Of a DNA stretch of 64,000 nt, positions 1-64,000 are shown one piece after another. The notes under the pieces are model-generated. The model searched no databases. It was not told where the DNA came from and saw nothing but the letters and a program-made list of their open reading frames with translations. The translations under genes were made by a program, and so were the position numbers. Each line of letters starts with the position of its first letter. The first letter of the stretch is position 1. Source of the DNA: Polynucleobacter sp. UK-FUSCHL-C3 (GTDB taxonomy: Bacteria; Pseudomonadota; Gammaproteobacteria; Burkholderiales; Burkholderiaceae); assembly GCF_040409815.1 (NCBI RefSeq), contig NZ_CP099959.1, positions 992,001 to 1,056,000 of the forward strand, read 5' to 3'.

Positions 1-252
1 TACTTTCAACGCGGAGCTTACTTAGCCTCTGCCAATCGCGCTCAGTTGGTTATCCGTGATTACGATCGCGCACCTGCTGTTGAAGAAGCGCTCTACATAT
101 TGGTGCAATCCTATCAAGCCCTTGGAATGAATGACCTTAGCTCCGACGCAATGCGTGTCTTTAAGCTGAACTTTCCCGATAGTCAGATCTTTAAAACCGG
201 CGTTCGGGTTCAGAAAGAACGCAGGTGGTGGCAGTTCTGGGTGACTAAATAA
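1..252 (+). CDS. bamD: Outer membrane protein assembly factor BamD, C-terminal part (5' truncated by window)
   Basis: The open frame runs from the first base of the window to a TAA at 250-252 and gives the last 83 residues of a BamD/ComL-type lipoprotein. BamD is the essential TPR-repeat partner of BamA in the outer-membrane beta-barrel assembly complex. The visible part reads as the last TPR helices (a repeat-like segment around AVEEALYILVQSYQALG) followed by the short basic, Trp-rich tail (RRWWQFW) usual in betaproteobacterial BamD. The lipobox and the first repeats lie outside the window. The gene is convergent with alr and overlaps its 3' end by 8 bases. The identification rests on a fragment, so it is good but not certain. 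Confidence 0.75.
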   Translation, partial: YFQRGAYLASANRAQLVIRDYDRAPAVEEALYILVQSYQALGMNDLSSDAMRVFKLNFPDSQIFKTGVRVQKERRWWQFWVTK

Positions 253-1333
253 TCTCGACGGGTACTCGAGGTGCGATCGCACATACGAGCTCATACCCAA
301 TCGTTTGTGCTTGATTAGCGACATCGTCTACCGGTAGATTTTTACCCCACAACTCCACCGAAGTGCCAAGCGTTGCCCACGGCGCATGACTCAAATCAAT
401 GGTGAGCATGTCCATCGATACCTGCCCGGCTATGGGGCAGATAATCCCTGAGGTTTTATCAGTGGGTCCGCTGACCCAAACAGGAGTGCCGTCTACGGCA
501 TGTCGTGGATAGCCATCTGCATAGCCACACGCAATCACCCCAATGCGCATTGCCTGTTTGGCTACATAACGCGCTCCATAGCCCACTGCATCCCCCGCTT
601 GGAGCTCTTGTACAGCAATAATTTTGCTAGAGAGGCTCATTACGGTTTTAAGATGAGCGTGCTCAATGTCTTTATAAGCGCCAGTGGGTGAGATGCCATG
701 CAACATGATCCCGGGTCTTACCCAATCGCCTAGGGCATTTCGATGCCAAAGTACGGCGGCAGAGTTTGCTAAGGAGGTCTCGCCCTGAAGGCCATCAATC
801 GTTTTGCTAAAGCATTCCATTTGTGCACCAACAGAAGGCTCACGATCGACCCGATCTGCATTGGCAAAATGGGTCATATGATGAACGTGGTGACCTTGCG
901 CATGCAAACGGTGGTAGGCAAGGCGGTAGGCGTCAGGGGTGAATCCTAAACGGTTCATTCCAGAGTTGAGTTTTAGAAACACGGTGATGGGATGGCTTTG
1001 CTTTTCTAGCCAACTAACTTGCTCGGCGCAATGGACCACTAGATCACACCGGAGCTCAATGACCGAGCTGAGGTCATCCTCATTAAATAAGCCCTCTAGA
1101 AGCAAAATGCGCTTATCCCAGCCTTGGGCTCTTAGCCAACGGGCATCATCGAGATCGAGGAGTGCAAAGCCATCCGTTTGGCCTAGGCCGGCCAAGGCAG
1201 CCTTCAGGCTATGCCCATAAGCACGGGCTTTAACCACAGACCATATCCGAGAATTACCTACTAACTCACGGACTCTTGCCAAGTTGTGGCTTAATGCACC
1301 TGTATCAATCGATGCGAGAATCGGGCGCTCCAG
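245..1333 (-). CDS. alr: Alanine racemase (probable CTG start)
   Basis: A PLP-dependent alanine racemase making D-alanine for peptidoglycan. The PLP lysine sits in VVKARAYGH (about residue 35) and the second catalytic base is in the GYGARY segment. The later substrate and domain-joining motifs (GYADGYPR, GQVSMDML) are also present. The first ATG/GTG/TTG-type codon in frame, a TTG at 1282, would delete the conserved first beta strand. Upstream codons read ERPILASIDTGALSHNLARV, the normal Alr N-terminus, and the frame is closed by a TGA just before. The only plausible initiator left is CTG at 1331-1333, with a strong AAAGGGGAG ribosome site about 5 bases upstream. That gives 362 residues, a normal family length. 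It is divergent from lplT. Confidence 0.9.
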   Translation of the reverse strand: MERPILASIDTGALSHNLARVRELVGNSRIWSVVKARAYGHSLKAALAGLGQTDGFALLDLDDARWLRAQGWDKRILLLEGLFNEDDLSSVIELRCDLVVHCAEQVSWLEKQSHPITVFLKLNSGMNRLGFTPDAYRLAYHRLHAQGHHVHHMTHFANADRVDREPSVGAQMECFSKTIDGLQGETSLANSAAVLWHRNALGDWVRPGIMLHGISPTGAYKDIEHAHLKTVMSLSSKIIAVQELQAGDAVGYGARYVAKQAMRIGVIACGYADGYPRHAVDGTPVWVSGPTDKTSGIICPIAGQVSMDMLTIDLSHAPWATLGTSVELWGKNLPVDDVANQAQTIGYELVCAIAPRVPVEII

Positions 1334-1381
1334 AAAACTCCCCTTTCATGCTCTAATCTAGTAAATGAAGCAATTGTACGA

Positions 1382-2701
1382 ATGAAACCTGGTTTTTACA
1401 CTATTATGGCGGCGCAATTTTTTTCGTCGCTCGCAGATAATGCTCTCCTAATCGCGGCGATTGCCCTATTGGCTCAGCTTGCTGCTCCTGCGTGGATGAC
1501 CCCACTTCTTAAGCTGTTCTTTGTTTTATCGTATGTTCTCTTAGCTGCATTTGTGGCTGCCTTCGCAGACTCTCGACCCAAGGGTCAAGTCATGTTCATC
1601 ACCAACACCATCAAAATTGTGGGTTGTGCTGCTATGTTATTTGGGGCGCATCCCTTAGCTTCCTACGCCATCGTTGGTTTAGGGGCTGCCGCTTACTCAC
1701 CGGCCAAGTATGGAATTTTGACCGAACTCCTGCCCCCCGAGAAATTGGTCGCAGCCAATGGTTGGATAGAAGGATTAACCGTAGGGTCGATTATTGCGGG
1801 CACAGTTTTGGGTGGGGTATTAATTAGTACTGCCGTCTCTAATAGCTTAATGAGCTTTGACTTACCAGCAATCACCACTGGGGTGGATAGCCCTGCCGAG
1901 TCAGCCATCTCAATCATCATGTTCATTTATCTGATTGCGGCACTCTTTAATTTACGAATTCCCGATACAGGCGCTCGCTATCCAGAACAAAAGATTAATC
2001 CAGTTCAGCTCACAAAGGATTTTTTTGTGGGCTTTCATGTCCTTTGGCGTGATCGCTTAGGTCAGATTTCATTAGCAGTAACCACCCTGTTTTGGGGTGC
2101 CGGTGCAACCCTGCAGTTCATTGTGCTTAAGTGGGCAGAGACAGCTCTCAACATGAACCTCTCCCAAGGCGCCATCCTTCAAGCAGTTTCGGCTATTGGT
2201 GTTGCAGGGGGTGCGGTTTGGGCTGCCTCGCGGATTCCATTGAAGTCTGCCCTGAAAGTTTTACCTTATGGGGTGGTCATGGGTTTATTGGTTTGTGTCA
2301 TGGCCATTTACCATATTGAATATCTTCCCTCCTTTGCCTTGTTCACGGTCGGCGGCTTTGTAGTTAACTTTAATCTCTTGCCAGCCTATGTATTGCTAAT
2401 TACTGTGGGTTGGCTGGCGGGTTATTTTGTGGTGCCCATGAATGCCCTCTTACAGCATCGTGGTCACGTTTTATTGTCAGCGGGTCACTCCATTGCGGTC
2501 CAGAACTTTAATGAGAACCTCTCAGTTCTCATGATGTTGATGCTCTATGCCTTATTGATTTGGCTTGATGTGCCCGTACCGATTGTGATTACAGGCTTTG
2601 GCATTACGGTTGCAGTCACCATGTGGTTGGTAATCAAGAAACATCAGGCCAATCAAGCTGAGTATGACTCACTTCACTTAATTGGTGAGTCTAAGCACTA
2701 G
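1382..2701 (+). CDS. lplT: Lysophospholipid transporter LplT (MFS)
   Basis: A 439-residue, 12-helix major-facilitator protein of the LplT family. In E. coli LplT flips lysophospholipids across the inner membrane for re-acylation by Aas. The N-terminus (FYTIMAAQFFSSLADNALLIAA) matches the LplT signature with its conserved QFFSSLADNAL motif. The loop sequence AYSPAKYGILTELLP is also typical of the family. No aas gene follows here, unlike in enterobacteria. Its position next to alr is the usual Burkholderiales arrangement. The segment from about residue 140 to 180 is an extended loop that makes the protein somewhat longer than the E. coli form. Confidence 0.88.
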   Translation: MKPGFYTIMAAQFFSSLADNALLIAAIALLAQLAAPAWMTPLLKLFFVLSYVLLAAFVAAFADSRPKGQVMFITNTIKIVGCAAMLFGAHPLASYAIVGLGAAAYSPAKYGILTELLPPEKLVAANGWIEGLTVGSIIAGTVLGGVLISTAVSNSLMSFDLPAITTGVDSPAESAISIIMFIYLIAALFNLRIPDTGARYPEQKINPVQLTKDFFVGFHVLWRDRLGQISLAVTTLFWGAGATLQFIVLKWAETALNMNLSQGAILQAVSAIGVAGGAVWAASRIPLKSALKVLPYGVVMGLLVCVMAIYHIEYLPSFALFTVGGFVVNFNLLPAYVLLITVGWLAGYFVVPMNALLQHRGHVLLSAGHSIAVQNFNENLSVLMMLMLYALLIWLDVPVPIVITGFGITVAVTMWLVIKKHQANQAEYDSLHLIGESKH

Positions 2702-2703
2702 GT

Positions 2704-3210
2704 TTAGAGAGACTGCAGTACGGAGCGCGCTAAGAGTAGGTCCTGCCAGGCAAGCGCCTTATCTGCTGGCTTCTGTAGCAGATGGGCTAGATCAAAGCTT
2801 GCCACCAGAGGTAAATCCAGTCCACCGAGTTCTAGAACAACATCACGCAGGTTCTCTAAGGGTTCATGCTCGCCACTTAAAGAATGTGCCGCCTGTTGAC
2901 CAAACGCAAATGCAATACAAGGTAAGCTGGTATCTGGCGCTTTAGTATTGCTAGGTTCACGCCACTCCCACTCACTTTGCAATAGGCCAAGAGCACGAAC
3001 GATGTTCTTAAACAATACTTCTGCATCGCCAGAAGGCGCTTTGCCATAAAACAGCCAATACACTTTGGGTACCAAGTTTGTCTTGGTTTGGGATGGAGTT
3101 TCTGGGGCCGAAGCTTGCTCTTCCTTAGTAAAACTAGGGCCTGTCTCGCGTAAGGACCATTCGCTAATGCCCATTTCTTTTAAATAGATCGAGGCTTGTT
3201 CAGTGCTCAT
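2704..3210 (-). CDS. HolD-like protein (candidate DNA polymerase III psi subunit), degenerate uracil-DNA-glycosylase fold
   Basis: A 168-residue soluble protein. The N-terminal stretch LKEMGISEWSLRETGP closely resembles the N-terminal clamp-loader-binding peptide of E. coli HolD (LQQLGITQWSLRRPG, from memory). The C-terminal part (HLLQKPADKALAWQDLLLA) resembles the end of family-4 uracil-DNA glycosylases. The GEAPG active-site motif and the Fe-S cysteines of those enzymes are missing, so glycosylase activity is unlikely. The known psi structure has a UDG-like fold, and holD precedes rimI in E. coli; here the gene follows rimI with an 11-base overlap. I infer a psi-type clamp-loader accessory protein. 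The alternative is an inactive UDG relative of unknown role. Confidence 0.6.
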   Translation of the reverse strand: MSTEQASIYLKEMGISEWSLRETGPSFTKEEQASAPETPSQTKTNLVPKVYWLFYGKAPSGDAEVLFKNIVRALGLLQSEWEWREPSNTKAPDTSLPCIAFAFGQQAAHSLSGEHEPLENLRDVVLELGGLDLPLVASFDLAHLLQKPADKALAWQDLLLARSVLQSL

Positions 3211-3694
3211 ACAGATTGGCGTGTTGCTTCAGTGTTTTAGTCATTACCAGCGCATCCTCACGCTGACCCGTGGAGGATTCTAAGGGATAGTAGGCTTTGC
3301 GAGTTGCGAGTTCGGTAAAGCCCATCTTGGTATAGAGAGCTTTTGCAGCAAAATTACTGGGACGTACTTCCAATAGAATGCGTGGGATTTGTAAATTCTG
3401 GGCAATCGACTCAATCGCTTGCATCAAACGCAGTGCTAGTCCTTGGCGCCGCATACTTGGATTGACTGTAATGTTGAGAAGATGTAAATCATCGACTGCG
3501 GGAAGAAGGATGCAATAGGCCCAAATTGTTTTTGGCTCTTCATTGGCCTCGCGCATGCAATACGTCCAGTGCCCAGCGGCAATCGAGTCTAAGAAATTAC
3601 CTCTGCTCCAAGGATGGGCGTGCGATGCATACTCCATCAGCAGAACCTCGTCGAGGTCAGCATCGCTCATCAGCTCTAGCACTAACTCAGCCAA
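3200..3694 (-). CDS. rimI: Ribosomal protein S18-alanine N-acetyltransferase
   Basis: A 164-residue GNAT acetyltransferase. The acetyl-CoA binding motif A is RRQGLALRLMQA (about residue 86), preceded by the beta4 strand DLHLLNITVNPS and followed by the typical RimI run ILLEVRPSNFAAKALYTKMGF. RimI acetylates the N-terminal alanine of ribosomal protein S18. The start overlaps the end of tsaB by 8 bases and the end overlaps the psi-like gene by 11 bases. The three are therefore very probably one translationally coupled operon, in the order tsaB-rimI-psi. Confidence 0.9.
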   Translation of the reverse strand: MAELVLELMSDADLDEVLLMEYASHAHPWSRGNFLDSIAAGHWTYCMREANEEPKTIWAYCILLPAVDDLHLLNITVNPSMRRQGLALRLMQAIESIAQNLQIPRILLEVRPSNFAAKALYTKMGFTELATRKAYYPLESSTGQREDALVMTKTLKQHANLYEH

Positions 3695-4433
3695 CAGAAT
3701 GACCGGTTGGGGTACTGTGTGCTGCGGCAGATCGTTCTTCAGTGGTAAGAGCTACCTTGTTCCGAATATACAAAGGCTCTAGTTGCTCTACCGCAATAGT
3801 TTGTTTAGCCTCTAGTAGAGGCTTCGCCCAGTCCAAGATACCAAGGGCATTGGGTACCAGTTGAGTATCCATACGATCCTTTAATGGTGATGACTCAAGG
3901 AGTTTAGGATACTCCTGGAATGCATTGCCGGCCGCATATGCAAGACCATCAAGGTTAATACTCTCGGGGCTGCTTAAGGCAATCTCTCCAATGCGCTTGG
4001 GAGGCTGATTAGAAATGGGATTAACGTGATAGCGTGCCCAATACACCTCTCCCATACGGGCATCCAAGGCAATTAAGAACTGAGTATCGGCTGCTGGTGA
4101 GCTTCTTTGGAATGTATTGCTCTGGACCACTTGCATCGCCATGGCATCAAGACTAGCTAAGGGTATTACGGGTCGTTTGGCTCCGACTGCTAAGCCTTGC
4201 GCAATGGCGACCGATAGACGCACACCTGTAAATGCACCGGGGCCAATCCCCACTGCGATTGCATCAAGATCATGATATTGAGCGTTTACGGAATGGAGTA
4301 GCTCATTAATCCAAGGTAGAAGATGTTGGCTAGCACCTGCACCAATGAGTTCATGGCGGTGTTGGATCTGTCCATCAAACGACAAGGCCACCGAACACCA
4401 CGAGGTCGAAGTGTCGATGGCCAGTATTCGCAT
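3687..4433 (-). CDS. tsaB: tRNA threonylcarbamoyladenosine biosynthesis protein TsaB
   Basis: A 248-residue ASKHA-fold protein. The N-terminal phosphate-1 loop ILAIDTSTSWCSVAL and the GPGAFTGVRLSVAIAQGLA segment (about residues 67-85) are the TsaB signatures. TsaB pairs with TsaD and TsaE for t6A formation at position 37 of ANN-decoding tRNAs. It lacks the metal-binding HxxxH of TsaD, which separates it from that paralogue. It is the first gene of the tsaB-rimI-psi operon, with malate synthase upstream on the same strand. Confidence 0.92.
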   Translation of the reverse strand: MRILAIDTSTSWCSVALSFDGQIQHRHELIGAGASQHLLPWINELLHSVNAQYHDLDAIAVGIGPGAFTGVRLSVAIAQGLAVGAKRPVIPLASLDAMAMQVVQSNTFQRSSPAADTQFLIALDARMGEVYWARYHVNPISNQPPKRIGEIALSSPESINLDGLAYAAGNAFQEYPKLLESSPLKDRMDTQLVPNALGILDWAKPLLEAKQTIAVEQLEPLYIRNKVALTTEERSAAAHSTPTGHSVG

Positions 4434-4465
4434 GCGAGCAGAACTAGAACATGATGCTCTAGCTG

Positions 4466-6055
4466 TTAAAACTCTTCATACAATGGGAGGGTCAGGAACT
4501 CTACAAACTGATCATTGGCGACCAGATCATCAAAGATCTTGGCAGCGCGGTCAAACTGGCCGACTGCACCAGAGTCCTTCACTTTGTTGAGCTCTTCCCC
4601 AATCATTTTGCGTACAAGCTCGATCGTGACCTTACGTCCATCATCTAAGACACCTTTTGGAGAACGGATCCACTGCCAAACTTGCGAGCGACTAATCTCA
4701 GCAGTAGCAGCGTCTTCCATCAGATTATGAATCGGTACACAACCGTTACCTGCTAACCAAGCACCCATGTAATGGATACCCACATTAATGTTGTACCGCA
4801 AGCCAGCTTCCGTAATCGGACCCTCGGGTGCAAAACTGAGGATGTCGGCAGCCGTTACCTGAATATCGTCACGTTGACGATCAAACTGATTACCCTTGTC
4901 ACCCAATACGGCCTTGAACTCGTTCATGCAAAGCTCAACCAAACCTGGGTGAGCGACCCAACTGCCGTCATAGCCATCGGTTGCCTCACGACGCTTATCG
5001 GTTGAGACCGCGGCTAGTGCAATAGCGTTCTTCTCAGGATCGTTCTTAATCGGTATGAAGGCGCTCATACCGCCCATGGCGGGTGCACCCCGCTTATGGC
5101 AGGTTTTTAATAAGAAAAGGGCGTAGGAACGCATAAAGGGTGAGGTCATGGTGACCTTCACACGATCGGCTAAGCAGAAGTTTTTATCGAGCTTGAACTT
5201 TTTAATCGCCGAGAAGATGTAATCCCAGCGCCCGGCATTCAGACCCGCACTGTGATCACGCAGCTCATACAAAATCTCATCCATCTCAAAGGTGGCGTTA
5301 ATGGTCTCGACCAAAACCGTTGCTTTGATCGAGCCATGCTTAATACCAAGTTCTTGCTCGGTCATGGTGAAGATCTCATTCCACAATCGAGCCTCTAAAT
5401 GACTCTCAATCTTGGGCAAATAGAAGAATGGGCCTAAGCCTCGGGTCTCAAGGTATTTACCGTTATTGAAGGTAAAGATGGCGAAATCAAAGATACCGCC
5501 CGAGACACGCTGGCCGTCGACCAAGACATGCTTCTCATCCAGATGCCAACCGCGTGGGCGAACAATTAACGTGGCGGTTTTCTCATTCAGTTTGTATTCT
5601 TTACCAAAGAGATTGAGTGCAATATCACGGCGAATTGCTTTCTTGAGATTGACCTGACCCTGAATAATGTTCTCCCAATATGGGCTATTGGAATCTTCGA
5701 AGTCAGCCATATAAGAATCAGCGCCTGAGTTCAGGGCATTAATCACCATCTTGGCGTCTACAGGGCCCGTTAACTCCACACGACGGGTCTCAAGTGCTTT
5801 TGGTACTGGAGAGATCTTCCAATCTCCATCACGAATCGATTTGGTCTCAAGCAAGAAATCAAGTTTCTGACCCGCATCCAGTTTTTTGGCTAACTCAACA
5901 CGTTTTTTTAGGAGCTCCTGGCGACGAGGCTCAAAGGCACGATGGAGTTTCGCAACAAGCTCCAGTGCTTCGGGGGAAACAACGGATGCGAAGTCCGGAT
6001 TTAGCTTTGCTTTTAGCTCAATGCCGTTGGACTCGATGGTTGGGGCGCCAGACAT
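4466..6055 (-). CDS. aceB: Malate synthase A
   Basis: A 529-residue malate synthase condensing glyoxylate and acetyl-CoA to malate in the glyoxylate shunt. The family signature RDHSAGLNAGRWDYIF is intact (around residue 270), as is the preceding TVLVETINATFEMDEILYEL strand. A longer frame begins at 6127, but the ATG at 6055 has an AGGAGA ribosome site 6 bases upstream and gives the normal AceB length (E. coli form about 533). No isocitrate lyase gene is in the window. Together with the neighbouring propionyl-CoA genes it points to growth on acetate, fatty acids or other acetyl- and propionyl-yielding compounds. Confidence 0.95.
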   Translation of the reverse strand: MSGAPTIESNGIELKAKLNPDFASVVSPEALELVAKLHRAFEPRRQELLKKRVELAKKLDAGQKLDFLLETKSIRDGDWKISPVPKALETRRVELTGPVDAKMVINALNSGADSYMADFEDSNSPYWENIIQGQVNLKKAIRRDIALNLFGKEYKLNEKTATLIVRPRGWHLDEKHVLVDGQRVSGGIFDFAIFTFNNGKYLETRGLGPFFYLPKIESHLEARLWNEIFTMTEQELGIKHGSIKATVLVETINATFEMDEILYELRDHSAGLNAGRWDYIFSAIKKFKLDKNFCLADRVKVTMTSPFMRSYALFLLKTCHKRGAPAMGGMSAFIPIKNDPEKNAIALAAVSTDKRREATDGYDGSWVAHPGLVELCMNEFKAVLGDKGNQFDRQRDDIQVTAADILSFAPEGPITEAGLRYNINVGIHYMGAWLAGNGCVPIHNLMEDAATAEISRSQVWQWIRSPKGVLDDGRKVTIELVRKMIGEELNKVKDSGAVGQFDRAAKIFDDLVANDQFVEFLTLPLYEEF

Positions 6056-6138
6056 GAATTCTCCTATGGGTTTTTGAGGAATAAATGACAAATTAAATTC
6101 TATTATGCCCGATATGTTGCACTGCAACCAATAGCGAT

Positions 6139-6600
6139 TTACGCCAAAGCGCTGATGATCTCCGGTGGTGCTTGAACAAGCTCGATAAGGACACCTTCGC
6201 CCCCAAATGGAAACTCTTCATTACCCTTTGGATGCACAAAAATGATGTCGTGTCCGCCTGCTCCTGGACGAATACCGCCCGGTGCAAAACGCAAGCCTTG
6301 CTCTGTTAGCCAATTAACAGCCTTGGGTAGATCATCGACCCAAAGGCCGATGTGATTTAAGGGAGTTTGATGGACTGCAGGCTTTTTATCAATATCGAGG
6401 GGTTGCATTAGGTCGACCTCAATCTCATGGGCACCCTTCCCAATTGCACAAATATCCTCATCAACATTCTCGCGCTCTGAAACGAAGGTGTCTTTGTACT
6501 GAAATCCCAATAAATCAACCCACAATGTTTTGAGTTTCTGTTTATCGGTGCCGCCAATTGCGATTTGTTGAACTCCAAGTATTTTGAATGGGCGTGTCAT
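6139..6600 (-). CDS. VOC-superfamily protein, probable methylmalonyl-CoA epimerase
   Basis: A 153-residue glyoxalase/bleomycin-resistance fold protein with two beta-alpha-beta-beta-beta modules. The second module reads [18 protein letters not shown] and ends [14 protein letters not shown], close to the C-terminal strand of methylmalonyl-CoA epimerases. It sits directly downstream of pccA in a propionyl-CoA pathway cluster that needs an epimerase, which is the main argument for the function. Of the usual four metal ligands, His (HIGLW) and Glu (LIELVQ) are clear. The first position, normally His in DHIAIAV-type strands, is Gln (VQQIAIGG). Lactoylglutathione lyase-like activity cannot be excluded. 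Confidence 0.6.
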
Positions 6601-6605
6601 GGTTA

Positions 6606-8618
6606 TTACTTTGCAAATTGAATAATGATTTGATCAACCGCCAGACTTGATCCTTCGGCTACGCAGATCTCTTCCACAATACCGTCTTGCGCTGCCGATA
6701 AGGTGTTCTCCATCTTCATAGCCTCGATGACTGCTAACTTTTGTCCTGCGGTCACCTTATCGCCTTTGGCAACATGCAACTTACTTAAGAGGCCTGGCAT
6801 TGGCGAGAGCAATAGCTTGGAGGTGTCGGGTGGTGCTTTGTATGGCATACGGGCTTGCATCCCTGCACCAAAGGGGCTTAGAACAATGCATGCAAAGCCT
6901 ACACCATCTTGCATGATTTGATAACCCAAGCCTGGGCGTTCGATTTGGGCACAGAGCGCTGGCTCACCATCGATTTGATATGGCAATCGGATTGATCCTG
7001 GCACCCAATCGCTCTCCAAGAGGTACTCCTTAATGAGTCGTTTGCCTTGATTGGCCTTCACTGAAATTTGATAGCCCTGATCCTTGTGCTCGATCTTAGT
7101 GTTGTAAGAATCTTCACCAGCCATCACCACAAACTCTTGGGTGAGTTTCATTTCATGGCCAAGGAGTTGTCCTTCGAGTAGTTTTGCTCTTTCGAGATAA
7201 CGACGATGCACAAAGGTTGCCAGGGCTGGCAAGCGATTAGGGTCGGCCGGTGTCACTGAATTAGCTTGAAAGCCTTTGGGAAACTCTTCGGCAATAAATC
7301 CTGTATTGAAGTTGCCCGATGTAAACCGAGGATGCTGCAAGAGTGCCGCTTGAAACTGGATATTCGAATGAATACCTCTAATCACAAACTCGTTAAGAGC
7401 ATTGCGCATTTTGCTCATCGCCTCTTCTCGATTGGCACCATGCGTAATTAACTTAGCAATCATCGAGTCGTAATACATGGGGATCTCGCCACCCTCATAC
7501 ACTCCTGTGTCGACTCGCACACCATTCTGTGGTGCGGGTGGTTGATACTTCACCAAGCGGCCGGTCGATGGCATGAAATTACGCAATGGGTCTTCGGCAT
7601 TAATCCGGCACTCCATTGCCCAGCCTTTGCGGGCGATCTCACCTTGACCAAAGGCTAATTTCTCACCTGCTGCTACTCGGATCATTTGTTCAACGAGGTC
7701 TAAGCCAGTGATGCATTCTGTAACAGGGTGCTCTACCTGGAGTCGTGTGTTCATCTCGAGGAAGTAAAAGGATTTATCTTTGCCCACCACAAACTCAACA
7801 GTTCCTGCCGATTGATAGTGCACAGCCTTCGCTAATGCAACCGCCTGCTCTCCCATTGCTTTACGGGTCACATCATCCAAAAATGGGGATGGAGCTTCTT
7901 CGATTACCTTTTGATGACGACGCTGAATCGAGCACTCGCGTTCCCACAGATACACGGTATTGCCATGAGCATCACCGAGCACCTGTATCTCAATATGCCG
8001 TGGCTCTTCAACAAATTTCTCAATGAAGACACGATCGTCACCAAAGCTATTACGCGCTTCGTTCTTGCAGGCCACAAATCCTTCGGCAGTTTCTTGATCG
8101 TTATAAGCAACGCGCAAGCCCTTGCCTCCACCGCCCGCTGAGGCTTTAATCATCACTGGATACCCAATCCCTTTGGCGATCTTTACCGCATCCTCAGGTT
8201 GATCAATCGCTGCGTTGTGACCTGGTATGGTATTGACCTTAGCCTCTAGAGCCAGCTTCTTAGAAGCGATCTTATCGCCCATCGCAGCAATCGATTGATG
8301 CTTGGGGCCAATGAAGATAATGCCTTCTTCTTCAACTCGTCTAGCAAACTCTTCGTTCTCGGATAAGAATCCATAGCCTGGATGAACGGCTTGTGCACCT
8401 GTTTCTTTACAGGCTGCAATAATGCGATCCATCTGCAAATACGACTCTCGCGATGGCGCAGGTCCAATGCACACTGCTTCATCGGCAATGCGCACATGGC
8501 GCGCCTCCGCATCTGCCTCTGAATACACAGCAACGGTCTGAATGCCCATCCGTTTCGCTGTAAGCATTACTCGGCAGGCGATCTCGCCTCGATTCGCAAT
8601 TAGTATTTTCTTAAACAT
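6606..8618 (-). CDS. pccA: Propionyl-CoA (acyl-CoA) carboxylase alpha subunit, biotin carboxylase + BCCP
   Basis: A 670-residue fused biotin carboxylase and biotin carrier. The N-terminal biotin carboxylase domain starts [16 protein letters not shown]. The ATP-grasp region has the glycine loop [14 protein letters not shown] and the metal-binding run [14 protein letters not shown]. The C-terminal biotinyl domain carries the biotinylation site EAMKMENTL with Lys about 635, near the end as expected. It supplies carboxybiotin to PccB for (S)-methylmalonyl-CoA formation. It is transcribed behind pccB with a 20-base gap and ahead of the VOC gene. Confidence 0.93.
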
Positions 8619-8638
8619 AATGTGTTCTGGTCATTCAA

Positions 8639-10171
8639 TTAAAGAGGAATGTTGCCGTGCTTACGGGGTGGGTTTTGTAGGTCTTTGTCTTGTAACATCG
8701 CTAGAGAGCGTGCAATGCGCTTGCGAGTCTCGTGCGGCATGATCACATCGTCGATATAACCGCGACGTCCTGCCACAAAGGGGTTTGCAAACTTAGCCTT
8801 GTACTCGGCCTCGCGCTCACTAATCTTGCTGGGGTCGCCCTTCTCCTCACGGAAAATAATCTCGACCGCACCTTTGGGTCCCATCACACCAATCTCTGCA
8901 GAAGGCCAGGCAAAGTTGACATCGCCCCGCAAATGTTTAGAAGCCATCACGTCGTAGGCACCACCATAGGCCTTACGTGTAATCACCGTTACCTTAGGTA
9001 CAGTGCAATCGGCATAGGCATAGAGCAATTTAGCACCGTGCTTAATAATGCCGCCGTACTCTTGTGCGGTTCCTGGCATAAAGCCTGGCACATCAACCAA
9101 GGTTACTACTGGAATATTGAATGCATCACAGAAACGGACAAAGCGCGCTGCCTTAATAGATGATTTGATATCCAAACAACCGGCCAAGACTAAGGGTTGA
9201 TTTGCAACAATGCCAGCGGTTTGTCCACCAATGCGTGCAAAGCCGATGATGATGTTCTTGGCATAGTCCGGCTGTAACTCAAAGAAGTCTTCATCATCAA
9301 CTACCTTATGAATCAGCTCTTTCATGTCATAGGGCTGATTGGGATTATTCGGTACTAAGGTATCTAAGGAATAATCGGGTTCATCTGACCAGACCAAGCC
9401 GCCCAAGAATGGTGCTTTCTCTTTATTAGACAGTGGCAGATAACTATAGAAACGACGCAACATCATGATCGCCTCCACATCATTATTGAAGGCCAGGTCA
9501 CACACTCCTGAAACCGATGAATGCGTGCTTGCCCCTCCCAAATCTTCGGCACTGACATCCTCATGCGTAACGGTCTTGACCACTTCAGGACCGGTCACAA
9601 ACATATAAGAAGTGTCTTTCACCATGAAGATGAAATCCGTTAAAGCCGGTGAATACACCGCACCGCCCGCACAGGGCCCCATGATCAGCGATATTTGAGG
9701 GATCACTCCTGAGGCAGAGACATTGCGCTGAAAGATCTCGGCATACCCTCCGAGCGATGCAACTCCTTCCTGAATCCGCGCACCACCAGAGTCATTTAAC
9801 CCAATCACGGGTGCACCCACCTTCATGGCCTGATCCATGATCTTACAAATCTTCTCGGCATGCGCTTCCGAGAGCGAGCCACCCAAGACCGTGAAGTCTT
9901 GTGAAAACACAAAGACCAAGCGGCCATTAATCATTCCATAACCAGTTACTACCCCATCACTCGGAACAGTTTGATCGGCCATCCCAAAATCGGTGCAGCG
10001 ATGCTCAACAAACATATCCCATTCCTCAAAGGAGTCTTCATCGAGTAAGAGCTCAATGCGCTCACGAGCAGTTAACTTACCTTTGGCATGCTGGGCAGCA
10101 ATCCGCTTCTGACCACCACCAAGGCGAGCTAACTCGCGCTTGGCTTCTAGTTGAGAAATAATGTCTTGCAT
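8639..10171 (-). CDS. pccB: Propionyl-CoA carboxylase beta subunit (carboxyltransferase)
   Basis: A 510-residue carboxyltransferase of the crotonase-like AccD/PccB type. Segments typical of PccB are [37 protein letters not shown] and the C-terminal oxyanion region [20 protein letters not shown]. The length and the [13 protein letters not shown] motif fit propionyl-CoA carboxylases better than acetyl-CoA enzymes. It lies between meaB upstream and pccA downstream on the same strand, so the carboxylase subunits are encoded together with the mutase they feed. Confidence 0.93.
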
Positions 10172-10199
10172 ACAAACTCCTGTAATAAATTGGGTAGTC

Positions 10200-11219
10200 T
10201 TATGACTTCATCGCTTCGAGTAGTCGACGGGCAGCAACCGATGGGGCTATGCTTCCTTGATTAACCGCAACGCTCATCTCGGGCAGTAAGTGTTGGACGG
10301 CTGGATGGTTCTTGAACTGGCTTTTGAGAGCACTATCGATCCGCTCCCACATCCAAGAGCTGGATTGTTGCTTACGCCTCTCTTGCAGATGACCATTGGC
10401 GGTCTCGAGTTTCTGAAAACGCTTTACTTCGCTCCACAATTCATCGATCCCTTCACCCAAGAGTGCACTCATGCGCAAAACTGAGGGGTGCCACTCCTCC
10501 TTCACATGGGTAGCATGATCGGGGTTCCCCTGAAATCCCATTAAACGAAGTGAGCTTGTAATAAAGGCTTGAGCACGTGTTGCGGCGCCGGGGTCAATAT
10601 CTGCTTTATTAATCACGATGAGATCCGCAATCTCCATCACCCCTTTTTTGATCGCCTGTAGATCATCACCAGCATTGGGTAATTGCAACAACATGAACAA
10701 ATCGGTCATGCCTGCAACCGCAATCTCGCTTTGGCCAACTCCTACGGTCTCCACAATCACGACATCATGGCCTGCGGCTTCTGCTAAGAGCATCACCTCG
10801 CGAGTTCGCTCTGCGACACCACCGAGTGTTCCGGATGAAGGGCTAGGACGAATGAATGCGTTCTCGTTCACAGAGAGAAGCTCCATGCGGGTCTTATCGC
10901 CCAAGATTGATCCGCCCGACAAACTCGAGGATGGATCTATTGCTAGCACTGCTACCCGATGGCCTTGTTTAATTAAGTAGATCCCAAGGTTCTCGATCAG
11001 AGTTGATTTACCCACACCCGGCACGCCAGAGATCCCCAAACGGAATGATTTGCCGGTATGGGGCAAGATCGTATTGAGTAAGGTATCGGCACGCTCACGA
11101 TGATCGGTGCGGGTGGACTCTAAGAGAGTAATTGCTTTAGCAAGCGCACGGCGCTGTGCTGGGCACGGTTTGCCCAACAAGGCTGCAATCAGTTGCTCAT
11201 CGGTTTGATCGGCGGGCAT
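10200..11219 (-). CDS. meaB: Methylmalonyl-CoA mutase-associated GTPase MeaB
   Basis: A 339-residue G3E-family P-loop GTPase (ArgK/MeaB). The Walker A motif is GVPGVGKST (Lys about 71). The base-recognition segment is VINKADID, and the switch region runs [12 protein letters not shown]. MeaB loads and protects the adenosylcobalamin cofactor of methylmalonyl-CoA mutase. It starts only 3 bases after the stop of the mutase gene, so coupling is likely. The old name ArgK (arginine transport kinase) is not supported by this context. Confidence 0.94.
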
Positions 11220-11222
11220 GGA

Positions 11223-13400
11223 TTAGGTTTGGTGCTTTCGGATTTGCTCTAAGACATCTTTAGCGGATGCTGGTATCGGCGTGCCTGGTCCATAAATCCC
11301 TTTGACCCCTGACTCATACAAGAACTCATAATCCTGCCTTGGTATAACACCGCCTACAAAGACGATGATGTCATCGGCGCCTTGCTTGCGTAACTCCTGA
11401 ATAATTGCTGGCACCAGTGTTTTATGTCCAGCTGCCAAGGTCGAGATACCGAGTGCATGCACATCGTTCTCAATTGCTTGGCGCGCGCACTCTTCGGGTG
11501 TTTGGAACAAGGGTCCCATATCCACATCAAAGCCCAGATCTGCAAAGGCGGTTGCTACCACTTTTGCACCACGGTCATGACCGTCTTGGCCTAGTTTGGC
11601 AATCATCACTCGTGGGCGACGGCCATATTGTTTTGCAAACTCGGCGATCTCGCCTTTAAGCTTCTCCCAACCCTCTGCTGAATCGTATGCGGCTGCGTAC
11701 ACTCCGGTCACCTTTTGTGTATCGGCACGGTGGCGGCCATAAACGTTTTCCAAAGCATCCGACACCTCGCCCACCGTTGCGCGTAAACGGATTGCTTTGA
11801 TCGCTAGATCTAATAAATTACCTGTGTTTTGTTCTGCCGCTTGAGATAGTGCAGCGAGTGCTTCCTGTACTTTTTTAGGATCGCGTTTAGCTTTAATCGA
11901 TTTCAGGCGAGCGATCTGGTTATCGCGTACCTTATCGTTATCGATCACCAAGACATCTACCAAACTCTCTTCCTGTAGTTTGTATTTATTGACACCGACG
12001 ATCACATCTGCACCAGCATCAATCTTGGCTTGCTTTTGGGCAGCTGCTGATTCGATCTTGAGTTTGGCCCAACCGCTTTCTACCGCTTTGGTCATACCAC
12101 CCATTGCATCAACTTCGGCAATAATTTCCCAGGCCGCATCAGCCATCTCTTGAGTAAGCTTCTCCATCATGTAAGAACCTGCCCATGGATCCACCACGCT
12201 GGTGATATGGGTCTCTTCTTGCAAAATCAATTGCGTATTCCGCGCAATGCGCGATGAGGTCTCCGATGGCAAGGCAATCGCTTCATCAAAGGAGTTGGTG
12301 TGCAAGGATTGGGTTCCGCCAAATACAGCAGCCATCGCTTCTACAGTGGTACGCACAATATTGTTATAGGGGTCTTGCTCGGTCAAGGACCATCCCGAGG
12401 TTTGGCAATGCGTGCGCAACATCGATGACTTGGGGTTCTTAGGATTGAACTCTTTCATGATGCGCCACCACAACATACGCGCAGCTCGTAGTTTGGCTAC
12501 CTCTAGATAGAAGTTCATCCCGATTGCAAAGAAGAATGAAAGGCGGCCAGCAAACGCATCCACATCAAGACCTTTTGCTAATGCGGTCTTGACATACTCC
12601 TTACCATCGGCCAGTGTGAATGCAAGTTCGAGTGCTTGATTAGCGCCAGCCTCTTGCATGTGATAACCCGAGATGGAGATCGAGTTGAACTTAGGCATGT
12701 TCTTGGCGGTGTACTCAATGATGTCGCCAACGATGCGCATCGATGGTGCGGGTGGATAGATATAGGTATTGCGCACCATGAACTCTTTCAGAATATCGTT
12801 CTGAATCGTGCCGCTTAATTGGGCTTGCGTAACACCCTGCTCTTCACCGGCCACAATGTAACCAGCAAGCACAGGGAGAACAGCACCGTTCATGGTCATC
12901 GAGACTGAGACCTTGTCTAGCGGTATGCCATCAAACAATATCTTCATGTCTTCCACTGAATCAATTGCCACACCTGCTTTACCGACATCACCCACAACCC
13001 GAGGATGATCCGAGTCGTAACCACGATGTGTGGCGAGGTCAAATGCTACGGATATACCTTGACCGCCGCCCTCTAATGCTTTGCGATAAAAGAGATTGGA
13101 CTCTTCGGCGGTGGAGAACCCTGCGTATTGACGAATGGTCCAAGGACGAACGGAATACATGGTTGCCTGCGGGCCCCGCAGATAAGGCTCAAACCCTGGC
13201 AGGCTATTGGTATAAGGCACTCCAGCCAAATCAGCTTGGGTATACAAGGCCTTTAAATGGATCCCATCCGGGGTCTCCCAGCCGAGGCCATCGACATTAC
13301 CATTTGGTGCTGATTTGCTTGCAGCTTCTTGCCAAGCCTCCTGATTGGGGGTTGGGGCGTCTGGCCAGACTGCTCTAGCCTTTGGGGATTTCTGACTCAT
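11223..13400 (-). CDS. scpA: Methylmalonyl-CoA mutase, B12-dependent
   Basis: A 725-residue single-chain mutase (MutB/ScpA type) converting (R)-methylmalonyl-CoA to succinyl-CoA. The N-terminal TIM barrel contains [20 protein letters not shown], the usual substrate-binding region. The C-terminal Rossmann-like B12 domain carries the DGHDRG motif with the cobalt-ligating His at about residue 608, followed by the GLxxGG-like loop IVFVGGVIP. It is the first gene of the catabolic operon (mutase-meaB-pccB-pccA-VOC) and is divergent from a GntR regulator across a 143-base intergenic region. Confidence 0.95.
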
Positions 13401-13543
13401 GTGCTTTCCATCAATGGGTAGGAATACAGGTATTTTGCTTGACTTTAATCTATTTGTCTATAGAATTGGATACATAATTATGAATTCAGAATATTGATCA
13501 TTTTAGAAAAAAATGTTTATAAACAGTACCTTAAGAGATTAAT
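13401..13543. promoter_or_regulatory. Divergent promoter region between the propionyl-CoA operon and its GntR regulator
   Basis: This AT-rich 143-base gap must hold the promoters of both the mutase operon (leftward) and the regulator (rightward). It contains a perfect 10-base palindrome, CATAATTATG, at 13473-13482, followed by GAATTC. That is a plausible operator for a dimeric GntR-type protein. The operator role is inference from position and symmetry only. Confidence 0.4.
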
Positions 13544-14182
13544 ATGAGTAAGATACTCGCATCTAGGCCGCTCTACGAAGAGGTTGCAGACCAGCTGCGG
13601 GTACGGATCTTTGCCCATGATCTGGCTCCAGGCGCCTGGATTGACGAACAAAGTCTGGCTAAAGAGTTTGGGATTAGCCGCACTCCCCTGCGGGAGGCCA
13701 TCAAGGTCTTGGCGGCCGAGGGGCTCATCACCATGAAGCTGCGCAGGGGTGCTTACGTCACCGAGGTTAATCGGGGTGATTTAGAGCAAATATTTACGAT
13801 CCTTTCCCTATTAGAGGGTGAAGCCGCCAAAGAGGCTGCCAGCAAAGCGAAGGAGAAAGATCTCAATGACTTGGATGACATGCACTTGCGTTTAGAGAAG
13901 GCTGCGGCCGATCGCAATCTAGATCAGTTCTTTGAGATTAATGTACGGTTTCATGAACGCATCATTGCTATTGCCAATAATCCATGGATGACCAGTGTGA
14001 TTGCGGATCTTCGCAAAGTATTGAAGTTACAGCGCAAGGACTCGTTAAGTCGTTCAGGTCGTTTGCAATCCTCCTTGTCGGAGCATCGTGAGATTCTGAA
14101 AGCCCTTCTCAAGCGTGACCCCATTGCGGCTGAGCAAGCCATGCGCACGCATCTAGCCCGAGGCTTAGAGGCTGCTAAATAG
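13544..14182 (+). CDS. GntR family transcriptional regulator, FCD (FadR-like) subfamily
   Basis: A 212-residue regulator. It has an N-terminal winged helix (residues about 8-75, with LAKEFGISRTPLREAIKVLA as recognition region) and an all-helical FCD ligand-binding domain (FFEINVRFHERIIAIANNPW). FCD proteins usually bind small carboxylates or acyl compounds and repress divergent catabolic genes. The divergent position next to the methylmalonyl-CoA operon suggests that it controls this operon, with a pathway intermediate such as propionyl- or methylmalonyl-derived metabolites as possible effector. The ligand is a guess. Confidence 0.85.
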   Translation: MSKILASRPLYEEVADQLRVRIFAHDLAPGAWIDEQSLAKEFGISRTPLREAIKVLAAEGLITMKLRRGAYVTEVNRGDLEQIFTILSLLEGEAAKEAASKAKEKDLNDLDDMHLRLEKAAADRNLDQFFEINVRFHERIIAIANNPWMTSVIADLRKVLKLQRKDSLSRSGRLQSSLSEHREILKALLKRDPIAAEQAMRTHLARGLEAAK

Positions 14183-14196
14183 AAGTCAGAATATAA

Positions 14197-14222
14197 AAAG
14201 CCCCGACTTACGGGGCTTTCTG
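14197..14222. terminator. Bidirectional intrinsic terminator
   Basis: The stem AAAGCCCCG / CGGGGCTTT with a 5-base loop (ACTTA) lies between the convergent GntR regulator and the cytochrome gene. A-rich and T-rich flanks allow use in either direction. Confidence 0.85.
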
Positions 14223-14238
14223 CTAATAAGTCTGGAAC

Positions 14239-14580
14239 TTATTTCTTGACCACTAGGTCGCTTGGTAATGAAGCGATGTAGGCAGCCATATCACGTAGAT
14301 CTTTATCGCTATATGGCTTCATTTGGGATTGCATGATCGCATTGTTTCGACCAACATTCGCATTATTTACAGTGTAAGACTTCAATGCGAAGTACAAATA
14401 GTCTTGGTACTGGCCAGCAATCTTTGGATACGCAGCTGCTACAGGCGCCTTTAAGCCAGCACCGTGGCAAGCTGCACAGTTGTTCTTTTCAACGAGTTCT
14501 TTACCTTTGGCAATATCGGCTGCATGCGCAATTCCTACAGAGGCGCTGAGTAAGGCAAGAATAAGAGCGGATTTAATCAT
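14239..14580 (-). CDS. Small c-type cytochrome (class I, periplasmic)
   Basis: A 113-residue secreted monohaem cytochrome. The signal peptide (MIKSALILALLSASVGIAHA) ends near residue 20. The haem site is CAACH at residues 35-39. A Met in QSQMKPYSDKDL is the likely sixth ligand, and the C-terminal helix (DLRDMAAYIASL) is standard for class I. It is the second of two adjacent cytochrome genes, with 14 bases between them, so the pair probably forms one transcript and may act together as electron carriers to a terminal oxidase. The exact partner is unknown. Confidence 0.85.
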   Translation of the reverse strand: MIKSALILALLSASVGIAHAADIAKGKELVEKNNCAACHGAGLKAPVAAAYPKIAGQYQDYLYFALKSYTVNNANVGRNNAIMQSQMKPYSDKDLRDMAAYIASLPSDLVVKK

Positions 14581-14594
14581 GGTCTCTATTCCAA

Positions 14595-14957
14595 TTACTT
14601 TAATGGGTTACGGGGTGAGTTCGCATTCTGCGCAGCATAGTAGGCAGCAATGTCAGCCATATCTTGATCGCTCAGGCTGCCAGCAATTCCGCGCATGGTG
14701 GGATGCTTGCGCTCCCCTGACTTGTAGGCTTTTAAGGAAGCAATAATGTACTCAGCGTTCTGTCCACCCAATTTAGGCACTCGGTAAACCTGTGGCCAAT
14801 CGGCACGGTATTCAGGGATCGCATGGCAACCTACGCAGATCCATACTTTGGCTTGACCGGCTTGGGCAGTACCCTTGACGTCTTGAGCTTGGGCATTAAT
14901 AGAAAATAGGCTAGCAATTAGTGCTGTGCCGATTGAGAAAATGATGGCTTTGTTCAT
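14595..14957 (-). CDS. Small c-type cytochrome (class I, periplasmic)
   Basis: A 120-residue monohaem cytochrome with a signal peptide cleaved around AQA-QD (residue 25). The haem-binding motif is CVGCH (residues 41-45) and a candidate Met ligand lies in HPTMRGIAG. It resembles its downstream neighbour (same fold, same DMADIAAYYA-type last helix), so the pair may come from a duplication or from splitting of a dihaem c4-type protein. It lies directly upstream on the same strand, with its promoter expected in the 14958-15113 gap shared with ridA. Confidence 0.85.
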   Translation of the reverse strand: MNKAIIFSIGTALIASLFSINAQAQDVKGTAQAGQAKVWICVGCHAIPEYRADWPQVYRVPKLGGQNAEYIIASLKAYKSGERKHPTMRGIAGSLSDQDMADIAAYYAAQNANSPRNPLK

Positions 14958-15113
14958 ATGCTTAAGCGTATTGCAACATGGTTAATATTTTGTAGGCTGA
15001 AGTATAGCGGAGAGGGAATTTGTCAGGTATTTTTGCCAATTTCTTATACTGATGGGTGTCTGAGCGCAAGCTCTAATAGCACCCTTATTCCCCCACTTAT
15101 TTGAAAGGTACAG

Positions 15114-15569
15114 ATGAGCGCTATTGCCCAACAATTATCCAAACTCGGAATCACCCTCAGCACGCCTGGCACCCCTGCCGCTGCCTACGTGATGGCAGTT
15201 ACCAGCGGCAATCAGGTCTTTCTTTCAGGTCATATTGCCAAACAAGATGGCAAGCCTTGGGTTGGTAAGCTGGGTCTTGATATGGATACCGCAAGGGGTA
15301 AGGCAGCGGCTCGCAGTATTGCCATTGATCTTCTCTCAACCCTTAATGCCCATTTAGGCTCCTTAGATCGCGTCAAGCGAATTGTGAAGCTCATGGGTCT
15401 CGTGAACTCTTCCGCCGAGTTCACAGAACATCACCTAGTGGTCAATGGTTGCTCTGAGCTTCTTGGTGAGATCTTTGGTGATGCGGGCAAGCATGCTCGC
15501 AGCGCATTTGGGGTTGCACAGATTCCCTTGGGAGCCTGTGTGGAGATTGAGATGATTGTTGAGATTTAG
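15114..15569 (+). CDS. RidA family protein (enamine/imine deaminase-like)
   Basis: A 151-residue YjgF/YER057c/UK114 protein of the longer, RidA-like bacterial subgroup (it begins QQLSKLGITLSTPGTPAAAY). The family forms trimers that hydrolyse reactive enamines or imines. The expected C-terminal substrate region is HARSAFGVAQIPLGACVEIE, with the conserved Arg-Ser-Ala-x-Gly run. The start has an AAAGG ribosome site. This subgroup is often called endoribonuclease L-PSP in databases, a name not supported here. The gene stands alone and is convergent with addA. Confidence 0.85.
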   Translation: MSAIAQQLSKLGITLSTPGTPAAAYVMAVTSGNQVFLSGHIAKQDGKPWVGKLGLDMDTARGKAAARSIAIDLLSTLNAHLGSLDRVKRIVKLMGLVNSSAEFTEHHLVVNGCSELLGEIFGDAGKHARSAFGVAQIPLGACVEIEMIVEI

Positions 15570-15575
15570 TTGCTG

Positions 15576-18500
15576 CTAGTGAATTAGCGGCAAGCTTTTT
15601 CCTTGGGCATCAATTAGGATCGCCTTAATGGCTTTATGTGGGTAAATACGTTGCACCTCGACTTGGTAGTTTGTTAATTGTTCTGTGTATTGTTGGTAGA
15701 GCGGATCATCGAGCTTAGGGAGTGTGAGTTTGTAATCCAGAATCACTAAGCAATCACTAAGCTCGACTAGACGATCAATGCGCATACTTTTACCTTCGGT
15801 GCTCACCAGATCGAGCTCATTCCACGCTTCCTGATATTGCTTAGGATCAAAATAAGTCTGTAGCTCAGGTGCCTGGTAAACCGTGATGGCGCGCTGTAAG
15901 GCGCGCTCTGCATCTGCAAGCGAGATCATGAATGCACTTGCAATCGCTTTAGGCTCCGGAATAGTGTGAGAGACCGGTCGATATTGTTGTGGGCTGATGC
16001 GTTGCAATACCCCATGAAACCATAATCCTTCATCCAAAGCCTGTTGTCGCTCGGGGCTAATGCTGAGGGGATCACCCCCAACTAGTTCATCACCCCACCA
16101 GCTCAAGACCAAATCCCTTAGCTCAAATTGTGTTGATGGTGTATCTGGTGTTGGTGCTTTAGTTGCTATGTGCTTTTGTATCCGAATCGATGACTGCAGA
16201 TCGTCATCGAGCTCGGTAAAGAGGGGAAGCTCTGCGCTGCGTGCGCGTGCGTACCAACTATCTTTGCTCACCCCAGCGTCCTCTCGATTCTGCGAGCTCT
16301 CCACACCACTCATCCAAAAACCTTGCTTAGCTCTGGTTATTGCTACATAGAGTAGGTTCCAGTTCTCTTTCAGGACAATCTCTTTTTCTTGTTGCTTGAG
16401 GTCTTCGCGTCCTGCACCCAGACTGAGTTTGGTGAACATGGATAAATGACTCGGTCCGGCTTGCTCGGGATCCCAATCGAGTAAGACACCACTTCCAAAA
16501 TGAGGTGCAGCAGTGTTATTACTATCGAGCAAGATCACAAAGGGTGCCTCCAATCCTTTAGCACCATGAATGGTCATTAAGCGTACCCGCTGTGCACGTC
16601 GACCACTTTGCTCGTGCAACACATCACTCTGTTCATGGTCTGAATCAAAATCATCGGGGTCTTCGTTCTGAGCCTCTGCGCTCATCTCCCCTTCGTCTGG
16701 GGTCTCGTCTTCATCGCCGCGTCGCATCCGATTCAGTTGAGTAATAAAACGTCCCAAGCTTGGGTAGCGACCGCCATCAAGATTAAGCGCTAGCTCTAAG
16801 AAGGCATCTAGGTTGGCTAATACCTGATCGCGATCACTCTCATGACAATGACTCGCGTATTTAAGCCGGACATCCCCCGAGAAATACACATGATCGAGCA
16901 GATCATGAACCGGTAGGTGTTTGGCTAGATCAATCCATTGCTTGATGTGTTGGGTAATGCTTTGGAATTGGGCCTGATGGGAATGGCTCTCACCATGGGT
17001 CAGTGCCTCCCACCAATTGCGGTAACCCTGATTACTTTGTACCAACTCAGCCAAGGTTTGCATTTGTGTTTCATCGAGCGCAAATAGTGGACTACGTAAG
17101 ACCTGTGCCAAAGCGAGATCATTACCAGGAGTTACTAATATAGTAAGTAAGGCAATTAGATCATCGACCTCAAGGGTCTCTAGCAATCCACCTAAGCGCG
17201 GGCTCTCATAGAGAAGTCCAGCGTCACGTAGTGCTGTCTCATACTCTGATAAGTAAGCACGGCGCTTTACTAATAGTAAAAAATCTCCTGGTCGTACTGG
17301 TCGCCAGACGATGCGCTTTACCTTGCTATTACTTGTGTCGAGCTCTTCGTCTAAGACCCGTCGAGTTTGCATTAGATGCGTAATAAGGCTCGCAATTCTT
17401 CGCCCTTCTTGCGCACGCTGTTTTTTTGCAGGGGTCTCGTGAGGATCAACCAAAGCTGCCTCGAGGGCATTGCCAAAGCGTTGATCTTCTGATGGCTCCT
17501 CATAGGGAATAAGGTTCAAGCGATAAGCCTCGCCGCTTTGATAAACAGCTGGCTCTGGCAATGACGGTGCGGTCCAATGAGTATCTTGCTCTTTAAATGG
17601 ATAGGACTCGGGTATACGGTCTGCAGAAAAGATGGCGTTGACCGCTTCCACAATCTTCGGGGCATTGCGTCGGGTGGTATTTTGTTCTTCCAGTGCAGCG
17701 CCGTAGTGCTTTTCTAAGAAATGTGTGGCTGCTGTAAACAAACGTGGGTCAGCACGACGAAAGCGATAGATCGATTGCTTCGGATCGCCCACAATAAATA
17801 CCTTGGGTCGATTAGCGTCTTCGCCATAAGCCTCTAGCCATGATTTGAGGATTTGCCATTGCAATGGATTGGTATCCTGAAACTCATCGATCAAAATATG
17901 TTTGTAGCGCGCATCCAAACGTGCTTGTAAGTAAGCTGCGATGCGTGGGTCTGCGATCATTTGTGCGACACCGAGTTCGAGATCATCAAAGTCTCGGACC
18001 CGCAGACGCTCCTTCGCTCTTTGGGTATGTTTAAAGATTGCGGCGCTCACTGCAAACCATGCTTGGTTCAGAGCAATTGCGTCGCGCTGTGTTCGCCATT
18101 CAATGTATTGCTCACACACTCGTCCCCAATATTGCCGAACTTGAATGAACTCTTGGGAGTTGTGCTGTTGCGCTTCGAGATAGGCCAAGATGGTCTTACT
18201 AGCACTGTCATTATCCTTGCGATAACTGGGTAACTCATTTTGGGTCATGAACACTGGAACAATTATGGTGACTGCGCTGGCAAGGTCATTGTTTGCGAGA
18301 TGCTCGATCGTGAGCTCAAGATCAGGAACTAAATTTTGGTCCTTCTTGCCGCCGTTTTGTAAACCATCGAGTATCTGTTTTAGTTCTTCTAGTGCATGCT
18401 GATTAGCTAAGGCATCAAGGAGTGGGTTTGGGCTTTGATGGTCTTTGCAATAGGCTTTGAGAACCTCTAAAGGGGTCAGTCCTTGCGCCTTGCAAGCTTT

Positions 18501-19109
18501 CTCAAAGAAGACCCAAGCGCCCTTCTGTCGCAGCAAGCTACTCGACCCCAACAGAAATTGAGTAGTTTGGTAAGAACCTAGATGATCGAGCAAGACCTCA
18601 TAGTGCGCTTCAATCTCTTTGGGTAATGATGCCCACCAATCCTCTAGACATTCAGTTTGTAATCGTTTTGCATCCTCGCGTAGACTAAATCCTTGCTGTG
18701 CTCCCATCGATACCGGTGCACCACTTAAGAGAGTACCAAACCAACCATGAAAGGTATCGATGACGACCGAATGCGGGTTTGCCAACAAGGTCTCATATAA
18801 AGCGCGCACCGGATGGATCGATTGCATTGCCTCGCTTTGAGTAAGGCCCCGTTCTTCCAATGCAGTGATTAAATCTTTGTCGGTCAATTGAGACCATTCG
18901 TGCAGAAGACTATAGAGTCGATCACGCATCTCTTGGGCAGCTTTACGGGTAAAGGTAAGAGCTAAAATAGAGCGAGGCGACTCTCCTGCTAACAGAATCC
19001 GAATTAAGCGCGCCACTAGCAACCAGGTCTTTCCACTCCCTGCACACGCAGAGACTACGACCGAGCGAGCGGGATTGCAGACTAGTGGGATATTGAGTTT
19101 GCTAGGCAT
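15576..19109 (-). CDS. AddA-type UvrD helicase / PD-(D/E)XK exonuclease
   Basis: A 1177-residue protein counted from the ATG at 19109. A longer frame to 19205 runs into addB and lacks support. N-terminal superfamily 1 helicase: Walker A ACAGSGKT (Lys about 27), motif II DEFQDTNPLQW, motif III VGDPKQSIYRFRRAD, and late motifs RVRLMTIHGAKGLE and LLYVAITRAKQ. The C-terminal nuclease carries RIDRLVELSD and VILDYKL, the D...D-x-K core. With its neighbour it would resect double-strand breaks to load RecA, doing the work of RecBCD. An acidic insert (about residues 810-835) is unusual. It follows addB with a 5-base gap. Confidence 0.88.
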   Translation of the reverse strand: MPSKLNIPLVCNPARSVVVSACAGSGKTWLLVARLIRILLAGESPRSILALTFTRKAAQEMRDRLYSLLHEWSQLTDKDLITALEERGLTQSEAMQSIHPVRALYETLLANPHSVVIDTFHGWFGTLLSGAPVSMGAQQGFSLREDAKRLQTECLEDWWASLPKEIEAHYEVLLDHLGSYQTTQFLLGSSSLLRQKGAWVFFEKACKAQGLTPLEVLKAYCKDHQSPNPLLDALANQHALEELKQILDGLQNGGKKDQNLVPDLELTIEHLANNDLASAVTIIVPVFMTQNELPSYRKDNDSASKTILAYLEAQQHNSQEFIQVRQYWGRVCEQYIEWRTQRDAIALNQAWFAVSAAIFKHTQRAKERLRVRDFDDLELGVAQMIADPRIAAYLQARLDARYKHILIDEFQDTNPLQWQILKSWLEAYGEDANRPKVFIVGDPKQSIYRFRRADPRLFTAATHFLEKHYGAALEEQNTTRRNAPKIVEAVNAIFSADRIPESYPFKEQDTHWTAPSLPEPAVYQSGEAYRLNLIPYEEPSEDQRFGNALEAALVDPHETPAKKQRAQEGRRIASLITHLMQTRRVLDEELDTSNSKVKRIVWRPVRPGDFLLLVKRRAYLSEYETALRDAGLLYESPRLGGLLETLEVDDLIALLTILVTPGNDLALAQVLRSPLFALDETQMQTLAELVQSNQGYRNWWEALTHGESHSHQAQFQSITQHIKQWIDLAKHLPVHDLLDHVYFSGDVRLKYASHCHESDRDQVLANLDAFLELALNLDGGRYPSLGRFITQLNRMRRGDEDETPDEGEMSAEAQNEDPDDFDSDHEQSDVLHEQSGRRAQRVRLMTIHGAKGLEAPFVILLDSNNTAAPHFGSGVLLDWDPEQAGPSHLSMFTKLSLGAGREDLKQQEKEIVLKENWNLLYVAITRAKQGFWMSGVESSQNREDAGVSKDSWYARARSAELPLFTELDDDLQSSIRIQKHIATKAPTPDTPSTQFELRDLVLSWWGDELVGGDPLSISPERQQALDEGLWFHGVLQRISPQQYRPVSHTIPEPKAIASAFMISLADAERALQRAITVYQAPELQTYFDPKQYQEAWNELDLVSTEGKSMRIDRLVELSDCLVILDYKLTLPKLDDPLYQQYTEQLTNYQVEVQRIYPHKAIKAILIDAQGKSLPLIH

Positions 19110-19114
19110 GGGTA

Positions 19115-21997
19115 TCACCACATTCCTTTTCTGCAAATACCACGGGCCTCGCAATAGCGGCAGGCACTCTCGGGTGCAAAGGCTTGCATAGCCGATCCTG
19201 ACCAAACCGCACTGAGGTCTTGTTGTAACTGTTTCTCAAGGACCAAGACCTGATCCGATAAATGATTAAGCTTGAACGAGCGCTCGCTGGAATCTTTTTT
19301 CTTGAGATTCATTTTGAGAGCGACCCAATCGGCCTCGATGACCGGATGGTCTGTGGCCTTTTGCTCCTCGGTAATAGCCTTGGTGTAGAGCAGGAGTTGC
19401 GGGTCATCCATCAGTTGGTCTGCTCGTTTTTTGATCTTATCGGGACTCTGATGTTTGTAATCGAGCACCGCCGCTTGTCTGAGAGTTGTATTGATGTCTA
19501 ATCGATCGGCATATCCTTCAATGCGGACAGTATGTTCTTGGTGGTGAGCATCAGCGAATGAAAACTCAAAGCCGACCTTGAGCTCAGCATCATGAAATTG
19601 CCAGCCATGACTCTCGCGCTCCAATTGCCACGCGACAAAGCTTGGGATTTGTTTTTGCCAATCCCGCAAGCTTCCTAAAATTCGTTTATCACCCTCAAGT
19701 AGTTTTAGAAAGCCCTGCTCTGAAGCATGGTGCAAATGCTCTTGCATCCAGGTTTGTCGGTATTGCGGATCCTGTAAACGGGGTTCACGGATCTGAGTGC
19801 TCTTAAGTTCTTGAAAGAAGTTGCGCAAGATCTGATGTAAGGTCTGACCCAGCAGGGATGCATCGAGCTCTTCGTCAAGTCCTTTGCGCTTACGTAAGCC
19901 TAATAAGTTGCGCACGTAGTATTGATAGGGACAGGATCGAAGTGCTCGGTAGGCACTGGGGCTCATGCGGGTTGGCATCGGAAGACCAGGTAGTCGATGT
20001 GCGCTAGCCATAGCGCTTGGTCTTGCTTGTGCGGTGCGTTGCTCTGCCTTTGCCTGAATGGTCGCCAATGTTGGTAAGTGATTTTGCAGTCTCTGTATCC
20101 ACGGTGCTGCTCGCAATGGCTCTCCTCGAGCTCCCTCACTCTGCCAAAGAAGATCGATGTGCTCATAACTGGCGATTAGCTGTGAGAGATCTCTTGCTTG
20201 CTGACGGAATTGCCAAGCGATACTCGACCCTCCCAATACTTGGCAGAGCGTCTCCGAGAAAAATAAGGGGGGCTCTGAAAACGCGGGTAACTGGCGCTCA
20301 TCGCAACCCACCATGACCACGGCATCAAAATAGCGCAAGCGGGTGGAGCTCAGTGGCAAGATCGATACGCGCGCACTGGTTTGTGCACCCTGCTCTCGAT
20401 AGACCTCTTCCTCCATGACGGTCTTTAGCAAGATCAACCACTCGTTTAGAGGCATGCGCAACTGGCCTAACTTGCTTTGTTGCATTCCAAGTGTTTGCAG
20501 CATATGGAGCAACTGCAGGCCCGCAGCATCTTGCTCAAAGCCTTGCTTCATTCCAAAGGCTGATAGGTCTTCGTGAAGTTGTAAGAGAGCTTCTGCGCAA
20601 TACGGTGTTTGCATTGCTTTGCTCTGCCATTGCCCCACGCGTTGCCGAATCACTTGCAATAGGGTCTGTAAGCGCGGATCGTATTCTGAGCTAGTTCCTG
20701 CCTCTATTGTTAGATAGAAACTGACCCAGGAGGAGTGTGCCTGTTTAATCAGTAAAGCGTTCTCTAACTCGGTGATGAGCAGATCACAATTACTCTCTTG
20801 GGTATTAAGAAGATGCTCGAGATCCAGAAAGGGATTTTTTAAGAACTCCAGTAATGTACTAGCGCTTGGTCCTTCGCTGGGAGAACGCAATAACTCAAGC
20901 CATGCATGCAGTGCCGCAGCAGCGCGTGTCGTAGACAGTTTCCAGCCGGTCTCATCGGCAATACTTAAACTAGGACCTAGGCGCGCCAATAGTGCACGGG
21001 TTCTTCTGGCCAACAATCGATCTTGTGCGACTAAGGCAATGTGTTTGCGCCCCTCTTTTAGATGCGTCTCAATCCGTCGTGTTGCCTCCCAGGCTAGATC
21101 TTCAAAGCGATTCGCAGTAATGCAGTGAATGGTTTTGGTTTTTAGGGTATGAATATTGTGCTGAGCTTGCGCCTCTTCTTGTGCACCAACTTCCGCGCTG
21201 ACGGCCTCAGACCACAAGGCGACTGAGCTCCAATCCATTTGCAAGCGATGCACTGGTATGTAAGGTGTGCAGGCTTCCAAGAATTGGGTTTGCATACTAG
21301 CTTGCGCAGGTTGCGGCTCGACGGTATCAATCCAGATTAGGGGTCTGCGCGACTGTGGGTGTTGTGCAAACTGCTGCACATAAGAGGCTAAGGCCAAATG
21401 CTTCCGAATGATGGGATCGCGGACCGAGCCTAGGTATCTCCAGAATGCCAATAGGACATTTGCTTCTTTGCTAACCAAGGCGTGCGCTAGTTTTGGGTAT
21501 GCTGTGTCGATTGCACTTTGCAAGACAGACTCAAGCTTTTGCATATCGCCCTTGAGATCGAGCGTATTCGGATCCCACGATAAATGCGGCATGATGCTTT
21601 GTGAGAGTAACTCACAGGCGCTCACAATGGCTTGCGCAAGACTCCACACCCCGCCCTCTCCTTCGGCAGCAAACCAAGTTTGTAACTCAGGGTGAGCATC
21701 AATCGAAGCATAGGTTTGTAAGATGCGCTCGGTTTGCGATTGTTGATCGGGTATTAAGAAAATATCTGGCGCCAGCTCTAACCAATCACTAAGACTGTGC
21801 ACCTCTGGCAAAAAGGGAACATTTGCTTGATCCAAGGAAGGCCGAATGCGCTCAAGGGCTTGGCGCAAACTGGCATTCGGTCCAGCAGTGGGCAGGATCA
21901 CGAGCGGTCTAGTCTTGCTGCTCTTAGCAATCTCCCAAATATGCTCCGCCATCTCCAAAAGGGCATTTTGATTGGGGGTGATCGTCAGGGTTTGCAT
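19115..21997 (-). CDS. AddB-like nuclease with iron-sulfur motif
   Basis: A 960-residue partner of AddA. The N-terminal region is helicase-like but has no Walker A lysine (LPTAGPNASLRQAL in its place), so it is a non-motor scaffold. The C-terminal PD-(D/E)XK nuclease reads RIEGYADRLDI ... AAVLDYKHQ. A Cys in LRSCPYQYYVRN and the final CRYCEARGIC would form the 4Fe-4S staple seen in AddB-type nucleases. Typical family length is 850-1150 residues. It is the first gene of the addB-addA operon. The region of about residues 270-300 is low in similarity to anything I recognise. Confidence 0.85.
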   Translation of the reverse strand: MQTLTITPNQNALLEMAEHIWEIAKSSKTRPLVILPTAGPNASLRQALERIRPSLDQANVPFLPEVHSLSDWLELAPDIFLIPDQQSQTERILQTYASIDAHPELQTWFAAEGEGGVWSLAQAIVSACELLSQSIMPHLSWDPNTLDLKGDMQKLESVLQSAIDTAYPKLAHALVSKEANVLLAFWRYLGSVRDPIIRKHLALASYVQQFAQHPQSRRPLIWIDTVEPQPAQASMQTQFLEACTPYIPVHRLQMDWSSVALWSEAVSAEVGAQEEAQAQHNIHTLKTKTIHCITANRFEDLAWEATRRIETHLKEGRKHIALVAQDRLLARRTRALLARLGPSLSIADETGWKLSTTRAAAALHAWLELLRSPSEGPSASTLLEFLKNPFLDLEHLLNTQESNCDLLITELENALLIKQAHSSWVSFYLTIEAGTSSEYDPRLQTLLQVIRQRVGQWQSKAMQTPYCAEALLQLHEDLSAFGMKQGFEQDAAGLQLLHMLQTLGMQQSKLGQLRMPLNEWLILLKTVMEEEVYREQGAQTSARVSILPLSSTRLRYFDAVVMVGCDERQLPAFSEPPLFFSETLCQVLGGSSIAWQFRQQARDLSQLIASYEHIDLLWQSEGARGEPLRAAPWIQRLQNHLPTLATIQAKAEQRTAQARPSAMASAHRLPGLPMPTRMSPSAYRALRSCPYQYYVRNLLGLRKRKGLDEELDASLLGQTLHQILRNFFQELKSTQIREPRLQDPQYRQTWMQEHLHHASEQGFLKLLEGDKRILGSLRDWQKQIPSFVAWQLERESHGWQFHDAELKVGFEFSFADAHHQEHTVRIEGYADRLDINTTLRQAAVLDYKHQSPDKIKKRADQLMDDPQLLLYTKAITEEQKATDHPVIEADWVALKMNLKKKDSSERSFKLNHLSDQVLVLEKQLQQDLSAVWSGSAMQAFAPESACRYCEARGICRKGMW

Positions 21998-22124
21998 AGC
22001 GAGTGCTTATTTTGCAATCGTTCTAAGGGAATTGGGCATGGTTCACAGCTTATTGATAATATAAGGGCTTGGGACGCTTTCGAATGAGAGCAGTTCCAAC
22101 CCGATAAATTGATAAGGAATATTC

Positions 22125-22451
22125 ATGAGTGCCGGTGTTAAACATGTAAGTGATGCATCTTTTGAACAAGACGTTCTAAAAGCAGACAAACCCGTTCTTC
22201 TCGACTTTTGGGCTGAGTGGTGCGGCCCCTGCAAGATGATTGGTCCCATATTGGAGGAACTTTCGGCTGAGTACGGCGATCGCATCCAGATTGCCAAGAT
22301 GAATGTGGATGAGAACCAAGGTATTCCTGCCCAGTTCAATATTCGGGGCATTCCAACTCTTATTTTGTTCAAAAATGGCACCGTTGCAGCCCAGAAAGTG
22401 GGTGCATTAGCCAAATCCCAGCTCTCAGCGTTCATCGATAGCAATATTTGA
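22125..22451 (+). CDS. trxA: Thioredoxin
   Basis: A 108-residue thioredoxin with the redox site WCGPC (Cys33/Cys36), the buried Asp in LLDFWAEW and the cis-Pro in RGIPTLILF. It reduces protein disulfides in the cytosol. An AAGGAA ribosome site precedes the ATG. It is followed by a strong terminator and then rho, the usual order in Burkholderiales and many other proteobacteria. Confidence 0.96.
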   Translation: MSAGVKHVSDASFEQDVLKADKPVLLDFWAEWCGPCKMIGPILEELSAEYGDRIQIAKMNVDENQGIPAQFNIRGIPTLILFKNGTVAAQKVGALAKSQLSAFIDSNI

Positions 22452-22805
22452 GGCAGTTCTTAGTCATTACAATTTACCCGCTAGAATGACCGATATCAGG
22501 CTCAGGAGTTGAGCCTGATGTTGTTTTTAGGCCAAGCTTCTTGAAGTATTCTGGTTTTGGGCGTTTTTAGTGTAAAATTACATCTCATTGCAGAGTCCGC
22601 TTGCGGCTCTCCCCAAAATTTCTAGTTTCTCTCCCAATCTACCTTTAATACCCTGATTACTCATTTCGATTTAAGCTAATTTCGTTATCACTGTTTTGCA
22701 TTGCCGTCTTGTATACCCGATTGGCGATCCCAAAACCCCTCTAATTTCTCCCCCTTCCTCTTATTTCCCTTCCTTTTTCCTGTTTGATAGAACCATAAGC
22801 ACACC
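22452..22805 (+). other. trxA-rho intergenic region with rho leader
   Basis: This 354-base gap contains the trxA terminator (22495-22529) and then the presumed promoter and leader of rho. A small stem, GAGtCCG / CGGCTC, is visible near 22593-22610, and a pyrimidine-rich stretch lies between 22610 and 22790. Rho autoregulates through its leader in E. coli. A C/T-rich, G-poor leader like this one would suit that, but no specific site can be shown. I see no gene in it. Confidence 0.5.
22495..22529 (+). terminator. Intrinsic terminator after trxA
   Basis: The perfect 10-base stem ATCAGGCTCA / TGAGCCTGAT with a 5-base loop is followed by GTTGTTTTTA. Confidence 0.85.
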
Positions 22806-24068
22806 ATGCAACTGACTGAACTAAAAGTACTCCACGTTTCCCAACTTCTTGAGATGGCTGCTAGCCTTGAGATCGAGAACACCCAGCGCATGCGTAAGCA
22901 AGAGCTGATGTTTGCTATCCTTAAAAAGCGAGCCAAGGCAGGTGAACAGGTATTTGGGGATGGGGTCTTAGAGGTTCTGCCCGATGGCTTCGGTTTCTTA
23001 CGCTCTCCTGAATCCTCGTACATGGCCTCGCCTGATGATATTTATATCTCCCCTGCTCAAATCCGTCGCTTTAATTTACATACGGGTGATGGCATTGAGG
23101 GTGAGGTGCGCACTCCCAAAGAAGGTGAACGTTACTTTGCCTTGGTGAAGGTAGACAAGATTAATGGCATGGCCCCAGAAGATCTCAAAAACCGCATCAT
23201 GTTTGAGAACTTAACACCGCTCCACCCCAATCGCACTATCTCTCTAGAGCGCGATATCAAGGCAGAAGAGAATCTGACTGGTCGCATTATCGATATGATC
23301 TCGCCGATTGGTTTTGGTCAGCGTGGCTTGATTGTTTCTTCTCCTAAATCAGGTAAGACCGTGATGATGCAGCATGTGGCGCATGCGATCTCCCAGAATC
23401 ATCCAGAAGCCATTTTGATTGTTTTGCTGGTTGATGAGCGTCCTGAGGAAGTTACTGAGATGCAACGCTCGGTGCATGGTGAAGTCGTTGCATCTACCTT
23501 TGATGAACCTGCCGTGCGTCACGTACAAGTTGCAGAGATGGTGATTGAGAAAGCCAAACGTTTGGTTGAGATGAAAAAAGATGTCATTATTTTGCTCGAC
23601 TCGATTACACGCTTAGCACGTGCTTACAACACGGTAGTGCCTTCATCTGGCAAAGTACTCTCAGGCGGTGTCGATGCCAATGCTTTGCAACGTCCAAAGC
23701 GTTTCTTTGGTGCGGCTCGTAATGTTGAAGAAGGTGGCTCCCTCACTATTTTGGCAACCGCCTTAATTGAGACCGGAAGCCGAATGGACGACCTGATCTA
23801 TGAAGAGTTCAAAGGCACCGGCAATATGGAAGTGCATTTAGAGCGTCGCCTAGCTGAGCGCCGTGTCTATCCTGCGATCAACCTCAATAAGTCGGGTACC
23901 CGCCGTGAAGAACTCCTGGTTAAACCCGAGAATCTCCAGAAAATTTGGGTGCTTCGTAAGCTCCTGGCTGATATGGACGAGATCGAGGCCATGAACTTTA
24001 TTGTGGATAAGCTCAAATCAACCAAGAATAATGCTGAGTTCTTTGACCTCATGCGCCGTGGCGGCTAA
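22806..24068 (+). CDS. rho: Transcription termination factor Rho
   Basis: A 420-residue hexameric RNA helicase/translocase. In order: the N-terminal helical bundle, the cold-shock-like RNA-binding domain ([19 protein letters not shown]), and the RecA-like motor with P-loop SSPKSGKT (about residues 180-187), Walker [12 protein letters not shown] and the Q/R loops ([20 protein letters not shown]). The length equals that of E. coli Rho (419). No large insertion is present between the RNA-binding domain and the motor. It lies between trxA and rpmE2. Confidence 0.97.
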
Positions 24069-24073
24069 GGGCC

Positions 24074-24110
24074 TGGGAAGGCATTTTCGATGCTTTCCTA
24101 TTGATTTTGT
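24074..24110 (+). terminator. Probable terminator after rho
   Basis: The stem GGAAGGCAT / ATGCTTTCC (9 pairs with one G.T) has a TTTCG loop and is followed by a weak T-rich tail (TATTGATTTTG). Confidence 0.55.
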
Positions 24111-24207
24111 GGCATAATTTCGCTTTTGCTGTATTGACCACCTGGGCAAGTATTGAGGGAATCCCTTTTTTGACCTTCAACGGCTACCCGTACCAAGGAT
24201 ATTGATT

Positions 24208-24573
24208 ATGAAACCAGGCATTCACCCCGAATATCGCGAAGTTGTTTTTGTTGATGTTTCCAACAACTTTAGCTTCAAAACTCGCTCTACCATCAACACC
24301 AAAGAGAAAATCAAATGGGAAGATGGCAATGAGTATCCATTAGCTAAGATTGAGACCTCTTCCGAGTCACACCCCTTCTTTACCGGTACCCAGAAGATTA
24401 TCGATACCGCTGGTCGTGTTGAGAAATTCCGCCAGAAATTTGGTGGTAAGGCTGCTGCGAAGTCCACTGGTGACGGCGCTGTTAAGACTGCTGAGAAACG
24501 CGCTGCAGCTGCTGAAGCCAAGAAGACCGAGAAACCTGCTGCCAAGAAAGTGGCTACCAAGAAAGCGAAGTAA
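24208..24573 (+). CDS. rpmE2: Ribosomal protein L31 type B with long Lys/Ala-rich tail
   Basis: A 121-residue protein from the ATG at 24208 (AAGGAT ribosome site; an in-frame TTG two codons earlier is less likely). The first ~85 residues are L31 type [19 protein letters not shown], then [20 protein letters not shown]. There is no CxxC zinc pair, so it is the zinc-independent form that replaces the Cys-containing L31 under zinc limitation in some bacteria, or the only L31 here. The last ~35 residues are a low-complexity basic tail rich in Lys and Ala ([20 protein letters not shown]) resembling histone H1-like tails. This makes it clearly longer than most family members. Confidence 0.92.
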
Positions 24574-24610
24574 TTGCTTCGGCATGGTTTTAATCTTGAC
24601 TTGATGTACA

Positions 24611-24640
24611 CAAGGCAGCGTTTGCTGCCTTTTTTATTTC
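24611..24640 (+). terminator. Intrinsic terminator after rpmE2
   Basis: The stem AAGGCAGC / GCTGCCTT with a GTTT loop is followed by a run of T. Confidence 0.9.
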
Positions 24641-24658
24641 TGTTTTATTCTTTTTAGT

Positions 24659-26377
24659 ATGGTCAAACTCACTGCTGCCGCCACCGTCTCAATTCCACGC
24701 ATTGTGATCTTTGCGTTGACCCTCGTTTATGGTTTAGCGGGTCTCTTTGGTCGTGATCCTTGGAAGAATGAAGACTCCATTGGTTTTGGGGTGATGTGGA
24801 ATTTGCATTTAGGTTCTTGGCAAGACTGGTTGGTTCCGGGGCTTGCTGGTCGTGATCTTTCCATGGGTGCACCACTGCCCTACTGGTTAGGTGCAACATT
24901 CATTGATCTATTTGGTTCAATAATCGGTGACGCCAATGCAGCCAGACTGTATTCAGCGCTTTGCTTCTTTACTTCTGCCATTGCGATTTGGTATGCCACG
25001 TATTTATTAGGACGTCGTCAGGAAGTGCAGCCCATGAGTTTTGCCTTAGGCGGTCAACCTAATACACGCGACTATGGCATGACCTTAGCGGATGGGGCAT
25101 TGCTCATCTTCTTAGCCTGCATTGGTTTGGCACAGCGTTCTCATGAGACCACCCCCATGATGGCTCACCTGATGGGGCTCTCGATTATTTTGTATGGCAC
25201 TGTGCGTGGCTTAGATAAGCCTTGGCAAGGAGGCGCTTGGACCGGATTGGGCTTAGTTATTTTGGGGCTCTCAAGTAATTGGGCGCTGACTGCTTTAATT
25301 GCCCTGGCCATCGGTCTTGCAGTTTTGCTGTGTCAGGTAAAACTTCGTTTTCGGTGGACCCTTAGTTCTATTGTGATAGCAATTCTTGGTATTGGTATTT
25401 GGCCCTTACTGTGGCACGTGTTTCATCTCAGTCCAGAGTTGCAAGATTCCGCCCTAAACGCGTGGGCTAACACGCCGCCCATGCATCGCTATCTTGCTTG
25501 GGGCTCCTTGCAGTTTATGAGCATTAATTTTTGGGCTTACGCATGGCCTGTTTGGCCTTTAGCCTTGGTATCTTTGGTTCACTGGGGTCGCAACCACGAT
25601 GCAGGCACATGGCGTGCTCCACACATTTGTATTCCGCTTGGTTTATTGCTGGCTGGTTTTATTTATGTGCTATTTCGCGTTGAGGCTAATGAACATGATC
25701 TGATTGTGTTGATACCGCCGATGGCTATTTTGGCTGCATTTAGTTTGCCCATCTTGCGTCGTAGTGTCATTAGCTTTATTGATTGGTTTGCAATGTTGAG
25801 TTTTACGATCGTTGCTATTGCGATTTGGTTCATTTGGTTTGCAAAGACCACTGGCTATCCTGCACCGATCGCTGCTAATGTGGCGCGCTTCATTCCTGGC
25901 TTTGAGGCTCAGTTTAGTGGGCTAACACTTGTGATTGCCCTCATCATTACAGGACTTTGGTTATGGGTAGTGCAATGGCGTACCTCACGCGCGCCAAAGG
26001 TTATTTGGCGCTGCTTGGTTATCTCAGCAGCTGGCACAACCCTGATGTGGGTTCTTTTGATGACCTTATGGCTTCCTACGATTAACTATGCCAAGACCTA
26101 TCGTTTTGTGGCTGAGCGTTTGGTCAAGGCGGTACCGGCAGATGCTAAGTGCATTGATACCAGTTATTTAGGCCTAGCCCAGCTGGCATCCTTTAGTTAC
26201 TTCACAAAACTAGCCTTGGCCGACAACCCCAATTGCCCCTATATGCTGACTCATAATGCCAGCACCGCCTCTGCGTTCTCGGCCCTCAACGATAAGAAAC
26301 TCAAGCTATTGTGGGAGGATCGTCGGGCATCTGACCGCACGGAGCGTTTGCGTTTATATCAGGTCTTGTCTGAGTAA
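24659..26377 (+). CDS. ArnT-like integral membrane glycosyltransferase (GT-C, family 39/83)
   Basis: A 572-residue polytopic protein. The first helix (IVIFALTLVYGLAGLF) is followed by GRDPWKNEDSIGFGV, the acidic first periplasmic loop typical of ArnT/PMT-type GT-C enzymes. About 11-12 further hydrophobic helices follow, then a soluble C-terminal periplasmic segment of about 100 residues with CIDTSYLGLAQLASFSYF. GT-C enzymes transfer sugars from polyprenyl phosphate donors to lipids or proteins on the outer face of the inner membrane. The acceptor is unknown. It runs into the MATE gene with a 9-base gap. Confidence 0.75.
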   Translation: MVKLTAAATVSIPRIVIFALTLVYGLAGLFGRDPWKNEDSIGFGVMWNLHLGSWQDWLVPGLAGRDLSMGAPLPYWLGATFIDLFGSIIGDANAARLYSALCFFTSAIAIWYATYLLGRRQEVQPMSFALGGQPNTRDYGMTLADGALLIFLACIGLAQRSHETTPMMAHLMGLSIILYGTVRGLDKPWQGGAWTGLGLVILGLSSNWALTALIALAIGLAVLLCQVKLRFRWTLSSIVIAILGIGIWPLLWHVFHLSPELQDSALNAWANTPPMHRYLAWGSLQFMSINFWAYAWPVWPLALVSLVHWGRNHDAGTWRAPHICIPLGLLLAGFIYVLFRVEANEHDLIVLIPPMAILAAFSLPILRRSVISFIDWFAMLSFTIVAIAIWFIWFAKTTGYPAPIAANVARFIPGFEAQFSGLTLVIALIITGLWLWVVQWRTSRAPKVIWRCLVISAAGTTLMWVLLMTLWLPTINYAKTYRFVAERLVKAVPADAKCIDTSYLGLAQLASFSYFTKLALADNPNCPYMLTHNASTASAFSALNDKKLKLLWEDRRASDRTERLRLYQVLSE

Positions 26378-26386
26378 CTGATCACG

Positions 26387-27778
26387 ATGTCCTTTTATCG
26401 AATCTCGCGATTGCGAGAAGATATTCCTGAGCTTCTCAAATTAGCCGGTCCTCTTTTGGTAGGCCAACTAGCCGTCATTACATTTGGGGTCTTAGATACG
26501 GCAATGACCGCACGCTATTCCTCAGAAGATCTTGCGGCATTAGCGATGGCAAGTGCAATCTTTATTAGTGTTTATGTAGGTTTGACCGGTGTAATTGCCG
26601 CCCTCACCCCCATTGCGGGTCAACTCTTTGGGGCAAAGCATTATGCGGAGATTGGTGAAGAGGTTCGTCAGGCTGGCTGGCTGGCGGTCGGCTTGACGAT
26701 CGTTGGCACCCTGATTCTTTTGAACGCTGACCACTTGCTAGCGATCTCACAGGTCAATCTTGATTTAGAGAACAAAGCCCGCTTATATCTTCAGATCCTT
26801 GCCTTAGGCCTACCTGCCAGCATGGGCATGCGGGTTTTAATGTCTTTTCATAATGCCGTTTCCAGACCAGGCATTATTACCATCCTTCAGTTGATTGGTT
26901 TAGCCGCTAAGTTTCCGCTTAATGCGCTCTTCATCTACGGCGGCTTTGGCATTGATGCAATGGGAGGCCCCGGTTGTGCCGTTGCCACCGTCATCATTAA
27001 TTGGTTGTGGTTTTTCTCAATCTTGATCATTGTGCTGTGGGGTCAGTTTTATAAGCCCTTTAATATTTTTGAGCGCTTTAGCTGGCCTAAATGGCATCGT
27101 ATCTGGACACTATTACGCTTAGGCGCACCCATTGGTTTAAGTTATTTCATTGAGGTCACCTCGTATACCTTTATGTCCCTATTTATTGCTCGTCTGGGAA
27201 CTACTACCCTTGCAGGGCATCAGATCGTGGCTAATTTAGGTACGGTAATCTATATGGTGCCACTCTCATTAGCAATTGCGACCATGACTCTTGTTTCCCA
27301 ATCGATTGGGGCAGGCAAACAACATCGCGCAGAAGAAATTGGTTGGTCGTCCGTTCTATTCACTGGCGGCTTATGTATTGTGATTGGTCTATTAGTTTGG
27401 GTGCTGCGATTTCAGTTGCTTGATCTGTACGACCCAACTCCCGATGTCAAACTATTAGCAGCGCCTCTATTCTTATTTATTTGCTTTTATCAATTGGTAG
27501 ACTCAGTACAAGTTGTAGCTGCATTTATTCTGCGGGCCTATCGCATCTCTTTCTTGCCAATGATTGTGTATGCCGGCTCTCTCTGGTGTATCGGTCTAGG
27601 CGGCGGCTATCTCTTGGGCTTTAATGTGTTTGGTAATACGCCAACACTATTACAAGGAGTCAATGGATTTTGGATTGCAAATAGTTTGAGTCTAGCTGTA
27701 GCTGCTGCCCTATTACTCTGGATTTTTAGAAGAACGGCAGCCCACTATGAAAGAACTAAGCCGCCGGTCACGGTCTAG
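26387..27778 (+). CDS. MATE family efflux transporter
   Basis: A 463-residue, 12-helix multidrug and toxin extrusion protein of the NorM/DinF type. Two six-helix halves are recognisable: LAGPLLVGQLAVITFGVLDT begins the first, and LRLGAPIGLSYFIEVTSYTF begins the second. It exports cationic compounds using a Na+ or H+ gradient. It is 9 bases downstream of the ArnT-like gene, and its last 4 bases overlap the 3' end of the convergent MarR-like gene. Confidence 0.88.
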   Translation: MSFYRISRLREDIPELLKLAGPLLVGQLAVITFGVLDTAMTARYSSEDLAALAMASAIFISVYVGLTGVIAALTPIAGQLFGAKHYAEIGEEVRQAGWLAVGLTIVGTLILLNADHLLAISQVNLDLENKARLYLQILALGLPASMGMRVLMSFHNAVSRPGIITILQLIGLAAKFPLNALFIYGGFGIDAMGGPGCAVATVIINWLWFFSILIIVLWGQFYKPFNIFERFSWPKWHRIWTLLRLGAPIGLSYFIEVTSYTFMSLFIARLGTTTLAGHQIVANLGTVIYMVPLSLAIATMTLVSQSIGAGKQHRAEEIGWSSVLFTGGLCIVIGLLVWVLRFQLLDLYDPTPDVKLLAAPLFLFICFYQLVDSVQVVAAFILRAYRISFLPMIVYAGSLWCIGLGGGYLLGFNVFGNTPTLLQGVNGFWIANSLSLAVAAALLLWIFRRTAAHYERTKPPVTV

Positions 27779-28110
27779 TTCTTCTTATCTTGAATGAGTA
27801 ACATGCCAAGCTCTTTATAGAGCTTCATTGCTTTCTCAGTGGGTATTAATTTTTTTACCCTAGCATCTTTGGCACACGGCCTGTTCTCAATCAATTTTTT
27901 CTCGATCAGGGCCTTCAAAGAAGCATGCGAAGTTGCAGGTGAGGCAATCGATTTCATCTGAATCACATCAGACACTGTTAATTTATGACCCTCATAATGG
28001 GCGCTAGCTATCATGCGAAGAATGATGCACTCACGATGACTTACCTTGTACTTAAGATGAATCTTGTCACGACTTTCAGCAAAACTAAAGTAATTAGACA
28101 GTAGGTCCAT
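27775..28110 (-). CDS. Small MarR-like winged-helix regulator
   Basis: A 111-residue single-domain protein. The segment KYKVSHRECIILRMIASAH resembles MarR helix 2. The winged HTH is LTVSDVIQMKSIASPATSHASLKALIEKKLIENR, followed by a basic wing (CAKDARVKKLIPTEKA). There is no separate ligand or kinase domain. Position against the MATE exporter suggests but does not prove control of it. Convergent overlap means it is transcribed from its own promoter in the 28111-28343 gap. Confidence 0.7.
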   Translation of the reverse strand: MDLLSNYFSFAESRDKIHLKYKVSHRECIILRMIASAHYEGHKLTVSDVIQMKSIASPATSHASLKALIEKKLIENRPCAKDARVKKLIPTEKAMKLYKELGMLLIQDKKN

Positions 28111-28343
28111 AGCAGTCCCGTTAATAGTAATTATGGGGAAATATAAGTTGGATTACCAAAAATAATAAATCAAATTTTACACCTGATTAGCCCTTGGGTG
28201 TATGAACGATCCTTTTCTTACCAAATCCCCCCCCTCTTCAATTATTAGCAAAGACCTAAGCATTGCAGGCTATTTATTTGTGTATCCATGGAAAATAATA
28301 TAATTTTCATAAACTTATACAAATTAAATAGAAATGTGGATTT

Positions 28344-28559
28344 ATGCTGGAGCGATTTTTTAAGAAAACTAGTCCATTTGTCATTAAATCTATTGACTCA
28401 ACCAAAAAAGTAGCCGTAGTTGAGGATAAAGAATTAGGCCTCGTTATTGAAGTGCCCTATGGTCCTAGCATATTGAAAAAGGCTGAAATCATCAGCGAAT
28501 ATGAAATCCAGTTTCTCTACGAAGATGGAAGCTCAAGAATCTCTAAAATCCTAATGTAG
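28344..28559 (+). CDS. Small uncharacterised protein
   Basis: A 71-residue soluble protein that I do not recognise. It begins LERFFKKTSPFVIKSIDSTKK and has a pattern of short beta strands (VAVVEDKELGLVIEVPYG, then YEIQFLYEDGS). There is no signal peptide, cysteine or membrane segment. The preceding 230 bases are very AT-rich, so the gene probably has its own promoter. Its neighbours are a MarR-like regulator (divergent) and a glycine-zipper lipoprotein (convergent). The coding status rests on an intact frame and sensible composition only. Confidence 0.5.
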   Translation: MLERFFKKTSPFVIKSIDSTKKVAVVEDKELGLVIEVPYGPSILKKAEIISEYEIQFLYEDGSSRISKILM

Positions 28560-28576
28560 TGTTGCAGTAAGACCAC

Positions 28577-29038
28577 TCACTTAATCGGCTTGAACTCATT
28601 AACCGGTTTAAAACCAGGAACCTGATTACCTTTAGCGTACATACATTGCTGATAAGCAGTGTTGTATTGAGTTTGCGCTTGGGTCTCCTTATTGGATGCA
28701 CCCATTGCTCCAACAGCAGCGCCTCCTACCATTCCAATCGCCGCTCCTGTGCCAACGTTCGGACCACTTCCGCCTTGATACATCGCCCCCGCTGCTGCGC
28801 CAATGGCTGCCCCAGTTGCTGCACTAATGGCTCCAGCCTTGAGAGCAGCTGCATTGCCATCTTGAACAGAATTTTGAGCAAACTCTCGACACTCTTGATC
28901 TTCTTTTTTAAATACTTCAAAGGGCTTTCCTTCTCTAGGCATAACAGTGATGGTCGGCCCTGTTGGGGCAGAGACGCAAGCGGTCAGAACCAGATTGGAT
29001 AAGGTAACGCCGACTAAAAGAATGGAGTGTAGTTTCAC
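28577..29038 (-). CDS. Glycine-zipper lipoprotein
   Basis: A 153-residue lipoprotein from a GTG at 29036-29038 (ribosome site AGG six bases upstream; a TTG at 29044 is poorer). The signal peptide ends in the lipobox VLTAC. The middle holds glycine-zipper repeats (SAATGAAIGAAAGAMYQGG and GTGAAIGMVGGAAVGAMGAS) of the membrane-embedded two-helix type seen in SlyB/YMGG proteins. It ends with a short tail containing a Cys (QQCMYAKG). The likely place is the outer or inner membrane with a structural or stress role. A related lipoprotein is encoded at 40561-40944. Confidence 0.75.
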   Translation of the reverse strand: MKLHSILLVGVTLSNLVLTACVSAPTGPTITVMPREGKPFEVFKKEDQECREFAQNSVQDGNAAALKAGAISAATGAAIGAAAGAMYQGGSGPNVGTGAAIGMVGGAAVGAMGASNKETQAQTQYNTAYQQCMYAKGNQVPGFKPVNEFKPIK

Positions 29039-29050
29039 GAGCAACCTAAA

Positions 29051-29452
29051 TTAGTGATTAGTAGATGGATGATAAGGGTTTGTAGACTGAGGCGGTGTTG
29101 CTGGTACGACCTTCCATGCTTCATTGCACGAACTTGCAATCGGGTAGTACTGCTGCTGTGGTTCGCAGTAATACCAGACGGGCGGTTGTGACTGTGAGAT
29201 CAAGGGAAGCACTGCGGGTGCTACGTAATAGGGTGCGGGGTAATAAACAGGTGGCGGCGAATAATAAGCTCGGTAGTAAGGATTGTAGTGACGTCCATAA
29301 AAGGGTCGAGGGTAATAAGGCCCCACATATGGCCTGCCGTAATAGCCAACCCCAGTTCCTACTGAAATATTCCATGAATACTGCGGTGCTGCTTGTGCCA
29401 ATGAACTGGCTGTGATGATGAGCAAAAAAGGCAGATACCTGATTAATCTCAT
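29051..29452 (-). CDS. Secreted Tyr/Pro-rich small protein
   Basis: A 133-residue exported protein with a clear signal peptide (LPFLLIITASSLAQA, cut about residue 21) and an AGGAGA ribosome site. The mature chain is dominated by Tyr, Pro and Gly (GPYYPRPFYGRHYNPYYRAY), then VWYYCEPQQQYYPIASSCNEAWKVVP, which carries two Cys that may pair. This C-terminal YYCxxxxxYYPxVxxCxxxW pattern recurs in many small envelope proteins of Burkholderiales. Function unknown. It is 12 bases upstream of the glycine-zipper lipoprotein gene, so the two are probably co-transcribed. Confidence 0.72.
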   Translation of the reverse strand: MRLIRYLPFLLIITASSLAQAAPQYSWNISVGTGVGYYGRPYVGPYYPRPFYGRHYNPYYRAYYSPPPVYYPAPYYVAPAVLPLISQSQPPVWYYCEPQQQYYPIASSCNEAWKVVPATPPQSTNPYHPSTNH

Positions 29453-29539
29453 CTTTATCTCCTATTTGGGTGATAGCAAGGTCTTATACATACTATTAAC
29501 GCCCGCTATCCCATGTTGGCTGACATGATTACCTTTATT

Positions 29540-30544
29540 TTATTCCGCCCTTGCACCAGACTGCTGAACAATCTTGCGCCATTTAGAGGCTTCTTGCTGA
29601 ATATAGCGACTGAGCTCTTCAGGGCTGCCTGGGTTAGGATCTAACCCCCCGTTTGAGAGACGAGACCGAATCTCTGGTTTTGATAAGGTCTGAACGGTTA
29701 ATTGATTGAGGCGAGCTTGTATCTCTTTAGGCAATTTAGCTGGGGCCATCAAGGAGAACCACGATACCGCCTCAAACCCTCTTAATCCCTGCTCTGCCAA
29801 AGTCGGAATATCTGGGGCTGATGGCGAGCGCTTGAGGGTTGTTACACCTAAGGCGATGACTTCATTGGCTCTAATTAATGGTTGTGCTGATGCCAAGTTA
29901 TCAAAGAGCATGGAGATGCGTCCGCTTACAAGATCGGGGAGAGATTGTGCTCTGCCTTTGTATGGAATATGACGGATCTGAACACCTGCCAGATCTTTAA
30001 AGAGTTCCCCGGACATATGGATTGAAGTTCCCGTACCAGAGGAGCCAAAGGTTAGCTCATTGGGTTTTGACTTGGCCAGAGTAATAAGCTCTTTGAGCGA
30101 TTGAACACCTAGCTGTTTGTTAACAATCAGCACATTGGGGGTGCTTGCTAGAAAACTAATGGGCGTGAAATCCGCAATCGGGTCATAGGGTAACTTCTCG
30201 TAAAGAGCGCCATTAATCGCATGAATACCTACGGTTCCAATCAATAAGGTATAGCCATCTGGATTACTTTTAGCAACTAGATCTGCGCCAATATTGCCGC
30301 CATGACCAGGGCGGTTATCAACCAGAATGGGAACACCTAAGGTCTTTTGCCAATCCTCCGCCAAGACTCGCGCCAAGGTATCAGGCGCACCACCCGGGGT
30401 AAAGCTCACCACAATCCGGATGGTCTCTCTAGGCCATGATGAATTAGTCTGAGCATGAACAGCAAAACTACCAAGTAGTATGCTGAGCCCTATGAGAGCT
30501 CTTTGTATTAAACCGCTTCGATTTCGACTTAAATCACTAGGCAT
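29540..30544 (-). CDS. Bug-family tripartite tricarboxylate-type solute-binding protein
   Basis: A 334-residue periplasmic binding protein with signal peptide (cut after AVHAQ). Family marks are the first strand TIRIVVSFTPGGAPDTLARVLA, then VDNRPGHGGNIGADLVAKS and GYTLLIG, then the second-domain VPTLAEQGLRGFE-like segment. Bug proteins bind carboxylates or other organic acids. Most, like this one, have no TctAB membrane genes beside them. It lies divergent from a CoA transferase/enoyl-CoA hydratase pair, which hints at a carboxylate substrate degraded as a CoA ester. The start at 30544 is chosen because the TTG at 30553 has no ribosome site. Confidence 0.87.
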   Translation of the reverse strand: MPSDLSRNRSGLIQRALIGLSILLGSFAVHAQTNSSWPRETIRIVVSFTPGGAPDTLARVLAEDWQKTLGVPILVDNRPGHGGNIGADLVAKSNPDGYTLLIGTVGIHAINGALYEKLPYDPIADFTPISFLASTPNVLIVNKQLGVQSLKELITLAKSKPNELTFGSSGTGTSIHMSGELFKDLAGVQIRHIPYKGRAQSLPDLVSGRISMLFDNLASAQPLIRANEVIALGVTTLKRSPSAPDIPTLAEQGLRGFEAVSWFSLMAPAKLPKEIQARLNQLTVQTLSKPEIRSRLSNGGLDPNPGSPEELSRYIQQEASKWRKIVQQSGARAE

Positions 30545-30659
30545 TGCAAACAATTAAAGGAGGGGCACATTGTTGCAAATGATAAGCAAATTCTCATGGG
30601 GTGAATTTTACAAGAGCAATGTGTATTAACCAAAAGGGTTTTATGTTTAGAATGCTGTG

Positions 30660-31883
30660 ATGAATTCTTCTACAGAAAGCACTAAACGCCCCCTTCCTCT
30701 GGCTGGTGTCAAAGTTCTTGATGTGAGTCAAGTGATGGCCGGTCCCTACTCCTGCATGTTACTGGCGGATATGGGTGCCGATGTTATTAAGATAGAGCCT
30801 CCGGGTGGAGGCGATCAAACACGCGGTGCGATGGGATTCAAGATGAAGGGTCCCGATAGCATGGGATTTCTCAATATGAATCGTAATAAACGAAGCATTG
30901 CGATCAATCTCAAGTCGGAAGCAGGCAAATCCGTTCTGTTTAAGCTGGTTAAAGAAGCCGATATCTTGGTCGAGAACTATCGTCCTGGTGTCATGAAACG
31001 CTTAGGCGTTGGCTATGAGGTCATGAGCAAGATTAATCCTGCGCTCGTTTATGTCAGCATCTCGGGCTTTGGTCAGAGCGGTCCTTGGGCTGAGCGCCCA
31101 GGTTTTGATTTAATGGCTCAGGCGATGTCAGGGATCATGAGTGTCACCGGGCATGGTGATGGTAAACCCGTGAAAGCGGGAGTACCGGTTGCTGATATTG
31201 GTTGTGCCCTCTTTGCAACGTATGCCGCTCTCTCCGCATATATTGGGGCGAAGAATACCGGTCAAGGACAATACATCGATGCCTCTTTATTTGATTCTGC
31301 TTTGGCCTTCTCCATCTGGGATACCTCCGAATACTGGGGCACCGGTCAACCACCAGTTGCACTAGGCACCGCTAATCGCATGACCGCGCCGTATCAGGCG
31401 GTTAAAGCCAAGGATGGTTATTTTGTGATGGGTGCAACCAATAACAAACTCTGGCAGAAACTCTGTGAGATTTTGCAACGGCCTGACCTGATCCAAGATC
31501 CCCAATACCAAACCATTGCGGGTCGCCTAGGTCAGCGCGAGCAATTAATTCATGAGCTTGAGAGCTCTTTTGCCTTAAAGACTGCGGATGAGTGGATTGA
31601 TTTACTCTTGGCGCAAGGCATACCAGCGGGTCCTATCCTAGATTATCCGCAAGCATTTGACAGCGAGCATGGTAAGCATCGCCAAATGCGTATCGAGATC
31701 GATCACCCGCTTGAGGGTAAGGTCCCCAACATTGGTTTTGCGGTCAAGATGCAAGGTACTCCGCAAGAAGTTCGGCGTCATCCTCCTCTTCTGGGTGAGC
31801 ATACCCAAGAGGTCCTAATGCAAGCAGGATTTACAGATGATGAGATTAAATTATTAGAACAACAAGGAGCCTTTGCCGCATGA
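30660..31883 (+). CDS. Family III CoA transferase (CaiB/BaiF)
   Basis: A 407-residue enzyme beginning LAGVKVLDVSQVMAGPYSCM, with ADMGADVIKIEPPGGGDQTR and the NYRPGVMKRLG helix. These are the signature segments of family III CoA transferases, which move CoA between carboxylic acids. The catalytic Asp should lie in the FDLMAQAMSG region. It overlaps the next gene by 4 bases (ATGA), so activation and hydration/isomerisation of a common substrate are likely. The substrate is unknown. The ATG at 30660 is preceded by a GTG with no better ribosome site. Confidence 0.9.
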   Translation: MNSSTESTKRPLPLAGVKVLDVSQVMAGPYSCMLLADMGADVIKIEPPGGGDQTRGAMGFKMKGPDSMGFLNMNRNKRSIAINLKSEAGKSVLFKLVKEADILVENYRPGVMKRLGVGYEVMSKINPALVYVSISGFGQSGPWAERPGFDLMAQAMSGIMSVTGHGDGKPVKAGVPVADIGCALFATYAALSAYIGAKNTGQGQYIDASLFDSALAFSIWDTSEYWGTGQPPVALGTANRMTAPYQAVKAKDGYFVMGATNNKLWQKLCEILQRPDLIQDPQYQTIAGRLGQREQLIHELESSFALKTADEWIDLLLAQGIPAGPILDYPQAFDSEHGKHRQMRIEIDHPLEGKVPNIGFAVKMQGTPQEVRRHPPLLGEHTQEVLMQAGFTDDEIKLLEQQGAFAA

Positions 31884-32659
31884 ATGCCAATGCTCGCGTC
31901 TATGTGGAGATCAAAGGGAAGTTTGCGCATCTCTTTTTTGATCAGCCCGCTGCACGCAATGCAATGACCCAAGAGATGTATGAGCAATTGCGCAGTATTT
32001 GTCTGGAGCTTAATCAGAACTCTCAAGTACGTGCAGTTATTTTGCGAGGTATTGGCGGTAAATCCTTTGTTTCTGGAAGTGATATTGCGCAGTTCACTGC
32101 TTTTAAGGATGGTGAGGATGGAGTTCGGTATGAGAAACTCATTGATCACTACCTAGGCCCTCTCCAGCAATTATGCATGCCCTCCATTGCGGTCATTGAT
32201 GGTTTAGCTGTCGGTGGCGGCTTAGCAATTGCATCTCTGTGCGACTTCCGAATTGCAACGCCTACCGCTAAGTTCGGAGTTCCCATCGCCCGTACTCTTG
32301 GTAACACTTTATCGCCGAGTAATATTGCTTGGTTAGTGGCCCACCTTGGTGTTGCTATTGTTAAACGGATGTTGCTCCTAGCAGAGTTAATCCCCGCATC
32401 CGAGCTACATACCCAAGGCTTCGTCTACAAAATTGGTGAGCAAGAACAACTTGAGCAAATGGCACTTGACTTAGCAGAACAGCTCTCAGCCTTGGCTCCC
32501 GTGACTCAGAAGGCATCGAAGCAGATCATGGCACGGGTAATCCATCACTCTTTACCTGATTGCAGTGATTTAATCCGTGAGGTGTATGGCAGCTCTGACT
32601 TTAAAGATGGAGTGCGTTCGTTTTTAGCAGGTGAGCCTGCGCAGTGGAAAGGAAAGTAA
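31880..32659 (+). CDS. Enoyl-CoA hydratase/isomerase family protein
   Basis: A 259-residue crotonase-fold enzyme. The oxyanion-hole segments are LRGIGGKSFVSGSDIAQF and IDGLAVGGGLAIASLCDFRIA. At the two usual catalytic Glu positions the residues seen are not both Glu, so isomerase, hydratase or another crotonase reaction is open. It is coupled to the CoA transferase by a 4-base overlap, and its TAA overlaps the ATG of the DUF2237 gene (TAATG). The three form an operon. Confidence 0.85.
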   Translation: MNANARVYVEIKGKFAHLFFDQPAARNAMTQEMYEQLRSICLELNQNSQVRAVILRGIGGKSFVSGSDIAQFTAFKDGEDGVRYEKLIDHYLGPLQQLCMPSIAVIDGLAVGGGLAIASLCDFRIATPTAKFGVPIARTLGNTLSPSNIAWLVAHLGVAIVKRMLLLAELIPASELHTQGFVYKIGEQEQLEQMALDLAEQLSALAPVTQKASKQIMARVIHHSLPDCSDLIREVYGSSDFKDGVRSFLAGEPAQWKGK

Positions 32660-33042
32660 TGCCAGATATCGTTCGCAATGTCTTTGGACAACCTCTGGTT
32701 CCCTGCTCGTTTGATCCTCTAACAGGATTTTTTCGGGATGGCTGTTGCAAAACTAATCAAGAGGATATTGGTTTGCACTTGGTGTGCGCCATCATGAGCG
32801 AAGAATTTTTAGAGTTTAGTTACCAACGGGGTAATGATCTCATTACACCTCGTCCTGAGTTTCAGTTTCCGGGTCTAAGAGCTGGTGATCAATGGTGCCT
32901 ATGTATCACCCGTTGGCAAGAAGCACTTGCCAACGGCTGTGCGCCTCTTATAAAACTTGAGAGCACTCATCTGAATGCTCTCGATCACGTTGATCTGGAT
33001 ACCTTAAAACTGTTCTCGATTGAGAACCAAACCGAGCTCTAG
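32659..33042 (+). CDS. DUF2237 family protein
   Basis: A 127-residue protein of the small bacterial family DUF2237. The pattern is NVFGQPLVPCSFDPLTGFFRDGCC, then GLHLVCAIMSEEFLEFSYQRGNDLITPRPEFQFPGL and GDQWCLCITRW. Five conserved-looking Cys residues suggest a metal or redox role, but no function is established. The start is the ATG in a TAATG overlap with the enoyl-CoA hydratase gene. It ends 5 bases before the convergent FAH-family gene. Confidence 0.8.
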   Translation: MPDIVRNVFGQPLVPCSFDPLTGFFRDGCCKTNQEDIGLHLVCAIMSEEFLEFSYQRGNDLITPRPEFQFPGLRAGDQWCLCITRWQEALANGCAPLIKLESTHLNALDHVDLDTLKLFSIENQTEL

Positions 33043-33047
33043 TCTAT

Positions 33048-33740
33048 TTAGACCAGCGTGGTCTTGAGTGTTGGCAGGCCATCGATATGTCCTTCCAGAA
33101 CATCACCTCGAGATACTGCAGCAACGCCCGCTGGGGTTCCTGAAAATATTAGATCACCAGGCATCAAAGTAAATAAGGTCGATAGATAAGCAATCGTATC
33201 GGATACGTTCCAGATCATCATCGCTAGATCTCCGTCTTGCTTCACGTCTCCGTTTACCTTTAAATGAATCCGTCCCTTCGCAAGATGTCCGCATTGGCTA
33301 ACTGGTACTAGCGCCGAGCAAGGTGCTGATTGATCAAATGCTTTACCAGTATCCCAAGGGCGCCCCATCTTTTTAGCCTCGCCTTGGAGATCACGGCGGG
33401 TCATATCAAGACCAACACCATAACCCCAGACATGCTCGAGCGCTTTATCCGCAGAAATGTTCGAACCACCCTTACCGAGTGCAACAACCATCTCAATCTC
33501 ATGATGCACGTCTTTCGATAAAGCGGGATACGCCATACTCTTGCCATCAGCCACAATTGCGGTAGCAGGCTTCATGAAAAAGAATGGTGGCTCGCGGTCT
33601 GGGTCATGCCCCATCTCGCGCGCATGGTCAGCGTAGTTACGGCCAACACAATAAATACGATTAACTGCAAATCGTTTAGTGTCCCCCTGTACAGGGAGAG
33701 ATGGGATCTCTGGGGGATTGATAACGTAAGTAGTACTCAT
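33048..33740 (-). CDS. Fumarylacetoacetate hydrolase family protein
   Basis: A 230-residue FAHD-type hydrolase/decarboxylase/isomerase. It has IYCVGRNYADHAREMG, the entry to the active site. The metal ligands are in HHEIEMVVALG (the family ExE pair), and GYGVGLDMTRRDLQ and GDLIFSGTPAGV follow. Relatives cleave acylpyruvates or decarboxylate oxaloacetate. Together with the RraA protein nearby it suits degradation of oxo-acids, though the substrate is unknown. Confidence 0.88.
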   Translation of the reverse strand: MSTTYVINPPEIPSLPVQGDTKRFAVNRIYCVGRNYADHAREMGHDPDREPPFFFMKPATAIVADGKSMAYPALSKDVHHEIEMVVALGKGGSNISADKALEHVWGYGVGLDMTRRDLQGEAKKMGRPWDTGKAFDQSAPCSALVPVSQCGHLAKGRIHLKVNGDVKQDGDLAMMIWNVSDTIAYLSTLFTLMPGDLIFSGTPAGVAAVSRGDVLEGHIDGLPTLKTTLV

Positions 33741-33804
33741 GATTACTTTCTATTTTATTGTTGGCAATACTCAATGATCAATATTGTAATTTACGATTGT
33801 ATTT

Positions 33805-34374
33805 TTAAGAGATCAGCTGTTTTAACTGTTCCATAAATAACTCTTCACCATGGTTGATCTTCTCATGCCACTGCTCGCCTGCTTTGCTATCAGCAGAGTC
33901 GCTAATAAACTTAAATGATAGCCAGGGGATGTGATGCTGGTGAGCAATTGCTGCAATAGCAAAGAGTTCCATATCTACTACATCAATCTTCTGCTCGACC
34001 AACCAAGGGTCTGTGCTGGTGACAAAGCTATCACCAGTGCCACAGGTATATAGGCCAGATTGCGCCTGATACTCCGCTGGCTTTGAGCAAAATGGCGTAA
34101 CGCCTCTGGGGGCCAATGGCTCTGCGTTCATGTCACGCTGCACAACGCGCTTGATGGTGATGAGATCTGATAGATCTGGATTGATTTTGCCAACAGTGCC
34201 AAAGTTAATGATAAGTTGCGGCTGATGATGCGCAATTGCGGTCTGAGTTACAGTCGCTGCATTAATCTTCCCCACACCGGTATATGCAATAGGAATACTC
34301 TTTGGTATTGAAATCGCTTCTAGTTCATTTTTAAGCGCCACTAGCAGTAAGATTGGGATTTGATTGGCAGTCAT
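33805..34374 (-). CDS. Short MTA/SAH nucleosidase-like protein
   Basis: A 189-residue purine-nucleoside phosphorylase-fold protein, from the ATG at 34374. Family segments are ILLLVALKNELEAI, AYTGVGKINAATVTQ, LIINFGTVGKI, and VVDMELFAIAAIAHQHHIPWLSF (catalytic MEx Glu present), then FISDSAD with the purine-binding Asp. It is about 40 residues shorter than E. coli MTA/SAH nucleosidase. It is divergent from apt with 17 bases between the starts. The pair would release adenine from a nucleoside and salvage it to AMP. Confidence 0.75.
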   Translation of the reverse strand: MTANQIPILLLVALKNELEAISIPKSIPIAYTGVGKINAATVTQTAIAHHQPQLIINFGTVGKINPDLSDLITIKRVVQRDMNAEPLAPRGVTPFCSKPAEYQAQSGLYTCGTGDSFVTSTDPWLVEQKIDVVDMELFAIAAIAHQHHIPWLSFKFISDSADSKAGEQWHEKINHGEELFMEQLKQLIS

Positions 34375-34391
34375 ACTGAGAGTGTAATCCC

Positions 34392-34910
34392 ATGAGACTT
34401 GAAGACTTTTTACCAGGCGTTCCTGACTTTCCAAAACCGGGCATCCTGTTTAGAGATATTAGCCCCCTACTTGCCAATACTGACGCCTTTGCCTCCGCTA
34501 TTCAGGGCATGGGTCAACTATCTCAGGCTTATCCATTTACTCACATTCTCGGTATTGAATCCCGCGGATTCATCTTCGCCGCGGCCTTAGCAAACCATCT
34601 GAACAAAGGCTTAGTATTGGTACGCAAGCCAAATAAATTACCACCCGAGACCCATCGCGAGTCTTATGGCTTGGAATACGGCAACGATGCCCTAGAAATT
34701 AGCACCAATGTATTAAGTGCCAATGATTCTGTCTTGGTTGTCGATGATGTATTGGCTACCGGCGGCACCATCATGGCAGCTCATCAACTGATTGGGCGTA
34801 CGGGAGCCAAAGTGAGTGGAGCGATTTGTTTACTTGAGATTGCAGGCTTACTGGGCGCAGAGCGACTCAGGAATGCTGGTGTTTCGAATCAATGTCTTCT
34901 GAAGATGTAA
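34392..34910 (+). CDS. apt: Adenine phosphoribosyltransferase
   Basis: A 172-residue type I PRTase making AMP from adenine and PRPP. The PRPP loop is SVLVVDDVLATGGTI (about residues 114-128). The hood begins FLPGVPDFPKPGILFRDI, and the RKPNKLPPET flexible loop is typical of APRT. It is divergent from the nucleosidase gene. The two start regions nearly touch, so promoters must lie within the neighbouring reading frames. Confidence 0.94.
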   Translation: MRLEDFLPGVPDFPKPGILFRDISPLLANTDAFASAIQGMGQLSQAYPFTHILGIESRGFIFAAALANHLNKGLVLVRKPNKLPPETHRESYGLEYGNDALEISTNVLSANDSVLVVDDVLATGGTIMAAHQLIGRTGAKVSGAICLLEIAGLLGAERLRNAGVSNQCLLKM

Positions 34911-34918
34911 GGGTGTAA

Positions 34919-35584
34919 TTAAATCACGCCCTTTTTCTTAAGAATCTCATCTACCCATGGCGTAGCATACTGACCTGCCTGGATCGCTTTGAGTATCTCT
35001 TGCTCCTGTTTAACTTTTTCCTGACCGAGTCGTGCTGCCTCTAATGCCTGGCTAGGCGGCACTGCAATGACGCCATCGCTATCAGCCAAAATAATATCGC
35101 CTGGATGAACAATCATTCCGCCAATAGAGATCGGTACATTAATGGATCCCGGTCCTTCTTTGAGGGGACCACGCAAGTTGACCCCCTTGGCCCAACAGGG
35201 AAATGAATTTGTATCAAAGGCATCCACATCGCGCACAGCCCCATCAACCACAATACCAAGCACTCCCCTACTCTTAGCGACGGTCATTAAGATCTCGCCA
35301 ATGACTGCGCATCCAGTATCACCCTCCACATCAATCACCATCACATCGCCCGCTTGCACCATTTGCAGTGCTTTGTGGACCATTAAATTATCAGCAACAT
35401 GTAGTTTGATCGTGAACGCATTACCGCATATAGACATGGGAGAGCGATGAATGGGTTGGATCCCATTAGCCACTAAGGTGCGCCCCAACATATCACTAAT
35501 GACTGTGCTGGGTATGCCTCGTAGGGCATTGATACCAGCGGTAGAAGGTTCAACACGGGGGGAAATATGAATACCATGGCTCAT
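34919..35584 (-). CDS. RraA-like protein (HMG/CHA aldolase or oxaloacetate decarboxylase type)
   Basis: A 221-residue RraA-fold protein. Key segments are PSTVISDMLGR, GCAVIGEILMTVAKSRGVLGIVVDGAVRDVDAF (containing the metal-site Gly-x-x-Arg-Asp) and ILADSDGVIAVPP. Members with this full length and an intact GAxRD motif are class II aldolases for 4-hydroxy-4-methyl-2-oxoglutarate-type acids with oxaloacetate decarboxylase activity. The RNase E inhibitor role belongs to a different subgroup. The ATG at 35584 has AAAGGA upstream. It is divergent from a Bug binding protein. Confidence 0.83.
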   Translation of the reverse strand: MSHGIHISPRVEPSTAGINALRGIPSTVISDMLGRTLVANGIQPIHRSPMSICGNAFTIKLHVADNLMVHKALQMVQAGDVMVIDVEGDTGCAVIGEILMTVAKSRGVLGIVVDGAVRDVDAFDTNSFPCWAKGVNLRGPLKEGPGSINVPISIGGMIVHPGDIILADSDGVIAVPPSQALEAARLGQEKVKQEQEILKAIQAGQYATPWVDEILKKKGVI

Positions 35585-35691
35585 CAATACAATCCTTTAC
35601 TGGAGTTTAGGCAATTGTATTGCTTTGCTGATTGCTTAGGATCAAGGGGTAAGTTCCAGTATGATACTCAGCACTACTTAAAGGAGCCGTT

Positions 35692-36669
35692 ATGCCTACC
35701 CTAATGAAAAAGATCGTTTCTGTCTTGTTTGCCCTTTGCGTGATTACTCCTGCAATTGCCCAGAGTGATGTAGGTAATTGGCCAAGCCAACGCCCCATCA
35801 AAATTATTGCGGTCTTTCCTCCGGGTGGATCGGTTGATCAAGTTGCTCGTATATTGGCACCGGTTTTGCAAGCGGAGCTTAAGCAAAATGTGATTGTGGA
35901 GAATATTGGTGGCGCGTCGGGTGTGATTGGTACCACCGCGGTTGCTAGAGCCACTGGCGATGGCTACACCTTTGGTCTGGTATTTGATACACATGGCGTT
36001 AATCCATCTCTTAAAGATAACCTGCCCTATGACACGCTCAAAGATTTGGTCACGGTCAATATGATTGGAACTTCACCCATGGTCTTAGCAGCCAGTAAGA
36101 AATCTGGTATTACCAGCATGAAACAGTTAATGGCTGACTCTAAGGCCAAGAAACCATTTACTTATGGCTCTATTGGTATCGGTAGCTTAGGCCATCTTGC
36201 AATTGCTGACTTTGCCAAGAAAACAGATGTTGATTGGGTGCATGCCCCCTATCGTGGAGGCGGCCCAATGATTCAGGATGGTCTTGCTGGTCAAGTTCCT
36301 CTAGTGGTTGGCAGTATGTTCTTAATTAAGCCGCATGCTGATAGTGGCGGCTTGATTCCTTTGGCTGTGACCACTGCAAAGCGCTCACCCGATATGCCAA
36401 AGGTTCCTACCTTGGCGGAGAGTGGATACCCAGGCTTTGAGGCACCCGCTTGGTGGGCCGTGATTGCCCCATCAAAGACCCCGCCTGCTGTTGTAAATGC
36501 AATGTATCGTGCGGTTGATAAGGCTTTGAAGACCCCTGCTGTGGCCGAGAAGCTAAAGACCCAAGGCATTCAGGTGCAAAGCTTGAACCCAGAAGCAGCT
36601 AATGCATTTGTGGCAAAGCAGATTGGTATTTGGGGTAAGTTTGTGATTCAGAACAACATCAAAGAGTAA
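35692..36669 (+). CDS. Bug-family tripartite tricarboxylate-type solute-binding protein
   Basis: A 325-residue periplasmic binding protein: AGGAG ribosome site, signal peptide ending ITPAIAQS, then IKIIAVFPPGGSVDQVARILA and VENIGGASGVIGTTAVAR. A second-domain Bug motif is VPTLAESGYPGFEAPAWW. It is divergent from the RraA-like gene. No TctA/TctB genes are adjacent. This is one of three such orphan receptors in the window. Confidence 0.88.
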   Translation: MPTLMKKIVSVLFALCVITPAIAQSDVGNWPSQRPIKIIAVFPPGGSVDQVARILAPVLQAELKQNVIVENIGGASGVIGTTAVARATGDGYTFGLVFDTHGVNPSLKDNLPYDTLKDLVTVNMIGTSPMVLAASKKSGITSMKQLMADSKAKKPFTYGSIGIGSLGHLAIADFAKKTDVDWVHAPYRGGGPMIQDGLAGQVPLVVGSMFLIKPHADSGGLIPLAVTTAKRSPDMPKVPTLAESGYPGFEAPAWWAVIAPSKTPPAVVNAMYRAVDKALKTPAVAEKLKTQGIQVQSLNPEAANAFVAKQIGIWGKFVIQNNIKE

Positions 36670-36686
36670 GTCGATTAACGGACTCG

Positions 36687-37346
36687 CTAATGATTTGATT
36701 CTTGGGCGCAATCGCGCAGAGCGCTAGCAAACATCTCAGGTGCTTGCGCCCCCTGAATCATATATTTGTTATCCAAGATGATGGCTGGTACTGAGTTAAT
36801 ACCTAACTCGGTGTACTTCTTTTTTTGATCCTTGACCGCTTGCGCATATTCATCACTTTCCAGAATAGCTCGAGCACGCTCACTCGGTAATCCTGCACGC
36901 TCAACCGCAGCCAGCAGATTATTAGGATCATCAACGCTGACCGCTAAGGTGAAATACGTTGCGAAGAGTTCTTTCTTGAGCATGTATTGGGCATCAAGCC
37001 CGTGCTCAGCTTGCGCCCAGTGCAAGAGGCGGTGGGCATGAAAGGTGTTGTACACGCGCTTGCGCCCTTCCGGATGAAACAGAAAACCCATCTCAGCGGC
37101 ACGTTTCCGAATATTCTCTTGATTAGCTTTTACTTGACTAACAGTGCTGCCGTATTTCTCGGTAAGGTACTCAATCACATCTTGCCCACCGAGGGGCATA
37201 TGAGCATTTAACTCAAAGGGTTGAAAGTAGACTTCAACATTCACTTCGCTACCAACATCATCCAAAGCCTTTTCTAGGGATGCCAAACCAATGGCACACC
37301 ATGGGCAGGCGATGTCAGATACGAAATCAATGCGAACCGTTTTCAA
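36687..37346 (-). CDS. DsbA/FrnE family oxidoreductase
   Basis: A 219-residue thioredoxin-fold protein of the FrnE type with a DSBA-like helical insert. The redox motif is CPWC near residue 14 (VSDIACPWCAIG), with the cis-Pro in GINSVPAIIL. It has no signal peptide, so it is cytosolic. The initiator is TTG at 37344-37346, directly after the TAA of a small upstream gene, which suggests re-initiation. Proteins of this family act as polyketide-type or 2-hydroxychromene isomerase-like enzymes or in redox stress. The role here is unknown. Confidence 0.87.
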   Translation of the reverse strand: MKTVRIDFVSDIACPWCAIGLASLEKALDDVGSEVNVEVYFQPFELNAHMPLGGQDVIEYLTEKYGSTVSQVKANQENIRKRAAEMGFLFHPEGRKRVYNTFHAHRLLHWAQAEHGLDAQYMLKKELFATYFTLAVSVDDPNNLLAAVERAGLPSERARAILESDEYAQAVKDQKKKYTELGINSVPAIILDNKYMIQGAQAPEMFASALRDCAQESNH

Positions 37347-37538
37347 TTATTCCCAGCCGCCACCTAAGATGGCATGTTTTTTATATTCCGCACGGGACTC
37401 TTCCCAAGCTGATGCAATGATACGCAAAGTAGCGATGACGGTATTGATTGCTTTGCTACCAGCGGAAATGGTGTTGTTAAATGTTTGGCTTACAACTGAG
37501 GTGTTGATACTAGCGGCTTGGGTCAAGATATTCTCCAT
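37347..37538 (-). CDS. Possible small protein upstream of the FrnE gene
   Basis: A 63-residue frame that begins ENILTQAASINTSVVSQTFN and ends ILGGGWE. I do not recognise it. It has an amphipathic Thr/Ser/Ala-rich first half and a charged EESRAEYKKHA segment. Its TAA abuts the TTG start of the FrnE gene with no gap, which supports translation through it. The ribosome site is weak, so coding status is uncertain. Confidence 0.45.
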   Translation of the reverse strand: MENILTQAASINTSVVSQTFNNTISAGSKAINTVIATLRIIASAWEESRAEYKKHAILGGGWE

Positions 37539-37613
37539 ATATTAGGGTTAATACTTAGGAGTATACCCGTAATTATATTGCGCTGCACAATACCAAGAAT
37601 TACTAAAAATCCC

Positions 37614-38630
37614 TTAAGAAACTGGGTTTAAGGGCAAGTTAAAGATCACATTCTGGGGTTTAAGCTTCAGAAGGGATTCTCCATTCATGGCCATACCAAG
37701 ATAGATAGGTTTGCCGCGGATTTGGCTTATGACCGTATTAGGATCATTAAAGTCGAGCTTAAAGAGGCAAATAATCCTGGAAAGAGTAGCTTCATCAACC
37801 CGCTCTTTGTTGTAGAGGGAGTTCAATATCTCGGTTGCAGAGGCATCCAAACCAACATGCCAAACCCACTTGGGATCATTAATCTCTTTTAGGGGAGTAA
37901 TCGTAGTTGCTATCCCCAAGAAATGATTAATCCATTTCTCCAAGATTTTTGCTAATGCAGGCAATGTCGCTTGATCAAAATTAAGTTGGATTGCAAAATC
38001 ATGTGCTTGATCCCTACCCCAATAGGATTTGGCATTGTCTTCGTGGAGGACATCTAGATCTACCGTGCGCATGGCGATGGACTGACTCTTTAGAAGGTCA
38101 ATAATATTGCCGAACTCACTCGCCTGAGCATTACGCTCAATGGTCTCATGGTCAGCTGCCATAACAATGCCATCCTCTAAAATGGTGATCTTTTGTGGTC
38201 GAAAGAAGAGCTCTGCGATTCGGGCATCAAAAGGGTTTACTTCGGTACCAAGGATATGTCTGAGAAAGATTTGGGTGAGTTGTGCAACGAATAAAGGTGG
38301 CACATCAACACCCTCACCTTCAAACAAACTCATGTAGAAGTTCTCAAGCGAGCTTGCGGCTAATAGTTTGGTGCGGTAGCGAAACCAAATCGCATAATTA
38401 GCCTGAATATCTGCATCAGCCATCTGCTCAATCTCTGCTTGTGCCACTTCTTCACGGGGATTATTTAAGAGACGCTGATGAATTGCTCTTTCTTTGGGAC
38501 AAGATTCTGGAACCAAGGCCAACTCAGGTCTTGATAAATAGGTTCTTAAGAAATCATCGGTCACCAATAGTTGGTTATCGGGACTAACTTGCAGGGTATC
38601 AAAGCCACAATGGGCCCAGTAATTTGGCAT
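37614..38630 (-). CDS. DUF6352 family protein
   Basis: A 338-residue cytosolic protein of a family confined, as far as I know, to Burkholderiales and relatives. The opening YWAHCGFDTLQVSPDNQLLVTDDFLRTYL and the PELALVPESC segment are the recognisable parts. No catalytic motif is obvious. The tail contains KPIYLGMAMNGESLLKLKPQNVIFNLPLNP. The family function is not known to me. Confidence 0.75.
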   Translation of the reverse strand: MPNYWAHCGFDTLQVSPDNQLLVTDDFLRTYLSRPELALVPESCPKERAIHQRLLNNPREEVAQAEIEQMADADIQANYAIWFRYRTKLLAASSLENFYMSLFEGEGVDVPPLFVAQLTQIFLRHILGTEVNPFDARIAELFFRPQKITILEDGIVMAADHETIERNAQASEFGNIIDLLKSQSIAMRTVDLDVLHEDNAKSYWGRDQAHDFAIQLNFDQATLPALAKILEKWINHFLGIATTITPLKEINDPKWVWHVGLDASATEILNSLYNKERVDEATLSRIICLFKLDFNDPNTVISQIRGKPIYLGMAMNGESLLKLKPQNVIFNLPLNPVS

Positions 38631-38671
38631 AGGGTCAGTAATTAAAATAATCAGTGCTATTGTCCACTAGA

Positions 38672-39118
38672 TCAATGCCGCATGATTAACAAGGTCATCC
38701 CCGCATTCCCCTCTTTCAATTGCTTGAGGTGCTGCTTTAGCGTGGGGCGACGTTTTATGAGGGTCTGATAAAGCTCACTACGATGCACTAAATCTTCTCC
38801 ATGATAGTACTCATCAACTCGGTCTGAGAAAAAGTTGTTCTCAAGAGCTTCTCGAACGGTGCGTCGTATGCCTCCTCCCTGTCCAGATGAGCCATAGCCG
38901 TGGATGATAATCAATGCACGTATTTGCACATCAGCAGCAGCTCGTATATGGTGAGTAAGGGTATCAAGCGCCTCTTCACGCGTCGGTCCACCGATCTCCA
39001 GATTTACGATTGCAGTATCCGTATTCGCACTTGGTGCTTCTTTGCTTTCGCAGAAGGGGCAATCGCCCAGCATCGCTCGGGGGTTACCGCAGGTGGGGCA
39101 CTCAAATGAAGGCTTCAC
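38672..39118 (-). CDS. Smr-domain protein with N-terminal zinc ribbon
   Basis: A 148-residue protein. It begins with a rubredoxin-like zinc ribbon (CPTCGNPRAMLGDCPFC), followed by a Smr domain: VNLEIGGPTREEALDTLTHHI and the signature IIHGYGSSGQGGGIRRTVREAL (HGxGSGxG-like). Smr domains are nucleases on branched DNA or on RNA; recent work ties several to ribosome rescue. The initiator is GTG. It follows the Lon-N gene by 2 bases and is probably co-transcribed with it. Confidence 0.8.
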   Translation of the reverse strand: MKPSFECPTCGNPRAMLGDCPFCESKEAPSANTDTAIVNLEIGGPTREEALDTLTHHIRAAADVQIRALIIIHGYGSSGQGGGIRRTVREALENNFFSDRVDEYYHGEDLVHRSELYQTLIKRRPTLKQHLKQLKEGNAGMTLLIMRH

Positions 39119-39120
39119 GT

Positions 39121-39765
39121 TTACTTCACCGCTTTATAAACGCCCATCTCCTCTAGTAACTCATTGACCAGATCAAGTCTGAGTCGGGGGTTCTCTTGTT
39201 CGAGGAAAAACTGTTTTTGCCCAGGGCTAAGTTGCAGGAGTTCGCACCAGCGATTGGCAACCCAACCGCATTCATTAAAGCGATAGGGTTTATGAAAGGG
39301 TAATTCTTTACCGACTGCAGCACCCTGCTCCTTGAATGACTGGATTACTTTACCCAAAACCTCAGAGGCGGGTTTGAGCTCGTCAGGAACTTCGGTAGGT
39401 GCATCTTCTTTCAGAAACTCTACCTCGGCAGTGATCAAACCATTTTTTTGGGTCTGACTACTCTTCACCCGAAAACGTTGCTCGCCATGGCACTGGATCA
39501 TAAAGAGGCTAGGTTGTACTGGATCAAATTCTTTGATACGAGCAAGAGTACCGACGTCATTAAAACTAACCTGCTCCCCGGGTGTTCGTACTTCAGTTCC
39601 ACCATTTAGGGTAACCACTCCAAATCCAGATCCCTCACGAACGCATTGCTTGACCATATCTAAGTAACGCACCTCAAAGATCTTTAATAAAAGAATACCG
39701 TCTGGGTAAAGAGCGGTTCCTAATGGAAAGATCGGAATAGTTTGGACGTGGGTATAGACGGACAT
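39121..39765 (-). CDS. LON peptidase substrate-binding domain protein
   Basis: A 214-residue stand-alone Lon N-terminal domain: IPIFPLGTALYPDGILLLKIFEVRYLDMV and then GTLARIKEFD, as in the first 200 residues of Lon. No ATPase or protease part follows. Such proteins occur widely in proteobacteria, with an unknown role, perhaps substrate capture. Its gene order with the Smr protein suggests a shared operon. Confidence 0.87.
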   Translation of the reverse strand: MSVYTHVQTIPIFPLGTALYPDGILLLKIFEVRYLDMVKQCVREGSGFGVVTLNGGTEVRTPGEQVSFNDVGTLARIKEFDPVQPSLFMIQCHGEQRFRVKSSQTQKNGLITAEVEFLKEDAPTEVPDELKPASEVLGKVIQSFKEQGAAVGKELPFHKPYRFNECGWVANRWCELLQLSPGQKQFFLEQENPRLRLDLVNELLEEMGVYKAVK

Positions 39766-39781
39766 AAACGATTTACTCTAT

Positions 39782-40054
39782 TTAACGAACACATTGATAA
39801 ATATAGATCATTGGAAACTGATCATTGTGGGTGGTCTTGGCCTCAGAAATCGCTGCAGACGATCTGCCCATCTTTTTGCACTCTTTGACTGCCAGTTCAT
39901 GGGCCTCTAGTTCTTTGGCGCCCTTAATTGCTTGCACACCAATCATGCCATCGGACCGATTCACAACCCGAAATCCACTTTGGGGAGTGCCGCAGGCCGT
40001 CAGCAGGAAAATCAAGGCTAAAGAAACGAGGCTTGGGGTGCTGGGCTTATGCAT
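39782..40054 (-). CDS. Small lipoprotein
   Basis: A 90-residue lipoprotein from the ATG at 40054. The signal ends in the lipobox LLTAC. The mature part has GFRVVNRSDGMIGVQAIKG and two later Cys (VKECKKMG, IYQCVR) that could form a disulfide. I do not recognise the family. A longer frame from 40087 would put 11 non-signal residues first and is less likely. It is 16 bases upstream of the Lon-N gene on the same strand. Confidence 0.65.
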   Translation of the reverse strand: MHKPSTPSLVSLALIFLLTACGTPQSGFRVVNRSDGMIGVQAIKGAKELEAHELAVKECKKMGRSSAAISEAKTTHNDQFPMIYIYQCVR

Positions 40055-40099
40055 GATTATTACTATACTGCTATTTGTTAAACACACTGGGAGACGAAC

Positions 40100-40477
40100 A
40101 TGAATCGCGATGCATTTGAGAAGGGTTTAAAGACACGCCGTGAGGTTTTGGGTGCTGAGTATGTGGATCAATCAATCCAGAATGCGGATGAGTTCAACCG
40201 ACCAATGCAAGAGTTGGTCACTGAATATTGCTGGAACGAGATTTGGAATCGTCCTGGACTAGATCGTAAGACCCGCAGTATTGTGAACCTGGCAATGATT
40301 ACTGCACTCAATCGACCCCATGAACTGAAATTACACATCAAGGGCGCTATCAACAACGGTCTTACCAAAGATGAGATCCGTGAGATATTTTTACAAACCG
40401 CCATCTACTGTGGTGTTCCCGCAGCAATTGATAGCTTCCGAAATGCCAAAGAGGTATTTAAAGAGATGGGCATCTAA
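40100..40477 (+). CDS. Carboxymuconolactone decarboxylase family protein
   Basis: A 125-residue AhpD/CMD-fold helical protein. It includes FNRPMQELVTEYCWNEIWNRPGLDRKTRSIVNLAMI and the motif LTKDEIREIFLQTAIYCGVPAA. That region in true CMD (PcaC) contains the lactone-binding residues. There is no CxxC pair, so it is not an AhpD-type peroxidase. With no protocatechuate genes in the window, the PcaC role is not supported, and a related decarboxylase or isomerase role is as likely. Confidence 0.83.
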   Translation: MNRDAFEKGLKTRREVLGAEYVDQSIQNADEFNRPMQELVTEYCWNEIWNRPGLDRKTRSIVNLAMITALNRPHELKLHIKGAINNGLTKDEIREIFLQTAIYCGVPAAIDSFRNAKEVFKEMGI

Positions 40478-40512
40478 TTGGCATCAGCCCATTCTGAACC
40501 AATCACCCAATC

Positions 40513-40541
40513 TTGACGATACGAGTTGAGTTTGCTTTAAT
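40513..40541 (+). promoter_or_regulatory. Probable sigma-70 promoter of the glycine-zipper lipoprotein gene
   Basis: TTGACG (40513-40518), a 17-base spacer and TTTAAT (40536-40541) lie just ahead of the AAGGAGG ribosome site of the gene at 40561. Confidence 0.6.
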
Positions 40542-40560
40542 GGATCAAAAGGAGGCCTCT

Positions 40561-40944
40561 ATGACCTGGCAGCGCTCTCGCCTTACCATCTCTCTAATAG
40601 CTAGCGCCGTACTTCTTACTGCGTGCGCCGGTGCCGAGGTGCGCCCAATTGTGGATATGAATGGCGTAAATGAGGCGCGCTATGAGAAAGATTTAGCCGA
40701 GTGCCAAGATTATGCAAAGCAGGCTACTGGGATGGGCGGCACCGCCGCAAAGGGCGCAGGAGCAGGGGCAGTTGTTGGCGGACTTCTAGGCTTAGTAACC
40801 GGAAGTAATACAACAGGGATCGTTCAGGCAGCTGGTGCAGGTGCGATCATTGGTGGTGCTGGTGGTGCTTATAAAGGGAATGACTCGCAAGAAGCAGTTG
40901 TTAAAAAGTGTCTCGTTGGTCGCGGATACAAGGTCCTTAATTGA
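40561..40944 (+). CDS. Glycine-zipper lipoprotein
   Basis: A 127-residue lipoprotein from the ATG at 40561, with a very strong AAGGAGG ribosome site. The lipobox is LLTAC. A conserved charged segment (YEKDLAECQDYAKQATG) precedes the glycine zipper (GAGAGAVVGGLLGLVTG, GAGAIIGGAGGAYKG) and a final Cys (VKKCLVGRGYKVLN). It resembles the YMGG/Rick-17kDa-type outer-membrane lipoproteins and is a homologue by pattern of the protein at 28577-29038. The next gene follows by 23 bases. Confidence 0.78.
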   Translation: MTWQRSRLTISLIASAVLLTACAGAEVRPIVDMNGVNEARYEKDLAECQDYAKQATGMGGTAAKGAGAGAVVGGLLGLVTGSNTTGIVQAAGAGAIIGGAGGAYKGNDSQEAVVKKCLVGRGYKVLN

Positions 40945-40967
40945 TGTAAGTCTGATCTGTTTAGCTT

Positions 40968-41351
40968 ATGCGTCTAGTTATTGTATTTACTGCCCTTCTT
41001 ACCTGTCTGCTAATAAGCCCTGCGCACGCTGGTTTATTTGATCGCCCAAAGGATCCAGCCGCCATGATGCTCAATCAGAAAGACTGCACCTATATGAAAA
41101 CCTACCGGGGTAAGACGGTCAATGGCGAGTTTATTCGTCCTGACCGTTGGGTCGGATCAAAATTTAGCATTGGTGAGCCCACAATCATTGCAAATTTCAA
41201 GCGTTTAGATGAGAAGACTGCCCACTTTACGAATGTGAATAATATTGGGGATGGCCAAGGAGTGAGGGTGTATGTGGGCAAAACGACCGATGCTTTAGAG
41301 GCTCGACTATCCGATGGCTCACTGATTCTGGTGTGTCACCTGAACAAGTAG
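40968..41351 (+). CDS. Small exported protein of unknown function
   Basis: A 127-residue secreted protein. The signal peptide (VIVFTALLTCLLISPAHA) is cut at about residue 21. The mature chain starts GLFDRPKDPAAMMLNQKDCTYMKT and ends LILVCHLNK, so one disulfide is possible. I do not recognise the fold. It follows the glycine-zipper lipoprotein gene and ends exactly where the convergent BLUF gene ends. Confidence 0.6.
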   Translation: MRLVIVFTALLTCLLISPAHAGLFDRPKDPAAMMLNQKDCTYMKTYRGKTVNGEFIRPDRWVGSKFSIGEPTIIANFKRLDEKTAHFTNVNNIGDGQGVRVYVGKTTDALEARLSDGSLILVCHLNK

Positions 41352-41732
41352 TTATATTTTTAGCTGTGGCTCGGCTGCCACAATCTCCTCTCGGCCACAC
41401 AAGCGCATCGACCAATTAGCAAAGCGCCGAGTATTAATTTTCTTCATACCTAAAGAAACTACATTAGTATGACGGGGATCATTCAGAATTAGCTCCCAGA
41501 TTGCCTCAACATCCTTGGGCTTCCCTTCTAAGATTTGTCCAAAGCGTCCATGATCAAAGGACAGGACACCCGTTACATTTAGAGCCTTATTGCGGCGCGA
41601 AGCCTTATCAACCATTTGCATCAAACTCAAAATACCGAACTCTTCAGCCGCATCACTAACGTAGGATAGGCTGACTAAATCCAGTTCGGTGTAATTTCCT
41701 TCCGGAAAGTATTTGGTGGCTGGTTTTGGCAC
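41352..41732 (-). CDS. Stand-alone BLUF-domain blue-light sensor
   Basis: A 126-residue single-domain BLUF flavoprotein. The flavin-site residues are all in place: Tyr24 (SLSYVS), Asn48 (in RRNKALNVTGVL), Gln66 (GRFGQILEG) and the Trp107/Met109 pair (NWSM). In BLUF proteins blue light shifts the FAD hydrogen-bond network through the Tyr-Gln pair. Only about 20 residues flank the domain, so it is a PixD/BlrB-like short sensor that must signal through a partner. The initiator is GTG, with a weak ribosome site. No cyclase, EAL or regulator gene is adjacent. Confidence 0.88.
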   Translation of the reverse strand: MPKPATKYFPEGNYTELDLVSLSYVSDAAEEFGILSLMQMVDKASRRNKALNVTGVLSFDHGRFGQILEGKPKDVEAIWELILNDPRHTNVVSLGMKKINTRRFANWSMRLCGREEIVAAEPQLKI

Positions 41733-41784
41733 AATGGCTTGATATTAGCTGAATCCTTACAATACGCAATCACCTTAGGAAAAA

Positions 41785-42789
41785 TTAATTTTTATTTCCT
41801 TTTAATGCGGTCTCAAGCTCATTAATCTTATTTTGCATCGCAGCAATCCTAGCGTTGAGCATCCCAACGTTCAGATAGGTCTCATCAGCAACGGGGGAGG
41901 CTAAATGACTGGCCCACCCTAACCATGACGAGTCATATATCTTGACGTTCTTGTATCCAAGATTTTGTAGAACGGTTGCGGTCTCAGCGGCACGTACCCC
42001 ACTTTGGCAATAAACCACTGTCTCTTTATTGGGGTCTAATTTTGCATACAGCGCATTGAGCTCGTCTTTTGTTTTTAAAGACATCCCGGCATTTGTTTTG
42101 ACTTCTTTCTTGGCAAGCTTTAATCCGGTGGCTGGATCTTTCCAGTTTTGCTCATACGGAATACTAATCGCGCCGGGTATATGCCCTCCCCGTATCGCAC
42201 GAACATCATTACCCTTAAACTCATTAAAGGTTCTCGCATCCACCACTTGAACCGATTGATTGTTATAGAGCTTACGCATTTGCTCATTGCTAACCACTAA
42301 GTTTTCCTGAGGGGCTAACTTGATATTTATAGATCCCAAGGTAGATGATGTTTTCTCAATCGGTAAGCCAGCATCTGCCCAGCCATCAATACCATCATGA
42401 AAAACTTTGGCCTGCTTACCCCCAAAATAATGGATTGTGAATAGGCCAAAATAGGAGTAAGGATTACCTCTCGAGCCATACACCACGATCTCTTTATAAA
42501 TATCTAGCCCAGCCTTATTAAAGATTGCATTGATCTCCGCTAAATCAATAAAATCCTCGCGATTGGGGTCTCGTAAAACAGTTCCGATATCCCCGAAATT
42601 GATTGCACCAGGAATATGTCCTTCAAGATACTGATTACTGGCGCGCACATCCCAAATAATCGCACCACGTTGCTGGGCCGCTTTTACATACTGGAGATCA
42701 ACAATGGTGCCTGATTGAGCCCAAGCCGCCCCTCCAAAAGATATGAGTGATAAAAGAATGACTGCAATTAGATGTTGAATGGTTTTCAT
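41785..42789 (-). CDS. Exported two-domain rhodanese (sulfurtransferase)
   Basis: A 334-residue protein with a signal peptide (ISFGGAAWAQS) and two rhodanese modules. The N-terminal module (IIWDVRASNQYLEGHIPGAI) has no active Cys; its loop reads VVYGSRGNPYSY. The C-terminal module has the catalytic loop VVYCQSGVRA with Cys at about residue 261. A coiled-coil-like tail follows (NARIAAMQNKINELETALK). A periplasmic thiosulfate or mercaptopyruvate sulfurtransferase is likely. AAGGAG precedes the ATG. Confidence 0.87.
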   Translation of the reverse strand: MKTIQHLIAVILLSLISFGGAAWAQSGTIVDLQYVKAAQQRGAIIWDVRASNQYLEGHIPGAINFGDIGTVLRDPNREDFIDLAEINAIFNKAGLDIYKEIVVYGSRGNPYSYFGLFTIHYFGGKQAKVFHDGIDGWADAGLPIEKTSSTLGSINIKLAPQENLVVSNEQMRKLYNNQSVQVVDARTFNEFKGNDVRAIRGGHIPGAISIPYEQNWKDPATGLKLAKKEVKTNAGMSLKTKDELNALYAKLDPNKETVVYCQSGVRAAETATVLQNLGYKNVKIYDSSWLGWASHLASPVADETYLNVGMLNARIAAMQNKINELETALKGNKN

Positions 42790-42816
42790 AGCGACTCCTT
42801 CAAGGTGAACTGCTAT

Positions 42817-42966
42817 TTATGTATCGTGCGCTTTGTCTTGTAATTTCTTCTTCTCATCCTTCTCACGCTCTTTTTTAAGATCGCGCAACTGCCACCAGGC
42901 AAATAGTAAGACGCCACCAAACACGAGCACTACTTCAATCAAGATGATGGGACCAAAGTTTTCCAT
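42817..42966 (-). CDS. Small single-pass membrane protein
   Basis: A 49-residue gene. Its ATG overlaps the TGA of the DUF3445 gene (TGATG), which strongly supports translation. The sequence starts MENFGPIILIEVVLVFGGVL, continues through one transmembrane helix to AWWQLRDLKK, and ends in a lysine/glutamate-rich cytosolic tail (EREKDEKKK). It resembles the small CcoQ-like or NADH-subunit-like membrane peptides only in size. A role as a membrane anchor or partner of the coupled DUF3445 protein is a guess. Confidence 0.7.
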   Translation of the reverse strand: MENFGPIILIEVVLVFGGVLLFAWWQLRDLKKEREKDEKKKLQDKAHDT

Positions 42967-43757
42967 CATGAGGCCTGCGTGTAGGCGCGCGACAGGATAG
43001 TTTTGATGGCTTGCAAGTTTTTATACTCCAATACCGCATCGCTCATGGACGAAATGCTGTCATAAATAGTTTGTCTTTGCTCTAGATTACTCCATAAATC
43101 GGCCAAAGGACATACCTCGACCTTCACCAAGAACAAACTTGACCTTCCTGTATTGCTTGGTAGGGGTAAAGTCGTTTGGGTCTCTACGCGGTAATAGAGA
43201 TCATCGATTGTTTTGGGGGTACTTGGGTTCTTGTATTTAGGGTGCTGGCTTAATTTGGGGCTGTTTGTAATGGTCCATACATAACGTCGGAATGAGCCCT
43301 GTTCTAGATCGCCCATCACATGGGCTATTTTGGGACTAGCAGCCACCAACTTTTGCCCATCAGCAACATGAGCGTGAATTTGTCCTAAGGGCATCCCAAT
43401 GCGTTCTGCAGGCACCCAACTACTCGGGAAGCAAAAACAGATAGCGCTCAAGACCCCGTCTTGCATCAAGGCCACATCTTCCTCAAGGCACAAAGCCAGA
43501 TCCTCAATTGACTGGATCTGCTCAGGCTTAGGCACGTGTAGAACTTGAGCAGCGTGCTGAAGAAGTGGAGTCAGGGTGGCATGAGGAATTTGTGCGCATA
43601 GATCGGCACCCAGCGAGGCTAGCTCTACTCTTTTTGCCTCAAGATACGAAGTCCTTGCTGGTAAATGAGTCAGTGCGCCTTGATGTCGCACCATGCGTGG
43701 TGCCGTGCTGTATGGCACCTCAACAATAAAGGGTGGTAGCGAGTTCTTATCCTCCAT
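42966..43757 (-). CDS. DUF3445 protein, haem-dependent oxidative N-demethylase-like
   Basis: A 263-residue protein of the DUF3445 family. Family marks are LEEDVALMQDGVLSAICFCFPSSWVPAERIGMPLGQIHAHV, then RYVWTITNSPKLSQHP and the late strand LYYRVETQTTLPLP. A fungal/bacterial member is a haem-dependent N-demethylase acting on dimethylamine-like substrates. The family link is clear; the substrate here is not. It is preceded by a small holin-like membrane protein gene and coupled to the 49-residue membrane protein. Confidence 0.78.
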   Translation of the reverse strand: MEDKNSLPPFIVEVPYSTAPRMVRHQGALTHLPARTSYLEAKRVELASLGADLCAQIPHATLTPLLQHAAQVLHVPKPEQIQSIEDLALCLEEDVALMQDGVLSAICFCFPSSWVPAERIGMPLGQIHAHVADGQKLVAASPKIAHVMGDLEQGSFRRYVWTITNSPKLSQHPKYKNPSTPKTIDDLYYRVETQTTLPLPSNTGRSSLFLVKVEVCPLADLWSNLEQRQTIYDSISSMSDAVLEYKNLQAIKTILSRAYTQAS

Positions 43758-43768
43758 AGGACTCTGAC

Positions 43769-44134
43769 TTAAATACGTTCTATTTTGATGCGATTGATGG
43801 CAAAGAATGAACCAATAAATGCATTAAGGATAGCGATGAAGATACTAGCAAAGAAGGCGGTCCAAAATCCGGCCAGCACAAAACCACTCACCAGTTCTGC
43901 TACAAGCATTAAGACCAATGCATTAATCACCAATAGAAATAATCCCATGCTTAATAGCGTTAGTGGCAGAGTAAACAAAATGAGTAAGGGGCGCACAATC
44001 GCATTCGCAAGGCCCAATACCAAAGCAGAAATAATCAAGGCGCCTGAGTCATTAAATTGGAGACCATCGAAGACATAACTTGCAGCCCATAGCGATAGCG
44101 AGGTGATCGCCCAGGTCAACATGAATAAGGTCAT
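43769..44134 (-). CDS. Four-helix membrane protein of the phage holin superfamily IV type
   Basis: A 121-residue membrane protein from the ATG at 44134, with four hydrophobic helices (AITSLSLWAASYVF; ALIISALVLGLANAIV; LLSMGLFLLVINALVLMLVA; AGFWTAFFASIFIAILNAFIG). The LANAIVRPLLILFTLPLTLLSMGLF run is the recognised mark of this family. Despite its name it is a chromosomal protein in most bacteria, with no lysis genes nearby here. It is the first gene of a run with DUF3445 and the 49-residue protein. Confidence 0.8.
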   Translation of the reverse strand: MTLFMLTWAITSLSLWAASYVFDGLQFNDSGALIISALVLGLANAIVRPLLILFTLPLTLLSMGLFLLVINALVLMLVAELVSGFVLAGFWTAFFASIFIAILNAFIGSFFAINRIKIERI

Positions 44135-44202
44135 AACACCCCGCCCTTCCTGATTTAGAGTTTTAATGAGTAATATACCGATTATTAACAAAATAGAGTC
44201 TG

Positions 44203-44436
44203 ATGCCAAATCCCATCTCCAAAAAATTATTGCTCTCGAAGTGGACTGCTTGTAAGCCCAAGAATAAAGAGAAGCACTTTCTAGTGAGCAAAATCCATGA
44301 TCCCAATGCGGAGGAATCCAATACGATCCCCGCAGGCTTTGTCGAGCTCGAAGCTGTTATGAGTAAGCGTTGCTATCTTCTGCCGATTGAGGAACTAAAG
44401 AACCAAGATCAATGGCAAATCGGCTGGAAGCATTAA
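44203..44436 (+). CDS. Small Trp-rich protein (TIGR02450 type)
   Basis: A 77-residue protein of the TIGR02450 family: KKLLLSKWTACKPKNKEKHFLVSKI, then ELEAVMSKRCYLLPIEELKN and a final WQIGWKH. The conserved SKWTAxxPxxxEKHF stretch defines the family. Function unknown. Members are common in marine and freshwater proteobacteria and cyanobacteria. It is a monocistronic gene upstream of the TRAP receptor gene. Confidence 0.8.
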   Translation: MPNPISKKLLLSKWTACKPKNKEKHFLVSKIHDPNAEESNTIPAGFVELEAVMSKRCYLLPIEELKNQDQWQIGWKH

Positions 44437-44475
44437 GTTAATATTGTCTTGTTCTGCTTTATTTTGGAGATATTT

Positions 44476-45564
44476 ATGACCCGTCGCTCATTTATTAAAC
44501 AAACCGGTGGTCTCGCGATTGCTGGTGGCGCCACCCTCTTATCCAGTTCCGCTCTTGCGCAATCTGATACCGTTCGCTGGCGCTGTGCCTCGAGCTTTCC
44601 AAAGAGTGTTGATACCCTATATGGCACTGCAGAATTAATTGCCCGTCGTGTGGGACAAATTACGGGTGGGAAGTTTCAGATTAGTGTGCATGCTGCCGGT
44701 GAGATCGTTCCTGCATTACAGGTTCTTGATGCTGTAGAGAAAGGTACGATTGAGTGCAATCACACTGCCCCCTACTATTACATTGGCAAAGATCCTGCTT
44801 GGGCATTTGGTACTTGCATTCCCTTTGGCCTTAACAGTCGTCAATACAACGCTTGGTGGATCCATGGTGATGGAGAAAAGATCTTTAATGAGTTTGCCCG
44901 ACAGTCTGGGGTCATTAATTTTCTGGCAGGTAATACCGGCACCCAAATGGCAGGCTGGTTTAAGAAAGAGATCAAAACGGTAGATGATCTAAAGGGGTTA
45001 AAGTTCAGAACCGGTGGTATGGGTGGTCAAGTTCTTACTAAACTCGGGGTCGTTACCCAACAATTACCTGCCGGAGAAATTTACTCTGCACTTGAAAAAG
45101 GAACTATTGATGCAGCAGAGTTCACGGTTCCCTACGATGATGAGAAATTAGGTCTCAATAAGATTGCCAAGTACTACTACTATCCAGGTTGGAATGAAGG
45201 CAGTGCGGCATTAGCCTTTCAGGTTAATGCCAAAGCGTATGACGCCTTACCAGAGGCTTATAAGATGGCAATCCAAGCCGCTACTTCGGAAGCCAATACC
45301 TGGATGCAAGCCAAGTACGATGCATTAAACCCAAATGCATTAAAGCGTCTTGTACAGGGCGGCGCCATCTTGCGTGCTTACCCACAATCGGTCATGGATG
45401 ATTGCTTTAAGGCCAATCAAGAGCTTCTTGAAGAGACCAGCGCCAAGAGTGCAACCTTTAAACGGATTCTGACGCAAATGCGTAGCTTCCAGCGTGATCA
45501 ACAAGCCTGGTTTAGGGTTGCTGAGGGTAGTTACGACAACTTCATGTCTAGACAAAAACTCTGA
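44476..45564 (+). CDS. TRAP transporter solute-binding protein (DctP type, Tat-exported)
   Basis: A 362-residue periplasmic receptor from the ATG at 44476 (GGAG ribosome site). The signal is twin-arginine (TRRSFIKQTGG, cut after SSALAQ). Mature DctP marks are VRWRCASSFPKSVDTLYG, AGEIVPALQVLDAVEKGTIE and DLKGLKFRTGGMGGQVL with the ligand Arg. This subgroup (MtTRAP-like) often binds 2-oxo or branched-chain carboxylates. It is convergent with and adjacent to the membrane components, so all three make one transporter. Confidence 0.9.
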   Translation: MTRRSFIKQTGGLAIAGGATLLSSSALAQSDTVRWRCASSFPKSVDTLYGTAELIARRVGQITGGKFQISVHAAGEIVPALQVLDAVEKGTIECNHTAPYYYIGKDPAWAFGTCIPFGLNSRQYNAWWIHGDGEKIFNEFARQSGVINFLAGNTGTQMAGWFKKEIKTVDDLKGLKFRTGGMGGQVLTKLGVVTQQLPAGEIYSALEKGTIDAAEFTVPYDDEKLGLNKIAKYYYYPGWNEGSAALAFQVNAKAYDALPEAYKMAIQAATSEANTWMQAKYDALNPNALKRLVQGGAILRAYPQSVMDDCFKANQELLEETSAKSATFKRILTQMRSFQRDQQAWFRVAEGSYDNFMSRQKL

Positions 45565-45565
45565 T

Positions 45566-47011
45566 CTACTTGCGCTTGAAATAATCAGCAGGATCTTCTG
45601 CGGGGGCAGCCCGACTTGGTTGCGCCCCACTGTCACTCTCGTCAAGCTTGATCTCGATCTGCTGTATATCTACTTCGAGGGGCTTATCCAATAGGCCCGT
45701 CACGATCTGAGGGTAAAAGATTAAGATCAAAACCAACAATAGTTGTAAGCCTAGCCACGGAATTGCTCCAAGATAAATATCACTACTCTTAATACTGGGT
45801 GGTGCAATGCCGCGGAGATAAAACAGAGCAAAGCCAAATGGTGGATGCATGAACGAAGTTTGCATATTGACGCAGATTAATACCCCAAACCAAATGAGAT
45901 CAATCCCAAGATCCTTAGCAAGCGGTGCCAATAGCGGAATCACAATAAATGCGATCTCAAAGAAGTCAAGGAAGAATGCCAAGACAAAGATGATGATGTT
46001 CACAATGATCAGGAAGGTCACCGCATCATCGGCCCCCATCGCTGAAAACAAATGCTCAATCCACTTACCCCCATCCACTCCCTGGAATACCAAGGTAAAC
46101 ACCGTGGCACCAATCAGAATAAAGATCACCATCACGGTAATGTTCATGGTGGACTCCATACCTTGCCATAACATCTTCCAGTGAAGTCGGCGATGCATGG
46201 CTGCTAAGACCATCGCACCAACCACTCCCATGGCCCCTGCCTCTGTGGGCGTTGCGAGCCCCATGAAGATGGTGCCCAGTACTATAAAAATAAGTGCCAT
46301 GGAAGGCAGAATCGCAAGTACTACGGTCTTGATTAAGTCCCAACCCATTGGTGTTCTAGCTTCTTTAGGTAGGGGCGGCATTAATTTAGGATTAATGAAT
46401 GACAAGATCAAGATGAATAACAAAAAGATTAAGATTTGAGCAATCGATGGTCCAATAGCTCCTAAATACATATCCCCTACCGACTTACCAAGTTGATCTG
46501 CCAAGACTATTAAGACCAATGAGGGAGGGATCACCTGCGTAATGGTTCCTGAGGCAGCTACTACACCAGTCGCTAAGCGCGGCTGATAGCCATAGCGCAA
46601 CATCACTGGCAAGGCGATCACTCCGATCGCAATCACTGATGCTGCCACGGTACCGGTGATTGCGCCTAAGATCGCCCCCACCACAATCACAGCGTAGGCT
46701 AGTCCCCCAGGTAATCCACCAAAGAGTTTTGCAAAGCCATTAAGCAAGTCTTCTGCAAGGCCACTGCGTTCCAGAATAGCTCCCATCAGAGTAAAAAATG
46801 GGATGGACAGTAAAAGCTCGTTCGATAAGATACCAAATACACGATACGGCAGATTAGCCATAAACTGAGCAGGAAAAATACCAAGCTCAATCGCAATTAG
46901 TCCGGAGACCAATCCAAGTGCAGCTAGGGAGAATGCAACCGGTAGTCCAATGATCAAAAAGACCACAAGGGCTGCAAACATTGCAGGGGCCATAAACTCA
47001 AGAGCTGGCAT
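45566..47011 (-). CDS. TRAP transporter large permease (DctM)
   Basis: A 481-residue, 12-13-helix membrane protein of the DctM/YiaN family: PAMFAALVVFLIIGLPVAFSLA, GLAEDLLNGFAKLFGGLPGGLAYAVI and VIPPSLVLIVLADQLG. It is the Na+-coupled transport subunit. An extra C-terminal acidic cytosolic tail (IEIKLDESDSGAQPSRAAPAE) is not usual. Its ATG overlaps the TAA of the small permease gene (TAATG). Confidence 0.92.
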   Translation of the reverse strand: MPALEFMAPAMFAALVVFLIIGLPVAFSLAALGLVSGLIAIELGIFPAQFMANLPYRVFGILSNELLLSIPFFTLMGAILERSGLAEDLLNGFAKLFGGLPGGLAYAVIVVGAILGAITGTVAASVIAIGVIALPVMLRYGYQPRLATGVVAASGTITQVIPPSLVLIVLADQLGKSVGDMYLGAIGPSIAQILIFLLFILILSFINPKLMPPLPKEARTPMGWDLIKTVVLAILPSMALIFIVLGTIFMGLATPTEAGAMGVVGAMVLAAMHRRLHWKMLWQGMESTMNITVMVIFILIGATVFTLVFQGVDGGKWIEHLFSAMGADDAVTFLIIVNIIIFVLAFFLDFFEIAFIVIPLLAPLAKDLGIDLIWFGVLICVNMQTSFMHPPFGFALFYLRGIAPPSIKSSDIYLGAIPWLGLQLLLVLILIFYPQIVTGLLDKPLEVDIQQIEIKLDESDSGAQPSRAAPAEDPADYFKRK

Positions 47012-47550
47012 TATTGGTCTGGGCGTTGATACTGCATATCCAATGTGATCTTGCCTTGTAATGCAGCAAGCCGCTTAATGATCTCTGAGATTGCCTGCAA
47101 GATCAGTAAGCCAAAGCCAATGGGCATTAAGATTTTGACAGGCCACCGTATGAGCCCGCCTGCATTCGCAGAGCGCTCTCCAATCGTCCACGCTTCTAGG
47201 TACCATGGCCAGGCATAGAGAACCATCATGATGCTAAAAGGAATAACAAAAAAGAGTAGGCCAAACAGATCGAGCATCATACGTTGGCGTTGAGCAAGGC
47301 GCAGATAGAGTAGATCAACTCGAATATGACCGTTAATACAGAGTAAATGGGCAGCCCCCAACATCACGATGCCCGCAAAGAGATACCACTGCATCTCTAA
47401 CCAAGCGTTTGAGCTCAAATCGAATGCATACCGTGATAAGGCGTTCCCCACTGAAATGAGCGCACAGACCAAAACCAATAGCACTGCAAGCTGGGCGGCA
47501 GTTCGACTGATACGATCAATCTGACGGGATAGCGCGAGTAAATGGTTCAT
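47011..47550 (-). CDS. TRAP transporter small permease (DctQ)
   Basis: A 179-residue four-helix membrane protein. Helix 1 is LAVLLVLVCALISVGNALS, followed by AFDLSSNAWLEMQWYLFAGIVMLGAAHLL with the conserved Trp/Glu region of DctQ. It scaffolds the large permease. It is translationally coupled to dctM. The start is 24 bases from the divergent PIN gene start. Confidence 0.9.
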   Translation of the reverse strand: MNHLLALSRQIDRISRTAAQLAVLLVLVCALISVGNALSRYAFDLSSNAWLEMQWYLFAGIVMLGAAHLLCINGHIRVDLLYLRLAQRQRMMLDLFGLLFFVIPFSIMMVLYAWPWYLEAWTIGERSANAGGLIRWPVKILMPIGFGLLILQAISEIIKRLAALQGKITLDMQYQRPDQ

Positions 47551-47574
47551 GAATGCATGGGCAGGAACAAAGGT

Positions 47575-48009
47575 ATGAGTGTATTGGATTTATGCCATAA
47601 GATACCCAAGATGAGCTCCGAGCGCCTGATTATCGATACCAATGTATTACTGGATTTATTTGTCTTTGCTGATGAGAGAGTCCTTGCCCTGCGTGAAGCA
47701 ATTGAAGGCAAGCGCGCACAGCTGTTTTACTCGAGCGCGATGCTTGAAGAGTTTAAAGATGTGCTGGGTCGTGCGCAATTTGGTCTTGGCGAAGAAGTCC
47801 AGAGTTCTATTCTGCGGAATTGGCAAGACTTAGGAACGCTATTATCAATCGAGCAAAGCGCCCCAATTCGCTGCTCGGATCCTGACGATCAAATCTTTAT
47901 TGATCTCGCTTATCAATTAAGGCCATCCGTTTTATTTAGCAAAGACCTTGCTTTGATCAACTTAAGGGGTAAATTGCATGGCCTAGAAATTGAGTTGCGA
48001 ACCTATTAG
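47575..48009 (+). CDS. PIN-domain nuclease (putative toxin-type, no visible antitoxin)
   Basis: A 144-residue PIN-fold protein. The acidic residues of the metal site lie in IIDTNVLLDLF, MLEEFKDVLGR and CSDPDDQIFIDLA. It matches the group annotated as toxin component of the PIN family (TIGR00305 type). No small antitoxin gene is adjacent, so a housekeeping RNase role is as likely. The ATG at 47575 has an AGGA ribosome site 8 bases upstream. An ATG at 47611, just before the PIN core, is the alternative start. Confidence 0.75.
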   Translation: MSVLDLCHKIPKMSSERLIIDTNVLLDLFVFADERVLALREAIEGKRAQLFYSSAMLEEFKDVLGRAQFGLGEEVQSSILRNWQDLGTLLSIEQSAPIRCSDPDDQIFIDLAYQLRPSVLFSKDLALINLRGKLHGLEIELRTY

Positions 48010-48105
48010 GATTTTATTCTGCATTGCAATAAATAAAAGAATTCATTTACTTAGACCGATTTGCTCATAGCAACTCTCGATAAATAAATTTCATGAGATC
48101 CTTGA

Positions 48106-48134
48106 TTGACTTCTGCTGTGCGCAGGAATAGGAT
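48106..48134 (+). promoter_or_regulatory. Sigma-70 promoter of the structured RNA
   Basis: TTGACT (48106-48111), an exact 17-base spacer and TAGGAT (48129-48134). The predicted start is near 48141, exactly at the first base of the closing stem of the RNA. Confidence 0.65.
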
Positions 48135-48140
48135 AAAAAC

Positions 48141-48300
48141 GTGGTGTCATAGATTGTGTGTGATCCACACTGGTAGCAATACCAGTTCTCATGAGGGTAC
48201 ATTCATGCACCCTTCTTCAATACAGGACATCAGACTCCTGTGGCGATGACAACCACTCAAAAGAGTGGTACAGCCCGGCGGCATACCCGTCGGGCTTTTT
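48141..48300 (+). ncRNA. Candidate stand-alone structured small RNA, about 160 nt
   Basis: The interval has no open frame but is dense in complementary pairs. A closing stem pairs GTGGTGTCAT (48141-48150) with ATGAC-a-ACCAC (48246-48256, one bulged A). Inside it lie four hairpins: GTGTG/CACAC; TGGTA/TACCA with a GCAA tetraloop (48171-48184); AGGGT/ACCCT; ACAGGA/TCCTGT. After the closing stem comes ACCACTC/GAGTGGT (48252-48269) with an AAAA loop, which shares bases with the closing stem, so the two are mutually exclusive. An intrinsic terminator ends it. I do not recognise the family; it does not look like 6S, 4.5S, tmRNA or RNase P RNA. Confidence 0.65.
48272..48300 (+). terminator. Intrinsic terminator ending the structured RNA
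   Basis: The stem GCCCGGCGG / CCGTCGGGC-type pairing (9 pairs, one G.T; 48273-48281 with 48287-48295) is followed by TTTTT. The reading direction is rightward, toward the end of a convergent gene. Confidence 0.85.
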
Positions 48301-48302
48301 GT

Positions 48303-48878
48303 TTACTTACAGCCCAATTGTTTCTGTGCCAGTCGTTGCGTAGCATTCTCTGCCATTGCCTCAAATCGTTTGGTCATTTGATTTTTAATGAAATACTCCA
48401 CCACAATCTGGGGCACGATTGAACTGATCTCTACATTGGCCCGAAACTGGAATCGCGTTCCCTCGCCTTCAGGTTCAATGCGCCAGCTACCTTTATATAG
48501 CTTTGCATCTCCACTGATTTGCTCAAAGTCGATGATTTGCTCTGATAGCTCTTTGTACTGAACGACCGAGCGCATGGTAATCGGTATTAGCATGATCCGG
48601 TCTTCCACAACACGCTCTACTTTCACTTGATTGCCAGAGCGACTAATAATCTTAGACTCTTTAATGCCTGGAAGGGATCTGGCTCCCTCATAATCTTTGA
48701 GATAAGCGCTAGCCTGGCAGGGACTCAGGGCAACCTTATAGTCTGCAATGATTTGAAACTGATCCTCATTAGGGTAGACCTGCAGATGCAGATCAAACGT
48801 ATTACTGATGGCATACACTGGATTCAGTAATGCCTGGCAGGATACGAACAAGAGAGAAAAGAATAATTTATTTAACAT
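48303..48878 (-). CDS. Exported SRPBCC (START-like) lipid-binding-type protein
   Basis: A 191-residue protein with a signal peptide (KLFFSLLFVSCQALLNPVYA). A START/SRPBCC (coenzyme Q-binding type) domain follows: IIADYKVALSPCQASAYLKDYEGARSLPGI, then a run of strands to FQFRANVEISSIVPQIVVEYFIKNQM. The family binds hydrophobic ligands. An exported form is unusual relative to cytosolic RatA/COQ10 proteins. Two Cys (PCQAS, QLGCK) may pair. It is co-directional with the next small exported protein gene by a short gap. Confidence 0.72.
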   Translation of the reverse strand: MLNKLFFSLLFVSCQALLNPVYAISNTFDLHLQVYPNEDQFQIIADYKVALSPCQASAYLKDYEGARSLPGIKESKIISRSGNQVKVERVVEDRIMLIPITMRSVVQYKELSEQIIDFEQISGDAKLYKGSWRIEPEGEGTRFQFRANVEISSIVPQIVVEYFIKNQMTKRFEAMAENATQRLAQKQLGCK

Positions 48879-48896
48879 TCAAGCACGGCTCGAATT

Positions 48897-49202
48897 CTAC
48901 TTAAACGGAATCGTAATCAATCCTTCTCGAGGATTCAGGGGCTGTGCGGAGTCCTCCCCCAAGGCTTTAGCCTCTGCCTCACCGGGCTGATCCGAGGTGT
49001 AGTTGGGTCCAATAATGACTTTCTTGGGTGCGCTCTCAGGGGCTGGAGGCTTGGATTTACCCATGACGCCTTGAGGTGGCACGAGGGGTTGCTGATTTAT
49101 GGCTTTAAGCTCTTCGGGTTGAAAGGGAGAAATCGATTGAGCTAAGACCGGCATCGCCATGATTGTTGTGACAATACCAAAGGTCATTAAATAGGTCTTC
49201 AT
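48897..49202 (-). CDS. Small exported Pro-rich protein
   Basis: A 101-residue secreted protein from the ATG at 49202. The signal (TFGIVTTIMAMPVLAQS) is cut near residue 19. The mature chain is rich in Pro and Lys (KPPAPESAPKKVIIGPNYTSDQPG) and looks disordered, ending REGLITIPFK. I do not recognise it. It lies 18 bases upstream of the START-like gene on the same strand and may share its transcript. A longer frame to 49265 would overlap the region in front of the divergent thioesterase and has no signal, so it is not chosen. Confidence 0.55.
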   Translation of the reverse strand: MKTYLMTFGIVTTIMAMPVLAQSISPFQPEELKAINQQPLVPPQGVMGKSKPPAPESAPKKVIIGPNYTSDQPGEAEAKALGEDSAQPLNPREGLITIPFK

Positions 49203-49280
49203 AGGGAATATTAACCCACTCTTTATACCTGTGTCTCCCCTAAAATAGTGAATACATTTAGCCATAGATAGGGGTTTCAG

Positions 49281-49691
49281 ATGCCAGCTAGTCGTGAGCA
49301 GCTCACAGAGTTCTTTGCCAAAGACTTTCCACAGACCAAATGTCAGATCGTTTCAGTGGAACAAGGGAGTGCCGTAGTAACCCACCCCGTTGGAGTTGAT
49401 GAACTTCGACCTGGTGGAACGGTATCGGGGCCCACCATGATGTCCTTGGCAGATGTTGCCCTTTATGTCGCGATCTTGGGGGAAATTGGGATTGTGCCGC
49501 TGACCGTGACCACGAGTTTAAATATCAATTTTCTGAAGCGCCCCCAACCGTCTAATAGCATTCGGGCTGAGAGCCGTTTACTAAAATTGGGCAAGACCTT
49601 AGTGGTTGGCGAAGTTCATATCTTTTCAGGAGATGATCCCAAGCCAGTTGCACATGCCACTGGCACCTACTCTATTCCGCCCCAGAAGTAA
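49281..49691 (+). CDS. PaaI-type hotdog thioesterase
   Basis: A 136-residue hotdog-fold thioesterase. The segment RPGGTVSGPTMMSLADVALYVAIL carries the catalytic Asp in the long helix, preceded by the usual strand. NINFLKRPQPSN and TLVVGEVHIFSG follow. These enzymes hydrolyse acyl-CoA (phenylacetyl- or medium-chain). It is divergent from the small exported protein gene and convergent with a small membrane protein gene. Confidence 0.88.
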   Translation: MPASREQLTEFFAKDFPQTKCQIVSVEQGSAVVTHPVGVDELRPGGTVSGPTMMSLADVALYVAILGEIGIVPLTVTTSLNINFLKRPQPSNSIRAESRLLKLGKTLVVGEVHIFSGDDPKPVAHATGTYSIPPQK

Positions 49692-49693
49692 TA

Positions 49694-49870
49694 TCAGTCT
49701 TTACGCTTAAACATACCCACCACCCCAGCGAATATTTTGGGTGAGAGCGATAAAGCAAATAGTAGATCAACAATAAAGAACCATGAGCCACGCGTCAGCT
49801 CAACGATCGCGAGTACTACAAAGACCGCCATCATCACTCGGCGTAATGTATCTTGTGGAAAATAACCCAT
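49694..49870 (-). CDS. Small membrane protein, 58 residues
   Basis: This gene was found by reading the gap between the thioesterase and nitroreductase genes. The ATG at 49870 has a GAGGAT ribosome site 6 bases upstream. The peptide has two short hydrophobic stretches (VMMAVFVVLAIVELT and FFIVDLLFALSLSPKIFAG) with a basic C-terminus (KRKD). I do not recognise it. It is plausible as a small inner-membrane protein. It lies downstream of the nitroreductase gene, with a gap of about 30 bases. Confidence 0.6.
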   Translation of the reverse strand: MGYFPQDTLRRVMMAVFVVLAIVELTRGSWFFIVDLLFALSLSPKIFAGVVGMFKRKD

Positions 49871-49901
49871 TGCGTAATCCTCTTTGGTTTATTGCTGCAG
49901 T

Positions 49902-50492
49902 TTAGATGATTTGTACGACATCATCAAAAGCCAATCGTGGTCCACGTGCATAAATACCTGCAGGATCAGCGACACCAATATTGAGTAAGAAGTTTGCTTT
50001 ATAGCGACCATCCGTAAAGAACTCTGCATTGACTTTGGCAGGATCAAATCCCGACATCGCTCCACAATCAAAGCCCAGACTGCGAACCGCCATGATTAAG
50101 AACGCACCCTGCAAAGAGCTATTCCGCAGACCAGCAACCTCGGTCACCGCTGGCTTACCCTCAAAAAATGGCTTAGCATCCACTGCTGGATATAAGACAG
50201 GCAAGTGCTCATAAAAGAGAGTATCAAAGGCTACGATGACCGTGAGGGACGCGCTTTTGACCTGAGGGACATTGCCGGGGCTTAGCGCTGGCAGTAAACG
50301 CTCTTTTGCAGCATCACTGCGAATAAATACATAACGTCCTGGTTGGGCATTAAATGCGGTTGGAGCCCACTTGAATAACTCATAGAGCTCCTGAATCCGT
50401 TCATCACTGATGTCGTGTTGTTTAAAAGCATGCACAGTGCGTGCTTCGGTAAATAGTTCTTTCTGGATATCAATGGATAGAGGTTTTTTCAT
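49902..50492 (-). CDS. Nitroreductase family, RutE/HadB-like malonic semialdehyde reductase
   Basis: A 196-residue FMN-dependent reductase from the ATG at 50492 (a TTG 4 codons earlier is possible). Segments are EARTVHAFKQHDISDERIQELYELFKWAPTAFNAQP and LGFDCGAMSGFDPAKVNAEFF, the RutE subgroup marks, with the C-terminal FMN-site GRYKANFLLNIGVAD. In E. coli RutE reduces malonic semialdehyde to 3-hydroxypropionate. The rest of the pyrimidine (rut) pathway is absent here. A general detoxifying role is also possible. Confidence 0.84.
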   Translation of the reverse strand: MKKPLSIDIQKELFTEARTVHAFKQHDISDERIQELYELFKWAPTAFNAQPGRYVFIRSDAAKERLLPALSPGNVPQVKSASLTVIVAFDTLFYEHLPVLYPAVDAKPFFEGKPAVTEVAGLRNSSLQGAFLIMAVRSLGFDCGAMSGFDPAKVNAEFFTDGRYKANFLLNIGVADPAGIYARGPRLAFDDVVQII

Positions 50493-50548
50493 GGATTGGC
50501 TCAACAGAATTAAAATAGAAACATTCTTCCATTATCAATCTTTTTACT

Positions 50549-51580
50549 ATGAGCTCCCCCAATCCTATTACTGCAACTCTGATCCCTGGCGATGGCATTG
50601 GTCCAGAGACCGTTGAGTCCACCATCCAAATCCTAGATGCCCTCGGCAGCCCTTTTCTGTGGGATGTACAGCAGGCGGGGGTGGCTGGCATTGATGCCTT
50701 AGGTGACCCATTACCAGAACAAACCTTGGCGAGTATCCGTAAACATCGCTTAGCCCTCAAGGGTCCTTTGACCACGCCTGTGGGTGGAGGCTTTCGGTCT
50801 TCCAACGTGCGCTTGCGTGAAGAGTTTGAGCTCTATGCCAATGTGCGCCCTGCCAAGACACTGATACCGGGTCGCTTTGAGAACATAGATATTGTTTTGG
50901 TGCGTGAGAACTTAGGTGGCTTCTATGTTGCCCATGAGTACTACATCCCTGTGGGTAATGATCCTAAGGCGGTTGCTGTGTCGACCGGAATGAACACGCG
51001 TGAGAGTAGCAAACGTATCGCGCGCTTTGCCTTTGAATATGCTTTGAAGAATGGTCGCAAGAAAATTACCGTCGTTCATAAAGCCAATATCCTCAAGTTA
51101 CTCACCGGCATCTTTTTGGATGCGGCTCGTGAGGTCGCCAAAGAATATGAAGGCCGAGTTGAGATGGATGACATGATTGTGGATGCCTGTGCCATGCAAT
51201 TAGTACTCAATCCATGGCGCTTTGATATGTTGCTCTGTACTAATTTGTTTGGTGACATTCTGTCTGATCAAATTGCAGGTCTCGTGGGCGGTTTGGGTAT
51301 GGCGCCGGGTGCCAACATCGGTGAGAGCGCTGCCATCTTTGAGGCCGTGCATGGCTCTGCTCCCGATATTGCTGGCAAAGGGGTTGCTAACCCGATCTCG
51401 ATCTTATTGGCCTCTGCCATGATGCTCGATCATGTAGATAAACAAGATCTTGCAACCCGTTTACGCAAGGCCATTACAGATACCTTAAATATCGACTCGA
51501 TACGCACGCGTGACCTCAAGGGGGAGGCAACGACTAAGCAGTTCACAGATGCGGTGTGCAAGCGTTTAGCGAGTGGCTAA
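50549..51580 (+). CDS. Isocitrate/isopropylmalate dehydrogenase family protein, NAD-dependent isocitrate dehydrogenase type
   Basis: A 343-residue beta-decarboxylating dehydrogenase. It contains the N-terminal ATLIPGDGIGPETVESTI, the substrate loop ELYANVRPAKTLIP, the Lys/Asp active-site strand ITVVHKANILKLLTGIF, and FDMLLCTNLFGDILSDQIAGLVGGLGMAPGANIG. The ANVRPAK loop and overall length fit NAD-isocitrate/homoisocitrate-type enzymes rather than LeuB. It is divergent from the nitroreductase gene. The exact substrate (isocitrate favoured, or tartrate/homoisocitrate) is inference. Confidence 0.82.
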   Translation: MSSPNPITATLIPGDGIGPETVESTIQILDALGSPFLWDVQQAGVAGIDALGDPLPEQTLASIRKHRLALKGPLTTPVGGGFRSSNVRLREEFELYANVRPAKTLIPGRFENIDIVLVRENLGGFYVAHEYYIPVGNDPKAVAVSTGMNTRESSKRIARFAFEYALKNGRKKITVVHKANILKLLTGIFLDAAREVAKEYEGRVEMDDMIVDACAMQLVLNPWRFDMLLCTNLFGDILSDQIAGLVGGLGMAPGANIGESAAIFEAVHGSAPDIAGKGVANPISILLASAMMLDHVDKQDLATRLRKAITDTLNIDSIRTRDLKGEATTKQFTDAVCKRLASG

Positions 51581-51654
51581 TAAGGTAAACCACTAGCGAT
51601 ATCTGAAGGATTTAGTGATAAAAAGAGAGCATGACATTGACTAAGGGATTAATG

Positions 51655-52617
51655 ATGCGTCATATTATTACTTCGTTCACTTTAATTCTGATTAGCTTTA
51701 TAAGCTTTCATGTACATGCTCAAAGTTATCCCAATCGCGCTATTAAGTTAGTTGTACCCTTTCCTCCGGGCGGCTTAATTGATAATGCTGCGCGCCTCAT
51801 TGGTCCAGAACTCTCCAAAGAACTGGGTCAGCCCGTGGTGATTGAGAACAAACCAGGAGCGGGTGGCAATTTAGCAGCAGCCGACGTTGCAAAAGCGAGT
51901 CCAGATGGCTATACCCTTTTAATGGCCTCCGCTCCACTAAGCATTAGCCCTGCTCTGTATAAGACCTTGCCTTACAACCCAGTCAGCATTGAACCCATTG
52001 CTGTTCTCGGACAACTTCCCAATGTCTTATTGGTCAACCCAGAATCGGGGATTAACACTGTTGCCGATTTAGTCAAACGAGCGAAGGCAAATCCCGGAAA
52101 ACTCAATTACGCCTCCAATGGCAATGGCACATCACTGCATCTCAGTGCCGAGATGCTTAAGAACCAAGCGGGTATCTTTGTGGTTCATATACCCTATCGT
52201 GGCTCGGCGTTTGCAAATGTTGGGCTGGTATCAAAAGAAGTGGATTTTATGTTTGATAACCTACCACCTGCTCTTGGTCTAATTAATGGCAATAAGTTAA
52301 AGCCCCTAGCAGTTACTACTGCGACACGTAATCCCGCCCTTCCCAATGTGCCGACCATGATTGAATCAGGCTATCCCAACTTCGATGTCTCTGCTTGGTT
52401 TGGCTTAGCTGCCCCAAAAGGAATACCTGATGGCGTTAGTCAGCGTTTGCAGGTTGCTTTAGAAAAGATTGTGGCTCGCAAGGAAATGGTTGAGGCAATC
52501 TCACGTTTAGGTGCTACGGTTACATACATGAATGCGCAACGTGCCGCTCAATTTATGAAGACCGATACTGATCGCTGGCGTAAGGTGATTGACTATGCCA
52601 AGATCCAGATGGATTAG
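51655..52617 (+). CDS. Bug-family tripartite tricarboxylate-type solute-binding protein
   Basis: A 320-residue periplasmic binding protein. The start at 51655 is preferred because AGGGA lies 6 bases upstream; ATGs at 51631 and 51652 are poorer. The signal peptide ends SFHVHAQS. Bug marks are IKLVVPFPPGGLIDNAARLI, VVIENKPGAGGNLAAADVA and the second-domain VPTMIESGYPNFDVSAWF. No permease partners are adjacent. A palindromic terminator follows. Confidence 0.88.
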   Translation: MRHIITSFTLILISFISFHVHAQSYPNRAIKLVVPFPPGGLIDNAARLIGPELSKELGQPVVIENKPGAGGNLAAADVAKASPDGYTLLMASAPLSISPALYKTLPYNPVSIEPIAVLGQLPNVLLVNPESGINTVADLVKRAKANPGKLNYASNGNGTSLHLSAEMLKNQAGIFVVHIPYRGSAFANVGLVSKEVDFMFDNLPPALGLINGNKLKPLAVTTATRNPALPNVPTMIESGYPNFDVSAWFGLAAPKGIPDGVSQRLQVALEKIVARKEMVEAISRLGATVTYMNAQRAAQFMKTDTDRWRKVIDYAKIQMD

Positions 52618-52633
52618 GCAAAACCTTAATATA

Positions 52634-52664
52634 TAAAGGGGGTCAAGTGACCCCCTTTATTCTT
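52634..52664. terminator. Bidirectional intrinsic terminator
   Basis: The near-perfect palindrome TAAAGGGGGTCA / TGACCCCCTTTA (52634-52659), with T-rich flanks, lies between the convergent Bug and sodC genes. Confidence 0.88.
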
Positions 52665-52680
52665 TGATGAGAACCGCTGA

Positions 52681-53202
52681 TTACTTAATCAAACCACATG
52701 CAATTCGTGGCCCTGAATTACCTGCTGGCTGGGACTTATAGTCGTCTGGGTCACGATGCACCACTACAGAACGACCAACAATACCTGCTGGACCTGTGTT
52801 GACTGTGAACCCAGTTAATTTGGCAGAGTATGTAGCATTACCATTGGCATCCGCTTTGATATTGGGCATGTCACCAGCATGGCTGTGTGAGCTACCTGGC
52901 TGTCCGTGCGCCTTACCATCTGGATTGAAATGACCTGCCGCACTCATTGCATCGGGTGCGGAGCAATCGCCTTTTTCATGAACATGAAATCCGTGCTCTG
53001 AGTTTGGCTTAAGGCCGCTTATCTTGGCGCTTACCAAGACATCATTACCCTGCCACACAAAATTAACCTCACCTTTGGTATTTGATCCAGAACGGGACTA
53101 TAAATTAGCACTCGCCTTTTGCCCAGTACCACCACCCGATGGGTGACAGGCCGTTAATAGCCCAACAATTGATATTCCTAGAATGGTTACGACATGTTTC
53201 AT
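52681..53202 (-). pseudogene. sodC: Cu/Zn superoxide dismutase (SodC lipoprotein) interrupted by an amber codon
   Basis: From an ATG at 53202 (GGGAGA ribosome site) the frame reads a lipoprotein signal ending LLTACHPSGGGT, then hits TAG at 53098-53100 (codon 35). The same frame continues without any shift into a complete SodC: HVHEKGDCSAPDAMS, GHFNPDGKAHG, HAGDMPNIKAD, VVHRDPDDY and a final GNSGPRIACGLIK. All six copper/zinc His/Asp positions and both disulfide Cys are visible. Total length without the stop would be 173 residues, normal for periplasmic SodC. The stop falls in the linker after the lipobox. It is a recent nonsense mutation, a base-call error or a readthrough codon; an internal GTG start at 53058 would lack export. 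Confidence 0.85.
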
Positions 53203-53300
53203 GTTTTCTCCCTATTTTGAAAACACTTGTCACGTCTTTCTTTTTACATCGTTTAGAGACCCCTAAACCGAATAATTAGGGTTTAAACCGATATAACAGC

Positions 53301-53471
53301 TTATAGCGGCTTTGTACTTGAACCCTTTTTGGATCGACAAGCGTCAGAACAGTACTTAACGCTCTCCCAGTTCTTGGCCCAAGACTTACGCCAGACCATC
53401 TCGCGGCCACATACAGTACAGGTTTTACTGGGCAGATAGGCTTTGTTACCTTTGAATGTGTTTGCAGACAT
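53301..53471 (-). CDS. DUF2256 zinc-finger-like small protein
   Basis: A 56-residue protein from the ATG at 53471. The DUF2256 pattern is complete: LPSKTCTVCGREMVWRKSW then AKNWESVKYCSDACRSKKG. That gives a CxxC...CxxxC zinc knuckle between two Trp-rich basic stretches. Function is unknown. Neighbours in many bacteria include photolyase-related genes, but none is here. It lies between sodC and the left end of the integrated element. Confidence 0.83.
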   Translation of the reverse strand: MSANTFKGNKAYLPSKTCTVCGREMVWRKSWAKNWESVKYCSDACRSKKGSSTKPL

Positions 53472-53830
53472 GACAACAGACTTGACTACGGAGACTTCCA
53501 AAAACAAGACAAACGACGATCAATGCCAGCTGCAAAGTCATGGTAGACCCACTGATTACATATCCATGTGTCTACTACAAAGAATAGGCAAACAAGGATT
53601 ACTACAAAAGAGATTAACCACTTATGGGCAGCGCTCATCTAGCGACTCCGGGAGGAATATTGATGAAGATAAATTGGCGGAGACGAGAGATTCCATTCCG
53701 TAATATCAGGCAGTTTCATACCATTTCATAACTATGTCAATAAGCTTTTAAATATATGGGTTCTTTGACTTATATAAATTCAAGTCATATCATCTAATAT
53801 CACTTTTTTTTGGTACAAAGATGGTACAAA
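53472..53830. other. Gap holding the left attachment site and the integrase upstream region
   Basis: From 53472 to 53672 I see no gene. At 53673-53689 lies the left copy of the 17-base tRNA-end repeat. From 53690 the sequence turns strongly AT-rich up to the integrase start, with a 28-base repeat at 53804-53832 also found near the right end. Confidence 0.6.
53673..53689. repeat. Left attachment-site repeat (attL)
   Basis: ATTGGCGGAGACGAGAG is an exact copy of 60047-60063, the tRNA-Ser 3' end plus 2 bases. The following bases (ATTCCATTCCG here, GATTCGAACCTCCG there) look like a decayed extension of the tRNA T-arm. Confidence 0.85.
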
Positions 53831-53832
53831 AT
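53804..53832. repeat. Sub-terminal repeat, left copy
   Basis: TTTTTTTGGTACA-AAGATGGTACAAAAT is nearly identical to 59981-60009. It has two GGTACA boxes and overlaps the integrase start. Confidence 0.6.
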
Positions 53833-55096
53833 GCCAAGACTTGCTAAGCCACTAACTGCAATCGAGGTTAAACGCCTTTCAAAGAAAGGTTTTCATGCTG
53901 TTGGGACTGTTGCAGGTCTTGGGTTAAGCATCAATCTCAATGGCTCTAAAAGTTGGGTTTTGAGAGCGACCTATGGTGGCTCAAGAAGAAAAATGGGGCT
54001 TGGTGGCTTCCCTGCCACTACCCTTGCACAAGCAACTGAGAAAGCAAGGCAAATCAAATCAGAGATTGAAAAAGGCTTAGACCCGATTCAAACCAAAAAA
54101 ATCAATAAAAGCAAACTAATTTCAGATAGAGCCAAATCTAAGACTTTTGAGGAGTGTGCAAGACTTTTCCTTGATAGCAGAACCTTCCATAACAAAAAGC
54201 ATGCAAAACAATGGGAATCTACTTTAAAGACATATGCATATCCAAATATTGGAAAGCTTATAGTTTCTGATATTGGCATTGAGAGTATAAAAGCCGTTTT
54301 AGACCCTATCTGGAAATCAAAAACAGAAACAGCTTCTAGGCTTCAAGGAAGGATTAAATCCATCATTGACTATGCAATAGTAAGTGGCTATAGAGAAAAA
54401 TCAAACCCAGCAATATGGGATGGTTTTCTCGATTCAATATACCAATCTCCCAAAAAGATTAAAGTCGTAAAGCACATGGATTCAATGCCTTATTCAAAGG
54501 TTTATGAATTTCTGCAGGTATTGAAAAAACATAAAACTATAAGTGCTAAAGCACTTGAATTTCTAATTTTTACAGTTGTTCGCTCAGATTCGGTTCGGTC
54601 AGCCACTTGGTCACAAATAGACCTTAATAAGGGTATCTGGACAATACCAAAGTTATTAACAAAAACTAAAAAGCGAAACCATACTGTTCCCCTCTCTAGC
54701 CATGCAATCACCCTCCTAAATAAGCTGGAACGCTTTGTAGGAACTGATTTACTGTTTCCATCGCCACAACTCAAAAAAATAAGCGACAACACAATTAGTA
54801 AGCTAATGCGTGATATGCGATTTAACAAAGAATTTAAAGGTGAAGGTGTGCCGCATGGCTTTAGGGCAACCTTTAGCACTTGGAGGCTAGAAAGAACAAA
54901 CTATACCCAAGAACTCGGAGAATTAAGTCTAATGCACGAGGTTGGAGATTCTGTATATCAAGCCTACCAAAGAAGTGATGGTCTAGAAAAACGAAGAAAA
55001 ATTATGCAAGACTGGTCAAATTTCATCAATAAGCCCTACCAAGACCTAGAAAAATATAAATCAAAAGTTATATCTCTCAAAAGGAAAGTTGCTTGA
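53831..55096 (+). CDS. P4-type tyrosine-recombinase integrase
   Basis: A 421-residue integrase from the ATG at 53831; the frame opens earlier at a TTG, but MPRLAKPLTAIEVKR is the usual start of the group. The N-terminal DUF4102 arm-binding domain is GTVAGLGLSINLNGSKSWVL and RKMGLGGFPATTLAQA. The catalytic domain has the first Arg in VVRSDSVRSATW, HGFRATFSTW (HxxR box), and the late His/Tyr region LMHEVGDSVYQAYQ with the nucleophilic Tyr. It integrates the element into the tRNA-Ser 3' end. It is adjacent to attL, i.e. distal from the tRNA. It is coupled to the next gene. Confidence 0.93.
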   Translation: MPRLAKPLTAIEVKRLSKKGFHAVGTVAGLGLSINLNGSKSWVLRATYGGSRRKMGLGGFPATTLAQATEKARQIKSEIEKGLDPIQTKKINKSKLISDRAKSKTFEECARLFLDSRTFHNKKHAKQWESTLKTYAYPNIGKLIVSDIGIESIKAVLDPIWKSKTETASRLQGRIKSIIDYAIVSGYREKSNPAIWDGFLDSIYQSPKKIKVVKHMDSMPYSKVYEFLQVLKKHKTISAKALEFLIFTVVRSDSVRSATWSQIDLNKGIWTIPKLLTKTKKRNHTVPLSSHAITLLNKLERFVGTDLLFPSPQLKKISDNTISKLMRDMRFNKEFKGEGVPHGFRATFSTWRLERTNYTQELGELSLMHEVGDSVYQAYQRSDGLEKRRKIMQDWSNFINKPYQDLEKYKSKVISLKRKVA

Positions 55097-55590
55097 TAAA
55101 ACCTAAAAAACCCTCTCCTTTGGCTGATGATGCCACCCTTAATGAATATAAAAAGGCTCAAAGTCATTACATTGAGAAAATGTTTGATACGGTAGTTCGT
55201 GAGTCAAAAGCAAAAACAACTTCAGAGGTTGTGATTTATCTCTGCGAAAAATATCACCCCGATTTCAAAATTAAACAAACAAGGGGGGCAAAAACAAAAT
55301 GGGGTGATTACCTCAAAGCAATGCTTGCAGTCGAGGTGGAATTTAGAAGGAAAGAATCAGGTTCTACAAAAAAAGCAATTCGTGACCTTATAGATGACCC
55401 AATTTGGCAAAGAATGTTCAGTAAAAGCAAAGATTCCGTTGGCTTAGCAAAGGAGATAATAAAAGATGGAAAGAAGGGAATCTACTACAAAATTGCTAGA
55501 TTTGAATACTTAGAAAGTGTAAATAAAGGGTATGCTGTATGGAGCAAAGAGGTAAAAAAGATAATTGATGAAGCATTATTTAGAAAATAA
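55093..55590 (+). CDS. Uncharacterised protein coupled to the integrase
   Basis: A 165-residue basic protein. It begins at TTG (55093-55095), whose bases overlap the integrase TGA (TTGA), with AAAAGGAAAG upstream as ribosome site, so translation by coupling is likely. Content: KPSPLADDATLNEYKKAQSH, TTSEVVIYLCEKYHPDFKIK, then WGDYLKAMLAVEVEFRRK. The pattern is all-helical and charged, with no known motif. Being coupled to an integrase it may be a DNA-binding accessory or directionality factor. That is inference. Confidence 0.65.
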   Translation: MIKPKKPSPLADDATLNEYKKAQSHYIEKMFDTVVRESKAKTTSEVVIYLCEKYHPDFKIKQTRGAKTKWGDYLKAMLAVEVEFRRKESGSTKKAIRDLIDDPIWQRMFSKSKDSVGLAKEIIKDGKKGIYYKIARFEYLESVNKGYAVWSKEVKKIIDEALFRK

Positions 55591-55650
55591 ATTTTCAAAT
55601 AAATTATTTCCTCCTAAGATGATTCTCAGTGCCATTACTGGGAGTATCAA

Positions 55651-55836
55651 TTGGACAATTTTAAGGAAATAGGCTTAATCAGACAGAAACAATTATTACC
55701 TTTAGTAGGTTTTTCTGCACCTACTTTGTGGAGAAAAGTTAAGGCTGGTTCATTTCCGCAGCCAATAAAAATTGGCGAAAAAATGACTGCATGGCGAATG
55801 GAAGAAATTCGCATATGGATGAATGGGCTGAACTAA
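55651..55836 (+). CDS. AlpA-like (excisionase/MerR-type HTH) regulator
   Basis: A 61-residue protein with TTG start (GGGAG about 6 bases upstream). The sequence IGLIRQKQLLPLVGFSAPTLWRKVKAGSFPQPIKIG is the AlpA pattern, ending WRMEEIRIWMNGL. AlpA proteins act as transcription activators of integrase/excision genes in P4-type elements. Its TAA overlaps the next gene's ATG (TAATG). Confidence 0.83.
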   Translation: MDNFKEIGLIRQKQLLPLVGFSAPTLWRKVKAGSFPQPIKIGEKMTAWRMEEIRIWMNGLN

Positions 55837-56267
55837 TGAATCCGACCAAAGAGGATTTTTCAAGATTTTTAGTTGGGCAAGGCTCATTTGATTGGGCTGT
55901 GACAATGAATCTCATGAAACGACACCCAAAATATCAAACCTACATTACTTCTGAAATATTTGAAAAGACTGGTCGCCACTACCTATCTTTGGTAAATAAA
56001 AGACTTTTTAAGCGTCAATACCGATATGGTTATATCAAGCTCAATAGCATTTTTTGCATGGAATATGGGGAGCAAAAACGCCCTCATCTTCACTTTGCAA
56101 TTGGAAGCCCGCCACAAATAAATAAGGATTCTGTACTTACTGAACTTTATAGGTCATATAAATTGATGGACTGGGTCAAGGGTGAAGTTCATATCACCCC
56201 GTATCACAGTCAAGGTTGGATTGATTACATTCTTAAAACAGGTTTTGACAACATTGCACTTCACTAG
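55836..56267 (+). CDS. Short HUH-endonuclease Rep-like protein
   Basis: A 143-residue protein. Three features match single-Tyr HUH replication initiators in order: a motif-1-like strand DWAVTMNL (residues 19-26), the HUH pair HLH in RPHLHFAIG (84-86), and a Tyr with a Lys three residues later in GWIDYILKTG (Tyr131, Lys134). It is close to AlpA, which suits a rolling-circle origin-binding function. It is shorter than most plasmid or phage Rep proteins and has no helicase part, so replication would depend on host proteins. The assignment is by motif only; a Y1 transposase is the other possibility. Confidence 0.6.
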   Translation: MNPTKEDFSRFLVGQGSFDWAVTMNLMKRHPKYQTYITSEIFEKTGRHYLSLVNKRLFKRQYRYGYIKLNSIFCMEYGEQKRPHLHFAIGSPPQINKDSVLTELYRSYKLMDWVKGEVHITPYHSQGWIDYILKTGFDNIALH

Positions 56268-56393
56268 GAGGGCTTAATTGACATGGGCTTGAGGAGTCGT
56301 GTCATGGTGTACAAAAAAGGCTCTATCAGGCTTTAATCCCTTCCCACAACCATCTCCAACACAACTAAGAACTGCACAACAAAAAGACCCGAA
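56268..56393. other. Non-coding gap after the Rep-like gene
   Basis: A TGACA/TGTCA inverted repeat (around 56278-56304) and a tandem AGGCT pair lie in this 126-base gap. It is a possible origin, but no nick site can be shown. Confidence 0.3.
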
Positions 56394-56633
56394 ATGCACA
56401 CAGATACTGAGATTCTTGAAGACTCTACCCCCCGTATAAATCTAGCAACCTCAGATGATATTCGCAGAGAGATGGCTAAGGTTTACCGAGAAACTAGGTT
56501 TAATAAAATCCTACCCAATAACGGCTCAAAGCTCGTTTATATGCTTATCAACATCCTCAAGGCATACGAAGTCACCGAAATAGAAAAACGCCTTGTAGAG
56601 CTTGAAAAAGCCCATTTAAAGGGGGATAAATGA
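56394..56633 (+). CDS. Small phage-like protein
   Basis: A 79-residue acidic helical protein. The run LATSDDIRREMAKVYRETRFNKI followed by KLVYMLINILKAYEVTEIEKRL resembles short hypothetical proteins often found upstream of phage terminase genes. I have no function for it. Its ATGA overlaps the start of the next gene. Confidence 0.6.
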   Translation: MHTDTEILEDSTPRINLATSDDIRREMAKVYRETRFNKILPNNGSKLVYMLINILKAYEVTEIEKRLVELEKAHLKGDK

Positions 56634-56827
56634 CCGCTCTATCCCGCCTTGAAAAGCTGGAGCAAAAGCTACTACCAAAAGTCAAACAGGTACATTTTGT
56701 CGGATGGGCAGATTGCGAATGGAATGAGTGTGATGGCTTAGTCAGACAGCCCAATGAATCTAAAGAGCAGTTCTTTAAGCGAGTAAGGTTAAATAACCCC
56801 GATAGACTAATTTTTTGGTGCGAATAA
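56630..56827 (+). CDS. Small phage-like protein, coupled
   Basis: A 65-residue protein starting in the ATGA overlap of the previous gene: SRLEKLEQKLLPKVKQVHFVGWADCEW then NPDRLIFWCE. It resembles small proteins of phages and satellites by pattern; no function known. One Cys in WADCEW and one near the C-terminus. Confidence 0.6.
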   Translation: MTALSRLEKLEQKLLPKVKQVHFVGWADCEWNECDGLVRQPNESKEQFFKRVRLNNPDRLIFWCE

Positions 56828-56832
56828 AAAAT

Positions 56833-57789
56833 TTAATTACTAAATTTTTTTAGAGTTGCTGAGGATGAATCATAAAAAGCCTTTAACACTTCTTCTTCTT
56901 TTCTTATTAAATCACCAAGTTTTCTCATGTAAGAGTTATATTTATTTACATCAGCATCTTGATTAAAAATAAACTGCTTTTGTTTTGAATCAAAAATCAC
57001 ACTATTGTTTAAAAATAATGGTTGTAGAAAGTTACATAACTCAACTAAAAAAGTACCAACAGATTTTTCAACTGCAACATACTCTTCAAACAGGGAGTCT
57101 ACTTTCTTAAAAGACACATCAAATGATGAAATTTCTTTTGGAAAATCTGAAGCAATTAAATAGAAAGTTTCTTTATATTTTTGCCTGAAGTCACTCACCT
57201 CTTTGTTGTATTGACCCATGAAAATAATAAAATTCTCAGCTTTTTTTCGTCTTACATTAATTTTTTCAATGGTAGAAAATGAATCAATGTCAAAAACTAA
57301 ATTCTCGTTAAGAGACTTTTCTAGCTTTATTTTTTGAATGTCCATAAAAGCATAGTAGATTTTGACTAGCTTTACAGCTTGACTTATATAGTCTTCATAA
57401 CTTTTAGCCTTTTTAAAAATTGATAAATCAATTTTTTCATTTGAGGGTTTATCAGATTTGTACGGCTCATCCAATAAAGTTGCTCTTAGTTCATTTTGAT
57501 TTTCTTGAAGTAAAGACTTTATTTCTGATAAGTTAGATTTGATTGAATAATCTTTATATAAAAAGAAAAGTGAGATGCATAGGGTTATTAAGGCAGAAAC
57601 TAAGAAAAACTTATACTTTTCGATGTCGGTTCTATTTTTGGAAAGGAAATATGCAATTCCCCAAGACCAAATGCTATATCCAAAAACTCTGCCAACATTT
57701 TCAGCACCATTTGTAGTGACAGCAGAAATAATAAAAGCCGCAAGAACAATGACATAATTAAATTTTATTGCTACAAGTTTCTGAATCAT
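56833..57789 (-). CDS. Unknown membrane protein with large soluble domain (cargo operon, gene 3)
   Basis: A 318-residue protein. Three hydrophobic stretches near the N-terminus (VIVLAAFIISAVTT; FGYSIWSWGIAYFL; FLVSALITLCISLFFLYKDY) are followed by about 235 cytosolic, charged, mostly helical residues (KSLLQENQNELRATLL; KAKSYEDYISQAVKLVKIYYAF). I recognise no domain. It is coupled to the gene upstream through a 4-base ATGA overlap at 57786-57789, so the two proteins are likely partners. AT-rich base composition suggests foreign origin. Confidence 0.6.
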   Translation of the reverse strand: MIQKLVAIKFNYVIVLAAFIISAVTTNGAENVGRVFGYSIWSWGIAYFLSKNRTDIEKYKFFLVSALITLCISLFFLYKDYSIKSNLSEIKSLLQENQNELRATLLDEPYKSDKPSNEKIDLSIFKKAKSYEDYISQAVKLVKIYYAFMDIQKIKLEKSLNENLVFDIDSFSTIEKINVRRKKAENFIIFMGQYNKEVSDFRQKYKETFYLIASDFPKEISSFDVSFKKVDSLFEEYVAVEKSVGTFLVELCNFLQPLFLNNSVIFDSKQKQFIFNQDADVNKYNSYMRKLGDLIRKEEEVLKAFYDSSSATLKKFSN

Positions 57790-58430
57790 TTCTTAAATCC
57801 TTTGTATATCCACCCTATAGCAAATCCAAAAGCATACAAACCTGTTATAACTAAAAGATAATAAAAAATTACTAAGAATGAACCTTTAATAAATTCAAAT
57901 AATGAGTCATATTTTTTAGTTTCAGCCGAAGATAAGTCATTTTTTATGTTTGTTAATCGAGTTGATGCCTCATCGCACTTTCTCTTTTTAACAAGAACAG
58001 GGTTATTTAAATTATTTCTTTGCTCCCTTAATGACACTATTTCTCGTTCATTTTGAATAACCTTTCTTTTTGTTTCAGGGTAGTACCAATAGATTGATGT
58101 TTTTAATTTTTCGTTTTCATCAGATAAAGCTACCATTCTTTTTTCTATAGATTGTCTTTTTGCTGAGGTTTCCAATAATGCTTCTGTTGCATATTTTTCA
58201 TTTAATTTACAATCAACCTCAATTTCACTCCATCTAGTCTTGGCATCTATTAAATTTTCATTAATTTTATTTACATTACTTATTCCATAAAATGGATTTG
58301 GCATAACCAAATACCAAACTATTAATGTAGGAATAAGAATAAGTATTGAAACTACAATCCAAATTCTTTGCCAACCATTAAAATTTTGAATTTCAGTCTT
58401 TGGATTTTTTAGAAAATTTTTAATATTCAT
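57786..58430 (-). CDS. Unknown two-helix membrane/coiled-coil protein (cargo operon, gene 2)
   Basis: A 214-residue protein. TM1 (IWIVVSILILIPTLIVWYLV) is followed by about 120 residues of charged coiled coil (EALLETSAKRQSIEKRMVAL; ENEKLKTSIYWYYPETKRKV; EIVSLREQRNNLNNP). TM2 (FIKGSFLVIFYYLLVITGLY) lies near the end. Both ends are probably cytosolic and the coiled coil periplasmic, or the reverse. Coupled at both ends to neighbours by 4-base overlaps. Confidence 0.6.
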   Translation of the reverse strand: MNIKNFLKNPKTEIQNFNGWQRIWIVVSILILIPTLIVWYLVMPNPFYGISNVNKINENLIDAKTRWSEIEVDCKLNEKYATEALLETSAKRQSIEKRMVALSDENEKLKTSIYWYYPETKRKVIQNEREIVSLREQRNNLNNPVLVKKRKCDEASTRLTNIKNDLSSAETKKYDSLFEFIKGSFLVIFYYLLVITGLYAFGFAIGWIYKGFKK

Positions 58431-58627
58431 TTCTTAGGCATCCTTCCGCCAGCTTTTAAACATTCGTCCAAAGTCTTATAAGGCGTAAACTTTTTGGTCT
58501 GCTCATAGTATGTCGTACTTGGAGCATGGCAGATACCAGAATTGCTCATTTTTACGGGTTTTTCCTGAGCCAATACCCCAGTAGATACGAGCAATACGGC
58601 AAGGAATGAGAAAGTTTTGCTTTTCAT
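58427..58627 (-). CDS. Small secreted two-Cys protein (cargo operon, gene 1)
   Basis: A 66-residue exported protein from the ATG at 58627. The signal peptide (FSFLAVLLVSTGVLAQ) is followed by MSNSGICHAPSTTYYEQTKKFTPY and LDECLKAGGRMPKK. The GICH...YYxxTKxFxxY...CLxxGGRxPK pattern is a short conserved module seen alone and next to nuclease-like proteins, without known function. Two Cys could form a disulfide. First gene of the leftward three-gene operon; ATGA overlap with the next. Confidence 0.65.
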   Translation of the reverse strand: MKSKTFSFLAVLLVSTGVLAQEKPVKMSNSGICHAPSTTYYEQTKKFTPYKTLDECLKAGGRMPKK

Positions 58628-58665
58628 AAGCATTAGGCTAACATATGCTGATAGGGGAAAAACTT

Positions 58666-59397
58666 ATGAAATTACTTAGCTTGCTTTTGTTAGGAACAAT
58701 CTCCTTAGTGGGTTGTGCAAACAAGCCTTTTCTTTCACAGGCTCAAGTACAGGAAGTGGCGATTACCAACCAATACAACGATGCTCTATTTTTCGCCAAT
58801 CAATGTATCGACAAATATAAAGATAATCCCGACTTCGTGACTACATACGAGGAAATTAGTGTCAGAGGATTAAATGCATCAAACAGAACTGAACTAATGT
58901 CATCCAATAAAAAACTATCAAGCAATCAAAAAAGAGTTTTTCAAAACTTTATTAAATTGCGTGATGAGTGCTCACAAGGTGTATTGAGTCGTTTAAACAG
59001 CAGCCCCTTTTACAGCCTATTTCAAAGTAAAGATACTTCACAGGGAATTATTGAGGCTAGCTTGATTGGCGACAAAATTACAATTGGTGACTTTAATGTT
59101 AAAAAAATTGAAATAATTCAAAAACTTTCAAATGATGTGGCAGTTCTTCAGCGAAATTTATCCATTCAATTTGGTCAACAACACGCTGCTGAGTGGGCGG
59201 CAGAATCGAATAGACGAGCTACCTCTGCAGCAATATGGGCAGGCGGTATGCAGGGCATGGCTAATAGTTTTGGCAATACAGCCCAGTACTTTCAAAATCA
59301 AAATCAGCAACTAATGCAGCAAAACCAGTATCGTGCACCCATAAATACAAATTGCCAACCAAATGGTGTTGGTGGATTTAATTGCACTTCAAGATAA
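58666..59397 (+). CDS. Unknown lipoprotein with Asn/Gln-rich tail
   Basis: A 243-residue lipoprotein from the ATG at 58666 (AGGGG ribosome site). The lipobox is SLVGC. The middle is helical (SSNKKLSSNQKRVFQNFIKL; KIEIIQKLSNDVAVLQRNLS). The last 50 residues are rich in Asn/Gln (NTAQYFQNQNQQLMQQNQYR), ending NTNCQPNGVGGFNCTSR with two Cys. It is divergent from the cargo operon, so the promoters share the 38-base space between them. A surface-exposure or exclusion role is a guess. Confidence 0.65.
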   Translation: MKLLSLLLLGTISLVGCANKPFLSQAQVQEVAITNQYNDALFFANQCIDKYKDNPDFVTTYEEISVRGLNASNRTELMSSNKKLSSNQKRVFQNFIKLRDECSQGVLSRLNSSPFYSLFQSKDTSQGIIEASLIGDKITIGDFNVKKIEIIQKLSNDVAVLQRNLSIQFGQQHAAEWAAESNRRATSAAIWAGGMQGMANSFGNTAQYFQNQNQQLMQQNQYRAPINTNCQPNGVGGFNCTSR

Positions 59398-59422
59398 TGC
59401 TAGATTCTGCTAGACTAGATAC

Positions 59423-59536
59423 ACATCAAGAGTTTGGCTGTCGCCAACACCAACCTGCAGGCTTTAGTAAGGTGGTAAATCGATGAGGCTCTAGGGCAAT
59501 CATTAAGCGACAACCCGCCTTTTGGTGGGTTTTTTG
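59423..59536 (+). ncRNA. Candidate structured RNA of the element, about 115 nt
   Basis: A stretch without open frame between the lipoprotein and HTH genes. A possible promoter (TTCAAG at 59388, 17 bases, TAGACT at 59411) would start it near 59423. Hairpin TTGGC/GCCAA (loop TGTC, 59434-59447), then ACC-a-ACCT / AGGTGGT (59449-59476), then a terminator. The GCGACAACC at 59507-59515 can pair with GGCTGTCGC at 59436-59444 (one mismatch), giving an alternative to the first hairpin. Its place beside an HTH gene resembles satellite immunity RNAs in outline only. Confidence 0.5.
59512..59536 (+). terminator. Intrinsic terminator
   Basis: The stem AACCCGCC / GGTGGGTT (one G.T) with a TTTT loop is followed by TTTTTT. 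Confidence 0.85.
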
Positions 59537-59606
59537 TTTTATGGGGGATTTATTCCAACTTCGCCAACCCAAGCACCTTGCTAAATTGGCTAAATCGGAG
59601 AGTGAT

Positions 59607-59936
59607 ATGAACTACCTTCAAATTAAGAAGTGGCGGAATCAAATAGAAATTAGCCAAGCAAAGGCTGCCGAACTTCTTGGAGTAGATTTAAATACCTACA
59701 TCAGCTGGGAATCAGGCGAACAGCCAATTAGCCAGTCTGTTGCCAATGCCTGCTCTAACCTCAATACTCGCTATTCAGGTACAGGCGGACAACACAAACT
59801 TCTAATCGCTAATATTGATAAATACAAGAGGGCATACAAAGTCTATTTTGGGAATGAACCAACAGGTAAACATTTAGTTCCCGCAGAGTGGCTTACAAGC
59901 GGATTTAAGGCGATAGATTTCAGCCCAGCTCTATGA
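59607..59936 (+). CDS. HTH (Xre-like) protein of the element
   Basis: A 109-residue protein from the ATG at 59607 (GAGAGTGAT upstream); a longer frame from 59541 starts inside the terminator region. The HTH reads ISQAKAAELLGVDLNTYISWESG (cro/CI-like helix pair), with a C-terminal part (YKRAYKVYFGNEPTGKHLVPAEWLTSG) of unknown fold. It probably controls element genes or the adjacent RNA. It is the last gene before the right attachment site. Confidence 0.72.
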   Translation: MNYLQIKKWRNQIEISQAKAAELLGVDLNTYISWESGEQPISQSVANACSNLNTRYSGTGGQHKLLIANIDKYKRAYKVYFGNEPTGKHLVPAEWLTSGFKAIDFSPAL

Positions 59937-59980
59937 ATCGCTAATTGCTGTTCTTAGAAAGTAACAGGTTCAAACTAGTC

Positions 59981-60009
59981 TTTTTTAGGTACACAAGATG
60001 GTACAAAAT
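59981..60009. repeat. Sub-terminal repeat, right copy
   Basis: TTTTTTaGGTACacAAGATGGTACAAAAT is the near copy of 53804-53832, ending 38 bases from the right attachment repeat. Confidence 0.6.
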
Positions 60010-60046
60010 TTAAAAAATAGATATAAGTGATTGATTTATATGGGAT

Positions 60047-60063
60047 ATTGGCGGAGACGAGAG
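60047..60063. repeat. Right attachment-site repeat (attR)
   Basis: ATTGGCGGAGACGAGAG is identical to 53673-53689 and includes the CCA end of the tRNA-Ser gene. Confidence 0.85.
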
Positions 60064-60143
60064 GATTCGAACCTCCGATCCATGTTTTAGCACAGATGCT
60101 CCCTTAGCAGGGGAGTGCCTTCGACCAGCTCGGCCACGTCTCC
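60049..60143 (-). tRNA. tRNA-Ser (anticodon GCU)
   Basis: The reverse strand reads GGAGACGTGGCCGAGCTGGT, a long extra arm typical of serine tRNA, and the anticodon loop CCCCTGCTAAGGG with anticodon GCT. The T arm is GGTTCGAATCC, and the gene ends CGTCTCCGCCA with an encoded CCA. The acceptor arms pair GGAGACG/CGTCTCC. Its 3' end is the integration target of the element to the left. Confidence 0.96.
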
Positions 60144-60185
60144 GTATTACTTCACATTGCTGCGTACTACATTACTGTCGCTATT

Positions 60186-61436
60186 TTACTTCTGATCCAG
60201 TTCAAAGGCTTTATGCAGGGCTCTGACCGCAAGTTCCATGTATTTCTCATCAATTACTACCGAGATCTTAATCTCACTGGTGGAGATCATCAAAATGTTG
60301 ATACCCTCCTCCGATAAGGTTCTGAACATCTTACTGGCTACACCCACATGCGAGCGCATACCGACTCCCACAACCGATACTTTGGATACCTTGGCATCGC
60401 CCAAGATATCTTTGGCACCAATATGAGCCTGCACACTCTTCTTTAAGAGGTCTAGTGCCTTTTGATAATCAGCCCTAGGCACCGTGAAGGTGAAATCGGT
60501 CTTGGCATCAACCGATTGGTTCTGAATAATCATATCCACATCAATATTGGCATCTGCAATGGGTCCCAAAATCTGATATGCGATACCAGGACGATCTGGT
60601 ACATCAATCACGGTAATCTTGGCCTCATCGCGAGCGAATGCAATACCCGAAATAACTGCGGCTTCCATAGTGCTGTCCTCTTCAAAGGTAATTAAAGTAC
60701 CCGACTTCATTTCTTGATCAAGGGGGATTAGGGGATCGGTTAGGGATGACAAAACACGGGTCTTCACTTTGTACTTGCCAGCAAACTCAACCGATCGTAT
60801 TTGCAAGACCTTGGAACCAAGGCTTGCCATCTCTAACATTTCTTCAAAAGTGATCTTCTCTAAACGCTGTGCGTCTTCGCAGACCCTAGGATCGGTGGTG
60901 TAAACCCCATCGACATCGGTATAAATGAGGCACTCATCAGCCTTGAGAGCTGCAGCAACAGCAACAGCCGATGTATCTGAGCCACCACGGCCTAGTGTGG
61001 TGACGTTACCATTTGGGTCAACACCCTGAAAACCAGTAATCACTACTGCACGTCCTGCGTTTAGATCGTTCATGATCTTTGCATCATCAATACCCATGAT
61101 GCGCGCTTTTGTAAATGCAGAATCCGTATGCACGGTGACCTGCCATCCTGCATAGCTCACTGCATCGATACCCTGCTCTTGTAATGCAATCGCTAAGAGA
61201 CCAGAGCTAACTTGCTCACCCGTAGAGGCAATTTGATCGAGCTCGCGGGGATTGGGGTTGGGACTGAGTTCTTTGGCTAAGCCAAGCAAACGATTGGTCT
61301 CACCCGACATTGCCGATGGCACAACCACCACTTGATGACCAGCACGCATCCACTTTGCAACCCGCTTGGCCACATTTTGGATGCGCTCAACGGAGCCCAT
61401 CGAGGTGCCACCGTATTTATGAACAATTAAAGACAT
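60186..61436 (-). CDS. lysC: Aspartate kinase
   Basis: A 416-residue aspartokinase making beta-aspartyl phosphate, the first step to Lys, Thr, Met and DAP. The N-terminal kinase has VHKYGGTSMGSVERI and the late TTLGRGGSDTSAVAVAAAL. The two C-terminal ACT domains (KITVIDVPDRPGIAYQILG; VSVVGVGMRSHVGVASKMF) are the allosteric part. Monofunctional and of the alpha/beta type; a possible in-frame internal start gives the beta chain in other bacteria. The tRNA-Ser gene follows it on the same strand. Confidence 0.96.
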   Translation of the reverse strand: MSLIVHKYGGTSMGSVERIQNVAKRVAKWMRAGHQVVVVPSAMSGETNRLLGLAKELSPNPNPRELDQIASTGEQVSSGLLAIALQEQGIDAVSYAGWQVTVHTDSAFTKARIMGIDDAKIMNDLNAGRAVVITGFQGVDPNGNVTTLGRGGSDTSAVAVAAALKADECLIYTDVDGVYTTDPRVCEDAQRLEKITFEEMLEMASLGSKVLQIRSVEFAGKYKVKTRVLSSLTDPLIPLDQEMKSGTLITFEEDSTMEAAVISGIAFARDEAKITVIDVPDRPGIAYQILGPIADANIDVDMIIQNQSVDAKTDFTFTVPRADYQKALDLLKKSVQAHIGAKDILGDAKVSKVSVVGVGMRSHVGVASKMFRTLSEEGINILMISTSEIKISVVIDEKYMELAVRALHKAFELDQK

Positions 61437-61525
61437 AGTAGATTCTGTAAATACTGCTTGGTTTTCTTAAGTTCTGAAATGCAAAACGTATGATTTTACA
61501 GGGTTTTAAGTTCCAGATTGGGCTT

Positions 61526-62827
61526 TTAGGACCACTCTGGCCAGACCCGCTTGCCGTGTCCGACCAGATGGCTTTGGCTAACACCTAGCCCCTCTACCGC
61601 AATCAGCTCCTGATTGATGTACAGGAGCGGGATGTCGCGTTGCCAGGGAGGCACCCCTGCTTCCTGATAAAGCTTCTTGAGACTTTTACTTGGCGTATTG
61701 GGCTTGATCTTCAAGCGCTCCCCACCCTCGCGGGCTTTGGTCTCAATGGTCTTTGCGTTAAGTGCCTCTTGATACCAGTCCCAAGGAAGACCAGCTTTTT
61801 TAGAGTTTGGGGAGATTGGTAGAAAGATCCACTCGCCTCGTATTGTTTTTTGCTGAGCGCCTGAAGCATCAATCTGTAAAAGCCCACGCCATCCCCGAAT
61901 CGCTTGTCCATCATGCGCCCAGTGCAAGCGTTGATCGAGACGCATTCCTGAGAGGTCTTGCCACCATGCTTGCAAGCGCTCTTGGGACGGCATCGCTAAG
62001 TGATGTTGCTTTAACCAGTAACGCAAGACATTGTTTGCACCAGCCAAATCATTTGCTTGGAGCGCCATTAGCGGAGCAATTTGCAGTGCTCCGTTTTGCA
62101 TCAGAGATTTTGCATCCGCTTGAGCTAAACGATCTAATAGCGTTTGGGTTTGAGCTAATAACTGGGCACTGCGTGCTAGATTGGCGATGGCACCTGCTTG
62201 GATCTTGCTTAAGGCAGGAAGGATCGTTTTACGGAGCGCATTGCGTCGATAGATGGTGTCTTGATTACTAGGATCCTCTACCCATTGCAAGCGCCGTCTC
62301 CTGGCATACGCTTCAAGCTCTTCGCGAGTTTGCTCGAGTAATGGTCGCCACAAGGTAATACGCTTGCCGGTAGGACTGCAGAGTTCCTTCTGGGGCCCCA
62401 TGGCAGATAATCCAGCAGGTCCCGCACCTCGCAGTAATTGCAGCAGCACGGTCTCTGCTTGGTCATTTTGATGATGTGCGAGTAAGAGATGATCCAGATC
62501 ATGCGCTTCGCATAGATCAAGAAGGGCTTCGTAACGCGCTGAGCGTGCCCGAGCCTCTACATTGCCGGTTTGATCTTGCAAATGCAGGAGACGGAAATCA
62601 AAACCAATCTTGTAATGCTTAGCGAGCCTCTCGCAAAAGACGAACCACTGATCGGCCTGCTTTTGTAAACCATGATGAATATGCAATGCAATAAGAGTGT
62701 CGTGCGGGTAGGCCTTACAGACCGCATCGAGCAAGACAACCGAATCTAGACCACCACTCAGTGCAATACCGATGCGCTTAGTTGGCTTAGTTGGCTTCTT
62801 TGGCTTTAACTTCTTTGAACTGGCCAT
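61526..62827 (-). CDS. tilS: tRNA(Ile)-lysidine synthetase
   Basis: A 433-residue N-type PP-loop ATPase that converts the wobble C of tRNA-Ile(CAU) to lysidine. The P-loop is [15 protein letters not shown] near residue 22. The [19 protein letters not shown] run ([20 protein letters not shown]) and [12 protein letters not shown] are TilS marks. Its ATG lies inside the end of accA, with a 41-base overlap, so it depends on accA translation. The N-terminal Lys/Pro-rich tract ([14 protein letters not shown]) is an odd basic extension arising from this overlap. Confidence 0.92.
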
Positions 62828-63764
62828 AACTCATGAACCGTTTATGACGACGATCGAGAAGATCTTTTTCAGCCAGATCTCCTACCTCAGAGAGAGCATG
62901 CTTAAGGGCCTTGTTCATACTCTGCATCATGCCTTCGTAATTTCGGTGAGCACCACCAATCGGTTCTGGCACGATGCTATCGATGAGATTGAGTTCCTTT
63001 AGTCGCTGGGCGGTCAATGCGAGTTGCTCCGCAGCATCTGGGGCCTTCTCAGCGGTCTTCCATAAGATCGAGGCGCAGCCCTCTGGCGAGATTACCGAAT
63101 ACGTGGAGTATTGCAACATCATTACCATGTCGCCCATCGCAATTGCTAAGGCGCCACCCGAGCCACCTTCGCCAATGATGGTGGTGATGATGGGCACCTT
63201 GAGTTCTGCTTGGGTATATAAGTTGTGCCCAATCGCTTCAGATTGATTGCGCTCTTCGGCATCAATCCCTGGAAATGCTCCGGGTGTATCTACAAAAGTA
63301 AAGACTGGGAGATGGAACTTCTCAGCAAGTCGCATGATGCGCATGGCCTTACGATATCCCTCAGGACGACTCATACCAAAGTTACGTAGCGCTCGTTCTT
63401 TAGTATCTCTACCCTTTTGATGCCCAATCACTATGCAAGGTTTTCCATCAAAACGCGCTAAGCCACAAATCATGGATTGGTCATCGGCAAAAACACGGTC
63501 GCCGTGCAACTCATGAAAGTCCGTAAATAAAGCTGCGATGTAATCCAAGGTGTAGGGGCGTTGTGGATGACGCGCGACTTGAGATACCTGCCATGGGCTC
63601 AGGTTCTCGTAGAGCTCTTTGGTGAGCTGTTGGCTCTTCTCAGAGAGCGTCTTGAGTTCATCCGAGATGTCGACCGAGGACTCGTCCTGCACAAAGCGCA
63701 GTTCCTCGATTTTGGTCTCTAACTCGGCAACCGACTGTTCAAAGTCTAGGAAAGTGGTCTTCAT
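62787..63764 (-). CDS. accA: Acetyl-CoA carboxylase carboxyltransferase alpha subunit
   Basis: A 325-residue AccA that pairs with AccD to make malonyl-CoA for fatty acids. Segments: [20 protein letters not shown] start; [33 protein letters not shown]; and the substrate-site [20 protein letters not shown]. Length fits the family (about 320). It is upstream of and overlapping tilS, and downstream of a DNA-3-methyladenine glycosylase gene. Confidence 0.96.
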
Positions 63765-63802
63765 AGCCTAATTTTATGTCTTTTGGGGAATGGTCCCCCA
63801 AA

Positions 63803-64000
63803 TTAGTACTCTACGGGTATAGGATCAATGCTGCGCCACATATACCAAGTGGCTACCGTTCTCCATGGGGCCCAATTAGCCCCGACCTCGCGGGCCTCAT
63901 GACGGCTCACGGGTTCCCCGCTGAAGTAATTAATCGAGATCGCCCGAATCAGGCCAATATCGTCAAGAGGCAGCACATTGGGACGCATGAGATTAAAGAT
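63803..64000 (-). CDS. DNA-3-methyladenine glycosylase II-type protein, C-terminal part (5' truncated by window)
   Basis: The last 65 residues of a HhH-GPD-family base-excision glycosylase. The frame continues past the window edge. The visible part is NVLPLDDIGLIRAISINYF, containing the active-site Asp region (PLDDIGL), and the end ANWAPWRTVATWYMWRSIDP, typical of AlkA-like enzymes. It is 38 bases upstream of accA on the same strand. Confidence 0.85.
   Translation of the reverse strand: MFNLMRPNVLPLDDIGLIRAISINYFSGEPVSRHEAREVGANWAPWRTVATWYMWRSIDPIPVEY

Follow-up and report, generated by a model that had tools for sequence, protein, structure and literature searches.

A small integrative element at tRNA-Ser(GCU) of Polynucleobacter sp. 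UK-FUSCHL-C3 with a layout resembling minimal phage satellites

RESULTS

A 6.4-kb block bounded by direct repeats at tRNA-Ser(GCU)

The window, the whole stretch of DNA analyzed here, comprises 64,000 nt of Polynucleobacter sp. UK-FUSCHL-C3 (NZ_CP099959.1, positions 992,001 to 1,056,000, forward strand). Within it, a block of 6.4 kb is delimited by the following features, numbered from the first base of the window:

53673..53689, no strand: left repeat, distal copy of the tRNA 3' end (exact 17-bp match to 60047-60063)
60047..60063, no strand: right repeat, inside the 3' end of tRNA-Ser(GCU) (exact 17-bp match)
60049..60143, minus strand: tRNA-Ser(GCU), anticodon GCT, the target gene (ARAGORN; Rfam tRNA)

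The 17-bp repeat is the sole exact 17-mer present twice in the whole 64-kb window. The 6,357 bp between its copies have a G+C content of 35.5%, compared to 47.7% in the rest of the window, where stretches of equal length taken in 100-base steps never fell below 45.4%. The AT-rich block within exact 17-base repeats that the original prediction described was thus confirmed. Both hallmarks of a tRNA-integrated genomic island, an integrase gene and a direct repeat of the tRNA 3' end, are found here. Duplication of the tRNA without mobility was rejected as the origin of the repeats because the second copy consists of the tRNA 3' end only and adjoins int in four elements. Judged from its sequence, the 6.4-kb block is a mobile element.

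Integration and excision genes

53812..53832, plus strand: GGTACA pair just before the int ATG (at 53812 and 53823), candidate integrase arm-type sites
53834..55096, plus strand: int, P4-type tyrosine integrase, 420 aa (Pfam PF22022, PF13356, PF00589)
55093..55590, plus strand: orf165, overlapping int by 4 nt, positional counterpart of the PICMI int-overlapping gene (ORF coordinates)
55651..55836, plus strand: alpA, 61 aa (PF05930, 3.2e-10)
59988..60009, plus strand: second GGTACA pair (at 59988 and 60000), candidate integrase arm-type sites

Pfam recognized three integrase domains (Arm-DNA-bind_3, Phage_int_M, and Phage_integrase) as well as AlpA, in agreement with the original prediction of a P4-type integrase and an AlpA regulator. 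Adjacent int and alpA genes in a small island are a defining trait of PICMIs and are present here. A copy of int with 73% identity lies at the same tRNA in another Polynucleobacter genome, G134, and relatives of orf165 (30 to 37%) follow int in G134, G150, G029, and G009; orf165 itself yielded no convincing family in Pfam, PHROGs, or NCBIfam. GGTACA-like pairs recur at the ends of related elements, and we propose them as candidate arm-type sites.

An HUH replication initiator and a candidate origin

55791..56267, plus strand: rep, HUH replication initiator, up to 158 aa (PF23343, 7.7e-7)
56279..56304, plus strand: hairpin directly 3' of rep, candidate double-strand origin (compensatory changes)

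Rep matched the ORF2/G2P HUH family PF23343 with 29.8 bits, above the cutoff of 27.8, which bears out its earlier description as HUH-like, and its HxH and YxxK residues are invariant in nine homologues. The same Rep occurs in 4.0- to 4.9-kb elements at tRNA-Asn, with another integrase. An integrated plasmid was rejected, as Rep had no match among 72,556 plasmid records. Pattern scans of IMG/VR retrieved no relative of Rep, and a PDB profile search gave no meaningful match. In a tblastn search of 50,697 phage records, the best 20 of 67 matches were only partial (35% of the query; best E value, 2e-3) and came from phages of Salmonella and other enterobacteria, about 155 kb in size.

The initial hairpin scan was too loose, with 909 of 2,544 control windows positive, and was replaced by another scan. 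The hairpin 3' of rep shows compensatory changes, with two of five measures not above shuffles (pairs with a double change, 118/500; further pair types, 492/500), and its surroundings folded no better than shuffles (z = +1.63). It is a candidate rolling-circle origin.

The orf79/orf65 pair

56394..56633, plus strand: orf79, unnamed small-element gene family (relatives of 80 to 81% in G134 and G130)
56630..56827, plus strand: orf65, partner of orf79 (relatives of 41 to 44% behind orf79 in G134, G130, and G014)

These two genes had been called phage-like; this was not supported, since neither has a Pfam match or a PHROGs family below an E value of 0.1. Four orf79 relatives other than the window's own copy had no match in the 50,697 phage records. 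A known small terminase was likewise unsupported for orf79 in Pfam, PHROGs, NCBIfam, and PDB sequences, the last of which offered no sequence link to any solved structure, and a PADLOC match (NDT_II-A, 2.8e-4) was dismissed as too weak. The orf79 family comprises 30 GTDB loci and 5 IMG/VR contigs; it is common to small elements with unrelated replication genes and lies behind int/AlpA/primase-type cassettes in other bacteria.

Cargo genes and a riboswitch-preceded regulator

56833..57789, minus strand: orf318, membrane-protein-like cargo (by eye), no convincing family
57786..58430, minus strand: orf214, cargo with membrane and coiled-coil-like character (by eye), weak matches only
58427..58633, minus strand: orf68, cargo resembling a small secreted protein (by eye), with a relative of 60% identity in the G134 element
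58645..59397, plus strand: orf250, lipoprotein-like cargo (by eye), no convincing family
59418..59513, plus strand: SAM-I/IV riboswitch aptamer (RF01725)
59512..59531, plus strand: terminator-like hairpin followed by a T run (site scan)
59607..59936, plus strand: HTH regulator, 109 aa from the ATG at 59607 (HTH_3, 4.7e-8)

Neither orf318 nor orf250 was assigned a convincing family by Pfam, PHROGs, NCBIfam, or PADLOC. orf318 had no relative among the loci fetched, and its PHROGs "virion structural" match had an E value of 0.32. The best match of orf214 was PADLOC PD-Lambda-1 (3.3e-5). A known defense system was set aside for the cargo, its PADLOC matches being weak only.

The riboswitch matched RF01725 over model positions 1 to 99 of 99 with 57.1 bits (gathering threshold, 41.1; E value, 9.5e-8), and a relative of the HTH protein lies behind a SAM-I/IV riboswitch in G073. 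The terminator-like site is of a kind not rare by chance (6 found versus 4.4 expected). The predicted HTH/RNA module therefore holds as to its HTH gene and its RNA, and is corrected to a SAM-I/IV aptamer, a terminator-like site, and an HTH gene. The riboswitch is predicted to sense SAM.

Gene classes searched for in the element and its genome

Among the ten ORFs, Pfam and PHROGs gave no convincing match to capsid, tail, terminase, or relaxase families and no match to coupling-protein, T4SS, primase, pri-rep, or terS families. This agrees with the predicted lack of capsid, tail, large terminase, relaxase, and secretion genes. Inoviruses are marked by a Zot-type ATPase and coat genes; neither Zot-type ATPase nor filamentous-phage coat families appeared among the ten ORFs in the same two databases. 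The host's own genome had no match to TerL PF03354 or portal PF04860, the two phage families tested, and thus a resident helper prophage was not detected.

Related elements and relatives without the element

Related elements of 7.7, 5.7, and 4.0 kb occupy the same tRNA in three other Polynucleobacter genomes (G134, G150, and G029), bounded by 14- to 16-bp repeats, and a further one at this tRNA in G009 is split over two contigs. The element is absent in four relatives (G125, G063, G104, and G121). Together, the bounded elements and the relatives lacking one support the predicted mobile unit at tRNA-Ser(GCU). This absence is at the gene level and not base exact, as the relatives lack an equivalent of some 215 bp adjoining the left repeat; the proposed empty-site comparison thus succeeded for genes but yielded no base-exact empty site. 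A conserved chromosomal region was rejected in view of loci L073 to L076, where another gene separates the tRNA from the flanking zinc-finger gene. The sole same-species genome (G069, 59% complete) was set aside as an empty-site test, since the 12 kb queried had one match in it, of 72% over 113 bases.

DISCUSSION

We interpret the locus as a small and apparently intact integrative element of Polynucleobacter that behaves like a minimal phage satellite and is copied by rolling-circle replication, a reading we hold to be just on the probable side. Int and AlpA, perhaps with the orf165 product, would recombine the 17-bp repeat at the end of tRNA-Ser(GCU), giving insertion and, we infer, present-day excision. 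The excised circle would be copied by rolling-circle replication that the HUH Rep starts, probably at the hairpin after rep, and the resulting concatemers could be packaged headful by headful by a tailed helper phage. We consider it likely that a helper phage packages the element, and the orf79/orf65 pair would be the best candidate for the connection to it. The HTH regulator under the SAM-I/IV riboswitch probably influences whether the element stays or leaves.

It is unlikely that the locus is a genomic island that has been domesticated or has stalled, no longer moves, and is kept for its cargo. The element is single copy in its genome, no transfer gene was recognized by Pfam or PHROGs, cargo differs between related elements, and some relatives are damaged (the integrase ORF is broken in G017 and orf79 is shortened in G014), all as such an island would have it; however, int, orf165, alpA, rep, orf79, and orf65 all have uninterrupted reading frames here and are conserved in G134, and the rep-orf79-orf65 block is found again alongside another integrase at another target. 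Slightly less probable is an integrative mobilizable element that leaves by conjugation, its HUH protein being relaxase-like, or an oriT serving a helper's relaxase, with Int and AlpA for excision only. HUH enzymes also act as relaxases, and Pfam and PHROGs recognized no phage gene in the element; nonetheless, the Pfam family of Rep is the phage/plasmid replication family REP_ORF2-G2P and not a relaxase family, and both the lack of relaxase and coupling-protein families among the ten ORFs and the plasmid search argue against conjugation. Finally, a satellite of filamentous phages, whose ORF2/G2P-type Rep makes single-stranded circles for the phage to coat, would suit a Pfam family named after replication proteins of the single-stranded DNA (ssDNA)-phage type and has precedent in ssDNA-phage satellites such as pDolos, as reported in PMC11389934, but is improbable, given that both the int-alpA plan and the orf79 family are features of cassettes that carry primase or DnaB genes, ill-suited to ssDNA life, and that no filamentous phage was among the best 20 of the 67 phage matches of Rep.

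The tailed-phage satellite reading can be carried further, to a new freshwater line combining HUH rolling-circle concatemers and headful packaging with a regulator read through a SAM riboswitch and SAM as the trigger (for example, SAM loss via an infecting phage's SAM-degrading enzyme); this extended version is improbable as well. If the element is a satellite, a minimal phage-hijacking kit needs no primase, as an HUH protein of 140 to 160 residues would suffice, and one replication gene can take the place of another beside the same int and alpA. With the orf79 family as a handle, small elements in Beta- and Gammaproteobacteria that escape a search model built on int, alpA, and prim could be found. 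Furthermore, a SAM riboswitch ahead of a regulator would make metabolite sensing by small elements directly testable, and the related elements that share one tRNA, the smallest of them about 4.0 kb, provide good material for asking how small a workable satellite can be.

P4-like satellites carry a P4-type integrase, a tRNA target, and an AlpA/Vis-like regulator. The element shares the integrase type, the tRNA target, and an AlpA-type regulator but has no recognized alpha-type primase-helicase or capsid-remodeling gene. Gram-negative PICIs, in which AlpA is described as the activator (PMC6092414), likewise have int and alpA, together with a pri-rep type replication module and, in some, terS, whereas no pri-rep replication gene, TerS, or capsid-remodeling gene was recognized here. 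In Burkholderiaceae int-AlpA-primase/helicase cassettes (L091, L092, and L095), the orf79 family similarly lies behind the replication genes, with a CHC2 zinc finger plus DUF3987, or an AAA_25 protein, where the element has its HUH Rep.

The closest likeness is to the Vibrio PICMIs as described in PMC10803314. PICMIs are induced by a virulent phage, which packages them as concatemers. In PICMI115, int is overlapped by a gene required for excision, alpA acts as the trigger, and a replication gene is present; according to that account, PICMI115 is packaged as a concatemer without known packaging genes. The element shares the order of int, a gene overlapping it by 4 nt, alpA, and a replication gene, along with accessory genes at the far end and no known packaging genes. 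This shared order, together with the lack of recognized structural or conjugation genes, supports the predicted satellite-like layout. PICMIs average 6.7 kb (PMC10803314), so 6.4 kb is not small for such satellites, contrary to the original prediction that it would be smaller than most. An undescribed family had also been suggested, which was borne out by half: the layout is that of a PICMI, while a small HUH Rep stands in for the primase, whose gene prim is mandatory in the published model; the target is tRNA-Ser(GCU) rather than fis, integration into which is a PICMI hallmark; the host is Polynucleobacter rather than Vibrionaceae (PMC10803314); and the element adds its orf79/orf65 pair and a SAM-I/IV riboswitch with an HTH gene.

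Boundaries and gene layout of the element

The direct repeats reported to bound the block proved exact over 17 bases (53673-53689 and 60047-60063), and no other exact 17-mer repeat occurs within the window. The AT-rich composition also stands (G+C, 35.5% inside versus 47.7%), and the element is single copy in its own genome (1.90 Mb, one contig). From left to right, it comprises the following features.

53673-53689, left repeat
int, P4-type integrase gene
orf165, overlapping int by 4 nt
alpA
rep, gene for the HUH replication initiator
orf79 and orf65, small gene pair
three cargo genes, minus strand, including orf68 (58427-58633)
lipoprotein-like gene (by eye)
SAM-I/IV riboswitch and terminator-like site
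HTH gene
60047-60063, right repeat, the 3' end of tRNA-Ser(GCU), minus strand

GGTACA pairs lie immediately 5' of the int ATG, with a second set 40-60 bp inside the tRNA end. As the window integrase has an arm-binding domain, these pairs look like candidate arm-type sites. By eye, GGTATA or GGTACA pairs also occur at the ends of the related elements in G029, G150, G134, and G009 (G numbers denote genomes of relatives, and L numbers denote individual loci or contigs).

Occupancy of the tRNA-Ser site in relatives

The block is almost certainly a mobile element. Bounded relatives occupy the same tRNA in three other species, with the distal repeat 121-144 bp away from the int start used for the comparison:

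G134, 14-bp repeat, 7720 bp from the tRNA end
G150, 15-bp repeat, 5698 bp from the tRNA end
G029, 16-bp repeat, 4013 bp from the tRNA end

In a first survey of 22 tRNA-Ser loci, a nonrandom set picked as Rep carriers and near relatives in which L071 and L077 stop <1 kb beyond the tRNA, tblastn with the window proteins recognized members of the element family at two loci, those of G134 and G009, the latter element being divided between two contigs. G150 and G029 came from a later integrase search, outside that survey; integrase matches at 1e-60 were present in 40 of 151 genomes, and the best 10 of the 40 were examined as loci. In G083, the same tRNA is occupied by an int-alpA element that has primase-like genes (by eye) and whose 16-bp repeat lies at 9390 bp; G128 has ~6.9 kb of different DNA there.

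The original prediction had proposed a check for empty sites, and at gene level such sites were found. In L073 to L076 (G125, G063, G104, and G121), the element is absent; a hydrolase-like gene (by eye) comes after the tRNA, and beyond it lies the same zinc-finger gene that borders the element in the window. The exact pre-integration junction was not recovered because relatives have no counterpart of the ~215 bp that separate the conserved flank from the left repeat (53458-53672); an earlier insertion may have left this stretch as a scar.

Rep relatives among small elements

At E<=0.001, 15 of 151 genus genomes, counting the element's own, contain Rep homologues, some of them distant; the G047 match is doubtful (31 residues, internal stops). 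In G130, G014, G080, and G017, rep adjoins tRNA-Asn together with a different integrase (ORF broken in G017), in elements of 4.0, 4.0, 4.8, and 4.5 kb, respectively, with 48-49-bp repeats. The G065 homologue lies at the moaC 3' end, with part of moaC duplicated. Distant homologues lie near tRNA-Ser(UGA), tRNA-Lys, and tRNA-Leu; repeats measure 14 bp at the first and 45 (or 27+17) bp at the second, and none were found at the tRNA-Leu locus.

The rep-orf79-orf65 set is retained in G130 and G014 despite the different integrase, with orf79 shortened in G014. G150 and G029 retain int, an orf165-like gene, and alpA, with an unrelated protein in place of Rep that was judged winged-helix-like by eye and gave nothing above the Pfam cut-off. 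Judged by ORF coordinates, the window's 4-nt overlap between int and the next gene is shared by G134, G009, G130, G014, and G067; the overlap is 1 nt in G133, the two genes abut in G080, and ~20 nt separates them in G150 and G029.

Several further genes were observed in these loci. The distant Rep group L026 to L029 lies near tRNA-Leu or tRNA-Lys (no tRNA was found for L029) and has two integrase-like genes in three of the four, in the parts read, plus a DUF6641-type protein (L027: Pfam, 9e-10; PHROGs, 4e-18). Small genes resembling the terminase small subunit by eye follow rep in L020 (10242-10556), L021 (9307-9612), L025 (3167-3541), and L024 (11551-11985); their Pfam matches are subthreshold only, and that of L024 matches a PHROGs family of unknown function (5e-6). 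The cargo of the G134 element includes a macro-domain-like protein (L017, 6037-6537; by eye).

Rep and a hairpin behind its gene

Rolling-circle replication of the element is likely. Rep scores narrowly above the PF23343 cut-off, and across nine homologues neither the HxH histidines nor the Y and K of YxxK vary. Immediately 3' of rep lies a hairpin whose pairing holds in 91.7% of cells across eight aligned elements (window and L017 to L023) and falls to <=52% when partners are slid by 1-3 columns. Double-sided changes affect three of six pairs (9 cells, a count reached by 0 of 500 shuffles), and the covariation score was reached by 1 of 500; two further measures are no higher than in shuffles (118/500 and 492/500), and the whole 135-nt region folds no better than shuffles.

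A strict scan, designed after these sequences had been seen, detected the hairpin downstream of rep at 8 of 14 Rep loci (window, L017, L018, L020 to L023, and L025), against a background of 91 matches in total in 2.03 million strand-bases, some loci being counted twice. The L019 hairpin escaped it through a single mismatch; no match followed rep in L024, L026 to L029, or the more distant L105 to L109, and there was none in the G150 and G029 elements. The hairpin is a candidate double-strand origin; it possibly has a role as RNA.

The orf79 family

Profile matches to orf79 were obtained in 9 of 299 family genomes (own counted), at 30 loci in GTDB contigs, and in five IMG/VR contigs; scanning IMG/VR with the window copy alone gave no match. 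Six residues are invariant across 34 members. An integrase-like ORF lies upstream (by eye, within a view of <=4.8 kb) in 14 of the 22 GTDB loci listed, of 30. In L091, the order is int, a gene in the AlpA position (no Pfam match), a CHC2 zinc-finger protein (sub-cut-off), a DUF3987 protein, and orf79; in L095, it is int, AlpA, an AAA_25 protein, and orf79. No match was found for four orf79 relatives among 50,697 phage records or for one among 72,556 plasmid records. Because orf79 is constant, our guess is that it ties the element to a helper phage.

In the IMG/VR contigs, orf79 comes after a long ORF that by eye resembles a tape-measure gene (the two tested gave no Pfam match); Pfam confirmed DnaB for L163 and, for L164, an HK97-gp10-like protein. 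L160 to L164 and L149 combine DnaB-like, tape-measure-like, and orf79-family genes (by eye, with Pfam on some), followed in L160 and L149 by apparently chromosomal genes (by eye). These contigs possibly represent small elements with their own tail-length gene.

The SAM-I/IV riboswitch and the HTH gene

The riboswitch matches RF01725 over the full model length (57.1 versus 41.1 bits for gathering), and the terminator-like site starts within its last bases. An aptamer followed by a terminator is usually read as attenuation, with SAM binding shutting the gene off, and on this usual reading the window riboswitch would act likewise. Within the genus, SAM-I/IV occurs at 26 places in 24 of 151 genomes; no methionine-like genes were recognized among the downstream ORFs read, most of which are small and unknown (by eye, with Pfam on five). 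In G073, a downstream protein is related to the HTH protein of the window (2e-18; 36% identical over 99 residues). Small unknown genes recur downstream of these places (L166 to L191; by eye), such as that for a 120-aa protein starting MRDYTYL, and a relative of orf68 adjoins another SAM-I/IV riboswitch in G014 (L190, 2147-2353; by eye).

In the literature searched, we found no published report of a phage satellite with a SAM riboswitch; PMC7567579 goes no further than suggesting PLE gene leaders as possible riboswitches. The riboswitch-led regulator is possibly a new feature.

Helper phage and comparison with PICMI

The odds that the element is a phage satellite are roughly even or slightly better. 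Its own genome gave no match to TerL PF03354 or portal PF04860, and searches with these two families therefore revealed no helper prophage. Use of a single-stranded DNA phage as helper is possible, as is mobilization by conjugation.

The nearest plan is that of PICMI115, a phage-inducible chromosomal minimalist island (PICMI) of the Vibrionaceae. According to PMC10803314, PICMI115 carries int, an int-overlapping gene that excision requires, alpA as the trigger, and a primase gene required for efficient replication; the island is packaged as a concatemer, and no packaging genes were identified in it. The helpers of PICMIs are virulent phages. This plan is shared by the window element, with an HUH Rep where PICMI115 has a primase. 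It departs from PICMIs in prim and in fis, the PICMI site, and is therefore not classed as one; by analogy, it may nevertheless work like one. Among the matches listed, we found no published account of such elements in Polynucleobacter. The original prediction had allowed for an undescribed family; this is half borne out, and the element is best classed as a variant of an already known type.
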